A stretch of 55,384 bases of DNA from Nitrospira sp. Lineage in GTDB: Bacteria > Nitrospirota > Nitrospiria > Nitrospirales > Nitrospiraceae. The position numbers and the translations under genes are program-made. The stretch is taken from NCBI GenBank assembly GCA_019636815.1, contig JAHBWT010000016.1, positions 1 through 55,384 on the forward strand, given 5' to 3'. Of this stretch, positions 1 through 55,384 are shown piece by piece (the stretch's first letter is position 1; every line of letters starts with the position of its first letter). The notes under the pieces were generated by a model that saw nothing but the letters and a program-made list of their open reading frames with translations, was not told the origin of the DNA and did not search any database.

Positions 1-192
1 CTCCTCGACATGATTGACGAGGACGTAGCGATTGTTCTCGGCGCGCGGCACCGTCAGCAACAAGGCGTGATACCGACGTGTGTTCGCCCCTGATACGGTC
101 CCAGAGGAAAAGCCACCAAGACCGTTTGCCTCCAGCCACTCAAGGCTGAGTGCACGATCCAGATTTTGACACGCTTCCTGCCCTAGCTGCAT
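1..192 (-). CDS. Glycogen debranching enzyme, N-terminal fragment (runs off the window)
   Basis: Only the first 64 codons are inside the window; the gene continues past base 1. Translating the minus strand from the ATG at 192-190 gives a start beginning MQLGQEACQNLDRALSLEWL, followed by EANGLGGFSSGTVSGANTRR and YHALLLTVPRAENNRYVLVN. The segment 'WLxxNGLGGFxSGTVxGxNTRRYHxLL' is the hallmark N-terminus of the bacterial/archaeal amylo-alpha-1,6-glucosidase family, which removes alpha-1,6 branches during glycogen breakdown. The reading frame stays open upstream for some way, but the family normally starts a few residues before this motif, so this ATG is preferred although no good ribosome binding site precedes it. 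It lies 128 bases downstream of the glucosidase gene on the same strand, suggesting a glycan-use operon. Confidence 0.8.
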   Translation of the reverse strand, partial: MQLGQEACQNLDRALSLEWLEANGLGGFSSGTVSGANTRRYHALLLTVPRAENNRYVLVNHVEE

Positions 193-320
193 GTCTTGAG
201 TGGTACCAAGAATTGCCCTCGAGTCGGCCTTCTCTGGTTGGTTGAACCCCGCATCAGTCTGTGGCTGCGAGTTGAACGAGCCGTTGGCCAACCGGTGATC
301 CGGCAAATCTAACGGATATC

Positions 321-3062
321 CTATTCGCCGGATTGCTGGATTAACTTGGCCACAAGCCCCGTCCATCCTGTTTGATGGCTGGCTCCCAGACCGGCCCCGT
401 TGTCGCCATGGAAGTACTCATAGAAAAGAATCGCATCTCGCCAGAAGGGATCGTCCTGAAACTTCTCGGTACCTCCAAAGACAGGGCGTCGGCCGGTTGT
501 GTCACGCAGGAAAATATGCGTCAGCCGTCGTGAGAGCTCAGAGGCCACCTCATTCAATGAAACATATCGGCCGCTTCGAACCGGATATTCGACCTTGTAG
601 GCATCTCCAAGAAAGTAATGGAACTTCTGAAGTGATTCGATCAGCAGGTAGTTGACTGGAAACCAGATCGGACCGCGCCAATTCGAGTTGCCACCGAACA
701 ACCCTGTCCTCGATTCCGCCGGTTCATAGTCCACTCGATATTCACTTCCCATGAGCGACAGCACGTAGGGATGGTCTCTATGGTAGCCAGACAGCGCGCG
801 GATGCCATAGGGGGACAGAAACTCCTCTTCATCCAGCATGTAGCGTAAGACCGACTTGAGACGAACAGGATTGACCAATGACAAGAACCTTCGTACCTCG
901 CCGTCACGGGACTGTGTCTCGACATGGGCGCTGAAATCTGGACGGTTTTCGATGAACCACTGCATTCGGTGTTTAAACCGCGGCAGCCTGTCGATCAACT
1001 CCGAGTCCAGCGTTTCGACCGCGAACAAGGGGATCAATCCTACAAGAGAGCGAACTTTGAGGGGAAAGGTCCGGCCATCCGGCAGGTGGAGGACATCATA
1101 GAAGAATCCGTCTTCCCTATTCCACAATTCGATCTTCTCTCCACCAATATTGTTCATCGCCCTGCAGATATAAACGAAGTGCTCGAAGAACTTGCTGGCG
1201 ACATCTTCGTACGCTCGGTTGTCGCGCGCCAATTCCAGGGCGATCGACAACATGTTCAGACAATACATTCCCATCCAGCTTGTTGCATCGGACTGTTCAA
1301 TATGACCGCCTGTCGGCAAGGGTGCACTTCGATCGAACACACCGATGTTGTCGAGTCCTAAAAATCCGCCCTGGAAGATGTTCTTACCCTCGGTATCCTT
1401 TCGATTGACCCACCATGTAAAGTTCAACAGCAGCTTATGAAAGATACGCTCCAGAAAGACCCGATCACCGGCTCCTTTCCGCTTCCTTTCGATCTTGTAG
1501 ACTCGCCAGGCCGCCCAGGCATGGACCGGAGGGTTGACGTCTCCAAATGCCCATTCATACGCCGGAATCTGCCCATTCGGGTGCATGTACCATTCTCTCA
1601 GCATCAAGATCAGCTGCTCCTTGGCGAAGGTTGAATCGACCAGGGCCAAGGGTATGCAATGGAATGCCAAATCCCACGCGGCATACCAGGGGTATTCCCA
1701 TTTGTCCGGCATCGAGATGACGTCGGCATTGTACAGATGCGTCCAGTCTGAATTCCTGCCATGTAGCCGTTCATAGGGCGGATCCGGCATCCCGGGATCA
1801 CCGATAAGCCAACGCTTAAGATCGTAGTGGTAGAATTGTTTGCTCCACAGCAAACCCGCGAAGGCCTGCCGTTGGACTCTCTTCGCGTCCTCTGAGAGCT
1901 CAGGTGGCGCCAGTTCATCATAAAATTCGTCGGCTTCCTGAATCCGCTGTGCGAAAAGGCGATCGCACGTCGCTACAGTGAAACTACCCAACTCTGTTTC
2001 ATTGGTGAGGCGTAGACGGACCACGTCGGATTTCCCTGGCGGCAACGTGAATACATAATGGGCCGCTGCCTTAGAGCCGAACTTCTCAGGGTTGACCGCA
2101 TCGGTTTGACCTCTGATTACATAATCATGAAAACTGTCTTTCACATATTTGGCACCCTCTCGATCGCCGTATAATCGTCGGGAGTTTGTCTCATTTTCGG
2201 TAAAGAGCACCGGAGGTTTTCGTTCACACCAGAGTCGGCGTTCACCGTAGTACTCATGATCGAACTCGATGACACTCCAGTTCTCGAGCGCTGTTCTCTC
2301 GCCCATTCTTGGTCGACGCGCATCCAGTCCCCACGACCAGGTGTTCCGGAACCACAATGTGGGCAGGAGTGTGAGCTCTGCAGGCTCCGGCCCACGGTTT
2401 GCCACTTGTATGCGGATCTGTACCTCTTCCGGTGTCGCCTTCGCATACTCCACAACGACATCAAAATATCGATTCCCTTCAAAGACGCCGGTGTCAATCA
2501 GCTCGTATTCACGTTCTCCACGTTGGCGACGTCGATTCTCCTCCACAAGCCTTGTATAGGGAAATTCTCTCTGTGGATACTTGTAGAGATACTTCATATA
2601 TGAATGAGTAGGTGTTGAATCTAAATAGAAATAATATTCTTTGATATCTTCACCATGATTACCCTCGTTACCCGTCAGCCCGAAGACCCGTTCCTTCAAA
2701 ATGGGGTCGCATCCGTTCCAGAGAGCAATCGCGAAGCAAATATATTGATGACGATCAGAGATGCCGGCGAGTCCATCCTCGTTCCAGCGATAGGCGCGTG
2801 AGCGGGCATGATCATGAGGAAAGGATTCCCAAGCAGTTCCGTGAGGGCTGTAGTCTTCGCGTACCGTCCCCCAAGCACGCTCGCTGAGGTATGGTCCCCA
2901 CCGTTTCCAATGTTGTTTACGGACGGCATCCTCGTCGAGCCGTTGCCGTTCGGCTCCGCGAGACGCTCTAGAATGAGCTGTGGTTGGGTCTGCTTTTCCC
3001 ATGCGACCTCGTGAAGGGTCCATTTGCACGCTGACCTTGCCCACCATGCACCTGCCAGCCAT
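321..3062 (-). CDS. GH63-type glucosidase (MGH1-like glycoside hydrolase)
   Basis: A large, apparently cytoplasmic glycoside hydrolase of about 910 residues, with no signal peptide. The N-terminus ([20 protein letters not shown], then [17 protein letters not shown]) is typical of the bacterial GH63-like glucosidases often annotated simply as 'glucosidase'. The second half has the (alpha/alpha)6-barrel signatures [14 protein letters not shown], whose Asp is the expected catalytic acid, and [20 protein letters not shown]. The family acts on alpha-glucosides or mannosylglycerate-type substrates; the substrate here cannot be read from sequence. The start is uncertain: a TTG at 3071, ATGs at 3062, 3047, 3023 and 3002 are all in frame, and the conserved region only begins near residue 50. 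It precedes the glycogen debranching enzyme on the same strand, so a role in glycogen or compatible-solute turnover is inferred. Confidence 0.85.
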
Positions 3063-3266
3063 CAGAATCAAGCCGGGCTTAGGCGATAGAAAACCCCGCT
3101 CGTTCCTTCTTCGGTCTTTTGAGGCTTTGAACGTAGTCAGATTGGGTTGGGAGAACGAAGGAAGAAGTGCATGGCGTGCACGAAGCGATCTTATCAGGGC
3201 AGATTGGAAGACGCGACACGGGGGAATTGAGGCAGTATTATGATGAGGGATTCAGGAATCGAACGC

Positions 3267-3545
3267 TCAACTCCAGACGACGCGCTCCTGATTCAGGAGG
3301 TATTCGATCACTTCAATACTATTGCGCATCTGGATCTGGGCTTGCTCGGACATGGGCAAGACCGCGCCAACCAACTTCCCCGATTCCATATCCATAAGGG
3401 AAGGGATTCCCTCACTCGACGGTTTTTCAAGATTGCTGCGGAAGCTAGCCAAGGGAGACCTCCTGGTTGAATCTTTCTCGGCACGCTTACGTCGAGACTT
3501 TAGGGAAAGACTCAGATAGTCATGGTCTACTTGGAAGCATACCAT
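3267..3545 (-). CDS. Small hypothetical protein
   Basis: An open frame of 92 codons between the glucosidase and the beta-helix gene. The chosen ATG (3545) has a purine-rich GGGGGGA six bases upstream; ATGs at 3551 and 3572 are alternatives. The N-terminal half is basic (SLKSRRKRAEKDSTRR) and the C-terminal half looks like a folded domain (GIPSLMDMESGKLVGAVLPM followed by a predicted helix, QMRNSIEVIEYLLNQERVV). I recognise no family. A competing plus-strand frame over the same bases (3240-3470) has no ribosome binding site and poorer composition. Reality of the gene is moderately likely. Confidence 0.45.
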   Translation of the reverse strand: MVCFQVDHDYLSLSLKSRRKRAEKDSTRRSPLASFRSNLEKPSSEGIPSLMDMESGKLVGAVLPMSEQAQIQMRNSIEVIEYLLNQERVVWS

Positions 3546-3594
3546 ACGCATTCCCCCCAGTGTGACAACCATCTATCTAGTTGCTTTCATGATG

Positions 3595-4638
3595 TTATTG
3601 GCGTTTCGATACAGGCAGACGGACAGGGGGCAAAGCTCCAAGATAATGAAACCCGCCGTGATCGACCAGTGTCGTGTCGGACTTGAGACGGAAATCATCA
3701 TGCTCCGCATCGACAAAACGTGGATCAGCCGTAATATCCGTCTCAACCTTGAGCTCCGGGGCGCGAAGATTCGGCGAGCCGGCTCTCATGTAGTCGGCTT
3801 CACTATTGAACAACGCGTTATACGAAGTCTTGGTCTGACTCGAGGGTGCGATCAGCAGGCCAACCTTGTTCAAACTGAAAATGTTCCCCGATACCTCGTT
3901 TATGGACGTGCCAAGGAAGGCTGCTCCTGCGCCATTCTTCACCAGCGTATTATTGATCATCACCGCGTGTGCCTGATCACCGACCACGACCGCTTCGAAG
4001 AGATTTCTGGCGATAATGTTACGTTCAAGCCGAACCGAAGACTTACCGGTGATATTCACTCCATGGTCGTTGTCATGAATAAAATTCCCGATCAAAAGGG
4101 CTTGTGAATCCGAGAAGTGTACACCGGTCGTCTCACTCCCACCAATCACGCAGTCTTCGATTCTGACATCTTGCACCTGCTGGCCGAACACCATTCCCTT
4201 CACATGAACCCGGCGTAGGGTGATGCCCTTTCCGTTGAAGATTCCAAGCGCATGTCCTCCATGTTCATGAATCGTGAGTCCACTGATCTCGATATCTTTT
4301 GCCCCGTAGGGCCACTTCCCGATATGCAGCACGCCGACCATGTCACCGCGACCCTGGAGAACAACTCTATCCACTCCCTCGCCGATGATCCTAATCTTCT
4401 CTTTACTATGAATGGTGAGGTCTTGAGCATAGGTCCCCCCTGCGATCACCACGGTATCACCTTTCCCGGCACTATCGACCGCCTCTTGAATCGAGGAGAA
4501 ATCGCCAGAACCGTCTGGTGCGACGGTGATCGTCCGTGAGGTTGACACCGTGTGCTCGGTCCCGGCAACGCCTAACCCGGTTCCAATGAGCCAGAGGCCG
4601 ATCACTGTCAGGAATGCTTTCCGCATCGAGGAATTCAT
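3595..4638 (-). CDS. Secreted right-handed parallel beta-helix repeat protein
   Basis: A 347-residue exported protein. The N-terminus MRKAFLTVIGLWLIGTGLGVAG is a classic Sec signal peptide ending near residue 26. The mature part opens with ITVAPDGSGDFSSIQEAVD, the typical first coil of pectin-lyase-fold proteins, followed by repeated PbH1-type turns (KIRIIGEG, IEISGLTIHEHGGHALGIF, GITLRRVHVKG, VRIEDCVIGG, ALLIGNFIHDNDHGVNITG, VRLERNIIARN, HAVMINNTLVKNG) over roughly residues 45-300. Such folds occur in polysaccharide lyases, epimerases and NosD-like periplasmic proteins; no specific catalytic residues can be assigned. It stands alone on the minus strand, divergent from coaE with only about 70 bases between, so the two probably share a promoter region. 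Confidence 0.75.
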   Translation of the reverse strand: MNSSMRKAFLTVIGLWLIGTGLGVAGTEHTVSTSRTITVAPDGSGDFSSIQEAVDSAGKGDTVVIAGGTYAQDLTIHSKEKIRIIGEGVDRVVLQGRGDMVGVLHIGKWPYGAKDIEISGLTIHEHGGHALGIFNGKGITLRRVHVKGMVFGQQVQDVRIEDCVIGGSETTGVHFSDSQALLIGNFIHDNDHGVNITGKSSVRLERNIIARNLFEAVVVGDQAHAVMINNTLVKNGAGAAFLGTSINEVSGNIFSLNKVGLLIAPSSQTKTSYNALFNSEADYMRAGSPNLRAPELKVETDITADPRFVDAEHDDFRLKSDTTLVDHGGFHYLGALPPVRLPVSKRQ

Positions 4639-4707
4639 ACAAGTTGGAAACTGGGGATGTCAATCGCGGTTTCTTGAGTAGTCTGCCGCATGATAAGCTT
4701 CGCCGAT

Positions 4708-5307
4708 ATGGTTCTGATTGGACTCACCGGTGGTGTGGCGACGGGGAAAAGCACCGTGGCGAAGATGTTTCAAAGATGTGGCGCCGTGATCATCGATGCC
4801 GATGAATTAGCACGAGAGGTGGTTCAGCCAGATAAACCAGCCTGGCGCGAGATTGTTCGACGATTTGGTATCTCCGTCCTAAACAGCGACAAGACGATCA
4901 ACCGACAGGCCCTTGGGCGTATGGTCTTTGATAATCGAACCAAGCTTCGTCAACTCGAACGAATCATCCATCCTCGTGTCGCGCGCGAGCAGGCCAGGCT
5001 GACCAGACAGGCAGCGCGTGAAGATCCGCACGCAGTCGTGGTCTACGACGTCCCTCTCCTTTTCGAAGCCGGCATCGACAAACGAGTCGACAAAGTCGTT
5101 GTCGTCTCTGCCGATCAGGAAAGTCAGATTTCCCGATTAAAAAGACGCGATAGGCTGCCGCGTGCTGAGGCGCTGAGGCGAATCCGCAGCCAAATGCCGT
5201 TATCCACAAAGCGGCGTCGGGCAGACTATGTGCTCGACGGCACGAAGAAGCCCCGCAGCCTTGCTAAGTCCGTTCGCCGGTTGTTCACGCATTTTCAGTC
5301 TTTCTGA
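4708..5307 (+). CDS. coaE: Dephospho-CoA kinase
   Basis: Catalyses the last step of coenzyme A synthesis, ATP-dependent phosphorylation of the 3'-OH of dephospho-CoA, in the cytoplasm. The N-terminus MVLIGLTGGVATGKSTVAKM contains the P-loop GGVATGKS; DADELAREVV (substrate-binding Asp), the HPRVAREQ segment and VVYDVPLLFEAG are all characteristic of CoaE. The length of about 200 residues is normal. The frame extends six codons further up to an ATG at 4690, but the family starts right before the P-loop strand, so 4708 is chosen; neither start has a strong ribosome binding site. CoaX (23898) and a PanE-like protein (14971) elsewhere in the window serve the same pathway. Confidence 0.93.
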   Translation: MVLIGLTGGVATGKSTVAKMFQRCGAVIIDADELAREVVQPDKPAWREIVRRFGISVLNSDKTINRQALGRMVFDNRTKLRQLERIIHPRVAREQARLTRQAAREDPHAVVVYDVPLLFEAGIDKRVDKVVVVSADQESQISRLKRRDRLPRAEALRRIRSQMPLSTKRRRADYVLDGTKKPRSLAKSVRRLFTHFQSF

Positions 5308-5475
5308 TGCGCGGGCTCGACTCCAGTGAAAAGGCGCCGACGCGTAGATGGCAAGAGTCAAGGCCGCCGATAGGAGGCCTCTGAACAGAATCTGCGGGGA
5401 TGCGGTGCGCCGTCTTATGAATCCTAAAACATCGTTCTACCCTCCGCTTCATACCCTGTGATAGAGTCAGACGTT

Positions 5476-6399
5476 ATGCGAAACGTCGTCATCATCGGCT
5501 CGGGTCCTGCGGGACTGACAGCTGCGGTGTATGCAGCTCGAGCCAACCTGTCTCCGCTGCTTATCGAAGGGTGGCAGGCAGGTGGCCAACTTACGACGAC
5601 CACCGAAGTCGAAAATTATCCTGGTTTCTCCAAAGGGATCATGGGTCCGGAGCTCATGAAGGAGATGCGGGCTCAAGCAGAACGGTTCGGCACAGCGTTT
5701 CAGACGGGTGACGCCACAGCAGTGGATCTACAGACTCGTCCATTTAAAGTCATTGTAGATGATGAAAAAACCTTGAGCACCAGAACGCTGATCATTGCAA
5801 CCGGTGCCTCTCCAATCACGCTCGGTCTTCCCAACGAAAAGCGCTTGTGGGGACATGGTGTGTCCAGCTGTGCGACCTGTGACGGGTTTTTCTTCAAGGA
5901 CAAGGAGCTTGCTGTCGTGGGTGGCGGTGATAGCGCGATGGAAGAAGCGACGTTTCTGACCAAATTCGCCACCAAAGTATCCGTCATTCATCGCCGTGAC
6001 AAATTGCGAGCTTCTAAAATCATGCAGGATCGGGCCATGAAGAATGAGAAGATTACTTTTGTCTGGAACAGCATGGTTGAAGATGTACTCGGACAGGATG
6101 TTGTAACGGGTGTCCGAATCAGAAATGTCGTCACCGGCAAGGTTTGGGATTTGTCCTGCGCCGGTCTGTTCTTAGCCATCGGCCACCGTCCCAATACGGC
6201 ACTCTTCACCGGACAACTTAAGATGAATGAGCTCGGCTACCTCCTCACGAGTCATGGCACGGCGACGAGTATTCCTGGTGTCTTTGCGGCCGGTGATGTG
6301 CAGGATGTTCGGTATCGCCAAGCCGTGACCGCAGCCGGAACCGGCTGCATGGCTGCCATCGACGCGGAGCGCTTCTTAGAAGCCTCAGGCCACGGCTGA
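5476..6399 (+). CDS. trxB: Thioredoxin-disulfide reductase
   Basis: FAD- and NADPH-dependent flavoenzyme that keeps thioredoxin reduced. The sequence begins MRNVVIIGSGPAGLTAAVYA (FAD-binding GxGPAG), has the redox-active SSCATCDGFFF motif about residues 130-140, and the NADPH-binding VVGGGDSAMEEA with downstream HRRDKLRAS. The C-terminal FAD motif GVFAAGDVQDVRYRQAVTAAGTG is intact. At 307 residues it is the usual size for the low-molecular-weight TrxB. A GTG at 5458 is in frame six codons earlier, but the ATG at 5476 directly precedes the first beta strand and is the better start. It lies between coaE and thiI on the same strand. Confidence 0.94.
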   Translation: MRNVVIIGSGPAGLTAAVYAARANLSPLLIEGWQAGGQLTTTTEVENYPGFSKGIMGPELMKEMRAQAERFGTAFQTGDATAVDLQTRPFKVIVDDEKTLSTRTLIIATGASPITLGLPNEKRLWGHGVSSCATCDGFFFKDKELAVVGGGDSAMEEATFLTKFATKVSVIHRRDKLRASKIMQDRAMKNEKITFVWNSMVEDVLGQDVVTGVRIRNVVTGKVWDLSCAGLFLAIGHRPNTALFTGQLKMNELGYLLTSHGTATSIPGVFAAGDVQDVRYRQAVTAAGTGCMAAIDAERFLEASGHG

Positions 6400-6465
6400 G
6401 GATAAGGCTCAGCCTCAGAGAAAGAAGGACGTGCACCTTAACCTCGACCTCAACTTATCTCCAGC

Positions 6466-7653
6466 ATGCGTTGCGCCATCGTCCACTATCATGAACTCGC
6501 ACTCAAAGGTCGGAATCGCGAATACTTCGAGCACTGCCTGATCCGGAATATTCGAACCGCACTCAAGGATGTAGGAGTCAGACAGGTTGAAAACCTCCAT
6601 AGTCGGATCCGCATTCGGCTCCCCTTGGAGGTGCCTTCGGATGTCGTTCGAGACCGCTTGCGACGTGTCTGCGGCATCGCGAACTTTTCGCTCGGTCGAG
6701 TGATCCCGCTCCATCTGTCGAATCCCAATGTGGACGATCTCGCAACTGCCGCCATCGAGGAAATCAGGCCTCACTCCTTTTCTACATTCAGAGTCACAGC
6801 GCGACGAGCGGACAAGCGGCTGGTTCTGACTTCAATGGATATTGAACGCGAACTTGGTGCGGTGGTATGCCGCATGACCGGTAAAAAGGTCAGCTTGCAG
6901 AATCCTGACTTGACCATGTATGTCGAGCTCTTATCGAAAGAAGCGTTCTGTTCTGCGGAGAAAATCGAGGGGCCCGGCGGCATGCCGGTCGGCGTCAGCG
7001 GTAAGGTTGCCTGTTTACTTTCCGGAGGGATCGACTCACCGGTAGCCGCGTATCGCATGATCAAGCGCGGATGCCAAGCGAGTTTCATCCACTTTTCGGG
7101 CCGTCCCTTGGTCAGCCGAGCCTCCGAAGAAAAAGTCCGCGACCTTATGCGAACGCTCACGGCCTACCAGTATGACTCCCGGCTCTATGTCGTTCCTTTT
7201 GGAGAAATCCAACGTGAGATTATCCTGGCTACACCCGCCCCATTTCGAGTGGTGCTCTATCGACGGATGATGGTGCGAATTGCGGAGGAATTGGCAAGGC
7301 GGGAGCACTGTTGGGCGTTAGTGACCGGAGATAGCCTCGGCCAGGTGGCCTCGCAAACTCCTCAGAACCTGTGCGCCATTGAAGACGCGGCGGAATTTCC
7401 GATTCTCCGCCCCCTGATCGGAATGGATAAACGGGAGATCATTGATGAGGCAAAACGCATCGACACCTATGACATTTCAATCGAACCGGATCAAGACTGC
7501 TGCAAGCTCTTTGTGCCACCCCACCCGAGTACAAAAACTCGGATCGACGATGTTCGGAAAATTGAGCGGATGTTCGATACCTCTTCGCTTGTCAAACGAG
7601 GGATCGAGCATGCCGAGTTGACCGAGTGGTCATTTCCCCCATCAATCGAATAA
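6466..7653 (+). CDS. thiI: tRNA 4-thiouridine synthase (ThiI), without rhodanese domain
   Basis: Adenylates U8 of tRNA and transfers sulfur to it, and in some bacteria also feeds sulfur to thiazole synthesis. The order is an N-terminal ferredoxin-like/THUMP region (residues about 1-165, with NPDLTMYVELLSKEAFCSAE) followed by the PP-loop ATPase with LLSGGIDSPVAAYRMIKRGC near residue 185 and TGDSLGQVASQTPQNL near 285. At 395 residues it ends after the ATPase domain (DCCKLFVPPHPSTKTR) and lacks the C-terminal rhodanese domain of the E. coli enzyme, as in Bacillus; sulfur transfer would then depend on a dedicated cysteine desulfurase not seen here. It lies 66 bases after trxB. Confidence 0.93.
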   Translation: MRCAIVHYHELALKGRNREYFEHCLIRNIRTALKDVGVRQVENLHSRIRIRLPLEVPSDVVRDRLRRVCGIANFSLGRVIPLHLSNPNVDDLATAAIEEIRPHSFSTFRVTARRADKRLVLTSMDIERELGAVVCRMTGKKVSLQNPDLTMYVELLSKEAFCSAEKIEGPGGMPVGVSGKVACLLSGGIDSPVAAYRMIKRGCQASFIHFSGRPLVSRASEEKVRDLMRTLTAYQYDSRLYVVPFGEIQREIILATPAPFRVVLYRRMMVRIAEELARREHCWALVTGDSLGQVASQTPQNLCAIEDAAEFPILRPLIGMDKREIIDEAKRIDTYDISIEPDQDCCKLFVPPHPSTKTRIDDVRKIERMFDTSSLVKRGIEHAELTEWSFPPSIE

Positions 7654-7798
7654 TTCGCACTCGTTTTCCATCGGCTGGAATCCTAGGAGAGGCATACCAA
7701 CCCATTGCAAAACCCCACTGGCCAAGGTAAGCTCGGCATCCCTTGACCTCACGAGCTTCGTTCTCGCGATAGGCCAACCAGTCGAGCATCTACAAAAC

Positions 7799-7888
<90 letters not shown>

Positions 7889-7929
7889 TACCAAGCTTTG
7901 GTTGACCCGTCGCCTCTTTATCGTTCTAC

Positions 7930-9444
7930 TCAGACAGAACGCTCAGCTCTCTCCTTCAACGCTCTCCGCAATTTCACCATCGCCAACGTATCTCTCTCGC
8001 AATAGCGCAGCAGCGACTCTCGGATGGAAGCGCGTTCCACCCAATCCGTTTCGATGAACACCATGCGGTAATATTCGGCTGCGGCCTGCCCTCCCTCTTG
8101 AATCACGAGATCGTCATACCCAAGCGACGGCACCATCGCCGGCAACACGGACTTAATTGAATACGATCCATTAAAGGCGGGATGATAATAGTGGTTCTTG
8201 ATAACAGGAAGCAGATCCCACAGCCGCTTCAGAATCGCTTTGAACGCCGATTTGAACTCTGGAAAGGTCTCCGCCAACTGGCGAATGAGCGTTTCCTCAT
8301 AGCCCGAGTAGACCACAATGCTTCCGGTCTCACCGAGCGATTCGATGAGAGCCTCAACCCAACACCTGCGAGGGTCCGATGCCTCGCCGTGAAGGAACTC
8401 CTGATGCATCACCTCACCGGATTCCAGTTCAATGTGATTGGACCACTGAACAGGAAGAGCCTGATAGGGCCTCGTGGAGGGAAACCGCGGTCGTGCTAGC
8501 ATGACGGTTTCGGCATCGAGATGATGGATGGGATAGCTTACGGAACGAAGAATCTTCCTCAAATCCGACGAGCTCCACTCGACGTTGTCTTTGACCTTTC
8601 TTTGGACATCCGACAGCCTTGTTTCGGCCGGAATTTCGTCGATCGTTATGATGCCCTGTTGGACGAGCTGACCGACAATCTCTTTCTTCCCCGGCAGATG
8701 AAAGATCCAGCGCTGCGGCTTTTCCTTCGTGCAATGAGACCAAAAGGGACATTCATAGGGAGTACGGCAATGCTGACCGGGCTCGATCTCCGGCGGCTCA
8801 GAATTCAGCGATATTGCCTTCATGACAGCCAATCGTTCCGGTACCAGCCCTCGACGAGCTGTCACAACCTCCGAGACGTCTTCGATTGAGAACAGCATCT
8901 GCAGATCAACCTCTCCGCCTTGATAGAGGTATCCTGTATCGATATGCATCAGACACGTCGCATCAAGCCTCAAACCGGTCCCTTGTACGACATGGCTTTG
9001 TATGGCTAGGTCATCAAGGTGGACTTCTTTCACCCTGGTTGACGACTTCACTTCGATCAAACGCCAGGACCATCCGCTCTCACCATTCCGCACGCGCTCT
9101 AAAATATCCACGCGCACAAGAACACCGTCATATTCGAATGCCCCTTCGAAGATGGCCGGGACAAAAGGATCTTGAATCAAGACAGCGGTCTCCGCGATCG
9201 CGGCCTCTCGCTGACGGAATCCCGCTTTCACAAGGGCGCCACCACGAAAGCGCTGCCGGGCCAGAATGCCGATCTCAGTCCCCATATCCAGTATCGCCTG
9301 CGTTGACGTATCGGGCGGACTGGCCCACTCAGGATGGTGCACCTCCAAATAGACCCGTTTGTGGCATTGGAGTCCGGCGAGAAACTTCGACTTCGAGAGA
9401 CGAGAAGGCGCAATCCGGATTGGAGGCTGGCCCAACTCAGGCAT
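7930..9444 (-). CDS. DUF2779-type protein: Cas4-like nuclease domain plus DEDD-exonuclease-like domain
   Basis: A 504-residue two-domain protein. The N-terminal half resembles Cas4/RecB-type PD-(D/E)xK nucleases: VRVDILERV and RLIEVKSS supply the D...ExK active site, and Cys27 in GLQCHKRVYLEV with the CRTPYECPFWSHC cluster (C-x5-C-x5-C) could hold a 4Fe-4S cluster. The C-terminal half has HHLDAETVMLA (DxE), an IVVYSGYEE strand and YCERDTLAMVKL (YCxxD), which fit a DEDD 3'-5' exonuclease-like fold (DUF2779). A DNA-processing role is inferred; no biological function is established for this arrangement as far as I know. The gene is isolated and converges on the tRNA; no cas genes are nearby. Confidence 0.75.
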   Translation of the reverse strand: MPELGQPPIRIAPSRLSKSKFLAGLQCHKRVYLEVHHPEWASPPDTSTQAILDMGTEIGILARQRFRGGALVKAGFRQREAAIAETAVLIQDPFVPAIFEGAFEYDGVLVRVDILERVRNGESGWSWRLIEVKSSTRVKEVHLDDLAIQSHVVQGTGLRLDATCLMHIDTGYLYQGGEVDLQMLFSIEDVSEVVTARRGLVPERLAVMKAISLNSEPPEIEPGQHCRTPYECPFWSHCTKEKPQRWIFHLPGKKEIVGQLVQQGIITIDEIPAETRLSDVQRKVKDNVEWSSSDLRKILRSVSYPIHHLDAETVMLARPRFPSTRPYQALPVQWSNHIELESGEVMHQEFLHGEASDPRRCWVEALIESLGETGSIVVYSGYEETLIRQLAETFPEFKSAFKAILKRLWDLLPVIKNHYYHPAFNGSYSIKSVLPAMVPSLGYDDLVIQEGGQAAAEYYRMVFIETDWVERASIRESLLRYCERDTLAMVKLRRALKERAERSV

Positions 9445-9520
9445 GATAGGGAAACCCTAGCGGAGCACGATGCGGTTTGTCTAGCGAGCGGAGGCGCTCC
9501 TTCTGCTAGGATAGGCCGCG

Positions 9521-10843
9521 ATGGCCGTCCTCACCCGCATCCGTAAGTCTGTCCTCAACCTGGCACTTCCCATCACCGCCAGTAGCCTGCTGCAGCGTGC
9601 CGAAGGCATCGTCGCCGTGTTCCTGGTCGGTGGACTCGGCGCCGAACCGATTGCTGCCGTCGGATTAGGGCAGCTCCTCGCATTTATCGGCACGACGCTG
9701 CTCTCAGGACTCTCCGTTGGGACTAATGTCCTGGTGGCACAATTTTCCGGGGCACGACGCAGCGTAGACGCCGGCGAGGCAGCCCTGCATCTCACCAGCC
9801 TATCTCTCATTGCCTCGGTTCTCCTCTCACTCGTCGGGTTAGCCACGAACCGCCTGGCCATGATCGCATTAGGCGTACAGCCCGACGTCATCACCCAGGC
9901 GATTTCCTACTCGAACGTCATCTTTCTCGTGATCCCGTTTACCATTCTGATTCAGGTGTTATCGTCGGTTCTCCAGGGGACCGGTGATACAAAGACGCCT
10001 CTATACGCCATGATTGGCGTCAACGTCATCCATATCATCGTCGCCTATCCTCTGATCTACGGCAAATGGGGTGCGCCCGACTGGGGTTTACAAGGCGCGG
10101 CGTTCGCTGTCGGCGTGGCGGAATCAGCCGGAGCCGGTTATCTGCTCTGGTCCTGTCGAAAGATCCTGGTAAAGTCTCATACCCTGCGACTCGATTTGCT
10201 CCGATCAGCTTGGCATATCGGTGCGCCGATCTCAGGGGAGCGAGTGGTCCAGCAGGTCGGGGTGATGTTCTACACGAAAATCGTTCTCGTCTACGGAACC
10301 CTGTCGTACGCGGCACACCAGGTTGGGCTTTCCATCGAATCATTCTCGTTTTTGCCAGGCTATGGCTTTGCAATCGCCGCGGCAACCATGGTGGGACAAA
10401 GCATCGGTGCCGGCAAGTACATCCGCGCCAAAATGGAGAACTGGGAGGCAAATCGGCTTGCCGTCATGGGAATGACGATCATGGGCATGGTATTTTTCTT
10501 CTTCCCCTATGCGTTGATGCGGAGTTTCACGCAGGATGAAGCTGTCGTGCTGCTCGGCACGCAGTTTCTTCGTATTGTGGCCATTCTTCAGATTCCACTG
10601 GCCCTCACGATGGTGCTCGCCGGCTCGTTACGAGGGGCAGGCGACACACGCTTCATCATGTGGGCGACGATCATCGGTATGTGGGGTGTGCGTGTACCTT
10701 TGGCCTTTCTCTTCGGTATCTGGCTTGAGCTTGGAGTCTACTATGTGTGGACGGCCATGATCGCAGATTGGACGGTCCGGATGGCGCTATTACTGTGGCG
10801 ATATCAGTCAGGTCACTGGCAACAGATCCGGGTGATTCGGTGA
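9521..10843 (+). CDS. MATE family efflux transporter
   Basis: A 440-residue polytopic inner-membrane protein with twelve predicted membrane segments in two six-helix halves, the usual size and layout for multidrug and toxic-compound extrusion antiporters, which expel organic cations or drugs using Na+ or H+. Family-typical features are LNLALPITASSLLQRAEGIV at the N-terminus, GLGQLLAFIGTTLLSGLSVG, the internal-repeat segment VLQGTGDTKTPLYAMIG and its second-half partner LAGSLRGAGDTRFIMWATII, and GYGFAIAAATMVGQSIGAG. It starts 76 bases from the divergent DUF2779 gene and ends 16 bases before the convergent carbonic anhydrase. The substrate is not predictable. Confidence 0.9.
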   Translation: MAVLTRIRKSVLNLALPITASSLLQRAEGIVAVFLVGGLGAEPIAAVGLGQLLAFIGTTLLSGLSVGTNVLVAQFSGARRSVDAGEAALHLTSLSLIASVLLSLVGLATNRLAMIALGVQPDVITQAISYSNVIFLVIPFTILIQVLSSVLQGTGDTKTPLYAMIGVNVIHIIVAYPLIYGKWGAPDWGLQGAAFAVGVAESAGAGYLLWSCRKILVKSHTLRLDLLRSAWHIGAPISGERVVQQVGVMFYTKIVLVYGTLSYAAHQVGLSIESFSFLPGYGFAIAAATMVGQSIGAGKYIRAKMENWEANRLAVMGMTIMGMVFFFFPYALMRSFTQDEAVVLLGTQFLRIVAILQIPLALTMVLAGSLRGAGDTRFIMWATIIGMWGVRVPLAFLFGIWLELGVYYVWTAMIADWTVRMALLLWRYQSGHWQQIRVIR

Positions 10844-10859
10844 GCACTGATCGGGCTAT

Positions 10860-11606
10860 TTACGAAGGTTTTCCTTCACTGTCCTCGGAAATGTTACAGG
10901 ATGTTGGCGTTGCAGACTGACGCATCTCGGTCTGTGTCAGGACGTTGCCGGTCTGCACCACGTCAGTCTGCACCAAATGAGAAGCGACTCTTTCATAGAG
11001 CGACACGAACTCTTGTGAATTGAAGTCATAGACCCATACATCCCCCGTTGAAATGGAATAGACCCAGCCATGGAGATCGACTTTTCCCTTACGCAGCTGA
11101 AGCACGACGGATGGATGTGTACGCAGGTGCTCAAGCTGGACGCGGACATTCTCCTGAATCGTCTTGATGAGCCGATCGTTGCCTTTGACGTCTGGGTAGA
11201 GCTCGCGCATCAAGCATCTGGTGGTTTCAACCTGTCCCACCCATTCCTTGACCGCCGGCAGGTTTTGTACCTCCTCAGGATTTAAGAGAGCTTTCATGAC
11301 ACCGCAATCGGTATGGCCGCAGACAATCACGTGAGGTACCTTCAACACCGCCATCGCGTATTCTATCGTTGCCGTGGTGCCGCCCTGCATCGAGCCATAG
11401 GGCGGCACAATATTACCTGCATTTCTCAAAATAAACAGTTCACCTGGATCAGCCTGCGTCAGAAGCGTAGGGTCGACTCGCGAGTCAGAGCAGGTAATGA
11501 AGAGCGCGCGAGGGGCTTGACTTTGGGACAGCCGCGTGAATAACGCTTTCTTATTCCCGAATACTTCACCGCGAAACTTCAAGAAGCCTTTGACAAGCTT
11601 TTCCAT
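10860..11606 (-). CDS. Beta-class carbonic anhydrase
   Basis: Interconverts CO2 and bicarbonate. All hallmark residues are present: zinc ligands Cys39, His98 and Cys101 (ITCSDSRVDP and VCGHTDCGVM) and the catalytic Asp41-Arg43 dyad; the segment LFILRNAGNIVPPYG is typical. The 248-residue length fits the family. Of two close ATGs, the one at 11606 is preferred because a GAGG lies seven bases upstream; the ATG at 11612 is too close to it. The gene follows the SulP-carbonic anhydrase fusion by about 50 bases on the same strand, so the two are probably co-transcribed as an inorganic-carbon unit. No signal peptide is seen, so it should be cytoplasmic. Confidence 0.92.
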   Translation of the reverse strand: MEKLVKGFLKFRGEVFGNKKALFTRLSQSQAPRALFITCSDSRVDPTLLTQADPGELFILRNAGNIVPPYGSMQGGTTATIEYAMAVLKVPHVIVCGHTDCGVMKALLNPEEVQNLPAVKEWVGQVETTRCLMRELYPDVKGNDRLIKTIQENVRVQLEHLRTHPSVVLQLRKGKVDLHGWVYSISTGDVWVYDFNSQEFVSLYERVASHLVQTDVVQTGNVLTQTEMRQSATPTSCNISEDSEGKPS

Positions 11607-11657
11607 GATCATGCCTCATTCTGATCACCAACTGATCGGCGCGACAGGCTATGTCGA

Positions 11658-13913
11658 TCATCGATTTCCTTCATTTTCGCACGCGTCACCGCACAAGAAT
11701 TCGACTTCTCCCGTGACGACATCGTACATCGCGCCGCCGACGGCAATCTGTCCATTTCTGATAAGACCATCGAGTGTCCTGCTTTGCTTCTGCAGTTGTT
11801 CAATAACTCGCCCGACATTGCGTCTGGCCACACTATCGATCAGCGCTCTCGCCTCTTCAGAAGATGGCTCGTGCAAGGTCCGACACATTGCCGGATCGAT
11901 CGCTTGCTGGAGATCGTTAACGATGGAATCGAGATGTTCGCATCCCGTCGTCTTGACGCCTGTCCGGGATGAGCTCAGGAGCTTGATCGCTTCAGAAACC
12001 GCGCCACATCGCGTATGCCCCATAACAAGTATCAGTTTGGCTCCAGCCACAGCACACCCATATTCCGCACTGGCGATCACCTCCCGACTCGAAACATTGC
12101 CGGCAATACGAACACTGAAGATATCCCCCATGCCGAGATCAAACACCCGCTCGGCGGGCGTCGGAGAATCAATGCAGCTAAGGACGACGGCCAACGGATG
12201 TTGCGCTTCAGCCGTGGCTCGGACCTGGCGCGTGAAATCTCGAGTCAGGCGTCGGTCGGTGCGAACACGCTCATGGCCATCTTTTAGGATTTGCAGGACT
12301 TGCTGGGGAGTAATGGCCTCTTGGAGTTCACGGGTGGAATAATCCACATAGTGAATCTGGTTCTCAAAATTGTACTCGCTCTGAAACCCGACAAGACTGA
12401 CTTCGACACCGTGAACCGGTCCTGTTTGTTCCTTGAAGTCCCGGATCAGATCGAGCACATCCGGGTCGATATAGTCCGTGCTCCGCGCATCGAGGAGGAC
12501 ACGGCCATTGCGAGGCACCTCATTCAGCGCTGCAGCAAGTGCGGCGCGATTTAGAAAGCTGACCTGGTTGGCCAACTCGATATGCAAAACATCGCCGCCC
12601 AAATGTTTTTCCACAAATCGATGCACCGGACGACGCATACTACTGTTGAGGATGAAGCCGACAGCCACGACGAGCCCGATTATGATACCGATCAAAAGAT
12701 CGGTGAACACGATGGCCGTCACGGTTGCCGCAAATGGAATGAACTGGTAGCGCCCCTCGTACCACATTTGTTTGATCAGGGCCGGACTCGCCAGCTTGAT
12801 CCCGGTCATCAGCAAGATCGCGGCAAGACAGGATAATGGGATGGTATTGAGCCATGCCGGGATGAGCGGCACGCTCACCAGCAGCAAGGCGCCGTGCACA
12901 ATCGTGGCAAGTTTTGTTTTTCCGCCGGCGTTGACGTTCACGGAGGTGCGAATGATCACGGAAGTGACCGGGAGTCCACCGACCAGCCCAGACGTGACAT
13001 TCCCGATGCCTTGCGCCAGCAGTTCTTGACTTGGAGGCGAGATGCGTTGCTGCGGATCAAGTCGATCAGCTGCATTGAGATTAAGTAAGGTTTCCAGAGA
13101 GGCCACGATCGCAAGAGTCAACGCAGCGGTATAGACAGCAGAATTAGTCAACTGCGAAAAGTCCGGTCGTGGAAGAAGCCCTACAAGCTCAGATAGGTTA
13201 CCGGCGACAGGCACTTGAACAAGATGACTCGGTTCGATCAGCCAGGGCTCCCCGAGTTGCTGAAACCACAAACTCGCTCCGATACCGAACAGTACCACCG
13301 CGACAGGGGCTGGAAAGAGGGAGGTCTTCAGCGGCTTCCAATTATCCCAGAGCACAAGCAGGGCAACGGAAGCCAAACCGACGATGGCGGCCCCCAGTTG
13401 AAAGTCTCCAATCGTCAACAGCAGTTCCGAAAATGTTGTTTCGAAGTCCGGCTGAAAAAACGACATGTCTCCTTCCGGATCCCGATCATGCCCGACGAGA
13501 TGTGGAATTTGTTTAAGGATGATGATCACCCCGATCGCTGCCAAGAGCCCTTTGATCACGCTGGATGGAAAGAACGCGGCGATGAACCCTCCCTTCGCGA
13601 CCCCGAGGCCGATTTGAATGAAGCCTGCAAGAATCAAGGCCGTCAGAAACGCTGAGAAAGAACCCAGTGAGAGGATTTGAGCGGCGACGACCGCCGTTAA
13701 ACCGGCGGCCGGTCCGCTCACACTGGTGTGTGATCCACTGAAAAGCCCAACCACAATGCCGCCGATAATTCCGGCCAGTAATCCGGACAGCAATGGTGCG
13801 CCGGAAGCAAGCGCAATCCCGAGACAGAGGGGCAGCGCTACAAAAAACACCACGAGGCCTGATTTGACATCAGCAAAGACGGTACCCGTGGATATGCCGT
13901 TGGGAGTACGCAT
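11658..13913 (-). CDS. SulP-family anion/bicarbonate transporter fused to STAS and carbonic-anhydrase-like domains
   Basis: A 751-residue inner-membrane protein in three parts. Residues 1-420 form the SulP transporter core (VFADVKSGLVVFFVALPLCL, SHTSVSGPAAGLTAVV, TLAIVASLETLLNLNAADRL), residues about 440-530 a STAS domain (ISFLNR-like strand, VLLDARSTDYIDPDVLDLI), and residues about 555-740 a beta-carbonic-anhydrase domain (VVLSCIDSPTPAERVF, IFSVRIAGNVSSREV, VMGHTRCGAV). SulP-CA fusions are thought to couple bicarbonate import with CO2 hydration. Odd point: the zinc ligands Cys580, His633 and Cys636 and Asp582 remain, but the dyad Arg is Pro584 (DSP for DSR), so the domain may be impaired or have a sensing role. 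The stand-alone carbonic anhydrase lies just downstream. Confidence 0.88.
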   Translation of the reverse strand: MRTPNGISTGTVFADVKSGLVVFFVALPLCLGIALASGAPLLSGLLAGIIGGIVVGLFSGSHTSVSGPAAGLTAVVAAQILSLGSFSAFLTALILAGFIQIGLGVAKGGFIAAFFPSSVIKGLLAAIGVIIILKQIPHLVGHDRDPEGDMSFFQPDFETTFSELLLTIGDFQLGAAIVGLASVALLVLWDNWKPLKTSLFPAPVAVVLFGIGASLWFQQLGEPWLIEPSHLVQVPVAGNLSELVGLLPRPDFSQLTNSAVYTAALTLAIVASLETLLNLNAADRLDPQQRISPPSQELLAQGIGNVTSGLVGGLPVTSVIIRTSVNVNAGGKTKLATIVHGALLLVSVPLIPAWLNTIPLSCLAAILLMTGIKLASPALIKQMWYEGRYQFIPFAATVTAIVFTDLLIGIIIGLVVAVGFILNSSMRRPVHRFVEKHLGGDVLHIELANQVSFLNRAALAAALNEVPRNGRVLLDARSTDYIDPDVLDLIRDFKEQTGPVHGVEVSLVGFQSEYNFENQIHYVDYSTRELQEAITPQQVLQILKDGHERVRTDRRLTRDFTRQVRATAEAQHPLAVVLSCIDSPTPAERVFDLGMGDIFSVRIAGNVSSREVIASAEYGCAVAGAKLILVMGHTRCGAVSEAIKLLSSSRTGVKTTGCEHLDSIVNDLQQAIDPAMCRTLHEPSSEEARALIDSVARRNVGRVIEQLQKQSRTLDGLIRNGQIAVGGAMYDVVTGEVEFLCGDACENEGNR

Positions 13914-14007
13914 GAGAAGCGTGCTTCTATTCTATCCGATTCTGATCGATCTGTCGGTTACAATGCAGAAACAAGAGCAAGAAGCGCTGGAAGGAGATTG
14001 AAGAAAC

Positions 14008-14355
14008 TCAGGTCATCCGCTGATCGGACCATGCGTAGGCGGCACCGAAACACATGCCGGCAACAGCCGACTGGAGGAACATATTGTCCGCATGCACAGC
14101 CATCGCCCACCAGACGACAGCGGCAAGGAGTCCTGCAACCGCTCCCAGAAGAATCTTTCCACCAGCCAGTCGCAGCCAGTGGGTGAAGAGTACCCAAGCA
14201 GCCATGTACAACGCCCCGGCAGCAGCCGAGGCCCAGAGATACATGAGATCGCGGTCGAAGAACCAAATCTGGACTGCTCCGGCAAGCGCGCCAAGAATAA
14301 GGCCTGCCACCACTCGTTTGATCAGAATAGAATAGTGAAACGAGAGATCGGTCAA
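14008..14355 (-). CDS. Small hypothetical integral membrane protein
   Basis: A 115-residue protein with about four predicted membrane helices: VVAGLILGALAGAVQIWFF, LMYLWASAAAGALYMAAWVL, ILLGAVAGLLAAVVWWAMAV and FLQSAVAGMCFGAAYAW. The glycine/alanine-rich helices and small size suggest a simple bundle in the inner membrane. I do not recognise the family and assign no function. It sits upstream of the SulP fusion gene on the same strand with a gap of about 95 bases, so it could be part of the same transcript; several overlapping plus-strand frames here are shadows. Confidence 0.65.
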   Translation of the reverse strand: MTDLSFHYSILIKRVVAGLILGALAGAVQIWFFDRDLMYLWASAAAGALYMAAWVLFTHWLRLAGGKILLGAVAGLLAAVVWWAMAVHADNMFLQSAVAGMCFGAAYAWSDQRMT

Positions 14356-14550
14356 TTCATTCTCCGCTCTGCATCCGGACCACGCTCCACAAGTCTCACG
14401 CTATCGAGCGCGGGCTTTCGCACTGAGTCAGTATAGTCATACCTGACCACTGAATCGCAGTGCAAGCTTTGGCTGGAGCCGCCACACAAGCTACCTCATC
14501 GACATCATCTTCTCACCCATTCACTCGCGCGGAGTTTTGATCCCTGGTTT

Positions 14551-14934
14551 CTATTTGCTACCGACGATCCGACCTTCGCCACTGGGTTCTAACCGAACGA
14601 CTACTGAATGACCGGACAGTTGACACCGATATTCCGCGAGCCTGGAACCATCATGTGCGAAGATGCTGCAACTGGCCCCAACCTCTTTGACACTTCCCTC
14701 CTGAAATCGAAATCGCGCCGAAACAAGTTCTCCATTGAGCTGATGGATCGCATGGATGTCGTAGGAAGAGGTCGGGATCACGCGTGAGATCCAACCATGG
14801 CTGATCCGCTCGGTTTCTTTCAACTTCTGATAGGTCTCATAGTAAGATTCAAAGGTCTGCGCCGAGTCGACAAACCACACGGCTCCCGTAAAGATGACGG
14901 CCACTCCCCCAGCACTTGCCCAGATCGACTTCAT
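14551..14934 (-). CDS. Hypothetical membrane-anchored or exported protein
   Basis: A 127-residue protein starting with a short hydrophobic segment (IWASAAGGVAVIFTGAVWFV-like, residues 4-22) with no clear cleavage site, so probably an anchored periplasmic protein. The rest is a small soluble domain with a predicted helix (TFESYYETYQKLKETERI) and several strands (SARFRFQEGSVKEVGASC, LAEYRCQLSGHSVVVRLEP). Two cysteines, in GASCSIF and EYRCQLS, could form a disulfide. No family recognised. It lies just downstream of the PanE-like gene on the same strand with a 36-base gap, suggesting co-transcription. Confidence 0.6.
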   Translation of the reverse strand: MKSIWASAGGVAVIFTGAVWFVDSAQTFESYYETYQKLKETERISHGWISRVIPTSSYDIHAIHQLNGELVSARFRFQEGSVKEVGASCSIFAHDGSRLAEYRCQLSGHSVVVRLEPSGEGRIVGSK

Positions 14935-14970
14935 TCTTCAGCGCACACGACAATAGGTGTTTCTTCAATG

Positions 14971-16320
14971 CTACGAATGAGCCGGCGGACATGTCGTTTG
15001 TCTCGTGTCCCGCCCAGGACCTCTGGTCACCTCAATCCGTGCAACCTGTTTCACATTGGCGCACAGATCACCGAGACCCGGTGTCACGAGCCGAAACGGA
15101 CCACCGTTTGCCTCCGGCAACGCAGACCCGGCCAGCTCGTAGACAAGCACTCCGTACTCTTTCGCCTGCTGAAGCGTGAGGCAAGCAGAATACTTTCCAT
15201 CCCAGGCATGAAAGGCGACATGGTCTGCCCCGATTGCTAAAGCTGGAACATCGAGTAACCCTTTCAGCCGAATCCCCCGCCCCTTCATGCCTGGCATCAC
15301 CGTAGACACATCGAGCTGATACTCTTTCGGCAACGCAGCAATTGCCGCGCGATCGAGTGAGACCGGTTGAACGACCGCGCCTTCGATCCGAATTCGGCCA
15401 GGGCCGACTTGTTCTTTCTCCGTGATCGTCTTGATCATGGCCGTCAATGCTTCGTTCACCGGCGTTGGAATACCAAGCTTGCGTCCCCGCTCGACGACAA
15501 AGCCGTTTAAATAATCGATCTCCGTCGGTCGGCCTGCTTTCCAATCGTCATACATGGAGGTATGAATGTCGCGAATCTCCTGTGTCGCTTTCACAACTCG
15601 CTCCGGCATATCCAGCGGCAGCGGCACTTTCAATGTGGCCGAGACTGCCGCCACTTCCCCGACAATCTGCCGGATTACACCCGTCATCTCCGGATGATCG
15701 AGCGCTTTGGCCACATGGTCGTCGATGAGCACCGTGATCGGGTTAAAGACACAATTCCAGCACATCTTTTCCCATTTGGCACGGCGAATGTCCCTCGACA
15801 ATTGGCAAGAAATGTCAGCGGAGGCAAACAGCTCACGAATCTTGAGCAGCCGCTGGCTCTCCATCCCCATCAATTCACCGATGGCCACCGCCCCCTTTTT
15901 ATAATGGTCGATGACGCCCGGTTCGGCAATCTTCGAATAGATGTAGGCCACTCCACCGACGACACAATCGCGATTGAGTCGAGCCAGAATTCGGTCTTCC
16001 GTATCGATACCGTTTTGCAATGTCAGAATGACCGTGTCGTCCGTAAGGACCGGCTCAAGTTGGTCGATCACGTGATCGAGGTCGTAGGCTTTGACGCCAA
16101 GGACAATGAGGTCCGGCTTTGGAAATTCCCGTGGATCCGACGCAACTGGTGGTCGGACCGTGAACGATCCACCGGCACTTCGAATGGTCAGGCCCTTCTG
16201 TTTAATGACATCACAAGTTCTGGTCCTGAGAAGAAACGAAACATTCGGATTATTCTTTGCCAAGTGGGCCCCGAAGAACCCGCCGACCGAGCCGGCTCCA
16301 ACAACTAGGACCTGCTTCAT
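14971..16320 (-). CDS. 2-dehydropantoate 2-reductase (PanE/ApbA family) fused to a molybdopterin-oxidoreductase-like domain
   Basis: A 449-residue protein in two parts. Residues 1 to about 310 are a complete ketopantoate reductase: the NADPH-binding VLVVGAGSVGGFFGAHLAK, LIVLGVKAYD, ILTLQNGID, the Lys-containing RRAKWEKMCWNCVFNPI and the C-terminal helices with GRPTEIDYLNGFVVERGRKL. PanE makes pantoate for pantothenate and CoA. PanE proteins are normally about 300 residues; here about 125 more follow (LDRAAIAALPKEYQLDVST, HAWDGKYSACLTLQQA, LPEANGGPFRLVTPG), resembling the sulfite-oxidase-type molybdopterin-binding domain. The usual Mo-ligand cysteine region is not recognisable, so cofactor binding is doubtful. 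The gene is divergent from cobB with about 90 bases between. Confidence 0.82.
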   Translation of the reverse strand: MKQVLVVGAGSVGGFFGAHLAKNNPNVSFLLRTRTCDVIKQKGLTIRSAGGSFTVRPPVASDPREFPKPDLIVLGVKAYDLDHVIDQLEPVLTDDTVILTLQNGIDTEDRILARLNRDCVVGGVAYIYSKIAEPGVIDHYKKGAVAIGELMGMESQRLLKIRELFASADISCQLSRDIRRAKWEKMCWNCVFNPITVLIDDHVAKALDHPEMTGVIRQIVGEVAAVSATLKVPLPLDMPERVVKATQEIRDIHTSMYDDWKAGRPTEIDYLNGFVVERGRKLGIPTPVNEALTAMIKTITEKEQVGPGRIRIEGAVVQPVSLDRAAIAALPKEYQLDVSTVMPGMKGRGIRLKGLLDVPALAIGADHVAFHAWDGKYSACLTLQQAKEYGVLVYELAGSALPEANGGPFRLVTPGLGDLCANVKQVARIEVTRGPGRDTRQTTCPPAHS

Positions 16321-16411
16321 ATGCTATCCTCGTTCCCTTACGTTGAAAGAGCCGGTACTATAGCATGCACCGTCATCAAGACACAGCCACTCCCTCACCG
16401 GACCATACCCA

Positions 16412-17146
16412 ATGGCACACGGATCGGATTTGTCATTATTGAAGGAACGGCTGGCGGGTGCCGAATCGGTCACCGTTCTGACTGGAGCCGGCATCTCAGC
16501 GGATAGTGGTGTTCCGACCTTCCGTGGCAAAGACGGACTCTGGCGCACGCACCGCGCCGAAGATCTGGCCACACCGGAGGCTTTTGCGCGCGATCCACGC
16601 CTTGTTTGGGAATGGTACAACTGGCGGCGCGAGCTGATTGCCGCCAAGCGACCCAATCCCGCTCATGATGCAGTCGTCGTACTGGAGCGACGATGCCGGA
16701 GCTTCTGGCTTATCACTCAAAATGTAGATGGGCTCCATCGGGATGCCGGTTCGCGTAAGCTTTCAGAGATTCACGGCAACATTTGGATGGTGCGCTGTAC
16801 CGAGTGCAGTCGGGTCGTGGAGAACCGAGATGTCCCTATTCATATTCTCCCCGTCTGCCACCACTGTCGCGGCCTCCTGCGCCCTCATATCGTATGGTTT
16901 GGGGAATCGCTAGCGGATGAAGACCTTCGGCACAGCTATGCGGCGCTTCGTTCCTGCAGCCTCTGCGTGATCATTGGCACATCCGGGCTCGTGTATCCGG
17001 CTGCAGGATTCGCCTCTATGGCGAAAGAAGCCGGCGCATTCGTAGCTGAAATCAATCTGGATCCCACGCCACAGTCAGCGCTGGTCGACGTGTCACTACA
17101 AGGCCGTGCCAAAGACATCGTTCCGTTACTGCTCGATCCGATCTAG
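16412..17146 (+). CDS. cobB: NAD-dependent protein deacylase, Sir2 family (SIRT5-like)
   Basis: Removes acyl groups from protein lysines using NAD+. Signatures: VTVLTGAGISADSGVPTFRG (NAD-binding GAGxS), ITQNVDGLHRDAG, catalytic His in EIHGNI, a zinc ribbon (VRCTECSR and PVCHHCRGLL) and IIGTSGLVYPAAGF. The substrate-site motif WEWYNWRRE supplies the Tyr-x-x-Arg pair that in CobB and SIRT5 binds negatively charged acyl groups, so desuccinylase or demalonylase activity is likely (family knowledge, not shown). At 244 residues it is a normal short bacterial sirtuin. Its last 21 bases overlap the 3' end of the convergent HAD gene. Confidence 0.92.
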   Translation: MAHGSDLSLLKERLAGAESVTVLTGAGISADSGVPTFRGKDGLWRTHRAEDLATPEAFARDPRLVWEWYNWRRELIAAKRPNPAHDAVVVLERRCRSFWLITQNVDGLHRDAGSRKLSEIHGNIWMVRCTECSRVVENRDVPIHILPVCHHCRGLLRPHIVWFGESLADEDLRHSYAALRSCSLCVIIGTSGLVYPAAGFASMAKEAGAFVAEINLDPTPQSALVDVSLQGRAKDIVPLLLDPI

Positions 17147-17851
17147 CAGGGGGATCAGCTCCCCCAAGTTCTTAAGAGTTGGAACGTCGGGTTGTTGCTG
17201 TCTTCCGTCACGGTCCACGAGAGCGGCATGCAGCCCGGCTTTCCGTGCACCCTCCACATCCTCCCGTATACTATCTCCAACATGCAGGGCCTCTCCCGGC
17301 TCGACTGCATGCTTCTCCAATGCGATGCGGAAAATCCTGGGAGCCGGTTTCGCGGCTTGCGCCAAACTTGAGATCGTCATGGTGTCAAAACTGTCCGCAA
17401 TTCCCAGCCCTCGCATCACCGTGAATAAACGCGAGTCAAAATTCGAGATGATGCCAAGCTCCAGATCCCGCGCTTTGAGCTGCGCCAAGATGGCCGTTGT
17501 TTCAGGGAACAACCGCCACGCTCGGTGATCCTCAAACGCGTGAAAGACCTGATCGAAGAACTCATCGAATCGCTGGAACATACCCACCCGGTAGAAGACA
17601 TGATGAACGATATCGAACCACCAGAGTCGCTCGCTCTGTTTGAGCTGAGCAGGGTCGGTGACGGCGAAAATCGGGGGAGGAGCGTCATGGAACGCACGGC
17701 GAAAGGCCTGAGCGATCTCGGTTACCGAGTCTGGTCTCCGGCGAAACCCAAATTGAACGGCATGTTGAAGATACATCTCCGCTACCGAGCCATGCACATG
17801 AAACAGGGTATCGGCAGCGTCAAAAAATACGACTCGTATTGAACGTGTCAT
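17126..17851 (-). CDS. HAD-superfamily hydrolase (HDHD3/DREG-2-like)
   Basis: A 241-residue haloacid-dehalogenase-like phosphatase with a helical cap. Motif I is VVFFDAADTLF, motif II LGIISNFDSR, motif III the Lys in AAKPAPRIF, and motif IV LHVGDSIREDVEGARKAG. In motif I the second Asp of the usual DxDxT is Ala, as also occurs in the HDHD3/DREG-2 subgroup, so classical phosphatase activity should not be assumed. The substrate is unknown. It converges on cobB with a 21-base overlap, and its 5' end faces the receiver gene across about 140 bases, a likely divergent promoter region. Confidence 0.8.
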   Translation of the reverse strand: MTRSIRVVFFDAADTLFHVHGSVAEMYLQHAVQFGFRRRPDSVTEIAQAFRRAFHDAPPPIFAVTDPAQLKQSERLWWFDIVHHVFYRVGMFQRFDEFFDQVFHAFEDHRAWRLFPETTAILAQLKARDLELGIISNFDSRLFTVMRGLGIADSFDTMTISSLAQAAKPAPRIFRIALEKHAVEPGEALHVGDSIREDVEGARKAGLHAALVDRDGRQQQPDVPTLKNLGELIPLLDRIEQ

Positions 17852-17990
17852 ACCCCGCCAGTCATGGCCTCAGGGCGCGGCCTGCCTTTGCACCAAAATA
17901 CGTCATGAATACAATCATCTATCGATGGTTTTCTTGACAAAGAATACCTCCCTTGCTAGCTTCGAGGAAATAAAAAAATACGGAGATTTC

Positions 17991-19130
17991 ATGCCATCAC
18001 CGATCTTTGTTGTGGATAGCAGTCCCGCGGTCAGACGGATGGTAGAACAGATTTCCACTCCTGAAGGGTTCGAGGTCATTGGGTTTCAGGATGGACCAGC
18101 CGCTCTCGATGCCGCTCGCCAAAATACACCCTCGCTCATCATTGCAGACTACCATCTCGACAATATGACGTTTTCAGGGTTCTGCAAAGAGATCAATAAA
18201 TTAGACGGTCTAACGGAAACCTTCCTCATTTCACTGATCAATCCGGCCGATCATCCTGACGAAAATCATCTCCGCACTCTCGGGGTGAAGGCATTTTTGA
18301 AAAAACCGTTTCAGCCGGAAGATTTGTTGGACGTTCTGAAGTCTCTTGAGAAGACCCCTGCCGGATCTTCAAACGGGAAGGGTCTTACGCGGCGTGCCTG
18401 GCCCCCGATATCGACCTCGACTGATACTGACTCTGAGGAGTCGGGCGCTCCTGTCGCGAGCAGCAAGGTCCATGAGGAGATACAGGAGCACCACAGCCCC
18501 GCAGTCATCATACCACCGGCTTCCCCCGCAGGACCTGAAGATGCGATGAAGGGTCTTTTTGACCAGCTCTTGCAATCTATGACTCAACGGAGCGAGCAGC
18601 GTCTCGCCGATCTGCTTCCGCAAATAATTGACGCGAAACTGGGCGCTCACGTGCAGCCGATCGTCAAAAAGGAATTGCAGGAACAGCTCGGGAGCATCCT
18701 CTCTCAGGAGTACCTCACCTTCATCATCCAACCCTTGATCGCTCACGCGTTGCCCTCGCTCATTAAAAATGAGATCGCAAATTGCCAACCGCTCATCCAG
18801 CAGGCCGTGGCTGACCTGGCCAATCCCTTGATCGGAGAGAGTGTGGATCGACTCGTACGGGAACAGAGCGAATCCGGTGTCCAGCAATGCGTACCGGCGG
18901 CTGTGCGAGAACAGATGGGGACGATCGATCAGATAGTCAAAGACGAGGTTCAGCAGGCGGTTTCGAAGCAAACGCCGGCACTAACCGAAAACCTGGTACG
19001 AGCAATTGCTAGCGAACGTGTCGAACAGGCTATCCTGCGCATTGTACCCGACGTCGCCGAACGGCATATCAAAGCGGAACTCAAGCGCCTGCTCGAGACC
19101 GAAGAAACATCACACTCCTCTGCGGCCTAA
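17991..19130 (+). CDS. Response-regulator receiver protein with long helical C-terminal region
   Basis: A receiver domain (residues about 3-120) followed by some 260 residues of unrecognised, helix-rich sequence. The receiver has IFVVDSSPAVRRMVEQI, phospho-acceptor Asp in LIIADYHLDNMTFSG and the conserved Lys in KAFLKKPFQPEDLL; the acidic pocket has only one Asp instead of the usual two. After a proline/serine-rich linker, the tail carries repeated amphipathic stretches (LADLLPQIIDAKLGAHVQPI, QPLIAHALPSLIKNEIANCQ, QQCVPAAVREQMGTIDQIVK, PALTENLVRAIASERVEQAI). No DNA-binding or enzymatic output domain is seen. The ATG at 17991 has a CGGAG ribosome binding site; the frame is open back to 17925 but that part reads as leader. 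Confidence 0.75.
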   Translation: MPSPIFVVDSSPAVRRMVEQISTPEGFEVIGFQDGPAALDAARQNTPSLIIADYHLDNMTFSGFCKEINKLDGLTETFLISLINPADHPDENHLRTLGVKAFLKKPFQPEDLLDVLKSLEKTPAGSSNGKGLTRRAWPPISTSTDTDSEESGAPVASSKVHEEIQEHHSPAVIIPPASPAGPEDAMKGLFDQLLQSMTQRSEQRLADLLPQIIDAKLGAHVQPIVKKELQEQLGSILSQEYLTFIIQPLIAHALPSLIKNEIANCQPLIQQAVADLANPLIGESVDRLVREQSESGVQQCVPAAVREQMGTIDQIVKDEVQQAVSKQTPALTENLVRAIASERVEQAILRIVPDVAERHIKAELKRLLETEETSHSSAA

Positions 19131-19240
19131 CTTTTCTTTCCTCGTTTCCCTCTTCGAGCTTTGGCGAGCGCTTTCATCCGTTTCACATTCTTCCGATGTT
19201 TCTTCCTCGTTTTTCGATCTTTTTCTCGACCTCGTGCCAT
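19127..19240 (-). CDS. Very basic 37-residue protein with strong ribosome binding site
   Basis: This short gene is read from ATG 19240-19238 to TAG 19129-19127. It starts MARGREKDRKTRKKHRKNVK and ends with KALAKARRGKRGKKS; more than half the residues are Lys or Arg and there is no Cys, Trp or acidic cluster. A near-perfect Shine-Dalgarno, AGGGAGGACC, stands immediately before the ATG. Its stop codon overlaps the stop of the convergent receiver gene. The composition resembles small ribosome-associated or nucleic-acid-binding proteins (for example THX or mS38/COX24-like peptides), but I cannot assign it to a family. The divergent neighbour is valS, which fits a translation-related context. Confidence 0.7.
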   Translation of the reverse strand: MARGREKDRKTRKKHRKNVKRMKALAKARRGKRGKKS

Positions 19241-19350
19241 GGTCCTCCCTACAGTGATTAAATCAATCAACCCCGTGCGGGCGTCTGTATAGCACATGCC
19301 TCGTCAGGTCACAAGTTGAGACTCATACCATTTTCTGATCGACCCAGACA

Positions 19351-19359
19351 TGTTAAGAT
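19351..19359 (+). promoter_or_regulatory. Possible extended -10 promoter element for valS
   Basis: TGTTAAGAT fits an extended -10 box (TG-N-TAAGAT, four of six matches to TATAAT) and lies 28 bases before the valS ATG. No convincing -35 hexamer stands at the right spacing, so this is a weak, pattern-only call. Confidence 0.25.
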
Positions 19360-19387
19360 ACCGCCCGTTTGACTTGGACAGCGCTTA

Positions 19388-22147
19388 ATGACTCCGATTC
19401 AACTGGACAAAACCTACGACCCAAAAACCGTCGAAGCTCGATGGTCACAAGAATGGATCGCTCAGGGGTACTTCCATACCTCACCGGAACGATCTGGCCG
19501 ACCATACAGCATCGTGATTCCTCCGCCAAATGTGACGGGGTCCCTCCATGTCGGGCACGCGCTCAACCATTCATTACAAGACATTCTGATCCGGTGGCGG
19601 CGCATGCAGGGACGAAACACCTTATGGCTGCCGGGAACTGATCACGCCGGAATCGCTACGCAAAACGTCGTTGAGAAACAAGTGATGGCCGAAGGCGCTT
19701 CGCGCGAGTCACTCGGCCGGGAGCGGTTTATCGAACGAGTCTGGCAGTGGAAGGCTACCTCGGGTAACACGATCGTCAATCAACAGAAACAATTGGGCGA
19801 ATCCTGCGACTGGGACCGCCTCCGTTTCACGATGGACGAGGGGCTGTCTCAGGCAGTTCTCGAGGTATTCGTTCGACTGTATGAAGACGGATTGATCTAC
19901 CGGGGCGAACGACTCATCAATTGGTGCCCCCGCTGTCTGACGGCGCTGTCGGATATTGAAGTGGAACACGAGGATGTCAAAGGCAAGCTCTATTCAATCC
20001 AATATCCACTGGAAGGCGATCCTTCCACGAAACTCACCGTCGCCACTACGAGACCGGAGACGATGCTAGGCGACACAGCCGTCGCCGTCCATCCTGAAGA
20101 TGCCCGTTTCAAGCATCTTATCGGCAAGCGTGTACGACTCCCGTTGACGGATCGCACGATACCGATCGTGGGCGATGGCATTCTCGTCGATCGGGAGTTC
20201 GGTACCGGCGCCGTAAAAATTACCCCGGCGCATGATTTCAGCGACTACGATGCGGGTGAACGGCACCAGCTTATGAGAATTCGCATCCTAGACATCCACG
20301 CGAATTTACTCAACGAATCCGAATTGCGCCTAGCTACAAAGGCAACACCCGACACTGTAGCTGCATTAGCAGGCCTGTCTACGCAAAAAGCCCGTATAAA
20401 AGTTGAGCAACTACTTGCGGATCGAGACGCTCTGGAGAAAGTCGAACCCCATAAGATGTCGATAGGGAAATGCTATCGCTGCAAAACGGTTGTTGAGCCC
20501 TATCTCTCCATACAATGGTTTGTAAAGATTGGGCCGCTTGCCGAACCGGCAATCAAAGCTGTCGAAGATGGTCGCATCCGGATCATTCCGGAAGGCTGGG
20601 TCAACAACTATTTCGGCTGGATGCGGGACATCAAAGATTGGTGCATTTCACGACAAATCTGGTGGGGACACCAAATCCCGGTATGGTATTGCGAGCAATG
20701 TAGCGGAGGTTTTCTCAGAAGTACACACGATCATAGGCCGCTTATCGGTCTCGATGCGAAACCTATCGTTGCAAAGTCAAAACCGGAACGATGCTCTCGC
20801 TGTGGAAGTGCCGATCTGGTTCAAGATCCCGACGTGCTCGATACCTGGTTCTCCTCCGCGCTGTGGCCTTTTTCCACGTTGGGGTGGCCGGAACAGACAC
20901 CGGAACTCAAGACGTACTACCCAACTTCCGTGCTTGTAACCGGGCTCGACATTTTGTTCTTTTGGGTGGCCCGGATGATCATGATGGGCTTGAAGTTCAT
21001 GGGAGACGTCCCCTTCCGCGATGTCTACATTCACGCCCTGGTCCGTGACGCGGAAGGAAAGAAAATGAGCAAGTCGAAAGGGAACGTCATAGACCCGCTC
21101 CATGTCATGAATGAGTTTGGAACCGATGCGCTTCGCTTCACGCTCGCCTCGATGGCTTCACCTGGTCGGGATGTCAAGTTGGCGGAAGAACGGATCGAAG
21201 GGTATCGAAACTTTGCCAACAAGATTTGGAACGCGGCCAGATTCGCTCATATGTATCTTGACGGCCCGCGCTCGCCTCTCCCGGTCTCTCAGCGGACGAT
21301 TCCAGATCGTTGGATCCTCAGTCGGCTGAACCACGCCATCAAGACTGTCACGGCGGAATTAGAAGGGTATCGCTTCGATCGAGCTTCCAACGCCCTGTAT
21401 CATTTCATTTGGCATGAGTTCTGCGATTGGTATCTGGAACTGATCAAGCCGGTCCTCCAGGTTGCCGACCACCCCGATGGACCCGCAACAAGAGCCACGC
21501 TGATTGAAACCATGGAAACCACCATGCGCCTGTTGCATCCGTTCATGCCATTCATCACGGAAGAGCTCTGGCAGACGTTTCCACATCAAGGCCGCAGTAT
21601 CGTGACCCAAGCGTATCCGATGGAAGAACCATCATGGGACTCATCCGAAGCCGAGCAACTGTTTGCGCTCATTGAGCAAACGGTCAACTTGGCTCGGACC
21701 GGTCGTGTACTCCTGAATTATCCGCCGGGCCAGCCCATCACATGCCACCTGTCTCATGAAGACACAACAAAACAGAACCTCCTCAACCAGGTTCTGCCCC
21801 ATGCGGCCCATCTTGGTCGAGGTACGTTTAAGAATATGGCGCGCTCAAGCTGGCCGTCGCACCAACTGCTCAGGCTGGTCGCAGAGGGGCTCTCCGTCGG
21901 AATCAACGTGTCCGGTGAAGTGGACCTCCACAAAGCACTCGATCGTTTGGACAAGCAACTCTCCGAGGTCGAGCGAGAATCACAGCGCCTAAGCGGTAAG
22001 CTGAACAATCCCGACTTCGTCTCCAAAGCTCCGCCTGAGGTCATTGCCGATCATCAGAGCCGCCTCCGCTCGCTCGCGCAAGATTCCAGCATGTTGATCA
22101 GTAGTGAACGGCAGCTGCGATCCATGCTGGAGCCCGATCAACCGTGA
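19388..22147 (+). CDS. valS: Valyl-tRNA synthetase
   Basis: Charges tRNA-Val with valine. The 919-residue class I synthetase shows the HIGH-type motif IPPPNVTGSLHVGHALNHS near residue 45, the editing (CP1) domain with TTRPETMLGDTAVAVHP, the NWCPRCLTALSDIEVEHE segment, and the KMSKS loop GKKMSKSKGNVIDPL near residue 557. The C-terminal anticodon-binding region ends in a coiled coil (LDKQLSEVERESQRLSGKLN) as is usual for bacterial ValRS. A second Cys pair region (CYRCKTV, CEQCSGG, CSRCGSAD) is a zinc-knuckle insertion. The 3' end overlaps the nadC start, so the two are translationally coupled. Confidence 0.97.
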   Translation: MTPIQLDKTYDPKTVEARWSQEWIAQGYFHTSPERSGRPYSIVIPPPNVTGSLHVGHALNHSLQDILIRWRRMQGRNTLWLPGTDHAGIATQNVVEKQVMAEGASRESLGRERFIERVWQWKATSGNTIVNQQKQLGESCDWDRLRFTMDEGLSQAVLEVFVRLYEDGLIYRGERLINWCPRCLTALSDIEVEHEDVKGKLYSIQYPLEGDPSTKLTVATTRPETMLGDTAVAVHPEDARFKHLIGKRVRLPLTDRTIPIVGDGILVDREFGTGAVKITPAHDFSDYDAGERHQLMRIRILDIHANLLNESELRLATKATPDTVAALAGLSTQKARIKVEQLLADRDALEKVEPHKMSIGKCYRCKTVVEPYLSIQWFVKIGPLAEPAIKAVEDGRIRIIPEGWVNNYFGWMRDIKDWCISRQIWWGHQIPVWYCEQCSGGFLRSTHDHRPLIGLDAKPIVAKSKPERCSRCGSADLVQDPDVLDTWFSSALWPFSTLGWPEQTPELKTYYPTSVLVTGLDILFFWVARMIMMGLKFMGDVPFRDVYIHALVRDAEGKKMSKSKGNVIDPLHVMNEFGTDALRFTLASMASPGRDVKLAEERIEGYRNFANKIWNAARFAHMYLDGPRSPLPVSQRTIPDRWILSRLNHAIKTVTAELEGYRFDRASNALYHFIWHEFCDWYLELIKPVLQVADHPDGPATRATLIETMETTMRLLHPFMPFITEELWQTFPHQGRSIVTQAYPMEEPSWDSSEAEQLFALIEQTVNLARTGRVLLNYPPGQPITCHLSHEDTTKQNLLNQVLPHAAHLGRGTFKNMARSSWPSHQLLRLVAEGLSVGINVSGEVDLHKALDRLDKQLSEVERESQRLSGKLNNPDFVSKAPPEVIADHQSRLRSLAQDSSMLISSERQLRSMLEPDQP

Positions 22148-23022
22148 AGCTTCCGGCAGCAGAAATCCGTCGTGCCGTGCGCCAAGGGCTAGAAGAAGAT
22201 TTGGCCCAAGGAGATGTGACGACCTCCGCGCTCTTTTCGTCTTCGGTACCTGCCACGGCCAACATCATTGCACAGCAGCCATTGATTGTGGCGGGAATGG
22301 CGGCGGTCGTTCAAACCTTTCTGCTCGTTGATCCTTCCCTTCAATTATCGGTGTGCAAACGCGACGGCGACCGGGCCAAGAAGGGACAGCCGCTCATACG
22401 GATCGAAGGTGATGGCCGATCGATCCTCCGGGCTGAGCGGGTTGCCTTGAACTTTCTTCAACACCTGTCCGGCATCGCCACACTGACACAACGATTCTGT
22501 CGGGCAGTGCGCGGCTACCCTGTCAGCATTCTCGATACCAGAAAAACTCTCCCTGGTTGGCGCGCACTTCAGAAATGGGCCGTATCGCTCGGCGGCGGGA
22601 TGAATCACCGTCGGTCATTGAGCGATGGTCTTCTCATCAAAGACAACCATCTGGCTTTTCTGCAGAAGGAGCGGCGTCCGGTTGAAAAAGCTTGTCGGTT
22701 AGCACGCGGGAATCGGCCGACTGACCTTCCGATCATGGTCGAGGTGGAGTCTCTCTCCGAGATTCATCAGGCCTTGGCAGGAAACCCAGAGATCATTCTC
22801 TTGGACAACATGGCTCCGAGCATGGTCAGGCGTGCCGTCGGTATCATCAAGAAGAGGGCGCTGGTCGAAGTGTCGGGCGGCATCACGCTCAAGAACGTCA
22901 GAGTCATGGCTGCGGCCGGCGCCGATCGCATCTCGATTGGAGCGCTCACCCATTCCGCCCCGGCCGCAGCCGTCAGCCTGATTGCAACACTGCCCCAACG
23001 CGTACGCCGCAGACGCTCCTAA
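22144..23022 (+). CDS. nadC: Nicotinate-nucleotide pyrophosphorylase (quinolinate phosphoribosyltransferase)
   Basis: Converts quinolinate and PRPP to nicotinate mononucleotide in de novo NAD synthesis. The sequence has EDLAQGDVTTSALF, LRAERVALNFLQHLSGIATLT, ILDTRKTLPGWRALQKWAV, GGGMNHRRSLSDGLLIKDNH and the C-terminal VEVSGGITLKNVRVMAAAG and DRISIGALTHSA, all diagnostic of NadC. Length 292 is normal. It begins with GTG inside the end of valS (GTGA overlap), and birA follows three bases after its stop, giving a tight valS-nadC-birA-coaX operon. NAD made here is also the co-substrate of the window's sirtuin, though nothing links them in regulation. Confidence 0.96.
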   Translation: MKLPAAEIRRAVRQGLEEDLAQGDVTTSALFSSSVPATANIIAQQPLIVAGMAAVVQTFLLVDPSLQLSVCKRDGDRAKKGQPLIRIEGDGRSILRAERVALNFLQHLSGIATLTQRFCRAVRGYPVSILDTRKTLPGWRALQKWAVSLGGGMNHRRSLSDGLLIKDNHLAFLQKERRPVEKACRLARGNRPTDLPIMVEVESLSEIHQALAGNPEIILLDNMAPSMVRRAVGIIKKRALVEVSGGITLKNVRVMAAAGADRISIGALTHSAPAAAVSLIATLPQRVRRRRS

Positions 23023-23025
23023 CCC

Positions 23026-23865
23026 ATGGCTTCTTCTCCTCCTCTCAGCATCGATGATATTCGCACCACCCTGGAAACCACGTCGCTCGGTCACCCTCTC
23101 TACATTTACCGAGATCTCGCCTCGACAAATAGGGAAGCCTTCAGGCTGGCACAAAACGGAGCTGCGCACGGTACTGTCGTGCTCGCCGAAAGCCAATCAG
23201 ATGGATACGGTCGACATGGGCGTCCTTGGTTCTCACCGCCAGGGCTGAACCTCTATTGCTCCGCTATTATCCGCGGAACAGGACTGAGGATCTCCCTTGC
23301 GCACTGGCTATCTTGGACACCTCTCATCAGCGCACTGGCCACTGCTGAAGCCGTTCAACAGGTCACGACTGTCTCGCTGGCGCTCAAGTGGCCCAATGAC
23401 TTACTTCTGCTCCAGCGGAAAGTCGGCGGGATTCTCTGCGAAAGTCTGCTCCAGTCACCCACCGATCCGGCCATCGTCATTGGAATTGGGCTCAACGTGA
23501 ATGTTGCGCGGGAGGCTTTTCCAGATGATCTGCTCCCTATTGCAGCATCATTGGCCGAAACATCTCAGCAACCGATCGACCGCAATCGACTGGTCGCGCA
23601 GTTATTGCTGGAACTCGAGCATTGTCTGGGCGAGCTTCAGTCTCATGGATCGCCCAGATTACGACAAGCCTACATTGCTCGCTGCGCCACACTGGGTCGT
23701 CAGGTTCGGGTCCAGTTCACGACTCATGACCAGGTCACTGGGGTCGCGGAAGGCATTTCTGCCGATGGTGCTCTCCAGATACGACCCCTGTCACCCCGTT
23801 CCTCCTCGCAACCGGCGCATTTGCTTGACGTTCGTGCCGCTGATGTGATTCATCTACGGGAGTAG
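23026..23865 (+). CDS. birA: Biotin--[acetyl-CoA-carboxylase] ligase, without DNA-binding domain
   Basis: Attaches biotin to the biotin carboxyl carrier protein. Family motifs: YIYRDLASTNREAFRLAQNG, ESQSDGYGRHGRPWFSPPG (the biotinyl-AMP loop, GYGRHGRPW in place of the commoner GRGRRGRxW), LKWPNDLLLLQRKVGGILCE and IGIGLNVNV. At 279 residues it lacks the N-terminal winged-helix repressor domain of E. coli BirA, so it should be a pure ligase (group I) and not a repressor. A small C-terminal beta domain is present (TLGRQVRVQFTTHDQVTGVA). It lies in the valS-nadC-birA-coaX run with almost no spacing. Confidence 0.93.
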   Translation: MASSPPLSIDDIRTTLETTSLGHPLYIYRDLASTNREAFRLAQNGAAHGTVVLAESQSDGYGRHGRPWFSPPGLNLYCSAIIRGTGLRISLAHWLSWTPLISALATAEAVQQVTTVSLALKWPNDLLLLQRKVGGILCESLLQSPTDPAIVIGIGLNVNVAREAFPDDLLPIAASLAETSQQPIDRNRLVAQLLLELEHCLGELQSHGSPRLRQAYIARCATLGRQVRVQFTTHDQVTGVAEGISADGALQIRPLSPRSSSQPAHLLDVRAADVIHLRE

Positions 23866-23897
23866 CGAAACGGCACCGCGCCGAGTACAATGCGCAC

Positions 23898-24686
23898 ATG
23901 CTGCTGGCGGTCGACATCGGGAACACCAACATCGTCGCTGGAATTTTCGATGGAACGCGTCTCCTCGCGCATTGGCGGCTGGCCAGCGATCCAAAGGCCA
24001 CAGCCGATGAGTACGGGGTGCTCTGTCTCAGTCTCATGGCCAGAGGCGGCCACACCCCCGAACGCATCACTGGAGCGATTATTTCAAGCGTCGTTCCTAC
24101 CCTCACTGAAACGTTCGAATCAATGATTGAAAGGTCCTTTCATCATACCCCGATAATCGTCTCATCTGAGATGGATACGGGCCTGACGCTCAAGTACTTG
24201 AATCCCAGGGAAATCGGGAGCGATCGCATCGTGAACGCCGCGGCGGCCTATCACAAATTTCGGCGCGATCTCATCATCGTTGATTTCGGTACGGCTACCA
24301 CGTTTTGCGCCGTGACTCATGTCGGCGAGTATCTGGGAGGCGTCATCGCGCCAGGCTTGGCTATTTCGGCAGATGCGCTGTTCGTCCGCGCTGCAAAGTT
24401 GAGCAAAGTTGAACTGGTCCGACCCAAGACCGTCATCGGTGTCGATACGGCCAGCAGCATTCAGGCGGGACTTGTCTTTGGCTATGCAGGTCTCGTCGAT
24501 GCGCTCATCCAGCGCATGGAACTGGAAATGGGACACCGCTCCTCTGTGATCGCCACGGGTGGATTGGCTCCGGTAATTGCGCCTGAGGCTCGATCCATTC
24601 AGCATATCGAACCGTTTTTGACTCTGGAAGGACTTGAGCTTCTCTATCGGCGCGCCCGCGGTGCGGACGTTAGCCCATGGGTTTAA
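23898..24686 (+). CDS. coaX: Type III pantothenate kinase
   Basis: First committed step of coenzyme A synthesis, phosphorylating pantothenate. The N-terminal ATP-binding motif MLLAVDIGNTNIVAGIFDG, the segment LNPREIGSDRIVNAAAAY, the DFGTATTFCAVTHVGEYLGG region and GGVIAPGLAISADALF identify the CoaX (type III) family, which needs a monovalent cation and resists CoA feedback. Length 262 is normal. The ATG lies 33 bases after birA; grpE follows 88 bases later. With coaE and a PanE-like protein in the same window, three CoA-pathway steps are represented. Confidence 0.95.
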   Translation: MLLAVDIGNTNIVAGIFDGTRLLAHWRLASDPKATADEYGVLCLSLMARGGHTPERITGAIISSVVPTLTETFESMIERSFHHTPIIVSSEMDTGLTLKYLNPREIGSDRIVNAAAAYHKFRRDLIIVDFGTATTFCAVTHVGEYLGGVIAPGLAISADALFVRAAKLSKVELVRPKTVIGVDTASSIQAGLVFGYAGLVDALIQRMELEMGHRSSVIATGGLAPVIAPEARSIQHIEPFLTLEGLELLYRRARGADVSPWV

Positions 24687-24773
24687 TTTTTCATCCTTCG
24701 ATGCATTTTATTTTCCCCTCACCGGTTGACTTCCCCTCTCCTATGGATATCTGCGCTCTGTATAGGTATTAGG

Positions 24774-25358
24774 ATGAATGAGCCACAAGACGAAGAAAAT
24801 AAAAACACCAATACAATCGATAGTTTAGAAGAGTCTTCTCCGAGAAATGAGACGGGAAACGCGTCTGTTCAGGAGGAACCTACCGTTAAGGCGGAAGAAT
24901 ATCAATCGCTCAACGATAAGTATCTCCGGTTGGCTGCGGAGTTTGATAACTACAAACGACTGAGTCAACGCGATCAGCGCGACCAAATTCGATTTGGGAA
25001 CGAGCAGCTTCTCAAAGAGCTTCTGCCCGTTGTCGATAACATGGAGCGTGCGATCAAGGCGGCGCGGACGAACGGAGGTGATTCTGCGCTTGTTCAAGGT
25101 GTGGAGCTCACGCTCAAGCAACTATCGGGAGTCCTTGGGAAGTTTGGTGTGCAGGCAATCGACTCCGTCGGCCAGGACTTTGATCCAAGTGCCCATCAAG
25201 CTGTTTCGTACGGACCCTCCGATGACGTGCCGGCCAATAAGATCTTGGACGAGTTTCAAAAGGGCTACCGCCTGCATGACAGAATCCTACGGGCTGCAAT
25301 GGTCAGCGTGTCGTCAGGCCCGGCTCAAGCCAGCGAACATGATGCCACGGCGAACTGA
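24774..25358 (+). CDS. grpE: GrpE, nucleotide exchange factor of DnaK
   Basis: Promotes ADP release from DnaK. The protein has an acidic, disordered N-terminus (MNEPQDEENKNTNTIDSLEE), a long coiled-coil helix (YLRLAAEFDNYKRLSQRDQR), then the conserved ELLPVVDNMERAI and GVELTLKQLSGVLGKFGVQ and the C-terminal beta wing (DPSAHQAVSYGPSDDVPANK, GYRLHDRILRAAMVSVS). The ATG at 24774 starts the acidic region; a frame upstream to 24726 encodes an unlikely hydrophobic leader and is rejected. Length of 194 residues fits. First gene of grpE-dnaK-dnaJ. I found no CIRCE operator in the upstream 90 bases. Confidence 0.94.
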   Translation: MNEPQDEENKNTNTIDSLEESSPRNETGNASVQEEPTVKAEEYQSLNDKYLRLAAEFDNYKRLSQRDQRDQIRFGNEQLLKELLPVVDNMERAIKAARTNGGDSALVQGVELTLKQLSGVLGKFGVQAIDSVGQDFDPSAHQAVSYGPSDDVPANKILDEFQKGYRLHDRILRAAMVSVSSGPAQASEHDATAN

Positions 25359-25399
25359 GTTCATGCAGTCGTCGTTCTCGCTAAGGAAGGAGTTCACCA

Positions 25400-27319
25400 A
25401 TGGGTAAAGTCATCGGTATCGATCTCGGGACCACCAATTCTTGCGTGGCGATCATGAGCGGCGGAGACCCCGTCGTGATTGCCAATGCCGAAGGGAGCCG
25501 AACGACTCCTTCCGTCGTCGCGATCACTGATAAGAGCGAACGGCTAGTCGGTCAAATCGCAAAACGGCAAGCGATCACCAACCCCGAAAACACGATTTTC
25601 TCGGTCAAGCGGTTGATGGGGCGCAAGTTCAAGAGCCGTGAAGTGCAAGAAGCCCTGAAGCGGCTTCCCTATAAAGTGGTTGAAGCCGACAACGGCGATG
25701 CTCACGTTGAGTTGCGGGGAAAACGCTATAGTCCGCCAGAAATTTCGGCCATGATTCTCCAGAAGATGCGACAGACCGCGGAAGACTACCTTGGAGAAAA
25801 AGTCACTGAAGCCGTTGTCACAGTCCCCGCTTATTTCGACGACAGCCAGCGGCAAGCCACAAAAGACGCCGGACAGATCGCCGGTCTGAACGTGCTCCGT
25901 ATTATCAACGAACCGACGGCAGCCTCTCTCGCATACGGCCTGGACAAGAAGAAGGATGAGCGGATCGCCGTGTACGACCTGGGCGGCGGTACTTTCGATA
26001 TCTCCGTCCTGGAAATCGGCGAGGGTGTTTTCGAGGTAAAGTCGACCAACGGTGATACCTACCTGGGCGGAGACGACTTCGACCTGCGCGTGATGGATTG
26101 GCTGGTCGACGAATTCAAGAAAGACCAAGGCATCGATTTGCGGAAAGATCGGATGGCGCTCCAACGTCTCAAAGAGTCGGCTGAGCGTGCCAAGATCGAA
26201 CTCTCGTCGTCTCAGGAGACGGAGATCAATCTCCCCTTCATCACTGCCGACGCCAGCGGACCCAAACATATGGTCATTAAGCTGACCCGAGCCAAGCTCG
26301 AGCAGCTGGTAGACGACCTCATCCAGCGGACCATCGAACCATGCCGCAAGGCCCTTGCCGATGCGGATGTCACAGCTAAAGACATCCAAGAAATTGTGTT
26401 GGTCGGCGGTATGACCCGCATGCCAAAAGTGATCCAAGTCGTCAAGGAATTCTTCGGAAAAGAACCGCATCGTGGAGTCAACCCCGACGAAGTCGTCGCT
26501 ATTGGGGCCGGTATCCAAGGCGGAGTGCTTAAAGGAGAGGTCAAGGATGTCCTCCTCCTTGACGTCACGCCATTGTCATTGGGCATCGAAACATTGGGTG
26601 GCGTGTTCACCAAGCTCATCGAGCGAAACACGACGGTTCCAACCAAGAAGAGTCAGGTGTTTTCCACGGCAGCGGATAACCAAACGGCCGTCACCATCCG
26701 TGTTTTCCAAGGCGAACGGGAAATGGCCAACGACAACAAACTGCTCGGACAGTTCGACTTGGTCGGTATTCCACCGGCGCCTCGAGGCATGCCGCAGATC
26801 GAAGTCACGTTCGATATCGATGCCAACGGTATCGTACATGTGTCGGCCAAAGATCTGGCTACACAGAAAGAGCAATCCATCAAGATCACGGCCTCCAGTG
26901 GTTTGAGCAAGGAAGAGGTCGAAAAACTTGTTCGGGATGCGCAGTCGCATACGGAAGACGACAAGAAACGACGGAAGCTCGCGGAAGCGAAGAACCAAGC
27001 TGATAACCTGGTCTATCAAACGGAGAAAAACCTCACGGAATACGGCGATAAAGTCTCTGCTGATGAAAAGACAAAAATTCAGGATGCCATCGCCGCCGTT
27101 AAAAAGGCGTTGGAGGGCACCGACGCCGAAGCGATCGAATCCGCAACCCAGGCACTCATGACCACTTCACATAAATTGGCAGAAGAGATGTATAAGAAAG
27201 CCGCCGCATCTCCCGGCCCGCAGCCTGGTGCGACGACTGATGCGGGCGCCGATGAGGTGAAGACGGACGAGAAAGTCGTGGACGCAGAATTTGAAGAAGT
27301 AGACAAAGATAAAAAATAG
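25400..27319 (+). CDS. dnaK: Chaperone protein DnaK (Hsp70)
   Basis: ATP-dependent Hsp70 chaperone. It starts [20 protein letters not shown] after an excellent ribosome binding site (AAGGAAGGAG). The ATPase domain shows [52 protein letters not shown] and [12 protein letters not shown]; the substrate-binding domain begins with [16 protein letters not shown], and the helical lid ends in an acidic tail ([13 protein letters not shown], matching the EEVD-like end common in bacterial DnaK). At 639 residues it is full length. It lies 41 bases after grpE and 74 bases before dnaJ. A 324-codon antisense frame across its first half is the well-known dnaK shadow. Confidence 0.98.
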
Positions 27320-27393
27320 CCTAAAATAACGACTCAGATCGACCAAGCTCCGATGTGATTGGCAGCTCGGTCGTTCCAACATTTTTAGACCCA

Positions 27394-28527
27394 ATGGCTT
27401 CTGTGTCAAAACGTGATTACTATGACATTCTCGGTGTCGATCGGAACGCCTCTGACGACGACCTGAAGAAGGCCTACCGCAAACTGGCGCGTCAACATCA
27501 TCCGGACCTCCAGACCGGCGACCATCAGAAAAAGGCTGCCGAAGAGAAGTTCAAAGAGATCAACGAAGCCTACGAAACGTTGAGTGATCAGGACAAGCGA
27601 AAACGCTATGACATGTTCGGTCATGCCGGCGCGCAACAGGGAGCGGGCGGTTTTGACGGATTCGACTTCGGTCGTGGCGGTTTTGGAGATGTCTTTAACG
27701 ACATTTTCGAAGACTTTTTCAGCCAAACTCGAGGCGGCGGTGGCAGTCGAGCCGAACGTGGGAACGACCTCCAGTACAATCTCGAAATCACATTTGAAGA
27801 AGCCGTCTACGGGAAAGAAGCCAAACTCAAGATTCCGCGGTGGGAAGTCTGCGTGGACTGTAAGGGTACCGGGGCCAAGTCAGCCGCGGCTATTAAAGCC
27901 TGCGCAAGCTGCAAAGGCGCCGGGCAACTTCGGTTTCAACAGGGATTCTTCAGTGTCAGCCGGCCATGCGGACAATGCGAAGGGACCGGCCGTATCGTGA
28001 CGGACCCCTGTACCGCATGCCAGGGCCGCCAACGGGTATACAAGGAGCGCACGATCGCCGTGCATATTCCCGCTGGCATCGAAACCGGCATGCGCCTTCG
28101 TCTCTCAAACGAAGGCGAGCATGGCCCGAATAACGGCCCCGCTGGCGATCTCTATGTGGCGATTACCGTCAAGCCTCATTCGATCTTTCAGCGAAAAGGT
28201 CTTGATATCTCTTGCGATGTTCCAGTCAATCTCGTGACGGCCGTGCTCGGTGGAAAGGTCGAAGTTCCGACTCTCAAAGGGAATACCGTCATCAAAGTGC
28301 CGCCCGGTACCCAACACGACAAAGTCCTCCGTATCAAAGGTCTTGGAATCCCCAGCTTGAAGGGAGGCGGAACCGGCGACCAGATCTATACGATCAAGAT
28401 CCAAATTCCCACCAAATTGACAGCCCGTCAAAAAGAACTGCTGATGGAGTATGCCAAGGAAAGCGGCATGACCATGGAAACCAACGGCGATGGCTTCTTC
28501 GACAAGATGAAGACCTTCTTCGAGTAG
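27394..28527 (+). CDS. dnaJ: Chaperone protein DnaJ (Hsp40)
   Basis: J-domain co-chaperone that delivers substrates to DnaK and stimulates its ATPase. Residues 5-75 form the J domain (DYYDILGVDRNASDDDLKKA, then ARQHHPDLQTG with the HPD tripeptide), followed by a Gly/Phe-rich linker (GGFDGFDFGRGGFGDVFND). The zinc domain has four repeats: CVDCKGTG, CASCKGAG, CGQCEGTG and CTACQGRQ; the last lacks the final Gly but keeps both Cys. Two C-terminal beta domains end the protein at 377 residues, the type I DnaJ size. The frame is open to 27355 but the ATG at 27394 directly precedes the J domain. Confidence 0.96.
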   Translation: MASVSKRDYYDILGVDRNASDDDLKKAYRKLARQHHPDLQTGDHQKKAAEEKFKEINEAYETLSDQDKRKRYDMFGHAGAQQGAGGFDGFDFGRGGFGDVFNDIFEDFFSQTRGGGGSRAERGNDLQYNLEITFEEAVYGKEAKLKIPRWEVCVDCKGTGAKSAAAIKACASCKGAGQLRFQQGFFSVSRPCGQCEGTGRIVTDPCTACQGRQRVYKERTIAVHIPAGIETGMRLRLSNEGEHGPNNGPAGDLYVAITVKPHSIFQRKGLDISCDVPVNLVTAVLGGKVEVPTLKGNTVIKVPPGTQHDKVLRIKGLGIPSLKGGGTGDQIYTIKIQIPTKLTARQKELLMEYAKESGMTMETNGDGFFDKMKTFFE

Positions 28528-28557
28528 ACTGCCCCTCCATGTTCTCCAGAGCCCCAC

Positions 28558-29298
28558 ATGCCTGTATTTTTCGTACCTCAAGAATGTGTGGTGTTACCGG
28601 CCATCTCCATTACCGGTGATCTACTGACTCACCTCCGAGACAGTCTGCGCGTCGCCACAGGCGAAACTGTATGGTTCGGGAATGGAAAAGGTACAAGGTA
28701 CCGCGCCGAAATCGCCGATGTTTCGAAACGAGCCATCGCAGCTCATATTGTCGAGACAATCCAGGAACCACCCCGCTGCACTCCCCGCCTAATCCTAGGC
28801 CAATCGCTGCTCAAGGGTGAAAAGATTGATTGGGCTATTCAGAAAGCCACTGAACTGGGTGTGGATGAACTTGTACCGATCGAGAGCCGGCACAATGTGG
28901 TGCAACTCAAAATCGATCGCGTGGACCACCAACTCGTCCGCTGGCAACGCATTGCGTTAGAAGCCGCCCAACAATCTGAACAGTGGCACGTACCGAAGAT
29001 CGCCCAGCCACGACCCCTCTCAGAACTCTTAGCCGACCATGTGACCGGCACCACGATCCTCATGCTTGCCGAGCGGCAGGAGGGGAAGAGTCTCCAAACG
29101 GTTGGACTACCACAAGACACAGACGGATCCGTGCTGGTCTTGGTCGGGCCGGAAGGAGGCTGGAGCCAGGAGGAAATAGAGACGGCCAAGCAGGCAGGAG
29201 CCGAAACCATTACCCTTGGTCAACACATCTTAAAATCTGAAACGGCCGCTATTGCCACCATCGGCATTCTCCAATCACGACTTGGGGAACTAGGATAG
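28558..29298 (+). CDS. rsmE: 16S rRNA (uracil(1498)-N(3))-methyltransferase
   Basis: Methylates U1498 of 16S rRNA with SAM. The protein starts MPVFFVPQECVV, has the PUA-like N-terminal domain (HLRDSLRVATGETVWFGNGK), and the SPOUT-type knot at the C-terminus with LGQSLLKGEKIDWAIQKATE, GVDELVPIESRH, VLVLVGPEGGWSQEEIETAK and TLGQHILKSETAAIATIGIL. Length 246 is normal. It follows dnaJ by 30 bases, a common arrangement of rsmE with dnaJ in many bacteria, so the chaperone operon probably extends through it. A possible terminator lies at its end. Confidence 0.95.
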   Translation: MPVFFVPQECVVLPAISITGDLLTHLRDSLRVATGETVWFGNGKGTRYRAEIADVSKRAIAAHIVETIQEPPRCTPRLILGQSLLKGEKIDWAIQKATELGVDELVPIESRHNVVQLKIDRVDHQLVRWQRIALEAAQQSEQWHVPKIAQPRPLSELLADHVTGTTILMLAERQEGKSLQTVGLPQDTDGSVLVLVGPEGGWSQEEIETAKQAGAETITLGQHILKSETAAIATIGILQSRLGELG

Positions 29299-29330
29299 AC
29301 ACGCATCCCTGGGAGTTACCTAGTTTTTCT
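29288..29330 (+). terminator. Possible rho-independent terminator after rsmE
   Basis: AACTAGG (29288-29294) can pair with CCTAGTT (29319-29325), leading straight into a run of T (GTTTTTCTTC). The left arm lies within the last codons of rsmE and the loop is about 24 bases, longer than usual, so this is a tentative end signal for the grpE-dnaK-dnaJ-rsmE transcript. Confidence 0.35.
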
Positions 29331-29508
29331 TCTCGTCCGATTCTTCCAATCTTCAGACTCGGGGCTATATTCAGCTTTCGGCCTAGGGATAGTCCCAGGA
29401 TCGCCCATCTGCAGTTGTGTTTATAGTCGGAGGCTGTGATAGGATCTTCCTGCGGATTGATGTTGAAGTAAGGACGGGCTGCGCTCAGTCAATCCCAGGC
29501 TATACCTC

Positions 29509-30171
29509 ATGTCGTTGCTGAAACCCACGGTGCTCATCGCCGACGACCATCCGCTTGTGGCGGAAGGGCTGCGACAACTGCTTGAGTCAGACTTTGAGGT
29601 TCTTGGAACAGTAGGTAATGGTGATGATCTGGTGCAGCAGGTGCGATCGTTGCGACCGGACATCGTGCTCCTCGACGCAGTGATTCCTCCGGACAACGGC
29701 TTCAATACGGCACGGCGTCTTCGAGAGACCGTGTCTAGTTGCCGAATCATTTTTGTCACGATGCTTGATGAGCCGACACACGTCAGCGAGGCCTTTCGTG
29801 TCGGGGCCAAGGGGTATGTTTTAAAACAGTCGATCTCCTCGGATCTGATCACAGCCATGCGGACCGTGCTCCGAAATGAGCAGTACCTCTCACCTGGGAT
29901 TAGGGGAGAAGTTCGGGAGTCAGTGGAATATCCGTGGACCAAGCCGGGAGGCTTTACCGTTCAGCTGACTGAACGGCAACGCCAAATCCTGCAGCTGCTT
30001 TCCCGAGGAGATTCCACGAAAGCCATTGCCGGCACACTAAAGATCTCTCCGAAGACCGTCTTATTCCACAAAACCAGTATCTTTAAAAAGATCGGCGTAC
30101 GCTCACCCAGCGACCTCACGAAGTTCGCGCTCACTCACGGCCTGACATCACTGTCCACTTCAAAACGCTAG
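29509..30171 (+). CDS. NarL/FixJ-family response regulator
   Basis: A 220-residue two-component regulator. The receiver (residues about 6-125) has VLIADDHPLVAEGLRQLLES, phospho-acceptor Asp in PDIVLLDAVIPPDNGFN, the Thr-type switch FVTMLDEP and Lys in GYVLKQSISSDLITA. The C-terminal LuxR-type helix-turn-helix reads LTERQRQILQLLSRGDSTKA and GTLKISPKTVLFHKTSIFKK. It therefore binds DNA after phosphorylation by a NarX-like (HisKA_3) kinase; kinases of that type occur at 41694 and 48927, but the pairing is unproven. It has no kinase next to it and converges with a clearly related regulator at 30264. Confidence 0.9.
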   Translation: MSLLKPTVLIADDHPLVAEGLRQLLESDFEVLGTVGNGDDLVQQVRSLRPDIVLLDAVIPPDNGFNTARRLRETVSSCRIIFVTMLDEPTHVSEAFRVGAKGYVLKQSISSDLITAMRTVLRNEQYLSPGIRGEVRESVEYPWTKPGGFTVQLTERQRQILQLLSRGDSTKAIAGTLKISPKTVLFHKTSIFKKIGVRSPSDLTKFALTHGLTSLSTSKR

Positions 30172-30263
30172 TACTTAAGACAATAAAGAAAAAGTAAAGA
30201 CCAGGGGGTGTCGTGCCCATTTGCCCGAGCACCTCAGTGAGGTTGAGACGGTGTGAAACCTTC

Positions 30264-30944
30264 TCACTCTTGGGGAGGGGCAACGGCCTGGAGTGTAATG
30301 ATACCGTTGGCGATCGCATATTTTGTAAGCTCTGGGCGGGTTTTGAGGCCAAGGTCTTTCATGATGCGAGTACGATGGAACTCCACGGTCTTGGTCGAAA
30401 CATTCAGGATCGCGGCGATTTCCTTTGTGGAGCGCCCCTCGGCCACCAACTGCAGCACCTCACGCTGTCGCGGGCTCAGGGTATGGTCGAATCCCCTTCC
30501 CTCAGTCTCTCTATCCCCTGCCTGCGCCGGTCGGTTCATATACTCCACGAGACCTTGAGCAACGCTCGGAGAAATATAGGTGTTGCCTTTCAGCACCTCT
30601 CTCACTGCGTGCTGAAGTTCATTGGAGAGTGATTGCTTGAGCACATACCCTGCCACACCGACGCGGAAGGCCTCCACGACAAAACCCTGATCGGCATGCA
30701 TGGTCAACATCAACATCTTGATGTTGGGGTCCACCTGTTTGATCTGCCTGGCTGCATCTAAACCGTTCAGCAGAGGTAATGAGATGTCGATGATGATCAA
30801 ATCCGGGTGTTTTTCCGTAACGGCCCTGATCAGTGAACGGCCATCCGAGAAGATACCCACGACCTCCACTTCGGGCTCGAGCAGTTTTTGAATTCCCTCC
30901 GCAACCAACAGATGGTCATCCGCGATCAATATTCGTGGTTTCAT
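30264..30944 (-). CDS. NarL/FixJ-family response regulator
   Basis: A 226-residue regulator built like its convergent neighbour. The receiver shows ILIADDHLLVAEGIQKLLEP, phospho-acceptor Asp in LIIIDISLPLLNGLDAARQI, LMLTMHADQGFV and the conserved Lys in AGYVLKQSLSNEL; the DNA-binding domain reads LSPRQREVLQLVAEGRSTKE and LNVSTKTVEFHRTRIMKDLG. A strong ribosome binding site (GAAGGAGG) lies ahead of the ATG. It is an orphan with no adjacent kinase. Similarity to the 29509 regulator, especially VAEG[LI]..LLE and the GYVLKQS box, suggests an old duplication. Confidence 0.9.
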   Translation of the reverse strand: MKPRILIADDHLLVAEGIQKLLEPEVEVVGIFSDGRSLIRAVTEKHPDLIIIDISLPLLNGLDAARQIKQVDPNIKMLMLTMHADQGFVVEAFRVGVAGYVLKQSLSNELQHAVREVLKGNTYISPSVAQGLVEYMNRPAQAGDRETEGRGFDHTLSPRQREVLQLVAEGRSTKEIAAILNVSTKTVEFHRTRIMKDLGLKTRPELTKYAIANGIITLQAVAPPQE

Positions 30945-31164
30945 CGGAGGCCTCCTTCGCCATGGGACGCAGATCCGTATGCACCTATCTATTTGTACCT
31001 ATGGCGCACAGTGTTATCTTTGAGGTGTTAAAAGTCAAGGGCAGCCCTAACCACAGGAATCGAAGTCAGCGGATACGCGATGCGGAGATATGAGTTCGGA
31101 TCGGAGAGCTATAGCGGTCGGCGCTCTTTCAGCAGGGACACATGGCACTCATCGCTTGCGATGG

Positions 31165-31431
31165 TCAACGTTTCGTCTTCTTGACTTGGCTCCGTGCCGC
31201 CCTGGCTCGTCCTCCTTTTCGACCACCCTTACGAGCCGGACTTTTGTCAGTTGGCTTTCCTCGCCCGCCTCCCTCTGGTTTCTTTCCGCCCTTATTCATT
31301 TTGTTCACGGTCGCCCACGCGCGGCGCTCGGCCTCGTCCTCTGATACGCCTCGTTGTCTATACCCCTCCTCGATCTTGGCGGCCTTCCTTTTTTGCTTCC
31401 CTGTGTACTTTGATTTGTCTCCTCGCGGCAT
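31165..31431 (-). CDS. Small basic KGG-like protein (plasmid-stabilisation-type annotation)
   Basis: An 88-residue hydrophilic protein starting MPRGDKSKYTGKQKRKAAKI, with an AGGAGAC ribosome binding site. A central predicted helix, GYRQRGVSEDEAERRAWATV, is followed by a Lys/Gly/Arg-rich tail (NKGGKKPEGGGRGKPTDKSP, RKGGRKGGRARAARSQVKK). Proteins of this layout are sometimes annotated 'plasmid stabilization protein', a name with little functional basis; the tail suggests nucleic-acid binding. Ten further codons upstream are open (from 31461) but lack a ribosome binding site. It follows the CBS-domain gene by about 65 bases on the same strand. Confidence 0.7.
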   Translation of the reverse strand: MPRGDKSKYTGKQKRKAAKIEEGYRQRGVSEDEAERRAWATVNKMNKGGKKPEGGGRGKPTDKSPARKGGRKGGRARAARSQVKKTKR

Positions 31432-31497
31432 GAGGTCTCCTTTCGCCTGGTCCACGCCCATTTCGGCTGTGTCTCAGACACACCGGAACCTGGCATA

Positions 31498-31914
31498 TTA
31501 TGACGACACGTGCTGAAGAACACCGCTGGAAGCGGCAGCATCCCCCCCTTTTGTTGCGAGGTCTCCCAACGAGACGATTCCCACCAAGTGTTGTGAGCGC
31601 GACAGAATGGGGAGCCGGCGAATTTGTCGCTCCGACATCAGCCGGCCGGCCTGTGCCGAATCTTCATCCTCATAACAAAAGTGCATCTCCTCCGTCATGA
31701 CCTCTTTAATACGTGTCATTTTTGGCTCGCGACCGGGTGCTATGACTCTCACGACTAGGTCACGATCGGTCAACATTCCGACGAGTCGTTTGCCATCACA
31801 GACCGGAATGGACCCCACGTTCAATCTTGCCATTTGGACAGCAGCATCGGCGACCGGCGCGTCCGGGCTGAGCACTTCCACATCACGCGTCATGATGTCT
31901 TTGATTTGAGGCAT
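31498..31914 (-). CDS. Two-CBS-domain protein
   Basis: A 138-residue cytoplasmic protein made almost only of a CBS pair: the first unit MPQIKDIMTRDVEVLSPDAP through GSIPVCDGKRLVGMLTDRDL, the second IKEVMTEEMHFCYEDEDSAQ through RRLPILSRSQHLVGIVSLGD. CBS pairs bind adenosine nucleotides or related ligands and act as energy or redox sensors; the target here is unknown. The chosen ATG has AGAAGGGGG upstream; the frame is open to 31977. The short C-terminal tail after the second CBS carries no other domain. It is the first gene of a two-gene unit with the basic KGG-like protein. Confidence 0.82.
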   Translation of the reverse strand: MPQIKDIMTRDVEVLSPDAPVADAAVQMARLNVGSIPVCDGKRLVGMLTDRDLVVRVIAPGREPKMTRIKEVMTEEMHFCYEDEDSAQAGRLMSERQIRRLPILSRSQHLVGIVSLGDLATKGGDAAASSGVLQHVSS

Positions 31915-32596
31915 GGCGTTCCCCCTTCTGAATAGTGAGTTGTCCATAGGGCACCCGCTTCGATCATGCGGCACCACAGACGTCCACAGGAAATTGCTTG
32001 TACCTGCGTGATCATACTATCCATTCCATATCCTCAGGCCCGTCCCCATGCTGCCACAATGCTGTTTGACTCGCTCAGCCCGCACTCAATATCTCTTCTC
32101 TTCTACTCCACAGAACTTCAAGGTAGATGCTGGAACACCCTCTCGATGCAGGACATTCTTTCCCTAGTTCCATTGACATCAAAATCGGCTGGGCCTGCTC
32201 TGCATCGGGGGGTTCTGCATGGCGCGAGGGATCAACTTGAAGATCGCCAGCCTATCGGTTTTTCGCGACCTCTTTATGTCAGGATCCTCTCGGCTGATTG
32301 CAGAATTGTCCAACCAATGCCTAGGGAGGCCGGATTCCAAAACTAGGCGGGAGACTAGTCGAAGAATCAGACGGAGAACATTAGGGTATGCAGAACAGCA
32401 GAACATGCCGAAGAATGGTCATATCACTAAGAAAAGATGTGAAAGGAGGCCAAAAAGTCGATGTCGAGATGTCGATAGGGCAGATAGCCTCACCTAGCGG
32501 TGGGTATGTGACCAAGATCTCAAGATCTATGGTCAGGTATTTCGAAGAAATCTTCCATGTAACACGAATGCGTGATTTCCAAGGAGGAGACTTTCC
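31915..32596. other. Intergenic region of about 680 bases with no supported gene
   Basis: Several short frames occur on both strands, but none has a ribosome binding site together with convincing protein composition. A TTGACA hexamer stands at 32174-32179 without a good -10 partner. The region should contain the promoters of the CBS gene (leftward) and of the BON lipoprotein gene (rightward). Confidence 0.5.
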
Positions 32597-32920
32597 ATGA
32601 AGAATTTCATGACGTGGTGTATCGGTTTGGCCCTGTTGGGTGCGGTAGGCTGTCAATCGACGACCGGTAAGACCGCAAGTCGAGCCATGACGGATACCGC
32701 CATCACTGCCTCAGTTCAGGCGAAGTTGACAGCCGACAAAATATTCAACTTCTCGCGGATCGACGTGGACACGGAACGAGGCATTGTCACTTTGAACGGA
32801 GTCGTTCAAACGTCACAGGAACGAGAGCGCGCGGAGCATTTGGCGAAGGAGGTCGGTGGAGTCAGAGCATTAAACAACAATCTGCAGATTCAGGACCAGG
32901 TTCCGAAGGCCACGAATTAG
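32597..32920 (+). CDS. BON-domain lipoprotein
   Basis: A 107-residue envelope lipoprotein. The N-terminus MKNFMTWCIGLALLGAVGCQ is a lipoprotein signal with lipobox GAVGC (lipidated Cys19). One BON domain follows: DTAITASVQAKLTADKIFN, IDVDTERGIVTLNGVVQTSQ and ERAEHLAKEVGGVRALNNNL, the OsmY-type phospholipid-binding fold linked to osmotic and envelope stress. Asp in the position after the Cys is absent, so outer-membrane targeting is likely if Lol rules apply. An almost perfect AAGGAGGAGA ribosome binding site lies ahead. It is followed by the hemerythrin gene on the same strand. Confidence 0.85.
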   Translation: MKNFMTWCIGLALLGAVGCQSTTGKTASRAMTDTAITASVQAKLTADKIFNFSRIDVDTERGIVTLNGVVQTSQERERAEHLAKEVGGVRALNNNLQIQDQVPKATN

Positions 32921-33032
32921 GAGATTCAGTCAGGCGAGCTGGAGCGGGTATCGACCGAGTAGTGGATCCAGTCGACCGTCTCCGGCCGCTCGCCGGCTCG
33001 GTGACCGGCGGCGGATTACGAAGGAGGACGCG

Positions 33033-33527
33033 ATGAATAAGGAGATAGCGATTACTGTTGAGCAATCGACAGAGCTTCTGAATATGTTGCAAAACGATCA
33101 TGGGAAGGTCAAAGAGCTCTTCGAGCAGTTCGAACAAACGGCCGATATGGAGGAGCGTGGAGCCATCATCAGATCGGCTCTGAAGGAATTGGAAGTGCAT
33201 GCCGAACTGGAAGAGAAAATCATCTATCCGGCCCTCCGAGAGCTCCTCGAGGACGATGGACTGATCACTGAGTCTTTAGAGGAGCATCATGTGGTTGACC
33301 TCCTGATCAAAGAACTGAAGGGCTCGCATGTGAAACAGGATCGGAGAGACGCCAAATTCACGGTCCTGGCCAAGAACGTCAAACACCACATCAAGGAAGA
33401 GGAGGAAAGTTTGTTCCCTGAAGCCCTCGTGCTCGACTTGGACTGGGAAGCCTTATCAGCGAAAGTCGAAAAGAAGAAGGCGCAGCTCGGATCTCGAGAG
33501 CCCCCTTCAAAGCGACGCCACGTATGA
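33033..33527 (+). CDS. Hemerythrin-domain protein (HHE cation-binding)
   Basis: A 164-residue all-helical protein of the hemerythrin/HHE family, which carries a di-iron site for oxygen, nitric oxide or iron handling. Likely ligands are His in MLQNDHGKVKEL, His and Glu in LEVHAELEEKIIYPAL, His in SLEEHHVVDLLIKEL and His with Glu in NVKHHIKEEEESLFPEAL. It has a strong GAAGGAGGACG ribosome binding site. The C-terminal 25 residues are Lys/Arg-rich (KVEKKKAQLGSREPPSKRRH). Position between the BON lipoprotein and YihY genes points to a general stress role, which is inference. Confidence 0.85.
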   Translation: MNKEIAITVEQSTELLNMLQNDHGKVKELFEQFEQTADMEERGAIIRSALKELEVHAELEEKIIYPALRELLEDDGLITESLEEHHVVDLLIKELKGSHVKQDRRDAKFTVLAKNVKHHIKEEEESLFPEALVLDLDWEALSAKVEKKKAQLGSREPPSKRRHV

Positions 33528-33798
33528 TGATGGGCCGCAAGATTCGAACGCCGCGTTCAAGACCCCGACGTATCCGGTACGCTGTCATCCGCTTATGAAC
33601 CAGGCTTCCAAATGGAATGTCGCCAGGACTGTGGTGATTGGCGGTCAATTGCCAAGGAACTTGGTCCGGCATAAGAAGTACTCATATCTAGAGGTAGCGT
33701 GTGAGGGATTCGGATAGATGAACCGGTCCATGCGGTCACTGCGTTAAGATCACACCCCGAGAAAGCAGGTGGTCAAGAGGCAGTTCGAGGAGGAAGGC

Positions 33799-34713
33799 AT
33801 GAGGTCGTCGGGTATATCGGTGACGGGCCCGGTCAATCTCTGGAAGCAAGGCGGCCTGGACTGGCTCGAATTGGGGCGTCGTCTTTGGAAGGATATTCAG
33901 GATGACGAAGTGTTGGGCCGCGGCGCGCAGCTGGCATATTATTTCCTCCTGGCCTTGTTCCCGATGCTCCTGTTCCTCACAGCCTTGCTCGGCTTGTTCC
34001 CGATCAATACGTCGACGTCGGCTCTTCTGCTGTACGCTGAAGAGTTCCTGCCCGCAGATGCGCTTGGCCTCCTGCAACGGTACTTGGATAATGTCGTCCA
34101 GGGCAGTGGGAAAGATATCCTCTCCTTGGGCATTCTGGGGGCGCTGTGGGTCTCGTCGAGCGGAGTGACCGCGATCATCGACGCGTTGAATGTCGCGTAC
34201 AATGCGACCGAAACGCGGCCATACTGGAGGGTCCGGCTCATCGGCATTCTCCTCACGATAGGCTTGGCGGGGTTCGTCATTCTGTCCGCAGTGCTCGTCT
34301 TGTACGGCGATCAATTGGTGGAGTGGGCCTCCGAGTTTTTCGGGATCGGAAGGTTCTTCGAGATGATGTGGAAAGTGCTCCAATGGCCTCTGGCCTTTGC
34401 CCTGATGCTGTTGGCCATCGCCATCATTTATCGCGTCTGCCCCAACGTGAAGCATGAATGGCGTTGGGTGGTCCCGGGTGCCGTCTTTGCCGTCCTCCTC
34501 TGGCTGTGCATTTCGCTGGCCTTCAAGCTGTATGTGGCCAACTTCGGGAACTATAACGCGGTGTATGGATCCATCGGCGGTGTGATCGTGCTCATGCTCT
34601 GGCTGTATCTTAGCGGAACCGTGATTTTGCTCGGCGGCGAGATCAATGCCGAGCTCAACGCCGCAGCTCGACGTCATGCTCGGCCAGGGAGGATCTCGCC
34701 CCAGGACGAGTGA
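33799..34713 (+). CDS. YihY/BrkB-family inner-membrane protein
   Basis: A 304-residue integral membrane protein with about six predicted helices, formerly misnamed ribonuclease BN. Typical segments are LGRGAQLAYYFLLALFPMLL, LGILGALWVSSSGVTAIIDA, LNVAYNATETRPYWRVRL, WRWVVPGAVFAVLLWLCISL and NYNAVYGSIGGVIVLMLWLY. The family's function is unsettled; envelope or transport roles are proposed. The ATG at 33799 follows GAGGAGGAAGG, whereas the frame opens with a GTG at 33769 that lacks such a site. The C-terminus is Arg/Pro-rich and cytoplasmic. The AI-2E-type permease gene follows on the same strand. Confidence 0.87.
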   Translation: MRSSGISVTGPVNLWKQGGLDWLELGRRLWKDIQDDEVLGRGAQLAYYFLLALFPMLLFLTALLGLFPINTSTSALLLYAEEFLPADALGLLQRYLDNVVQGSGKDILSLGILGALWVSSSGVTAIIDALNVAYNATETRPYWRVRLIGILLTIGLAGFVILSAVLVLYGDQLVEWASEFFGIGRFFEMMWKVLQWPLAFALMLLAIAIIYRVCPNVKHEWRWVVPGAVFAVLLWLCISLAFKLYVANFGNYNAVYGSIGGVIVLMLWLYLSGTVILLGGEINAELNAAARRHARPGRISPQDE

Positions 34714-34845
34714 TGAGTCTTCGAGGAGCAGATCATATCGCCAATGGGACGTCCTGGGGCGTTTCAGCCATTCCGGGTCCCGAAGGAGGAGGCCGGTGTC
34801 ACCTCTGCATGCGCCGCCAGTGCAGGATCTCCTTGGAGATGCATC

Positions 34846-35931
34846 GTGCCTGATCGCCGAGCCGTCGACCGGCACTTATGGGAAATTGTGGCGGTCAGGG
34901 ACCTGTTCTGGATCCTCGGCATTCTGTTGTTCGGCTGGATCGGCTACGTTCTACAGTCAATTCTCACCCCGATTCTTCTTGGGCTCGGCTTCGCCTATCT
35001 CTTTAATCCGTTGATCACGCACATGCACCGCCGCTGGGGTGTCCCGCGGCTCCTCACGATCAGTCTTCTCATTGTGCTGCTGGTCCTCCTGTTGGGAGCG
35101 ACGTTGGTGTGGATCGGACCAATCTTTTCAAACCAGCTGATGGCGTTGATAGATAAGATTCCACATTATGTCACGACGCTCGCAACTCATTATAAGGTGG
35201 ATCTGGGCAGCCTCTTTCCGCAGATGGCCGATGTAACCGTCACGATCAAGAAAGACCCCATGAGTATCCTGGGGCCGTTGTTCACGGGCACCGGGCAGGC
35301 CTTCGGCCTGCTCGGAACCGTCATCGGTTCCACGCTGAACGTCACGCTGGTCCTGGTGCTGGTTCCGATTTTTTTCATCCTGTTTGCCTTGGACTTTGAA
35401 AGCCTCACCTCCCGCATGATGATGTTCATCCCTCTCGCGTCTCGTCCCCGAGTCACCAACATGCTGGAGCGCATGGATCACGCCGTCAGCGGATTCTTTC
35501 GAGGCCGTCTCCTAGTCGGCCTCATCACCGCCGCAATGTATTCGTTCGGATGGGCCCTCGCAGATGTGCCGTATTGGTCACTGCTCGGGATTGCAACCGG
35601 AGTCTTGACCATTATCCCCTATGCATCGGCCGTTGGGTGGCCTCTCGCCGTCATGCTCAAGTACCTGGACGTGCTGGCCTCACCGGATAGCGGCTCTGGC
35701 TGGTTGGCGATCGTGGTGTGGCCGAGCGTCACCTATCTGGCCGTGCAGTTCGTCGAAAGTTGGATCCTCACGCCATGGATCCAGAGTCAATCGCTGGATC
35801 TGAGCGCGACGACGGTGATGATTGTCGTCCTGATCGGCGGCGCGGTCGGTGGGTTCTTCGGTCTGCTGCTTGCCATCCCGATTACAGTCTGCATGAAGAT
35901 TCTCCTGGAAGAATACGTGTTATCGCACTGA
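34846..35931 (+). CDS. AI-2E family (PerM-like) transporter
   Basis: An inner-membrane permease of about 361 residues from the chosen GTG, with about eight predicted helices. Diagnostic segments include VRDLFWILGILLFGWIGYVL, LLGLGFAYLFNPLITHMHRR, the soluble segment IDKIPHYVTTLATHYKVDLG, GFFRGRLLVGLITAAMYSFG, ATGVLTIIPYASAVGWPLA and WILTPWIQSQSLDLSATTVM. Family members export small molecules or act as Na+/H+ antiporters; the ligand is not predictable. The frame opens at an ATG at 34744, but its first 34 codons do not look like protein, and GTG 34846 has a GGAG eight bases upstream. It follows YihY by about 130 bases. Confidence 0.85.
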   Translation: MPDRRAVDRHLWEIVAVRDLFWILGILLFGWIGYVLQSILTPILLGLGFAYLFNPLITHMHRRWGVPRLLTISLLIVLLVLLLGATLVWIGPIFSNQLMALIDKIPHYVTTLATHYKVDLGSLFPQMADVTVTIKKDPMSILGPLFTGTGQAFGLLGTVIGSTLNVTLVLVLVPIFFILFALDFESLTSRMMMFIPLASRPRVTNMLERMDHAVSGFFRGRLLVGLITAAMYSFGWALADVPYWSLLGIATGVLTIIPYASAVGWPLAVMLKYLDVLASPDSGSGWLAIVVWPSVTYLAVQFVESWILTPWIQSQSLDLSATTVMIVVLIGGAVGGFFGLLLAIPITVCMKILLEEYVLSH

Positions 35932-36122
35932 TCGGTTTCGGAGCCCTGACGGTGTTCCTGCAAACAGGAGATGGGTCAAATCGACGGCCATAGCAGACCG
36001 GCATGCGAGAGGATCCATCTTGGAGACGTCGAAAGACTGACCATGCCACGGCCCACCAACAAGAGCGGCTCGTGCTCGGTGCTATGCCGTCTGAGTGAGG
36101 CACAGGGCGGTTCGTCATACCT

Positions 36123-38459
36123 TCATCGAATAACCTTTTGCCAGTCGCCATAACGATCTTCGACCGGGCCGCATCGAAGGTTGAGCACCATGAGCGCGAG
36201 TCCGCTGACGGCGCTGATCCATGGCCAACCGGGTATGCCGCTCTCCAGGAGCCAGGCGGCAAAGAGCAGCCATGCACCGCATAGTATGGTCAGCATGCGC
36301 ACCAGGCGCGCGGGTTCGGCGAAGGCCACGACTGAAAATGTCACGACCAGCGCGCCCACGATGTGCGCGCTATCGGCGACTGCCCCGACCAGGTCGAGCA
36401 GCGTCGGCGCAGCCATCAACCAGATTCCAACCGCGGTACTCAACCACAGGTTCCACGGGGCAGAGAACGCTTCGACGCTGTGGAGCATTTCAGCGAGCAG
36501 CGATCGTGTTGGTGTCTCCGGTTCATCCATGGCGCTGCTTTCACCGTGCCAAAAAACACGCCACATGTTCTCACCCCTACGTCGTACACGAAGGAGAAAC
36601 TGCCCGGTGGCGATCACTTCATCCAACGCCGGCGCCACCATCAGCAGCATCACGACCGATGCCATCAGACACAGCGTGCACCAGTCGCCGATACTGATCG
36701 GTTGGAGCATCACCAGGACAATGCTGGTCACGCCAGGAGGGATAATGAAAACACCAAAAAGCACCACCATCCATGGCATGGTCCGCCAGCGCCGTATGCC
36801 CCCGATCAGCCCAGCCAGAGCGTCGAGCAGGTAGGAGAGCGCTCCCAATCCCGCGTCGGATACCGGAAAGGCTTTCGAGACGTCCGAGGTCAGCACGCGT
36901 CGTGTGCTCTCTCCAAAAAACGGGTCCCATGGATAGACGATGTGGCCGAGTTGAAACGCCGCCATATAACGAGCGAGAAAAAACCCAATCATCGCCAGGA
37001 AGACGATCGCCAACCGTTGCACCCACCCGGAAGGATTGTAGCTCCAGCCTGGCGGAGCGCCGGAACCGGAGCCGTCGCGATCGAAGTGTGGAACAATGCC
37101 GGCAAAGGTAACGACCAGCGCACCGACGACGAGATCGTTATTGTAGACGGCGGCATTCGATGCCGAGAAGACCAGAGGCGCGCTCATGACCCAAAGGCCC
37201 GCCCCGCACACGGTCCACGCGGCCCAGGCATGGCGAACGGCGAGCCCGCTGAATAGCAGAATCGCCGCACCGCTCCAGAGATCGCTCCAAAACAGCGCGG
37301 TCTCATTCGTGCCGAGCGCCGGCACAGTTCCGATGAGCCAGAGTCCGAGAAGCATATTGGCCACATGCGGCCAGGACGGGCCGTGCGAAGCAATCTTTGG
37401 ACTCACCTCGTTTTCCCGATACCAGCTGATGGGGTCGGACTGGAGGTCGGTGAGCATCTTCGGTATCGTTTCCCGCAGAGAATGTCGCGGGCTCCAACCG
37501 AGAAGGGTACGGGCCCGGGAGATATCGAGCGCGTAATGGTCGTCAGCGATGTCGATCATCCACGGCTTGATGAAGGGGTCGGCGCCCGGCACCAAGGTTT
37601 GAAACCAGGCGCCAAGCTTGGCGACCGGCTTGGGAATGCGATACGTCGTCCATTCGTGGCCGTGAAGCCGGCGGCTGATGATACGTTGAAGGTCGTCGTA
37701 ACTGAGCGTGTCCGGCTCTCCGATGAGCAGCGTCGTGACCGGCGGCAGGTCCTTGCGATGCTCGACGGCGAGTACCAAGGCATCAACCATATCATCCATA
37801 TGCAAGAAGGCCGCTCCATGCGTAAGGTCGCCCGAATAGAGACGGCCGACGAACCGCTGCTCATAGATGCGCTTGATCTGGTGTGTGATGGGAATCGAAT
37901 GGCAGCGATCGTCATACACACCGGCGATGCGCATCAGCACGACCGGCATATCTCCCCTTTCACGCATGATCAATTGCTCGGTCCTGACCTTGGATTTGGG
38001 ATAGTCCCACTTCGGCATGAGAGGCCAGTCTTCATGGATGCGTTCACCGGGCTTGCACGGCGCATGCACGAGCATGGTGCTGGAAAAAATGAACTGCTCG
38101 ACCTCAAAATCCCGCAACCCGTGTAACAGCCGTTCAGTGCCCCTCACCGTGACTTGTTCATACAGGGTGCTCGGCTCCCCGGAGAAACTATAGTAAGCGG
38201 CGAGATGGATGACCGAGGTAATGCGTGTATGTCCGAGCCGGCGGACGTTGTTCAATGCATCCGAGACGCTGTCATCCGAGCTCAGGTCGCAGTCAATGAT
38301 GTGTTCGGTGTCTGCCGGGGGGTGGGGCGGTCCTTTGCGGTCGAACCCCATTTCGATAAAGCGGTCTCCGATGCGCGCAATGAACGAACGACCGATCCGC
38401 CCGCTGCTGCCGGTGATGATTAATGTTCCCAGTCCATTGTCGGTCGATGTCGCGTTCAT
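36123..38459 (-). CDS. NAD-dependent epimerase fused to SPW repeats and a VKOR-type membrane domain
   Basis: A 778-residue fusion. Residues 1 to about 345 are a cytoplasmic extended SDR: IITGSSGRIGRSFIARIGD (NAD-binding GxxGxxG), VIHLAAYYSFSGEP, SSTMLVHAP and WDYPKSKVRTEQLI (YxxxK). Then come membrane parts: an SPW-type repeat unit (WPHVANMLLGLWLIGTVPAL to YNNDLVVGALVVTFAGIVPH), a VKOR-type domain at about 480-620 with Cys594-Thr-Leu-Cys597 in IGDWCTLCLMASVVMLLMVA, and a second SPW unit (WNLWLSTAVGIWLMAAPTLL). VKOR domains make disulfides with quinones; the Cys pair that should sit in the periplasmic loop is not seen. It is unclear what the epimerase part acts on. A GGAGGAC site precedes the ATG. 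Confidence 0.8.
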   Translation of the reverse strand: MNATSTDNGLGTLIITGSSGRIGRSFIARIGDRFIEMGFDRKGPPHPPADTEHIIDCDLSSDDSVSDALNNVRRLGHTRITSVIHLAAYYSFSGEPSTLYEQVTVRGTERLLHGLRDFEVEQFIFSSTMLVHAPCKPGERIHEDWPLMPKWDYPKSKVRTEQLIMRERGDMPVVLMRIAGVYDDRCHSIPITHQIKRIYEQRFVGRLYSGDLTHGAAFLHMDDMVDALVLAVEHRKDLPPVTTLLIGEPDTLSYDDLQRIISRRLHGHEWTTYRIPKPVAKLGAWFQTLVPGADPFIKPWMIDIADDHYALDISRARTLLGWSPRHSLRETIPKMLTDLQSDPISWYRENEVSPKIASHGPSWPHVANMLLGLWLIGTVPALGTNETALFWSDLWSGAAILLFSGLAVRHAWAAWTVCGAGLWVMSAPLVFSASNAAVYNNDLVVGALVVTFAGIVPHFDRDGSGSGAPPGWSYNPSGWVQRLAIVFLAMIGFFLARYMAAFQLGHIVYPWDPFFGESTRRVLTSDVSKAFPVSDAGLGALSYLLDALAGLIGGIRRWRTMPWMVVLFGVFIIPPGVTSIVLVMLQPISIGDWCTLCLMASVVMLLMVAPALDEVIATGQFLLRVRRRGENMWRVFWHGESSAMDEPETPTRSLLAEMLHSVEAFSAPWNLWLSTAVGIWLMAAPTLLDLVGAVADSAHIVGALVVTFSVVAFAEPARLVRMLTILCGAWLLFAAWLLESGIPGWPWISAVSGLALMVLNLRCGPVEDRYGDWQKVIR

Positions 38460-38509
38460 GTCCTCCGTCGGCAGTTCGACGATTCGTCTGGAATCATATT
38501 CAGCCGGCG

Positions 38510-38535
38510 TCCCGCGCGGGCGGGTGCGCGCGGGA
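38510..38535. repeat. Perfect 9-bp GC-rich inverted repeat (hairpin)
   Basis: TCCCGCGCG (38510-38518) is perfectly complementary to CGCGCGGGA (38527-38535) with an 8-base loop. It lies about 50 bases upstream of the epimerase-VKOR start and 56 bases after the stop of the 133-aa gene on the same strand. No T-run follows on the minus strand, so it is not a classic intrinsic terminator; an RNA processing or attenuation element, or a protein-binding site, is possible. Confidence 0.6.
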
Positions 38536-38591
38536 GGCGAGGAGAGAGAAGCATGACCGGATTCGCGCCTCGTCCTTCTTTCCTCGGTCAG

Positions 38592-38993
38592 CTAGCGCAA
38601 ATCGTCCAGGGTTTTCTTCGGAGCTTCCAAAGCCGGTTTGGGGAGATCCTGGAGTTTAACCACGGCGTGCGCGACCCCTCTTGAACTGAGTTGCGCGGCG
38701 ACTTTATCCCCCTGCTTGTGCAGGCCGCTGACCTTGGTCTCCGGGTGGATCTTCACATGGATCTCTGATCCGTTCGGCTGTTTCAGGACATACGTCTCCT
38801 CCACCCGTCGAATCTCACCCATGACGGTGCGACACGGTTTATTGGCCGTGCAGTTGTCGTTCGGAGGGAATTGGATCGACTCCGTGACGTGCTCTGCCTG
38901 CGAGTCTTGGCCTTGTTCCGTCTGAGCGGAAGAGAAGGACGGCAGGACGATCACGGCGATGGCCAGCACACCTAATGTTGGAAATACCTTCAT
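38592..38993 (-). CDS. Small exported hypothetical protein (periplasmic)
   Basis: A 133-residue protein with signal peptide MKVFPTLGVLAIAVIVLPSF and a predicted cleavage after SSA. A strong AAAGGAG ribosome binding site lies upstream. The mature part holds a small beta-rich unit, GEIRRVEETYVLKQPNGSEI, then HPETKVSGLHKQGDKVAAQL. The same pattern recurs in the protein at 40774 (GEVVRIDGTDVVIKTKDGEV, then QTTKTVGQIKQGDVIEVQ), so the two are paralogues flanking the predicted outer-membrane protein. Two cysteines (NCTANKPC) lie before the domain. No named family recognised; an OB-like periplasmic domain is my guess. Confidence 0.7.
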   Translation of the reverse strand: MKVFPTLGVLAIAVIVLPSFSSAQTEQGQDSQAEHVTESIQFPPNDNCTANKPCRTVMGEIRRVEETYVLKQPNGSEIHVKIHPETKVSGLHKQGDKVAAQLSSRGVAHAVVKLQDLPKPALEAPKKTLDDLR

Positions 38994-39162
38994 GGAGACA
39001 CTCCTTTCGTGTGAGTGATGTCCGACGACTGAGCGGGAGGGAGCCCAGCAAAGTCAGCGGTCGTACGGTCTTTCGTACTGATACGGTTGACTATGCATCG
39101 TACTCTCGGCGGGGACTACTGGGACAACCCCCGGGCGCCTGAGCGGTTCTGAAGCGATTCTT

Positions 39163-40614
39163 TCATGAGGGACGCGCTGGTGCAGGCCGTGCGTGCACAC
39201 GGTGCACGCCGGTTTTACCGCGTGCGGGTGCCCCCAATTCCTTCGACCAGAAGAGGAACATACCGTGGCCGCCTCTTGTGGGGGCTCCGCCATCGGAATC
39301 ACGGAACATGCCAAAGTTGTACGTATAATTCAGTTCGATCTGCGACCGCCACGGGGCACCCGAGACGAGCCCCACGCCCACGGTGGGCATGGAGTCCGTG
39401 ACCTGTTTGATCGTGCCTTGTGAGGTGAAACGAGCCTGCTGCACGAAGGCCCACCCGGCTTCGACGTACGGATACAGAAAGAAGAGCGCCTCATACCGAT
39501 AGTGCACAGCGGCGATGGCGTAGTGGCTTGGAACCAGTTCATTAAATGCCACGCCGTGAATCATCGGAAGCGCCACCGCGTCCCATTCATACCCGGTCGG
39601 GCGCCCAGGGAGGCGGAATGCGCTGAATCGATCGAGATCTTTGCCGATCCCTCCATGGAGACTGGACACCAGGCGATGTTTGTCGCTGTTCAGCAGCGGG
39701 AGTCCGGTGGCGGCCACGAGGTATCCACTCACCGCCAGATAGGTGCGTGCGCTCTTGAAATCTGGCGTGTCAAAGGGAGGACCTCCCCACGCGACCCACT
39801 TGGCACGGTGCCCATAGAATAGGTCTCCTCCAAACGTCACACCTTCGTGCGGCAATTCCATGAGGTTGCGCGTCATGGCATCCGCCCTGAGCCTGAGGTG
39901 GATCCGGCCTTCGTAGGTGTCGCTCGGAACGCCATACTGCGGGGAGGTGTGTCCCGTTCCCTTGAACCAGCGGTACCCCGGTTCGTACGTCAGGAAGAGA
40001 TTGACGGCGCTGTCCTGTCTGAACGGCCGGACTGGAAGGCGATACCCGATTCCCACTCCCCCGAACACGTAACTCCACTCAATTTCGGTTTCGCGGATCC
40101 GTTGCCCTTCCACATACTCGGATCGACCGAGCGGCGCGATGAAGTTATCCCACGAAAAGATCAGCGTCCAATTCGGGAACGCGCGGAGTCCGATGGAATA
40201 GTTGAGATTATTGACGACCCCCGAAAAGGTGCCGCGCAATCGCCGATTGTCCTCATCCCAGTTGCGCCATACATACAAGGCCCCAAAGGGAAGCACTTCG
40301 AGTTGCGAGGGACCGTCTGGAATCCATTGGACTCCGAAACTTGCCGCCGTGACGGATCTGCGGTCCCTCTGAGCGACATGGATCTGCTCGCCAAACAGCT
40401 TGGTGCGATACTCTTGCCCCGCCAGCGGCGTGGGTTGTTCAAGGGGGATGGGGTCTTGTGAAGATGGTTCGGCAGTGCTCAGACCGGGCTCAAGTATCGC
40501 CACCGCCAACAAGAGGGCAAGACGGGATGCGCGAGCGGCAATGAGACGGTGTGCAGCCAGCCTGGATGCCCGAATCCACATGGGACGCGCCGTAGCCGAG
40601 GCCAGGAGGGTCAT
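39163..40614 (-). CDS. Predicted outer-membrane beta-barrel protein, unknown function
   Basis: A 483-residue protein. After an Arg-rich leader a hydrophobic stretch (LALLLAVAILEPGLSTAEP) looks like a signal peptide cleaved near residue 48; the true start may be an internal Met (residue 12). The mature part is rich in alternating aromatic/hydrophobic strands and short turns, as in outer-membrane barrels: LEVLPFGALYVWRNW, LNYSIGLRAFPNWTLIFSWD, YVFGGVGIGYRLPV, AVNLFLTYEPGYRWFKG, ALFFLYPYVEAGWAFVQQAR and QIELNYTYNFGMFRDSDGG. No family recognised. It is flanked on the same strand by the two related small exported proteins at 38592 and 40774, which suggests a shared envelope role. Confidence 0.6.
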   Translation of the reverse strand: MTLLASATARPMWIRASRLAAHRLIAARASRLALLLAVAILEPGLSTAEPSSQDPIPLEQPTPLAGQEYRTKLFGEQIHVAQRDRRSVTAASFGVQWIPDGPSQLEVLPFGALYVWRNWDEDNRRLRGTFSGVVNNLNYSIGLRAFPNWTLIFSWDNFIAPLGRSEYVEGQRIRETEIEWSYVFGGVGIGYRLPVRPFRQDSAVNLFLTYEPGYRWFKGTGHTSPQYGVPSDTYEGRIHLRLRADAMTRNLMELPHEGVTFGGDLFYGHRAKWVAWGGPPFDTPDFKSARTYLAVSGYLVAATGLPLLNSDKHRLVSSLHGGIGKDLDRFSAFRLPGRPTGYEWDAVALPMIHGVAFNELVPSHYAIAAVHYRYEALFFLYPYVEAGWAFVQQARFTSQGTIKQVTDSMPTVGVGLVSGAPWRSQIELNYTYNFGMFRDSDGGAPTRGGHGMFLFWSKELGAPARGKTGVHRVHARPAPARPS

Positions 40615-40773
40615 CCGACTCTCATGCCGGAGAATCAGCGCGGGTTATGGAGCATGTCAACGTCACCATGAAGCGTGACGGGCCCACACCATGAGCGGAA
40701 CGCGACGTCTGCCATCATCTTACATGGCGTGCAGATCGAGCGTTCACGCATTCTGCCCTTACATGGACGGCAA

Positions 40774-41154
40774 TCACTGCTTCTTTTTCCCTGCATTGGT
40801 CTTGTTCGCGTCGCCTTGCGAAAAAGGTTTCATGGAGAGGATATGAGCTTGATCATTGGTTTGGACTTCGATCACATCGCCTTGTTTGATCTGCCCAACC
40901 GTCTTCGTCGTCTGGTCTCGATGGAGACGGACCTCACCATCCTTGGTTTTGATGACGACATCGGTTCCATCTATACGCACCACTTCGCCTCTGAACCGGC
41001 CTTCTTTAAAGCCGGTTTCATCGGTGACCGAAAAGGGCTTCATGTTGTCCGACGGGGAGGGAGACTCCTGCCCGTGGGACGGGCTGATGAAGCCACACAG
41101 CGCTACGACGACACACGTGCACCCTATGACGCTGACAAGCTGAAACGTTTTCAT
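40774..41154 (-). CDS. Small exported hypothetical protein (paralogue of the 38592 protein)
   Basis: A 126-residue protein with a signal peptide (QLVSVIGCTCVVVALCGFIS, cleavage after SHG) and a strong GAGGAGGGG ribosome binding site. The mature domain reads FRGEVVRIDGTDVVIKTKDG, then HRDQTTKTVGQIKQGDVIEV, and aligns by eye with the 38592 protein along G-E-[IV]-x-R-[IV]...K-x-x-[ND]-G-x-E-[IV]...T-K-x-x-G-x-x-K-Q-G-D. The C-terminus is Lys-rich. No known family; small, soluble, periplasmic. Confidence 0.7.
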   Translation of the reverse strand: MKTFQLVSVIGCTCVVVALCGFISPSHGQESPSPSDNMKPFSVTDETGFKEGRFRGEVVRIDGTDVVIKTKDGEVRLHRDQTTKTVGQIKQGDVIEVQTNDQAHILSMKPFSQGDANKTNAGKKKQ

Positions 41155-41199
41155 CGGCCCCTCCTCGATTGACGTCGGTCGGTGACCATCCTCGCCTTC

Positions 41200-41487
41200 C
41201 TAATCAGGGCAGGCCTCGACGCCGTCGATCCTTCCATCATGCTGGAACGCCGGCGCATGCCCGTGATCATCCTCCAGCAAACTTTGGCGAACGCGGCAGG
41301 TGTCGCACACGATCGCCAACGTGGCTCGGTGGTTCAGCGCATTGACGCGAAACACGAGATGGTAGCGCTGCGCCCCACAGTCTGGACAAGCGTAGTCGGC
41401 GAGACTCGCTTTCACAGCGTCGGTGTCCTCGATAGAAAAAGCGCGCTGTTGACGGCGGGTGGATCCGGGGCAAACTCGACCTAGCAT
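41200..41487 (-). CDS. Small zinc-ribbon protein, unknown function
   Basis: A 95-residue protein with one probable zinc site: CPDC in LADYACPDCGAQRYHLVFRV and CDTC in ATLAIVCDTCRVRQSL, about 25 residues apart, a spacing typical of zinc ribbons. A GGGAGGC ribosome binding site precedes the ATG. No DNA-binding or catalytic domain is evident. Two other small zinc-ribbon proteins occur in the right part of the window (47146 and 54493). Confidence 0.6.
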   Translation of the reverse strand: MLGRVCPGSTRRQQRAFSIEDTDAVKASLADYACPDCGAQRYHLVFRVNALNHRATLAIVCDTCRVRQSLLEDDHGHAPAFQHDGRIDGVEACPD

Positions 41488-41693
41488 GTGTGCCTCCCTT
41501 TGTGACGAGGGTCAGCATACCCGAATAGCGTTGAGACACACCTAGCCAAACCCCTTGTCGGGTTCGATTGAATACCTAGTCAGGGAGCCAACGATGGGCG
41601 AAGGGTCTCAGAAGGTGAGCGGTAGAGGCAACGCGATGGGGTTCTCGTGAAGGATCATGGTCATTGTGCATTCGAAGTGCGCGGTAAGGCCCA

Positions 41694-42995
41694 TCAATAT
41701 CTCGCCGGCGTATCATAAAGACGTGCGTCAGTTACCTCGCGTCCCGGGAGCACAGAGATAACAGTTGTCCCTTGACCCGGCTGGCTGATGATCTTGAACG
41801 TTCCTCCAGCCAACCGTATTCGCTCCCGCATGCTGACGATGCCCATTCCCTTTTGTCCATCCCACGCGCGCGTGGTATCAAACCCGACGCCGTCATCCAC
41901 CAGGACGAGTTCGATCCCTCCTTGCGCGGTTCCCGCCAAGGTCACCGTCACATGCTTCGCGTTCGCATGTTTCATGATGTTGCACAAACTCTCCTGTAAC
42001 AGACGAAAGATCGTCGTCATGGTACCGGACTGAATGTTCCGCGGGACCGCCTGTTCGAAAAACTTGATCTCGAATCCGGCTTTGTCGCTGAATTCCTTGA
42101 CCAGATGACGGATCGATACGGCCAGCGATGTGTCCCCAAGACTGCGGGGGAGCAGTTCGTGCGAGAGGGTACGGAAGTCGTTCAGGATGCCGGACAGTTT
42201 GTGACTCATCGCGGTCAGTCTTGGAACGAGAGAAGACGCGGTCCGTTCGCATGCCTTTTTCAGCATGTTCACTTCCAAGATGAGGGCCGTCACCCGTTGG
42301 CAATAATCATCATGAAGGTCTCTGGCGATACGCTTACGCTCGTCTTCCTGCACCGTGAACAGCTTGCGGGTCAGGGCTTGCAGTTCGGCACGATTCGCTT
42401 CCAATTCGAGGTGTTGACGGTGCAGCGTCTCTTCCGCCTCTTTTCGATGCGTAAGGTCCGTAAAGGTCATCCTCAGCCGGTTGACCTTGTCTTTCCCGCT
42501 TTTCACCGGAGCCGCCTGTACCGCAGCGGGAAACACCGATTGATTGAGACGTTTCAGTTCCAATTCGGTGACATCGGCTGTCTGTGTTGCGATAACACGG
42601 CGACAGAACATGACAAACCGGTTGACCTCTTTGTCGGATAGGTAGGCATTGAAGTTCTGGATCGAGTGGGAGGAAGCGTCAATCTGGAGCAGAACCTTTG
42701 CGGTGGGGTTCACATCATACATTCCGCCGTGTCGATCCAGCGTGACATAGCCGACGGGAATCGATTCGTATAACTCTCGATAGGTATCCCGACTCTCCGC
42801 CAATTCCGACTGAGCCCGCTCGAGCTCCTCACATTGCATCTCCAGCTCGACTTGATGCACTTGCAGTTCCTGGACCAGAGCCTTCACGTTTTTCGGTTTG
42901 AGGTTTGGGACAATGTGTTTGATACTCTGCCCCAACCACTGTTCGGCTTGTCGGCGCAACGCTGCGAGTTGGGACTCCTTGCGAAGATCCGCCAT
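41694..42995 (-). CDS. PAS-containing sensor histidine kinase (NarX-type, HisKA_3)
   Basis: A 433-residue soluble histidine kinase. Residues about 40-75 form a coiled coil (VQELQVHQVELEMQCEELER), residues about 75-190 a PAS domain (LYESIPVGYVTLDRHGGMYD), then the HisKA_3 dimerisation helix with the phospho-His in ERKRIARDLHDDYCQRVTAL, and an HATPase domain with LLQESLCNIMKHANAKHVTV (N box), LVLVDDGVGFD (G1) and GQKGMGIVSMRERIRLAGG. This subfamily pairs with NarL-type regulators such as those at 29509 and 30264, but none is adjacent. It starts 23 bases after the CheB-CheR-PAS gene with a GGAGC site, so it is the last gene of that unit. Confidence 0.9.
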   Translation of the reverse strand: MADLRKESQLAALRRQAEQWLGQSIKHIVPNLKPKNVKALVQELQVHQVELEMQCEELERAQSELAESRDTYRELYESIPVGYVTLDRHGGMYDVNPTAKVLLQIDASSHSIQNFNAYLSDKEVNRFVMFCRRVIATQTADVTELELKRLNQSVFPAAVQAAPVKSGKDKVNRLRMTFTDLTHRKEAEETLHRQHLELEANRAELQALTRKLFTVQEDERKRIARDLHDDYCQRVTALILEVNMLKKACERTASSLVPRLTAMSHKLSGILNDFRTLSHELLPRSLGDTSLAVSIRHLVKEFSDKAGFEIKFFEQAVPRNIQSGTMTTIFRLLQESLCNIMKHANAKHVTVTLAGTAQGGIELVLVDDGVGFDTTRAWDGQKGMGIVSMRERIRLAGGTFKIISQPGQGTTVISVLPGREVTDARLYDTPARY

Positions 42996-43018
42996 AGGGT
43001 TGCTCCTGATTGCGTCCG

Positions 43019-46000
43019 CTACTTCTCCGCCATATGCGTTCGCTCTGTAATAATGGCTCCCATCCCGATCGTCCTTCCATCGACGGCATGAAACACGAAG
43101 AGCTTGAGATGAACCGGCACCAATGACCCATCCTTGCGTATCAGCTCACTGTCGACTTCTTGAGACATCCCGCTCTTGAACATGTCTTCCATCATGGCCT
43201 GAGTCGCTTGGTGGTACGCGGGCGGCGTGATGTCTCGGTATCGCCTCCGATTGATGAGGTCTTCTCGGGCATAGCCGGTCAGCCGCGCAAAGGCCTCGTT
43301 CACATCCAGCAGGAACCCATCGGTCGCCGTGAACACCACCGCGTCCGAAGCGGATTGGAAGAGCGTTAAAAGCCGTCTTTCCGCCTCTCGGCGGGTGGTC
43401 ACATCCAACCCGACCCCCCACTCGGCCCAACCGGGGATCGGGACCTGCGCCGACACATTCAACCAGACGACCCTCTTCACCGTCCCGTCTTTCGCGGTCA
43501 AGGACCCCTCCCAATCTCCCGAGTCGTCGGCGCGTCCGGTGCTGTCTCGAGCGACGGGGACTCGTTCCATGCCGATGGGGTACAACAACTTCAGTGTATC
43601 GGGATGCCCGATCATCTCGTCGGCTTGATAGCCGGTCACACGTTCGCACTCGTGGTTCCAGGCGACAATCCGACGCTGCTCGTCGAATGCGGCGATCATG
43701 ACCGGCATGCTCTCGAACAGGACTTGCAGTCGTCGTTCGCTTTCTCGGAGCGATGCCTCCAGCTTCTTGACCAGGCCGATGTTCGTGAACGTCAAGACCC
43801 CTCCGTCGATGATGTTCTCCGTCGTCCGGTACGGCATGATACGCAGCAGGTGCCAATCGCCGTTCTTCGTCTCGACCTGCATCTCCTTAGAGGTGAGCGT
43901 CTCCAGCACCTGTTTCAAGTCATCCACCAAGCGGTCGTATTTGAGATTCGTCGCGATGTCGCTGATCGGTCGCCCGACGTCACTCGGGATCAAGTTGATG
44001 ACCGAAGCGGCCTGCGGCGTGAACCTCAGGATGTTCAATTGATTGTCCACAAAGACGGTCGCAATGTCCGTACTGTTCAACAGATTCTTCATGTCGTTGT
44101 TCGATTGCGACACATCTTCGATCTTTTGCTGCAGTTCCGAATTGACCGTCACCAGCTCCTCGTTGAGGGATTGAAGTTCTTCCTTCGAGGTCGTCAGCTC
44201 TTCATTGGTGCTCTGCAACTCCTCATTCGTGGATTGCAGCTCCTCGTTCGCTGATTTCAATTCTTCCTGCGAGGTTTCCATCTCTTCCACGGTCGTCTGG
44301 AGTTGTTCCTTGGTGTACTTGAGTTCCTTGGTCAATTCTTCAGCCGCTTTGGATGGCTTGCCGCTCTCCTTCTTGACTCGGCCCCGCGACTTGCCCGTTA
44401 CCTGCTCTTCGAACGAGATCATCACCATGCCCCGGGTGATCGACCGCCCGCTCAGAGGTCGAACGAGTATCTTCACGGGCTGGTATCCGCCGTTCACCTG
44501 CACTCTCAATCCTTCACGCTCGACCTCGCGGCGCTGCAGAAGTGCCTTGCGGACGAGGGCGCCCAGTTCGAGGCGTAACCCTTCGCGAGCCATCGTGAAA
44601 ATATTCATTGCTGCCTCGCCTGAGGCCGGCTCCAGGTACCGGCCTGTGCGGCCTTGGATATACAGGATGTCGCCGCTTTCATTGACGAGCACGGACGGCG
44701 GCACAAACCGCTCCAACAGCAGCTGCTTCGACAAATCCGAAAATGAAACTCCCAGATCCATCGATGATTTCTGACGTTGGTGTGATTTATTTTGATCAAG
44801 AGGAAGGAGAGCGCTGGGAAGGTCGATCAAGCCGGTCGCCGCAGCGGGCGATTCTTTCCGGCGGAAGATCTTCCATTTGGGATCCACGGTCGCAAAGATA
44901 TCGTGGAACCCACCGATCGTTTCGGACGACCCCAAGAACAGAATTCCGCCTGGATTGAGGGTATAGTGGAACAGCGGCAGCAGCTTCTTTTGCAGCTCGG
45001 CGGTGAAATAAATGAGCAAATTACGGCAACAGAGCAGATCCAGCTTGGTAAACGGAGGATCCATAATGAGGTTTTGCGGCGCGAAGACCACCATCTCCCG
45101 GATAGTCTTGGACACACGATACCCGTACTCATCTTTCGCGAAGAACCGCTGCAGCCGCTCCGGTGATACGTCAGTCGCAATGGTTGGGAGATAGAGGCCT
45201 TGGCGGGCTCGGTCCACTGCTTCCTTATCGATGTCGGTCGCAAAAACCTGCATCTTCACGGTGCCGAGCATTTTGAGGTGATCCAGACATTCCACGATGG
45301 CGATCGCGATGGAATACGCCTCTTCGCCCGTCGAGCAGCCTGGAATCCAAACTCGAAAACTGCTGTGTTTGCCCTTGTTTTTCAATACCGCCGGCAGCGC
45401 TTCCTCTTTCAACACCTTGAAGGCCTCGGGATCGCGAAAGAAGTTGGTCACTCCGATCAAAAATTCCCTGAACAGCAGATCAAGTTCGTTGGGGTTCTCT
45501 TGCAAAAATCGGACATACCTGCCGATGTGGCTGATCTGATGCACGTTCATCCTGCGCTCGATGCGCCGGTAGAGCGTATTCTTCTTGTAGAATGAAAAAT
45601 CGTGGCCGGTATGGGCACGCAACATGGTGAAGATCCGCAGCAGCGAGGACGAAACGGTGCGTTCTTGCACGGCGACATCGCGTGGCATTTTCGTGCTGTG
45701 CCGGACATAGCCCATCAGCTTCTGCGGAAGATCTTGAGCCGAGGCGACATAGTCCACCAGCCCCGTTCCGAGTGCGCTTTTCGGCATACTGTCGTATTTG
45801 GCGGACCGAGTCTCCTGAACGAGCGTCAGGCCCAAATGCTCCTTCACCGCCTTCACTCCCAGCGTGCCATCCGTCCCCATACCGGACATGATCACCGCGA
45901 TGCTCTGTTCTTCTTGATCTTCGGCAAGATGCCGAAGGAATAAGTCGATCGGCGCGCGGGCTCCGCGCGGAGAAGTCGGCTCGTGGATATGCAACACGCC

Positions 46001-46435
46001 ATGCAGGATCGTCATGTCTCTGTTCGGCGGGATGATATGGATCTGATTGGCGCGCACCGGCATCCCGTCTTCAGCCTCAATCACTTTCATGGTGGTGCAG
46101 CGCCCCAGCAACTCCGGCATCATGCCTTTGTGGCCTGGATCGAGGTGAGGAACCAGCACGAAGGCCACTCCGCTGTCGGCCGGCATGTGGGTAAAGAATT
46201 GTTCGAACGCTTCCAGAGCCCCCGCCGAGCCGCCCATACCGACAATGTAGAATGGAGACTTCCCGCTGGAAGGACGGACGGAGGTCTTCTTTTGTCGCAT
46301 ACCGAGCTTAGGGGGATCTTTTCTCGTCTGTCGGGACGGTCGTTTGTTCATAGTGATGACACCGTGTCGGTAGCTCCGGTTCCAGCTCTGGTTCCATTGT
46401 CCTTGTGACTGCTGCGTTCTTGAAAGGAGGGTCAT
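43019..46435 (-). CDS. CheB-CheR-PAS signalling fusion
   Basis: A protein of about 1138 residues. Order: a CheB methylesterase domain ([18 protein letters not shown] with the nucleophile Ser, [11 protein letters not shown] with His, [11 protein letters not shown] with Asp), a CheR methyltransferase ([29 protein letters not shown]-binding [16 protein letters not shown]), a long coiled coil of near-repeats ([40 protein letters not shown]), then three PAS domains ([56 protein letters not shown]). No kinase domain: the NarX-type kinase is the next gene. The ATG at 46435 has AAGGAGAC upstream; the frame is open to 46531. No chemoreceptor, CheA or CheW lies nearby, so it likely serves a non-motility circuit. 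Confidence 0.9.
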
Positions 46436-46490
46436 TCTAGTCTCCTTCTTCTGGGTCGGCAAGAGTATAAGAACGCAACCGGTCGCCGAT

Positions 46491-47156
46491 TCATGAGCCG
46501 GCCATAACCTTGACTGACACGTCATCGCCATGGGCCAGTGAATACAAAGTTTGCGCGGCGCCGTCCAGAGAAATCACGCCTGCCACGTCGTCATAGCGAA
46601 TGGCATTGAGGGGCATGTAGGGCATGTACGCCTCGGCTGGGTCCTGTGCCAATGTCAGACCGCCCGCCGCCGTAATGGAAATCAAGCCGCTGACTCCGTC
46701 TTCCCCGCAGCCGGTGAGAAGCAATCCCACCACCCGGCGCCCATACGCTTCAGCCGCAGATCGAAACAGGACATTCACCGAGGGCCTCGAGCTGTGTTCA
46801 CGCGGCCCTCGGTAAATGTCCACGGAGCCTCGTCGGAAGAGAAGATGGTGGTCGGCCGGTGCCAAGTAGATCGTCCCTTGCTTCAGCGTCATCGGATGAT
46901 CCGGCTCCATCACAGGCAATGCCGCTCGTCGACTCAACACCGACAACAACCCGCTTGCCTCCGAACTTCGGTGAAGCACAACGCCCACGGCAGCCGCCAA
47001 ATGAGCGGGAAATTCGGCGAAGATGCGCTGCAACACCGGTACACCGCCGGCGGAAGCGCCAATGACGATGATATCGCGTTTAGTGCGTTTGCGATTGATT
47101 GTGCCGTTGCGCTTCTCATGACTGATGGGCGGATAATGGATCCTCTTATGCCACAT
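46491..47156 (-). CDS. CheB-type methylesterase without receiver domain
   Basis: A 221-residue stand-alone CheB catalytic domain. The Ser-His-Asp triad is visible in [30 protein letters not shown] and [13 protein letters not shown], and [16 protein letters not shown] is typical. There is no N-terminal receiver, so activity is not controlled in the classical way. Stand-alone CheB proteins of this sort often carry a C-terminal zinc-ribbon extension; here that piece is a separate gene just upstream (47146). The start overlaps that gene by 11 bases, indicating translational coupling. The CheB-CheR-PAS gene follows. Confidence 0.88.
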
Positions 47157-47508
47157 GGGTGGTCTCGATAATCCCTCGAATCGCCAGGCTTTGTTTTCTC
47201 ACTTCCTTGATACGGCGCTGCACCGCCTTCCGGCTCGCCATCGCTCGTGGCATCTCTTTTAAAAGCTGCTGGTAGGCGTCGCCCATTTGTTTCAGAAGCA
47301 CGGCCGCCGACCACAAGCTCCGTTCCAACTGCGCTTCCTTGCTGTGCAGAAGACTCGACGTCGAGTATCGGTGACCGATTTGACAGCAATAGAGGATATA
47401 CTGCTGATGCCCCTCCTCCGCGAGCTGCAACACTCCGGCACAGTCGGGGCAAGACTGAGGCACCACACGCGCGTGATGGGCGGTATGAGGCTTCACCCGT
47501 TTCTTCAT
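47146..47508 (-). CDS. Zinc-ribbon protein resembling the C-terminal extension of CheB proteins
   Basis: A 120-residue protein with CPDC in VPQSCPDCAGVLQLAEEGHQ and a second part YILYCCQIGHRYSTSSLLHS, followed by helices EAQLERSLWSAAVLLKQMGD. The pattern C-x2-C-G-x-L...[CF]-x-x-G-H-x-[YF]-S...ALW.A...L is the one usually fused to the C-terminus of receiver-less CheB proteins. Here it is encoded separately and upstream, with an 11-base overlap to the cheB-like gene. It may bind zinc and act as a redox- or ligand-sensitive partner of CheB; that is inference. Confidence 0.72.
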   Translation of the reverse strand: MKKRVKPHTAHHARVVPQSCPDCAGVLQLAEEGHQQYILYCCQIGHRYSTSSLLHSKEAQLERSLWSAAVLLKQMGDAYQQLLKEMPRAMASRKAVQRRIKEVRKQSLAIRGIIETTHVA

Positions 47509-47635
47509 GAAGAAGCGCCTTCCCTACCCAAATTGCTCTCAACACCTGCATGGATCGAATGCAACGTTCTTATTAGCGCGAATCTCTCTTGGGCAAAGTA
47601 CCACTGATTCGAATAATCATGGACTGGAGCTTGAC

Positions 47636-47785
47636 CTAGTTTGTAGATGCCGAGGAGATGTGAGGTTCTGGATCATCGACCGAGCATATCGGACCGGGAA
47701 TAGCGACGATGGCGCCGGTGCGCTGTGTCCTATACGCTGGGTGGATCTTCTCGATCGCGTCGAGTAAATGGCGCGAAAGACGCAT
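47636..47785 (-). CDS. Doubtful 49-codon open frame, possibly frameshifted
   Basis: Minus-strand frame beginning MRLSRHLLDAIEKIHPAYRT and continuing QRTGAIVAIPGPICSVDDPE, with protein-like composition. A strong AAAGGAG site lies further upstream and is in phase with a different ATG at 47802 (or abuts an in-phase GTG at 47806), so either the start is the GTG or a frameshift has broken a once longer gene. No family recognised. Confidence 0.3.
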   Translation of the reverse strand: MRLSRHLLDAIEKIHPAYRTQRTGAIVAIPGPICSVDDPEPHISSASTN

Positions 47786-47864
47786 TGGTATTCGGCACGC
47801 ATACACTCCTTTCATGACTCGCAGGACGAACGGATGTTTTTCCGCCTCCTGCTACCATGACGTT

Positions 47865-48350
47865 CTATTCCGCGTGCGCCCCGAGCGGTGCCAACCAGAC
47901 TACGTCGACCAGGCGGTGAGTCAAGTCCGCCGGCGATTGATCGATCGGGTATAACGTCGCGTACTGTTGCTGCAGGTGGCGAACCACCGCCTGCTGATTC
48001 CCTTCGGGGATCTGAGCCAGCGTCAGGAGTGCCGCGAGATATTCTCCACGCCCTTGGGCAATATCGTGCTGCAGGTGGCCGAAGTTATACGCCGCAAACG
48101 TCTGCACTCGTTGCTTGGCCCGCACCACCTTCTCACTTCCCACCCGTGCTCCCGGCGTGGTGCTGGACGTAAATTCTTTGGTGGGCTCCGTGAGCTCCGA
48201 GGTGCCTTGGGTGGTCCCGTTGGAGACGGCGGTGGTGGCATCGAAGGGCGCTTTCACCAGCTCGACGGTGGCATCACACGCCGTGAGCCCGAGAGCAAGA
48301 CAGCCCAGCATCCCTGTCTGGAGCATGGTGTGTCGCACAGAGGTGAACAT
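47865..48350 (-). CDS. DUF3015-like lipoprotein
   Basis: A 161-residue predicted lipoprotein. The signal ends in GLTAC (LGCLALGLTACDATVELV), with Cys25 the lipid site. The mature part has an S/T-rich stretch (TTQGTSELTEPTKEFTSSTT) then a helical domain with FAAYNFGHLQHDIAQGRGEY, LAALLTLAQIPEGNQQAVVR and LQQQYATLYP, which matches the DUF3015 pattern (FENLQQD-ARG-GEYL). Function unknown. A ribosome binding site GAAAGGAC precedes the ATG. Confidence 0.8.
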   Translation of the reverse strand: MFTSVRHTMLQTGMLGCLALGLTACDATVELVKAPFDATTAVSNGTTQGTSELTEPTKEFTSSTTPGARVGSEKVVRAKQRVQTFAAYNFGHLQHDIAQGRGEYLAALLTLAQIPEGNQQAVVRHLQQQYATLYPIDQSPADLTHRLVDVVWLAPLGAHAE

Positions 48351-48442
48351 GGTGGTGTCCTTTCGTCAGACCGGCAGAATAGACGGGCTCGGAAGCACAG
48401 GGCATAGGCGATGCTCTCTGCGCGCATCGCGTGCGCGTCGAC

Positions 48443-48571
48443 TTAGTCCTTCATCTTTTCCGACCACTCTTTGGCCGTGCCTTTCCCGCGCTCGGCCGCC
48501 CCTTTGACCTTGCCTTTAGCTCGTTCCATTTCCGCCTTCACATCGTTATCTTTGGCTTCTTCCTGAATCAA
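48443..48571 (-). CDS. CsbD-like small stress protein, probably truncated or broken
   Basis: The minus-strand frame ending at a TAA (48445-48443) encodes EMERAKGKVKGAAERGKGTA followed by KEWSEKMKD, resembling the CsbD family of small stress proteins (repeats of AKGKVKE...GK). In-frame starts are poor: TTG at 48571 (42 aa), GTG at 48541 and ATG at 48529; none has a well-placed Shine-Dalgarno, and a stop lies a few codons before the TTG. CsbD proteins usually have 60-70 residues, so this may be a 5'-truncated remnant. Confidence 0.4.
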   Translation of the reverse strand: MIQEEAKDNDVKAEMERAKGKVKGAAERGKGTAKEWSEKMKD

Positions 48572-48926
48572 TTCCTGTGAAAAACCGTATCAACGTTGGT
48601 TCGTCAAATGTACTGGCCGAAACCCTAGTCACAACACCGGCGTCCCTACATCCAGTCGGTGATATCGCTCGACCATGTCGCTTCCTGTTCACCGCCTGGA
48701 CGAACAGCTGCCGTCGCGTCAGACGGAAAATGGGGACCTTTGTGCTGAATCGCTGGGGAACAGATGGCCCGCTAAGATGGAACCATCATGGGGGGTTGCC
48801 GTGGGCGCCTTCAGGGGAAGAGGCCTCTTCTCATCTCAAACTATCGTATATACTATACAATATATTTATCATTTATTATCGACATCTTACAGTATTTACT
48901 TAAAGTTATAGACTAATCATGCGTCT
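48572..48926. other. Intergenic region with AT-rich tract
   Basis: About 350 bases without a supported gene between the large kinase and the CsbD-like frame. The part 48836-48915 is strikingly AT-rich against its GC-rich surroundings, with the palindrome GTATATAC at 48846-48853 followed by TATACAATATATTTATCATT. It could hold promoters or an operator for the leftward genes, or mark a recombination joint; nothing more can be read by eye. Confidence 0.4.
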
Positions 48927-51900
48927 TTACCAGGGTGCTTTACGTCGCAAAGGAGGAACCAACGTTGCCGATTGCCTGACCAGCTGGGCAATGACGGTAT
49001 GTAACTGCTCGACCGCGGCGTCCTTTGTAATGAGCGTGGTCGCACCCGCCCGCTTCATGGCAGCCTGATCCTCTTCTCCGGCATTGACCGACAATCCAAT
49101 GACGATCATGTGGGGATAGCGCTCTTTGAGTCGGCCAGTCGCTTCAATACCATTCATCTTTGGCATGTTGATATCCATCACTACGACATGTGGCAGCAGA
49201 TGCTCTGCAACAAAGAGAGCTTCTGCTCCGTCACACGCCTCCCCGATGACTTGCACATCGGCATAGGTCTCAAGTACCGTCCTGAGTCCTTCACGAACCA
49301 TCGCATGATCATCCACCAAGACCACTCGAATCGGTCTATTCTCATCCACTGGTATCGGCACTGACCCGTGCTGATGCCTTGGTGTTTCGACGTGAGAACT
49401 CACAAGGGTTGATGTCACGTTCGGCGCATTGGGCATTGTAATCGGCAAAGTGAGTCTTGCCGTAGTACCTGTTTCTGGAGCCGATGCAATCTCAAACAAT
49501 CCGCCCAATGCCTTCATGCGTTCCCCAATACTAAAGAGCCCGAACTTTGAAGACAGCACGTTAGAGGTGTGACTATCAGCAGCAGCAGCAGCAGCAGCAA
49601 GTTCGAAGCCTATTCCTTGGTCGCGCACTTCAATGTGAAGCAGCCCGTTTCTCATATCCATCATGACCTGAGCATCTTTTGTCGAGGCATGTTTCCGGCA
49701 ATTCATGAGCAGTTCGCGAACCGACTGAAACATGAGTATGGCTTGATCCTCGGGCAATTCTATATCAACCTCTGAGATCTGCACCGTCACATTCAAGTCA
49801 TGCCTGAGCATGTACTCACCCAGCCATTTGAGCCCGGCTGCAAGCCCATGTTCACGCAATACCGGTGGGCTTAGCTCACCGACCAAGGTACGCGTGTACT
49901 GAAGGGCCTCTGATAGGACTTCATCGGTCGCCTTGAGGAGGGCTGCACAGGCAGGTACGCTATCCGCCAAGGGCCTTCCTTGCCCAAGCTTCAGTTTGCC
50001 TAACACCAGCAGTTGTTGGAGATGGTCGTGTAACTCCACCGCGAGTCGTTTACGTTCCCGTTGCTCAGCCAGATTGAGCTCTGTCGCCAATGAGCGGAGT
50101 CGCTGTTGGGACGTGAGCAGCTCGTTGGTCCGTTCTTTTACTCGTTCTTCCAACTGGTTATTAAATTCACGAAGTTGCAATTCGCTCACTCGCAACACCT
50201 GCTCCGTCTCTCGCAACTTTGTGGAATCAAAAGAATAACAGATGACCCCGTATCGGCCGTCCGATAGCGTCATCCGGTGTAGTTCCCACTCATAGCTTTC
50301 GGTATCTTGTACATCGGCGCGTGGGCTCATGAAGTCATGAGAGTGGTACGATTCACCCGTATCGAGTGTATGGCGGAAGGCGCGGACAATTTCGTCTGCG
50401 ACCGGCTCCGGCCAGAGCGTTCGAACCGCTTCCGTCACATCCCGTCCGATGATCGGTCGGACGTTGCGGAAAATTCCCCGTTGGCTTGATTCATTCATGA
50501 GGAGGATGTGGAATTGCGAATCCACAATATAAATTCCGAACGACGAGCGTTCGACCAGTTCGCGGAAGCGGGATTCGCTTTCGCGCAAGAGAGCTTCACT
50601 GTTCGAGCGCTCGAGCAGATCCGCCGCTTGTCTCGCCAAGATGTCGAAGAGACGCAGGTCACGCTCCGACGGCTGATACGGCTGACGCCAGTGCGTGGAA
50701 ATCATGCCCACCAAGATCCCGGCGCGAGACAAAAGCGGCGTGGTTTGGACCGCGTGAACGCCCGTTTCGAGATAGATCCGCTGATCGGCCGTTCCGGCCA
50801 TAAAATCGCACCGCTCGACATCGGAAACGACCACCCGTGTGCCGCCTCGCAACACGGCGCCGCATGCGCTTTCCGAATTGGCTCCAACCCATTCCCAAAA
50901 CTTCGCCGCACCGGCGTTGAACCCACGGAACCCCAGCAATTGCAATTCACCACCAGTGCCGCGATCGGGATGAAACCTCTGAATGCTGGCATACTCGGAA
51001 CGCATGATTGCCACGGCCGCATCGAGAATCTTGTCGTACAATGCGTTCGATTCTTCTGCAATGAACGTAGCGCTGATGTTCTGCAACAGCTTGGTATCGT
51101 TCAATTCTGCGGCGAGCTGTGCCCGCGCCTCCAGCGCCTCGTCCATCAAGTTCAACGCCGCAGCCTGGGACGCACGCAGTTCCTCCGTCTGGTGCCGGAC
51201 CTCTGTCGCCAACGATTCCCGGCTTCGCCGTGATTCTGCTTCCAGGTCCTTCCGCATTTGGGCCAGCTTGAGATGGGTTTCGCAGGCGTCAGCGTTTTGG
51301 ATAGCTGAAGACACCCCGACGGAAATCAGGTGCAGGAATTCTCGATAGTGATCATCGAGCGGACGGAGGGGGCTTAGACCGATAATCAAGGCCCCTTTCC
51401 GATCCTCGGCGCTGCACAGAAGTGGCAGGACAATGGCCCGGGTGATCGGATATTGACCTCGCGTTTTTGGAAGATGCTCGGACACGGCCGTCAATTCGGA
51501 CACAAGAATCGAACTGGCTTTCGTCGACATGTCTCTGAGCGGCCAGAGGGAATCACGATCGAGAGTGAGCATTTGCGGTGCCGCAGGACTCTCCGGGGCA
51601 ACGCCGATGGCGGCCTCCAGCGTGGCAGCGCTCCCCCTCAACTCATAGATGAGGGCAAACGGAAGGTCATTCTTATCGGTAGACAGCGCCTCCGCCACCA
51701 ATGCATACGCTTCCTGTCGATTTCGCGCGTCGAGGGTTTTGGCGGCCAGCTCTCGCAGCAAGGCCAATTGACGCTGACCTTGAATGCGTTCTGTCTCCTC
51801 GGTCACCGGGCACAGAATCCCTCCGAATCGGCCGTCGTCGCCAACAATCGGGCTGTAAGAAAAGGTGGCATAGGTCTCTTCCGGATATCCCCCGCGGTGC

Positions 51901-52265
51901 ATGACGAAGAACATGGCTTCGTCATAGGCGCCACTGTCCTGAAGTTTCGCATACTCCACTCTCGGCGCAATGACGTCGTGCCAAATTTCTGGCCAGACGG
52001 CGGACGCCGGCTTTCCTAGGGCGTTCGGGTGTTTGGAGAGCAAAAAGCCGGCATACCCATCGTTGTACAGATTGAGAAGCTTGTTCCCCCACCAGACAAA
52101 CATCGGCTGACGCGAGGTCAGAATGATTCGGACGCTGGTCTTGAGCGCGTCAGGCCAGTTTTCCGGAAGACCGAGATCACTTTCGAGCCAATCGAAGGCT
52201 CGCATCCGCTGCGCCATTTCACTGTTGCCAGGAAATATGCTCTTAAGATTTGCGGATGTATCCAT
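48927..52265 (-). CDS. Hybrid PAS/GAF histidine kinase with C-terminal receiver
   Basis: A 1112-residue soluble kinase. Order: PAS (DWLESDLGLPENWPDALKTS, PMFVWWGNKLLNLYND, about 20-165), GAF (about 170-320), coiled coil, GAF (about 395-550), PAS (RFRELVERSSFGIYIVDSQF), HisKA_3 with phospho-His in ERKRLAVELHDHLQQLLVLG, HATPase (MFQSVRELLMNCRKHASTKD, IEVRDQGIGFE, FGLFSIGERMKALGG) and a NarL-like receiver (IRVVLVDDHAMVREGLRTVL, Asp1031 in VVVMDINMPKMNG, Lys in LITKDAAVEQ) with no helix-turn-helix. Odd feature: residues 890-896 are seven alanines encoded by (GCT)7 just after the G1 box. The gene is divergent from the 52519 gene, and no output gene is adjacent. Confidence 0.9.
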   Translation of the reverse strand: MDTSANLKSIFPGNSEMAQRMRAFDWLESDLGLPENWPDALKTSVRIILTSRQPMFVWWGNKLLNLYNDGYAGFLLSKHPNALGKPASAVWPEIWHDVIAPRVEYAKLQDSGAYDEAMFFVMHRGGYPEETYATFSYSPIVGDDGRFGGILCPVTEETERIQGQRQLALLRELAAKTLDARNRQEAYALVAEALSTDKNDLPFALIYELRGSAATLEAAIGVAPESPAAPQMLTLDRDSLWPLRDMSTKASSILVSELTAVSEHLPKTRGQYPITRAIVLPLLCSAEDRKGALIIGLSPLRPLDDHYREFLHLISVGVSSAIQNADACETHLKLAQMRKDLEAESRRSRESLATEVRHQTEELRASQAAALNLMDEALEARAQLAAELNDTKLLQNISATFIAEESNALYDKILDAAVAIMRSEYASIQRFHPDRGTGGELQLLGFRGFNAGAAKFWEWVGANSESACGAVLRGGTRVVVSDVERCDFMAGTADQRIYLETGVHAVQTTPLLSRAGILVGMISTHWRQPYQPSERDLRLFDILARQAADLLERSNSEALLRESESRFRELVERSSFGIYIVDSQFHILLMNESSQRGIFRNVRPIIGRDVTEAVRTLWPEPVADEIVRAFRHTLDTGESYHSHDFMSPRADVQDTESYEWELHRMTLSDGRYGVICYSFDSTKLRETEQVLRVSELQLREFNNQLEERVKERTNELLTSQQRLRSLATELNLAEQRERKRLAVELHDHLQQLLVLGKLKLGQGRPLADSVPACAALLKATDEVLSEALQYTRTLVGELSPPVLREHGLAAGLKWLGEYMLRHDLNVTVQISEVDIELPEDQAILMFQSVRELLMNCRKHASTKDAQVMMDMRNGLLHIEVRDQGIGFELAAAAAAADSHTSNVLSSKFGLFSIGERMKALGGLFEIASAPETGTTARLTLPITMPNAPNVTSTLVSSHVETPRHQHGSVPIPVDENRPIRVVLVDDHAMVREGLRTVLETYADVQVIGEACDGAEALFVAEHLLPHVVVMDINMPKMNGIEATGRLKERYPHMIVIGLSVNAGEEDQAAMKRAGATTLITKDAAVEQLHTVIAQLVRQSATLVPPLRRKAPW
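49578..49598. repeat. Trinucleotide microsatellite (AGC)7 inside the hybrid kinase gene
   Basis: Seven tandem AGC units on the plus strand read GCT GCT... in the kinase frame and give a run of seven alanines immediately after the ATP-binding G1 motif. Unit-wise expansion or contraction would keep the reading frame and change the length of the segment near the ATP lid. Confidence 0.9.
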
Positions 52266-52518
52266 ACAAGTCTCTTCGGGAGTTCGGGATGGGATATGTC
52301 AGAAGATGGAGCAGGTCTTCGCGGAGCCCGTTGCGTGCCATGGTATTGGCAAGTGATCGGTTCACGTGAGCTGCTTTCATCAGCCCTGGCTCGCACTCGC
52401 AGTATGAGTTGCAAATAATACGTAACATGCACCGAATCTACGCGCCACGGCAATAGCAAAAACCTAAGAAGTTTACTAGTTTTTCATGTATACTTAAGCG
52501 GTCATGTAAGGACTTCAA
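52266..52518. promoter_or_regulatory. Divergent promoter region between hybrid kinase and 52519 gene
   Basis: A good -10 hexamer, TATACT at 52489-52494, stands 24 bases before the rightward ATG, which has a TAAGGA ribosome binding site. Just upstream, AAAAACCTA (52458-52466) and TAGTTTTT (52477-52484) form an imperfect inverted repeat that could be an operator. No clear -35 box was found. Confidence 0.35.
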
Positions 52519-52917
52519 ATGCCGTCGAAGAAAACAGCCGATCGACTTATGGCCGATTTCATGAGGGCCCTGGTGCCGCTTGAGAAATATCTCAAGAGAG
52601 GTCGCCCCCTCACGGCTCTTCAAGTCGAATCACTTTCTCTTGCCTATGAGTTATTCGGTGAATTTCTGGATGCATGGAAGCTCCAACATGGGTATAACCG
52701 CAGGCACAAGAGAGAAAAATCGGCCGGCTCTTGGTTTGCCGATATAACGAATGCGAACAAGCCTGTAAAACCCAACCCGGCAGCCGTCGCATTGGGTCGC
52801 ATGGGCGGATTGAAGGGCGGCATAGCAAGGGCTAAAAAACTCTCGGCAGCAAGACGGGTGGCGATCGCAAGACTCGCCGTAACCGCCAGATGGGCTCGCA
52901 CGTCTAAACGAAACTAA
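52519..52917 (+). CDS. Hypothetical basic protein with GG-x-KGG motif
   Basis: A 132-residue soluble protein. The N-terminal half is helical (DRLMADFMRALVPLEKYLKR, VESLSLAYELFGEFLDAWKL). The C-terminus has ALGRMGGLKGGIARAKKLSA followed by RRVAIARLAVTARWA, a Gly/Lys/Ala-rich element that recurs at the ends of many otherwise unrelated small bacterial proteins and probably contacts nucleic acid. No function is known to me. Preceded by a -10 box and TAAGGA ribosome binding site; transcribed away from the hybrid kinase. Confidence 0.7.
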   Translation: MPSKKTADRLMADFMRALVPLEKYLKRGRPLTALQVESLSLAYELFGEFLDAWKLQHGYNRRHKREKSAGSWFADITNANKPVKPNPAAVALGRMGGLKGGIARAKKLSAARRVAIARLAVTARWARTSKRN

Positions 52918-53105
52918 TGGTCCGTGTCCGCCACCTCGTGTGACTGACTTCCCCTGCTCGGCTTGATATGAATCGAACAAGTTCACCTAGGAATTGTCCC
53001 GGTCGCACTTCTCACGGGCCTATGATTTATTTGATACCGCGATCTATTCAGGGACACACCGGAAGCAGATGCCGGCATGCGGACCTTGATCACCGAGGTG
53101 AACAT

Positions 53106-53426
53106 ATGCCACCAGAGGACATCTCGCGAGACACGCATGACATGAAAATCGCCGGGTGCGACGTTCACCTGGTGTTCCTGCGGTCAAAAGGGGGTTGGAC
53201 AGTGGTCGGGACGCTGGCAAGCGGGGCTGCTGAAAACAAGAAAAAGGAGACTGTCACGAGCGGTCCCTGGGCCTCCCGAGATCTTGCCGAGCAAAAGGCG
53301 TTGGAGGAGATCACCAAGCTTCTGGGCAACAACGAAGATCGAAACACCTCGCGCGTGAATAACCCCACTGAACAAACAGGCAAACAGGCAGGCGAACAGG
53401 TCACCGAACGGAAACCGATCAGTTAA
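53106..53426 (+). CDS. Small hypothetical protein
   Basis: A 106-residue hydrophilic protein starting MPPEDISRDTHDMKIAGCDV after a GAGGTGA ribosome binding site. A compact beta-like core (VHLVFLRSKGGWTVVGTLAS, TVTSGPWASRDLAEQKALEE) is followed by a Gln/Glu/Lys tail with a near-repeat (TGKQAGEQ). The frame is open upstream to 52968 but that part is not protein-like. I recognise no family. Confidence 0.55.
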   Translation: MPPEDISRDTHDMKIAGCDVHLVFLRSKGGWTVVGTLASGAAENKKKETVTSGPWASRDLAEQKALEEITKLLGNNEDRNTSRVNNPTEQTGKQAGEQVTERKPIS

Positions 53427-53479
53427 GCGGCGATCCTGGAACGCAAACTGAACTCCTATTTCCTTTTCTTGCCGCCTGA

Positions 53480-53504
53480 GCCGGCTAGGCATCATGCCTC
53501 CGGC
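53480..53504. repeat. Hairpin after the 53106 gene
   Basis: GCCGG-CT-AGGC-ATCAT-GCCT-CCGGC forms a 9-bp stem with a two-base bulge and a five-base loop, about 55 bases after the stop codon. It lacks a following T-run on either strand, so termination is uncertain; an RNA 3'-end structure is plausible. Confidence 0.45.
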
Positions 53505-53646
53505 AGGATCAGTCTCATGTGCTCAGAATAGTTCAAGTGCTCCCTAGCTCCCTGCCAGGGGTTTTACCAGTACAATTCGTTCACCGAAGTATTAGCATTA
53601 CCTTGTTTGTTCCGCGAACGCGGTTCCATAACCAAGGAGGAGTACT

Positions 53647-53913
53647 ATGGTGAAAGAGGAGGTCGTACGGGCAGTGACCTGCGTAATTCAGACTCGCCCT
53701 GGTTTGAGCACGGATGATCTGATTCTCGCGTGTAGACCATACACGTGGAATCACGTCTTTTTGGCGCTCGACGAGCTCGTGAGGAACGGAGTTGTCAGCT
53801 CCCAGCCTGGCGGGAGATTCTACCCTCTCTCCTCGGCCACCAGCACCAGGGCAGGCATGAGGGGAAAGCGAGAGCGGCAAGGTCCCAGGGCTCGCGCACG
53901 CACACAGGTCTAA
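53647..53913 (+). CDS. Small winged-helix-like protein
   Basis: An 88-residue protein starting MVKEEVVRAVTCVIQTRPGL behind an excellent AAGGAGGAG ribosome binding site. Residues 1-60 look like a minimal winged helix: helix (VVRAVTCVIQ), GLSTDDLILACRPYTWNHVF, LALDELVRNGVVSS and a beta wing (QPGGRFYPLS). The last 25 residues are Arg-rich (RAGMRGKRERQGPRARARTQ). Probably DNA-binding; no family name assigned. Confidence 0.6.
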   Translation: MVKEEVVRAVTCVIQTRPGLSTDDLILACRPYTWNHVFLALDELVRNGVVSSQPGGRFYPLSSATSTRAGMRGKRERQGPRARARTQV

Positions 53914-54048
53914 TGGGAATCTGCTGAGAGCGAGGCGTTCTCAGCGGCCACAATAGGACGGAGTCTCGACAGGGAAAGTACGATCGGATCTTGTACGGCC
54001 GTATCGAATTAAGGGCTCGAAATTTCTCCCGGGTTCCCTCATGAAGCG

Positions 54049-54443
54049 ATGGGGACGTCTCAGCGACCGAACGAGCAGCCGCCGCGGCCGGATCCCGAGA
54101 TTGTCGTCGTCACTGGAGCCGCAGCCGGAATAGGTCTCGCCATTGTGCGGGAATTTGCCCAACGTCGGGCATGGATCGGGTTGATTGCTCGCAATCGAAC
54201 CCGCCTGGAGTCGGTACAGGAGGAGGTTGAGGCAGCCGGGGGGCGAGCCGTGGTGTTGGTGCAAGATGTCGCCAACACTGCCGAGGTGGAGGATGCGGCA
54301 GAGGGGTGGAACAGGAACGTGGACCAATCGACATCTGGATCAACAATGCGATGGTGTCCGTCTTACCTCCCGCGCTTTCGATGCATGCCGGCACCGGTTG
54401 CCTCATGCTCTATTTTGTACACGACAAGTGGACAGCAAGCTGA
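54049..54443 (+). pseudogene. Decayed short-chain dehydrogenase/reductase, frameshifted and truncated
   Basis: The first frame gives a normal SDR Rossmann start, EIVVVTGAAAGIGLAIVREF (TGxxxGIG), ARNRTRLESVQEEVEAAGGR and VLVQDVANTAEVEDAAE. At about 54303 the sense passes to another frame: VEQERGPIDIWINNAMVSVL (containing the SDR NNA motif) then a stop at 54441-54443. Restoring one base within GAGGGGTGGAA (for example GAGCGGGTGGAA) would join the two. The catalytic YxxxK half is absent, so the gene is also truncated. Confidence 0.75.
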
Positions 54444-54492
54444 CAGTCATGCGCAATTTCCCTCAATTCCATGTTCCCTCAATCCATGCCTC

Positions 54493-54744
54493 CTAGGCCA
54501 CTCGATTGCTGAGAATCACTTGGTCGATCACATCGCCGCATTGAACGCAACGAAGGGCGGAAACATGCCGAGTGAGCGGATCATACTCTCCATGATCTAT
54601 TCGTTCCTGGACTAATAATCCTCCACAACGCATACAATCCCGTATTTGCCCCAAAAGCTGCAGCGCTTGGATGGAACGCGGGTCAGTAACATCCATGAGG
54701 CGTCGTTTCCCATGCCGCTGTCGAGGTCTGTCCAAGATTCGCAT
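54493..54744 (-). CDS. Small zinc-ribbon protein
   Basis: An 83-residue protein with two Cys pairs: CMRC in LGQIRDCMRCGGLLVQERID and CVQC in SALRCVQCGDVIDQVIL, a spacing that fits a single zinc ribbon. A very strong GGGAGGTGAG ribosome binding site stands just before the ATG at 54744. No catalytic or membrane segment. Function unknown; the layout resembles small zinc-binding proteins common in this kind of genome. Confidence 0.65.
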   Translation of the reverse strand: MRILDRPRQRHGKRRLMDVTDPRSIQALQLLGQIRDCMRCGGLLVQERIDHGEYDPLTRHVSALRCVQCGDVIDQVILSNRVA

Positions 54745-55285
54745 CGCTCACCTCCCTCGTTGTAGATCAGGACGGACAGAATCGACCGTCCTGCATGCCG
54801 GTTACTTGCCGATGTGTGCAAATGTAGGGAACCCACATCATTTGGGGAGCTGGTGAAGTCTCCAGATACGAGCCTAAGGTTGCCCTAGACATCCTGTTTT
54901 CTGACGGAGACCTCAACCTCGTGTCCTTCCCATCAAGTGTTTGGATTGATGACATGTTCAACGCGAGAGTTGGTGCGGTATCTACGCGGAACGGGAACAA
55001 GACACACCGGGCTTTAGTCTCCGCGAGACGAACGGTTTCGCTTCTAAGAGGTTCGAACACGGTGTGGTGCAGATACGCGAGTGAGAAGATGGCGGTATGT
55101 TCTGGATGAAGTCGGTTCAAACGGACCCGGAATAGGCGATCACTCGCCAGCCCCCAGGCTTGGGCCAGGCCCGGCGAGGGTGAATATTAGGGTTTCCGCT
55201 AGCTTCGGTCCCGGCCTCCCTGCGACTACCCTTCATGCACGGGCCGTTGTTCATACGAGTTCCTCGCCACCGAAGGAGGTCGCAC
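54745..55285. other. Intergenic region of about 540 bases with no supported gene
   Basis: Open frames exist on both strands (longest 54767-55120 minus, 117 codons), but none has a ribosome binding site and protein-like composition together. It must contain the leftward promoter of the zinc-ribbon gene and the rightward promoter of the gene at 55286. Confidence 0.45.
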
Positions 55286-55384
55286 ATGCTGAATCTATTC
55301 ACGGGTAAGGGGCTTGGCGTGGGAGGCCTCACGCTGGTGGGCTGCCTGGCGCTGGCCCCTCTCGCCCTTTCGACGGAAAGGACG
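55286..55384 (+). CDS. Exported or lipoprotein precursor, N-terminal fragment (runs off the window)
   Basis: Only 33 codons are inside the window: an ATG behind a strong GAAGGAGGT ribosome binding site, then MLNLFTGKGLGVGGLTLVGC followed by LALAPLALSTERT. The hydrophobic stretch with a Lys before it is a signal peptide; LTLVGC could be a lipobox (Cys20) or the cleavage may come later, after the Ala-rich segment. The mature protein is outside the window, so nothing more can be said. Confidence 0.55.
   Translation, partial: MLNLFTGKGLGVGGLTLVGCLALAPLALSTERT

Follow-up and report, generated by a model that had tools for sequence, protein, structure and literature searches.

A gene of Nitrospira sp. 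encodes in one protein an apparently active ketopantoate reductase (PanE) and a C-terminal domain of the sulfite oxidase (SO) fold that lacks the molybdenum (Mo) ligand Cys, and this fusion is almost certainly real. It lies in the window, the whole stretch of 55,384 nucleotides that was analysed, and is laid out as follows.

14971..16320, minus strand: whole fusion gene, 449 amino acids, ATG start (open reading frame without internal stop; 100% self match).
15412..16320, minus strand: PanE part, residues 1-303 (PF02558, PF08546, TIGR00745, alignment with E. coli PanE).
15019..15399, minus strand: SO-fold domain without the Mo-ligand Cys, residues ~308-434 (Pfam, alignments, AlphaFold model, structure and profile matches).
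15019-15279, minus strand: match to PF00174, residues 348-434 (Pfam).
14974..15018, minus strand: C-terminal tail of the fusion, GPGRDTRQTTCPP, found in place of the His-rich tail of standalone relatives (alignment).

The plus strand of 14971-16320 is interrupted by stops. A search of the genome shows that the fusion is present in a single copy and is the sole PanE. In its PanE half, Pfam recognizes ApbA at residues 4-150 (7e-37) and ApbA_C at residues 177-299 (2e-34), and the TIGR00745 match (1e-77) is above the curated cut-off. Residues K77, N103, K185, N189, N193, S255 and E267 match the active-site set of E. coli PanE, in which K176, E256, N98, N180 and S244 are aligned with K185, E267, N103, N189 and S255 of the fusion. 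With the catalytic set intact, the PanE half is apparently an active ketopantoate reductase. Its substrate, ketopantoate, is probably made, since PanB is also encoded in the genome. Thus, residues 1-303 resemble PanE/ApbA proteins above curated cut-offs and with all the checked active-site residues kept, but a standard PanE stops near residue 300 and the fusion adds a domain of 140 amino acids.

The original prediction, that this additional segment is similar to PF00174, is borne out by a significant domain search: the Oxidored_molyb match at residues 348-434 scores 49.5 bits (gathering score 24) with an E-value of 4.7e-13, and the C-terminal 139 amino acids scanned alone against Pfam match PF00174 with an E-value of 6.8e-14. 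The motifs that had been quoted, including NGGPFRLVTPG, are present in the sequence. The Mo-ligand Cys is also missing, as had been proposed. At the Mo-ligand column of the alignment, Cys is found in none of the 12 Nitrospiria C-domain sequences, which have T, K, R, A, V or S instead, but in all 4 Cys-type controls (the SorA-like L002 of this genome and three small proteins of haloarchaea); the segment bearing this Cys in SO is shortened in the C-domain. We therefore infer that the domain does not work as a Mo enzyme. Among 16 diverse fusions, residues H367, D374, G406, G407, R410, L411, P414, D418, C420, A421 and K424 are invariant, three of which are located as follows.

15091..15093, minus strand: R410, the invariant Arg of GGPFRL, equivalent to Arg in the GxPxRL motif of SO (alignments).
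15061..15063, minus strand: C420, the invariant Cys of DLCANVK, common to the haloarchaeal small SO homologues (alignments).
15049..15051, minus strand: K424, an invariant Lys at the place of the K in SO VKW and of Trp160, a pterin contact, in PruR (alignments; PruR by eye).

The equivalents of R410 (GxPxR) and K424 (VKW) contact the pterin cofactor in SO structures. The domain is predicted to be cytoplasmic, because a Rossmann domain opens the fusion and the fold comes first in the standalone forms.

A single open reading frame of ~450-490 amino acids with both parts is found in 74 of the 79 sampled Nitrospiraceae genomes (a hand count over the phylum sample). The fusion is present in nearly all the sampled Nitrospira, in other Nitrospiraceae genera and in families f2, f3 and f4 of Nitrospirales; N. 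moscoviensis and N. defluvii, whose chromosomes are finished, carry it too (L078 and L093). In pairwise comparisons, the PanE part has a dN/dS of ~0.04-0.10 and the C-domain one of ~0.05-0.16, values that are rough as dS is near saturation; judged from them, both halves are under purifying selection. The original prediction had allowed that the fusion might be absent from close relatives or be caused by a frameshift; it is instead near-universal in close relatives. Because it occurs in nearly all relatives and is under purifying selection, the fusion is neither due to chance nor to a sequencing frameshift. One MAG (Nitrospira RSF5, L034:5880-6347) does have an in-frame stop exactly at the junction of PanE and the C-domain, either a mutation or a sequencing error, but the same single reading frame recurs in ~100 or more genomes, including complete chromosomes, and selection acts on both parts, so that an assembly or frameshift artefact, or a read-through of two genes, has a negligible probability and was rejected. 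Within the sampled phylum the fusion is seen in the order Nitrospirales only, and the scan of genome contigs gave only Nitrospirota among the 80 loci listed. None of the plasmid records has both parts or covers 80% of the query, and the scan of viral contigs for the fusion gave no match. Judged by this distribution, the fusion is lineage-specific yet old, at the level of the order Nitrospirales.

Two neighbours of the fusion are conserved.

16412..17146, plus strand: Sir2-type gene, divergently transcribed, conserved neighbour at 78 loci (family named by eye).
17126..17851, minus strand: HAD hydrolase, conserved neighbour at 79 loci, a relative of which also adjoins the separate panE in sister families (neighbourhood comparison).

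In the same neighbourhood comparison, no Moco or Dsr genes adjoin the fusion.

AlphaFold models were built on a shallow alignment of 32 similar sequences. The C-domain model has a pLDDT of 75.9 and a pTM of 0.72; the full-length model, of low quality in the helical domain of PanE, is too weak for judging the domain interface. The C-domain model matches SO-family structures with a VIA Z of ~12.5 (up to 12.7) and PruR structures (7kos, 7kou, 7rkb, 7kp2 and 7kom) with Z of 10.5-10.9 and rmsd of 2.7-2.9 over ~116-121 residues. The PruR match spans almost the entire small protein (Foldseek E-values 3e-4 to 3e-3), and the sequence profile of the C-domain also matches 7kom (E-value 6e-6, profile positions 12-117). 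PruR, which has no Mo-ligand Cys, binds reduced pterins, and its site is probably too small for Moco (PMC13259868).

The C-domain and PruR (7KOS, 7KOM, 7KP2, 7RKB) share an SO fold of ~140 amino acids without the Mo-ligand Cys but differ in several respects. The pterin contact Trp160 of PruR is K424 here (aligned by eye), PruR has Trp in the place of the Mo-ligand Cys and the Nitrospiria domains do not, and R410 is kept here whereas PruR has a residue other than Arg. D374 and Y/F377 lie near the places of Asn/Asp102 and Tyr/Phe104 in PruR, shifted by one residue. PruR has a secretion signal, whereas the domain here trails a cytoplasmic Rossmann enzyme, being fused to PanE; and PruR adjoins a DcpA/DTB regulator gene, whereas the neighbours of the fusion are Sir2-type, HAD and other genes. 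Membership in PruR is not claimed, since the defining residues and the genomic context fail. With the SO family (SorA, SoxC, YedY/MsrP) the domain shares PF00174, the fold and the GGPxRL and VK motifs, but here the Mo-ligand Cys is replaced, the Cys-bearing segment is shortened, there is no dimerisation domain and the predicted location is cytoplasmic. The likeness to Moco carriers (MCP/MoBP) is one of possible role only, Moco/MPT binding without catalysis: the fold of known MCPs is Rossmann-like (PMC9571131), in contrast to the SO fold here.

Taking sequence, model and analogy together, we tentatively favour the explanation that the C-domain is a cytoplasmic, Mo-less SO-fold module for ligand binding, probably of the pterin/molybdopterin type, with a regulatory or carrier role through its tether to active PanE. 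The domain would act like PruR, its Mo-free SO fold holding a pterin-type ligand, which would more probably be phosphorylated, as are molybdopterin and Moco; tethered to PanE, it would sense or carry this ligand and so modulate or co-localise the formation of pantoate. The chances that it binds a pterin-type ligand seem about even; that ligand binding affects PanE is rather more doubtful. Pterin binding, which the original prediction had suggested alongside a regulatory or interaction module, gains plausibility because the structures nearest to the domain include PruR, a Mo-free pterin binder with this fold, and a phosphorylated pterin (molybdopterin or Moco) may be at least as likely a ligand as a free pterin, because the SO-type Arg and Lys, lost in PruR, are kept. 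One putative bridge between pterin and pantoate is that methylene-tetrahydrofolate, which PanB uses in making ketopantoate, is a pterin; a second is the dependence of nitrite oxidisers on a Mo enzyme, hence on molybdopterin. Points against the favoured explanation are that Trp160 of PruR is not conserved, that the place of the Mo-ligand Cys is not Trp, that the Moa gene run described below is found in one genome only, and that the domain is dispensable, being lost together with PanE in one genus and alone in one genome.

The relatives of the domain outside Nitrospirales are informative about its origin. In sister families f7, f8 and f10 of the same class, the domain is encoded by a separate gene of 172-201 amino acids with no evident export signal, and PanE, where present, by a separate gene of ~300-390 amino acids without the domain. 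These standalone relatives match PF00174 at positions 10-163/169. A His-rich tail with 9-29 His is found in all 14 standalone copies examined outside Nitrospirales, whereas the fused forms end in GPGxDTRP without the His tail. That the domain exists in sister lineages as an independent, His-tailed gene was not part of the original prediction. Three f7 genomes (G207, G287 and G333) have panE and a HAD gene at a distance of ~2-4 kb from the domain gene. This proximity, together with the related HAD gene conserved beside the fusion, suggests that the fusion most likely arose by joining two genes of one neighbourhood, after which the His tail was lost. In one of these genomes (L182:10744-13160, G333), a transposase-like reading frame splits the separate panE near the standalone domain gene.

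Other standalone copies are found in different contexts, adjoining panE/HAD, a DsrE-like trio or rTCA genes. In one genome only (G205, L168), the domain gene is the last in a same-strand run of MoaC, ABC ATPase, ABC permease, MoaDE, phosphatase and domain, in which Pfam recognizes MoaC (2e-55) and MoaE (1e-33). At two f7 loci (L164:2485-3427 and L181:8155-9115), a DsrE-like trio (TusBCD/DsrEFH type) is divergent to the His-tailed domain gene; its first member matches DsrE (4e-10), the second is below the cut-off and the third has no match. Homologues on haloarchaeal plasmids (L176-L178) were considered as the same subtype and rejected, as they keep the Mo-ligand Cys; these are small, Mo-enzyme-like SO homologues of 139-179 amino acids beside DUF2249, NifU/redoxin or cobalamin-synthesis genes. 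The inspected plasmid matches from Rhizobiales and Paraburkholderia adjoin cytochrome b genes, like exported Mo enzymes.

The two halves of the fusion can also come apart. Two genomes, G048 (98% complete, two contigs) and G042, have the domain alone, of 148 and 147 amino acids, and no PanE; the domain of G048 lies near a Sir2-type gene, like the fusion in the window, and its congeners G058 and G275 carry the fusion. Conversely, G040 (L126:6150-7109) has an intact PanE from which the domain was lost by an in-frame deletion; both flanks survive and meet at KARTAR...THGPGQDTKP. PanE and the domain are both absent from genus g3 (f3), and the four tested Nitrospiraceae genomes without the domain (G238, G246, G248 and G267) all lack PanE too. 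Since the halves come apart, the domain has a value of its own and PanE can be kept without it, and since G048 and G042 keep the domain without PanE, its function need not concern PanE. PanB with no recognizable PanE is seen in genus g3 and in G042, G045, G048, G205, G171, G211 and G265; in such genomes, IlvC (ketol-acid reductoisomerase) may cover the PanE step.

The main rival to the favoured explanation is that the domain is a carrier or chaperone handling metal, sulfur or Moco, unrelated to pantothenate, and that the fusion ensures co-expression or is neutral. The tails of all 14 standalone relatives, which are of a metal-binding type, the Moa gene run of one relative, the DsrE-like trio beside some copies, the invariance of C420 and the persistence of the domain without PanE in G048 and G042 are all in its favour. 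However, the fused forms have lost the His tail, the fusion adjoins no Moco or Dsr genes, and PanE and the domain have been lost together in several genomes. We regard such a handling role as less likely than the favoured explanation. Ranked third, and somewhat less probable again, is a ligand-free structural module on PanE, serving oligomerisation or docking of a partner. Some of the invariant residues fall in motifs with a part in shaping the fold, and the structural matches of the C-domain include 9a64, titled an integrative YLAL-SDHA crosslinking model, so that docking of small SO-fold proteins on other oxidoreductases seems possible; but the invariance of the polar H367, D374, R410 and K424 goes beyond the needs of a pure scaffold, and G040 has a clean PanE without the domain. 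A catalytic Mo module, making the protein a bifunctional oxidoreductase, is very improbable and was rejected despite membership in PF00174 and similarity to SorA, SoxC and YedY, since the Mo-ligand Cys is absent from all the aligned family members and the domain is small, without the SO-type dimerisation domain.

The favoured explanation, a tethered ligand-binding module, can be carried further to a more specific proposal, which we consider improbable as it stands: that the domain is a cytoplasmic sensor of molybdopterin/Moco or reduced pterin, derived from a His-tailed protein that handled Moco or metal, and that it allosterically couples the synthesis of pantoate, and through it of coenzyme A, to the status of pterin cofactors in nitrite oxidisers. 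If this were true, the SO fold would serve as an intracellular regulatory pterin module; and if the domain binds pterin, Mo-free binding of the PruR type would extend from periplasmic signalling to metabolic enzymes. The fusion appears to put the SO fold to a new, intracellular use without molybdenum, joined to a central vitamin enzyme (pantoate being the precursor of B5/coenzyme A), in an order, Nitrospirales, that includes the main nitrite oxidisers. The His-tailed, Moa-adjacent relatives offer a way into the study of a protein, possibly undescribed, that would handle Moco or metal. We found no description of the fusion, of the Cys-less, His-tailed standalone family or of the Moa linkage in the open-licence literature; the PanE and PF00174 families themselves are known.

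Several other genes in the window were named by eye. NadC-, BirA- and CoaX-like genes are found at 22144-24686 on the plus strand, ~8 kb from the fusion; CoaX (type III pantothenate kinase) is another step of coenzyme A synthesis. On the minus strand, 11658-13913 encodes a SulP-type anion transporter-like protein of 751 amino acids with a carbonic-anhydrase-like C-terminal domain, and a separate beta-type carbonic anhydrase gene (10860-11612, minus strand) directly follows it.

Follow-up and report, generated by a model that had tools for sequence, protein, structure and literature searches.

Very small ribosomal proteins have been described in other bacterial lineages. In the Borrelia ribosome, bS22 and bL38 were found in a cryo-EM map although neither had been annotated, and bS22, with 61% lysine and arginine, sits in an rRNA pocket (PMC10618245). 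The bS22 and bL37 proteins of Cutibacterium acnes are small as well, and are bound within rRNA cavities (PMC10085706). According to these two reports, such proteins are small, helical, lineage-restricted and sometimes unannotated, with 55-65% basic residues in the bS22 group (PMC10618245, PMC10085706).

Here we analyzed a stretch of 55,384 nt from a Nitrospira genome (hereafter, the window), in which an earlier sequence-only reading had pointed to an unannotated, Lys/Arg-rich protein of 37 residues beside valS, with a Shine-Dalgarno sequence just before its ATG and a stop codon overlapping that of its neighbor. The basic protein, the Shine-Dalgarno sequence and the overlapping stop codons were borne out, as listed below with the surrounding features:

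19127-19240, minus strand: gene for a small basic protein of 37 residues, ATG to TAG, supported by its translation, its conserved family and pN/pS
19243-19249, minus strand: Shine-Dalgarno GGGAGGA, with two bases between its end and the ATG
19286-19291, minus strand: predicted -10 element TATACA, extended by the preceding TGTGC (19296-19292)
19309-19314, minus strand: predicted -35 element TTGTGA, with a 17-nt spacer to the -10 element
19388-22147, plus strand: valS, the constant divergent neighbor by synteny, separate from the small gene
17925-19130, plus strand: response-regulator receiver protein, the convergent neighbor, absent from several lineages in which the small gene persists
17126-17851, minus strand: HAD-type hydrolase, which follows the small gene on its strand in lineages lacking the response regulator
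C46, 54710-54799 (L070, 1501-1596): true bS22 (COX24_C) of the same genome, 31 residues, MSSVLKKRRKKMRKHKYKKLRQRQKFLRRKS

The small gene runs on the minus strand from its ATG at 19240 to a TAG stop ending at 19127, and encodes MARGREKDRKTRKKHRKNVKRMKALAKARRGKRGKKS. Its 11 lysines and 9 arginines make up 20 of the 37 residues, the highest count among the 45,620 open 37-residue windows in the six frames of the window (the runner-up has 17). The gene is convergent with that of the response regulator, whose TAA stop lies at 19128-19130; the two overlap by 4 bases, of which 2 are common to both stop codons. On the other side, about 147 bases separate its ATG from that of valS, from which it is directed away. 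An in-frame ATG further upstream, at 19297, would give a product of 56 residues but is an unlikely start, since the Shine-Dalgarno sequence and the conserved reading both point to 19240.

Selection on the reading frame was measured over 131 distinct 30-codon cores, yielding a pN of 0.147 and a pS of 0.750 (ratio 0.20). These cores were gathered by a pattern fixing G4, R5, K7, K14, H15 and, partly, other positions, and exclude f9 and the divergent member in G006 (both described below), so that in the rate, promoter and composition tests made on this set the invariance of the fixed residues is partly by construction. In the shifted frames the ratio was 1.2 and 2.0. Of the antisense frames, two gave 1.4 and 2.2, and the one with third positions mirroring those of the small gene gave 0.36. 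Entropy at codon positions 1, 2 and 3 was 0.52, 0.35 and 1.32 bits, respectively. A looser set anchored by synteny, in which f9 and G006 are included, returned a similar ratio of 0.22 (94 loci, 89 distinct), and close pairs returned 0.13 (189 pairs), as compared with 0.11 for the region of valS around what we take to be its first catalytic motif. The comparison of synonymous and non-synonymous rates, one of the two refutation tests proposed together with the original reading, thus came out in favor of the gene. The other, conservation of the frame in close relatives, did so as well, with a relative present in 129/147 genomes of the family. Together these results strongly support a protein-coding gene, and we consider it virtually certain that the 37-residue frame is a real one.

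Nearly all of the positive family genomes (128/129) have a single match; the relative at FP929003.1:1637506 reads MPRGREKDRKTRKKHRKNVARVKGLVKARRAAAKKVKRG. Relatives also occur outside the family of the window's genome (f1). In f3, a second family of its order, all 22 sampled genomes have one, as counted from the match rows, and so do 7/7 genomes of f9, which belongs to another order of the same class. No relative was found in f2 and f4, two families of the same order with one sampled genome each, and no credible one elsewhere in the class or phylum, where weak matches fell inside other open frames. The match in G280 (f7; E = 0.0013) is a chance one, lying out of frame within a gene that by eye reads as dihydrouridine-synthase-like, and those in G286 and G222, together with second matches in f9, lie inside long open frames and were left out of the family. 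Searches of plasmids and phages gave no match at E of 1, and the two PHROGs matches were both above E of 0.5. The in-depth searches covered Nitrospirota, plasmids and phages; in a scan of all phyla with one N-terminal pattern, 78 of the 80 kept loci carry Nitrospira-type names. The other two (L189 and L192) are labelled "uncultured Nitrosospira" yet carry the Nitrospira locus, and are probably misnamed Nitrospira bins. A divergent member, MARAHMKKRKLKKKHRKNIRRIKALVRKRR..., occurs beside valS in a small genome of 1.7 Mb (G006; L050, 2524-2655), having lost the GREKD motif and kept the KKHRKN core.

For 11 of the 18 family genomes without a match, valS was looked for. No valS was found in two, and in seven valS was incomplete or the contig ended at or near its start, so that the assembly does not cover the place of the small gene. 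G076 retains just the final 20 codons of the small gene, preceded by unrelated repeat-like DNA, and G054 has a rearrangement in the stretch beside valS; the gene appears to be lost or broken in these two genomes, an assembly artefact being possible. Both carry AGCATCCTGC beside the break (L272, about 1500-1720, in G076; L274, upstream of valS, in G054); this stretch may be a repeat element specific to the genus or an effect of assembly. The absence from sister families and the apparent loss in two genomes argue against the protein being strictly essential.

The small gene is inherited in place, and its location beside valS is fixed. In every examined locus holding both genes the two are divergent. 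Across 94 loci the small gene begins 143-595 bp ahead of the position where the valS alignment starts; in one further locus (L097) the distance is 1.9 kb and the orientation unchanged. The arrangement is also kept in all seven f9 loci, two of whose genomes are counted among the 94. The other neighbor is less constant: the response regulator, which consists of a REC domain and a long C-terminal part that has no Pfam match, is missing in f3 and in some f1 genera, where the small gene remains and the next gene is mostly the HAD hydrolase on the same strand. The response regulator has been gained or lost at this position, flanked by the small gene and the HAD hydrolase.

Conservation across relatives also identifies a conserved extended -10 promoter belonging to the small gene itself. 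Most f1 upstream regions carry TTGNNN, a spacer of about 17 nt and TRTGYTATACA, mostly 35-90 nt before the ATG. TRTGNTATAN occurs in 115/134 distinct upstream regions, as compared with 0.3% of shuffles, and a Shine-Dalgarno-like core (GGAG, GAGG or AGGA) precedes the gene in 132/134 distinct relatives, as compared with 12.5% of shuffles. The f3 upstream sequences are more divergent. A generic promoter scan of this stretch of the window reported none, the TTGTGA-TATACA pair falling below its thresholds.

The protein is conserved most strongly at residues 1-25; past residue 30 the tail varies in length and sequence and keeps its basic character. Across 95 distinct relatives lysine and arginine account for 42-57% of residues and, by eye, the alignments hold no hydrophobic segment, by which we rejected a small membrane-type toxin of a type I toxin-antitoxin system. 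AlphaFold, run on the single sequence, predicts one helix at residues 2-33 with a mean pLDDT of 88.6, although a lone basic helix is an easy prediction and reveals little on partners. Variability along the sequence does not follow the periodicity of a helix (78% of shuffles give a value as large). This would be expected of a helix surrounded by its target, and not of one that is amphipathic or part of a coiled coil. A single basic helix of this kind, as modelled, would fit well with a ribosomal component.

Database comparisons placed the protein in no described family. No tested member, including 25 A1 members and three divergent ones, had a credible match in Pfam or NCBIfam, where the best was a stray match to DUF2951 (E = 0.025, in 2/25 members); PDB likewise gave no credible match, the best being a stray one to 60S L29 (E = 4.9). 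Rfam had no match at 18800-19700, and neither of two sequence fragments of the protein was found in open-licence papers. That the product is a ribosomal or nucleoid component, as first suggested, is thus something we infer without credible Pfam, NCBIfam or PDB homology.

One likeness is to bS22/mS38 (COX24_C, PF08213). Bacterial bS22 proteins have about 31-33 residues, about 55-65% of them lysine or arginine, and are helical, their site being the 16S pocket of h2/h27/h44/h45; the KKH-RK motif looks alike, and the bS22 of this genome, which gene callers may also miss, is similarly encoded by a small gene that stands alone behind a Shine-Dalgarno sequence of its own. However, the small protein has no PF08213 match, and in a profile comparison 30/200 column shuffles reached the real score, which is chance level. 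The genome's own bS22, by contrast, served as a positive control, matching PF08213 at 45.4 bits (7.5e-12) as well as the bS22/mS38 chains in PDB, so the small protein occurs in addition to a separate, true bS22. Actinomycetota bL37 (query sequence confirmed in PDB) is also very small, basic, helical and of limited phylogenetic range, but has 24 residues; hhalign aligned 4 columns and 78/200 shuffles scored as high, placing the similarity no higher than the shuffled control. The uL30 of this genome (open frame of 72 residues, domain match of 50) leaves little room for a bL37-like extension, and the bL37 site, near the tip of 5S rRNA and the PTC, could therefore be free. On the idea that the small protein might replace an extension at the uL30 N-terminus, a rough survey of genomes that have or lack the small gene found uL30 in 27/29; its open frames span 64-191 residues and are mostly shorter than 110. 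The small basic ribosomal peptide bTHX (PF17070) was rejected too, no tested member having a Thx match, and the best THX match of the genome lies in a different place and below the cut-off (13.1 bits). The bL38 of Borrelia and Flavobacterium is described as containing beta strands, whereas the small protein is predicted to be all-helical; Borrelia bL38, too, was unannotated before its ribosome structure (PMC10618245). Among the genomes searched, with and without the small gene, bS21 is present in 29/29 and bS22 in 28/29, and neither therefore explains the distribution of the small gene.

By analogy with these systems, we think that the gene probably encodes a lineage-specific ribosomal, or permanently ribosome-associated, rRNA-binding protein, of the bS22/bL37/eL41 type in form yet of a different family. 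Its transcription would start from an extended -10, sigma-70-type promoter of its own, and its translation would be helped by the strong Shine-Dalgarno sequence ahead of it. The product would consist of one basic alpha-helix, about 32 residues long, and a short basic tail, and the helix would be buried in an rRNA pocket, neutralizing phosphate charge, as with bS22, bL37 and eL41; RNA binding, ribosomal location and a stabilizing role are presumed steps in this scheme. Several points weigh against a ribosomal protein. No known ribosomal protein is related to it in sequence, and its gene lies outside ribosomal operons. It was not found in the sampled f2 and f4 genomes or in most of the class and is apparently lost or truncated in G054 and G076, which implies that translation can proceed in its absence. 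Moreover, the same features would be expected of any polycation that binds RNA or DNA.

This last point leads to the possibility of a nucleoid-associated protein, or a general nucleic-acid-condensing polycation resembling a histone H1 tail, that binds DNA without a fixed site. The 20/37 lysines and arginines would suit such a role, as would C-terminal tails that differ in length and sequence and yet stay basic. We nevertheless find it unlikely, because the first 25 residues are kept position by position, including the uncharged or acidic G4, D8, H15, N18 and L25 (some of which are within the collection pattern, and which are also conserved in the looser-pattern A1 and A2), and a non-specific binder would not need such positional conservation.

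Comparably doubtful is a conditional regulator bound to the ribosome, such as a hibernation or assembly factor, in place of a structural subunit. Its own promoter apart from the ribosomal operons and a patchy distribution with apparent losses are what one might expect of such a factor, whereas the core is near-invariant, under constraint resembling that of a housekeeping enzyme region, and a solitary small gene with its own Shine-Dalgarno sequence is equally found for bS22 in this genome. A role in cis for valS, as a leader peptide or divergent regulator, is prompted by the constant, divergent position adjoining valS. It is very improbable given that the gene has its own promoter, directing transcription away from valS, that conservation acts on the protein and not on the DNA, that Rfam has no match in the surrounding interval, and that the spacing of the two genes differs among loci (143-595 bp, with 1.9 kb in one genome). 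Finally, the shortness of the frame and its 4-base convergent overlap might suggest that it arose by chance or as a by-product antisense to the response-regulator gene, a reading refuted by the conservation of the frame, by its pN/pS relative to the other frames and by retention of the gene where the response regulator is missing.

We see roughly even chances that the gene represents an undescribed family of helical ribosomal proteins, additional to bS22, that was acquired or retained by three families and is dispensable in their relatives. Nitrospira are major nitrite oxidizers and include the comammox organisms; no Nitrospira ribosome structure was found among open-licence papers. If the ribosomal reading is true, the protein would join bS22, bL37 and bL38 among the lineage-specific ribosomal proteins that can escape annotation, and its sequence would provide a ready model for unassigned density in any map of a Nitrospira ribosome.
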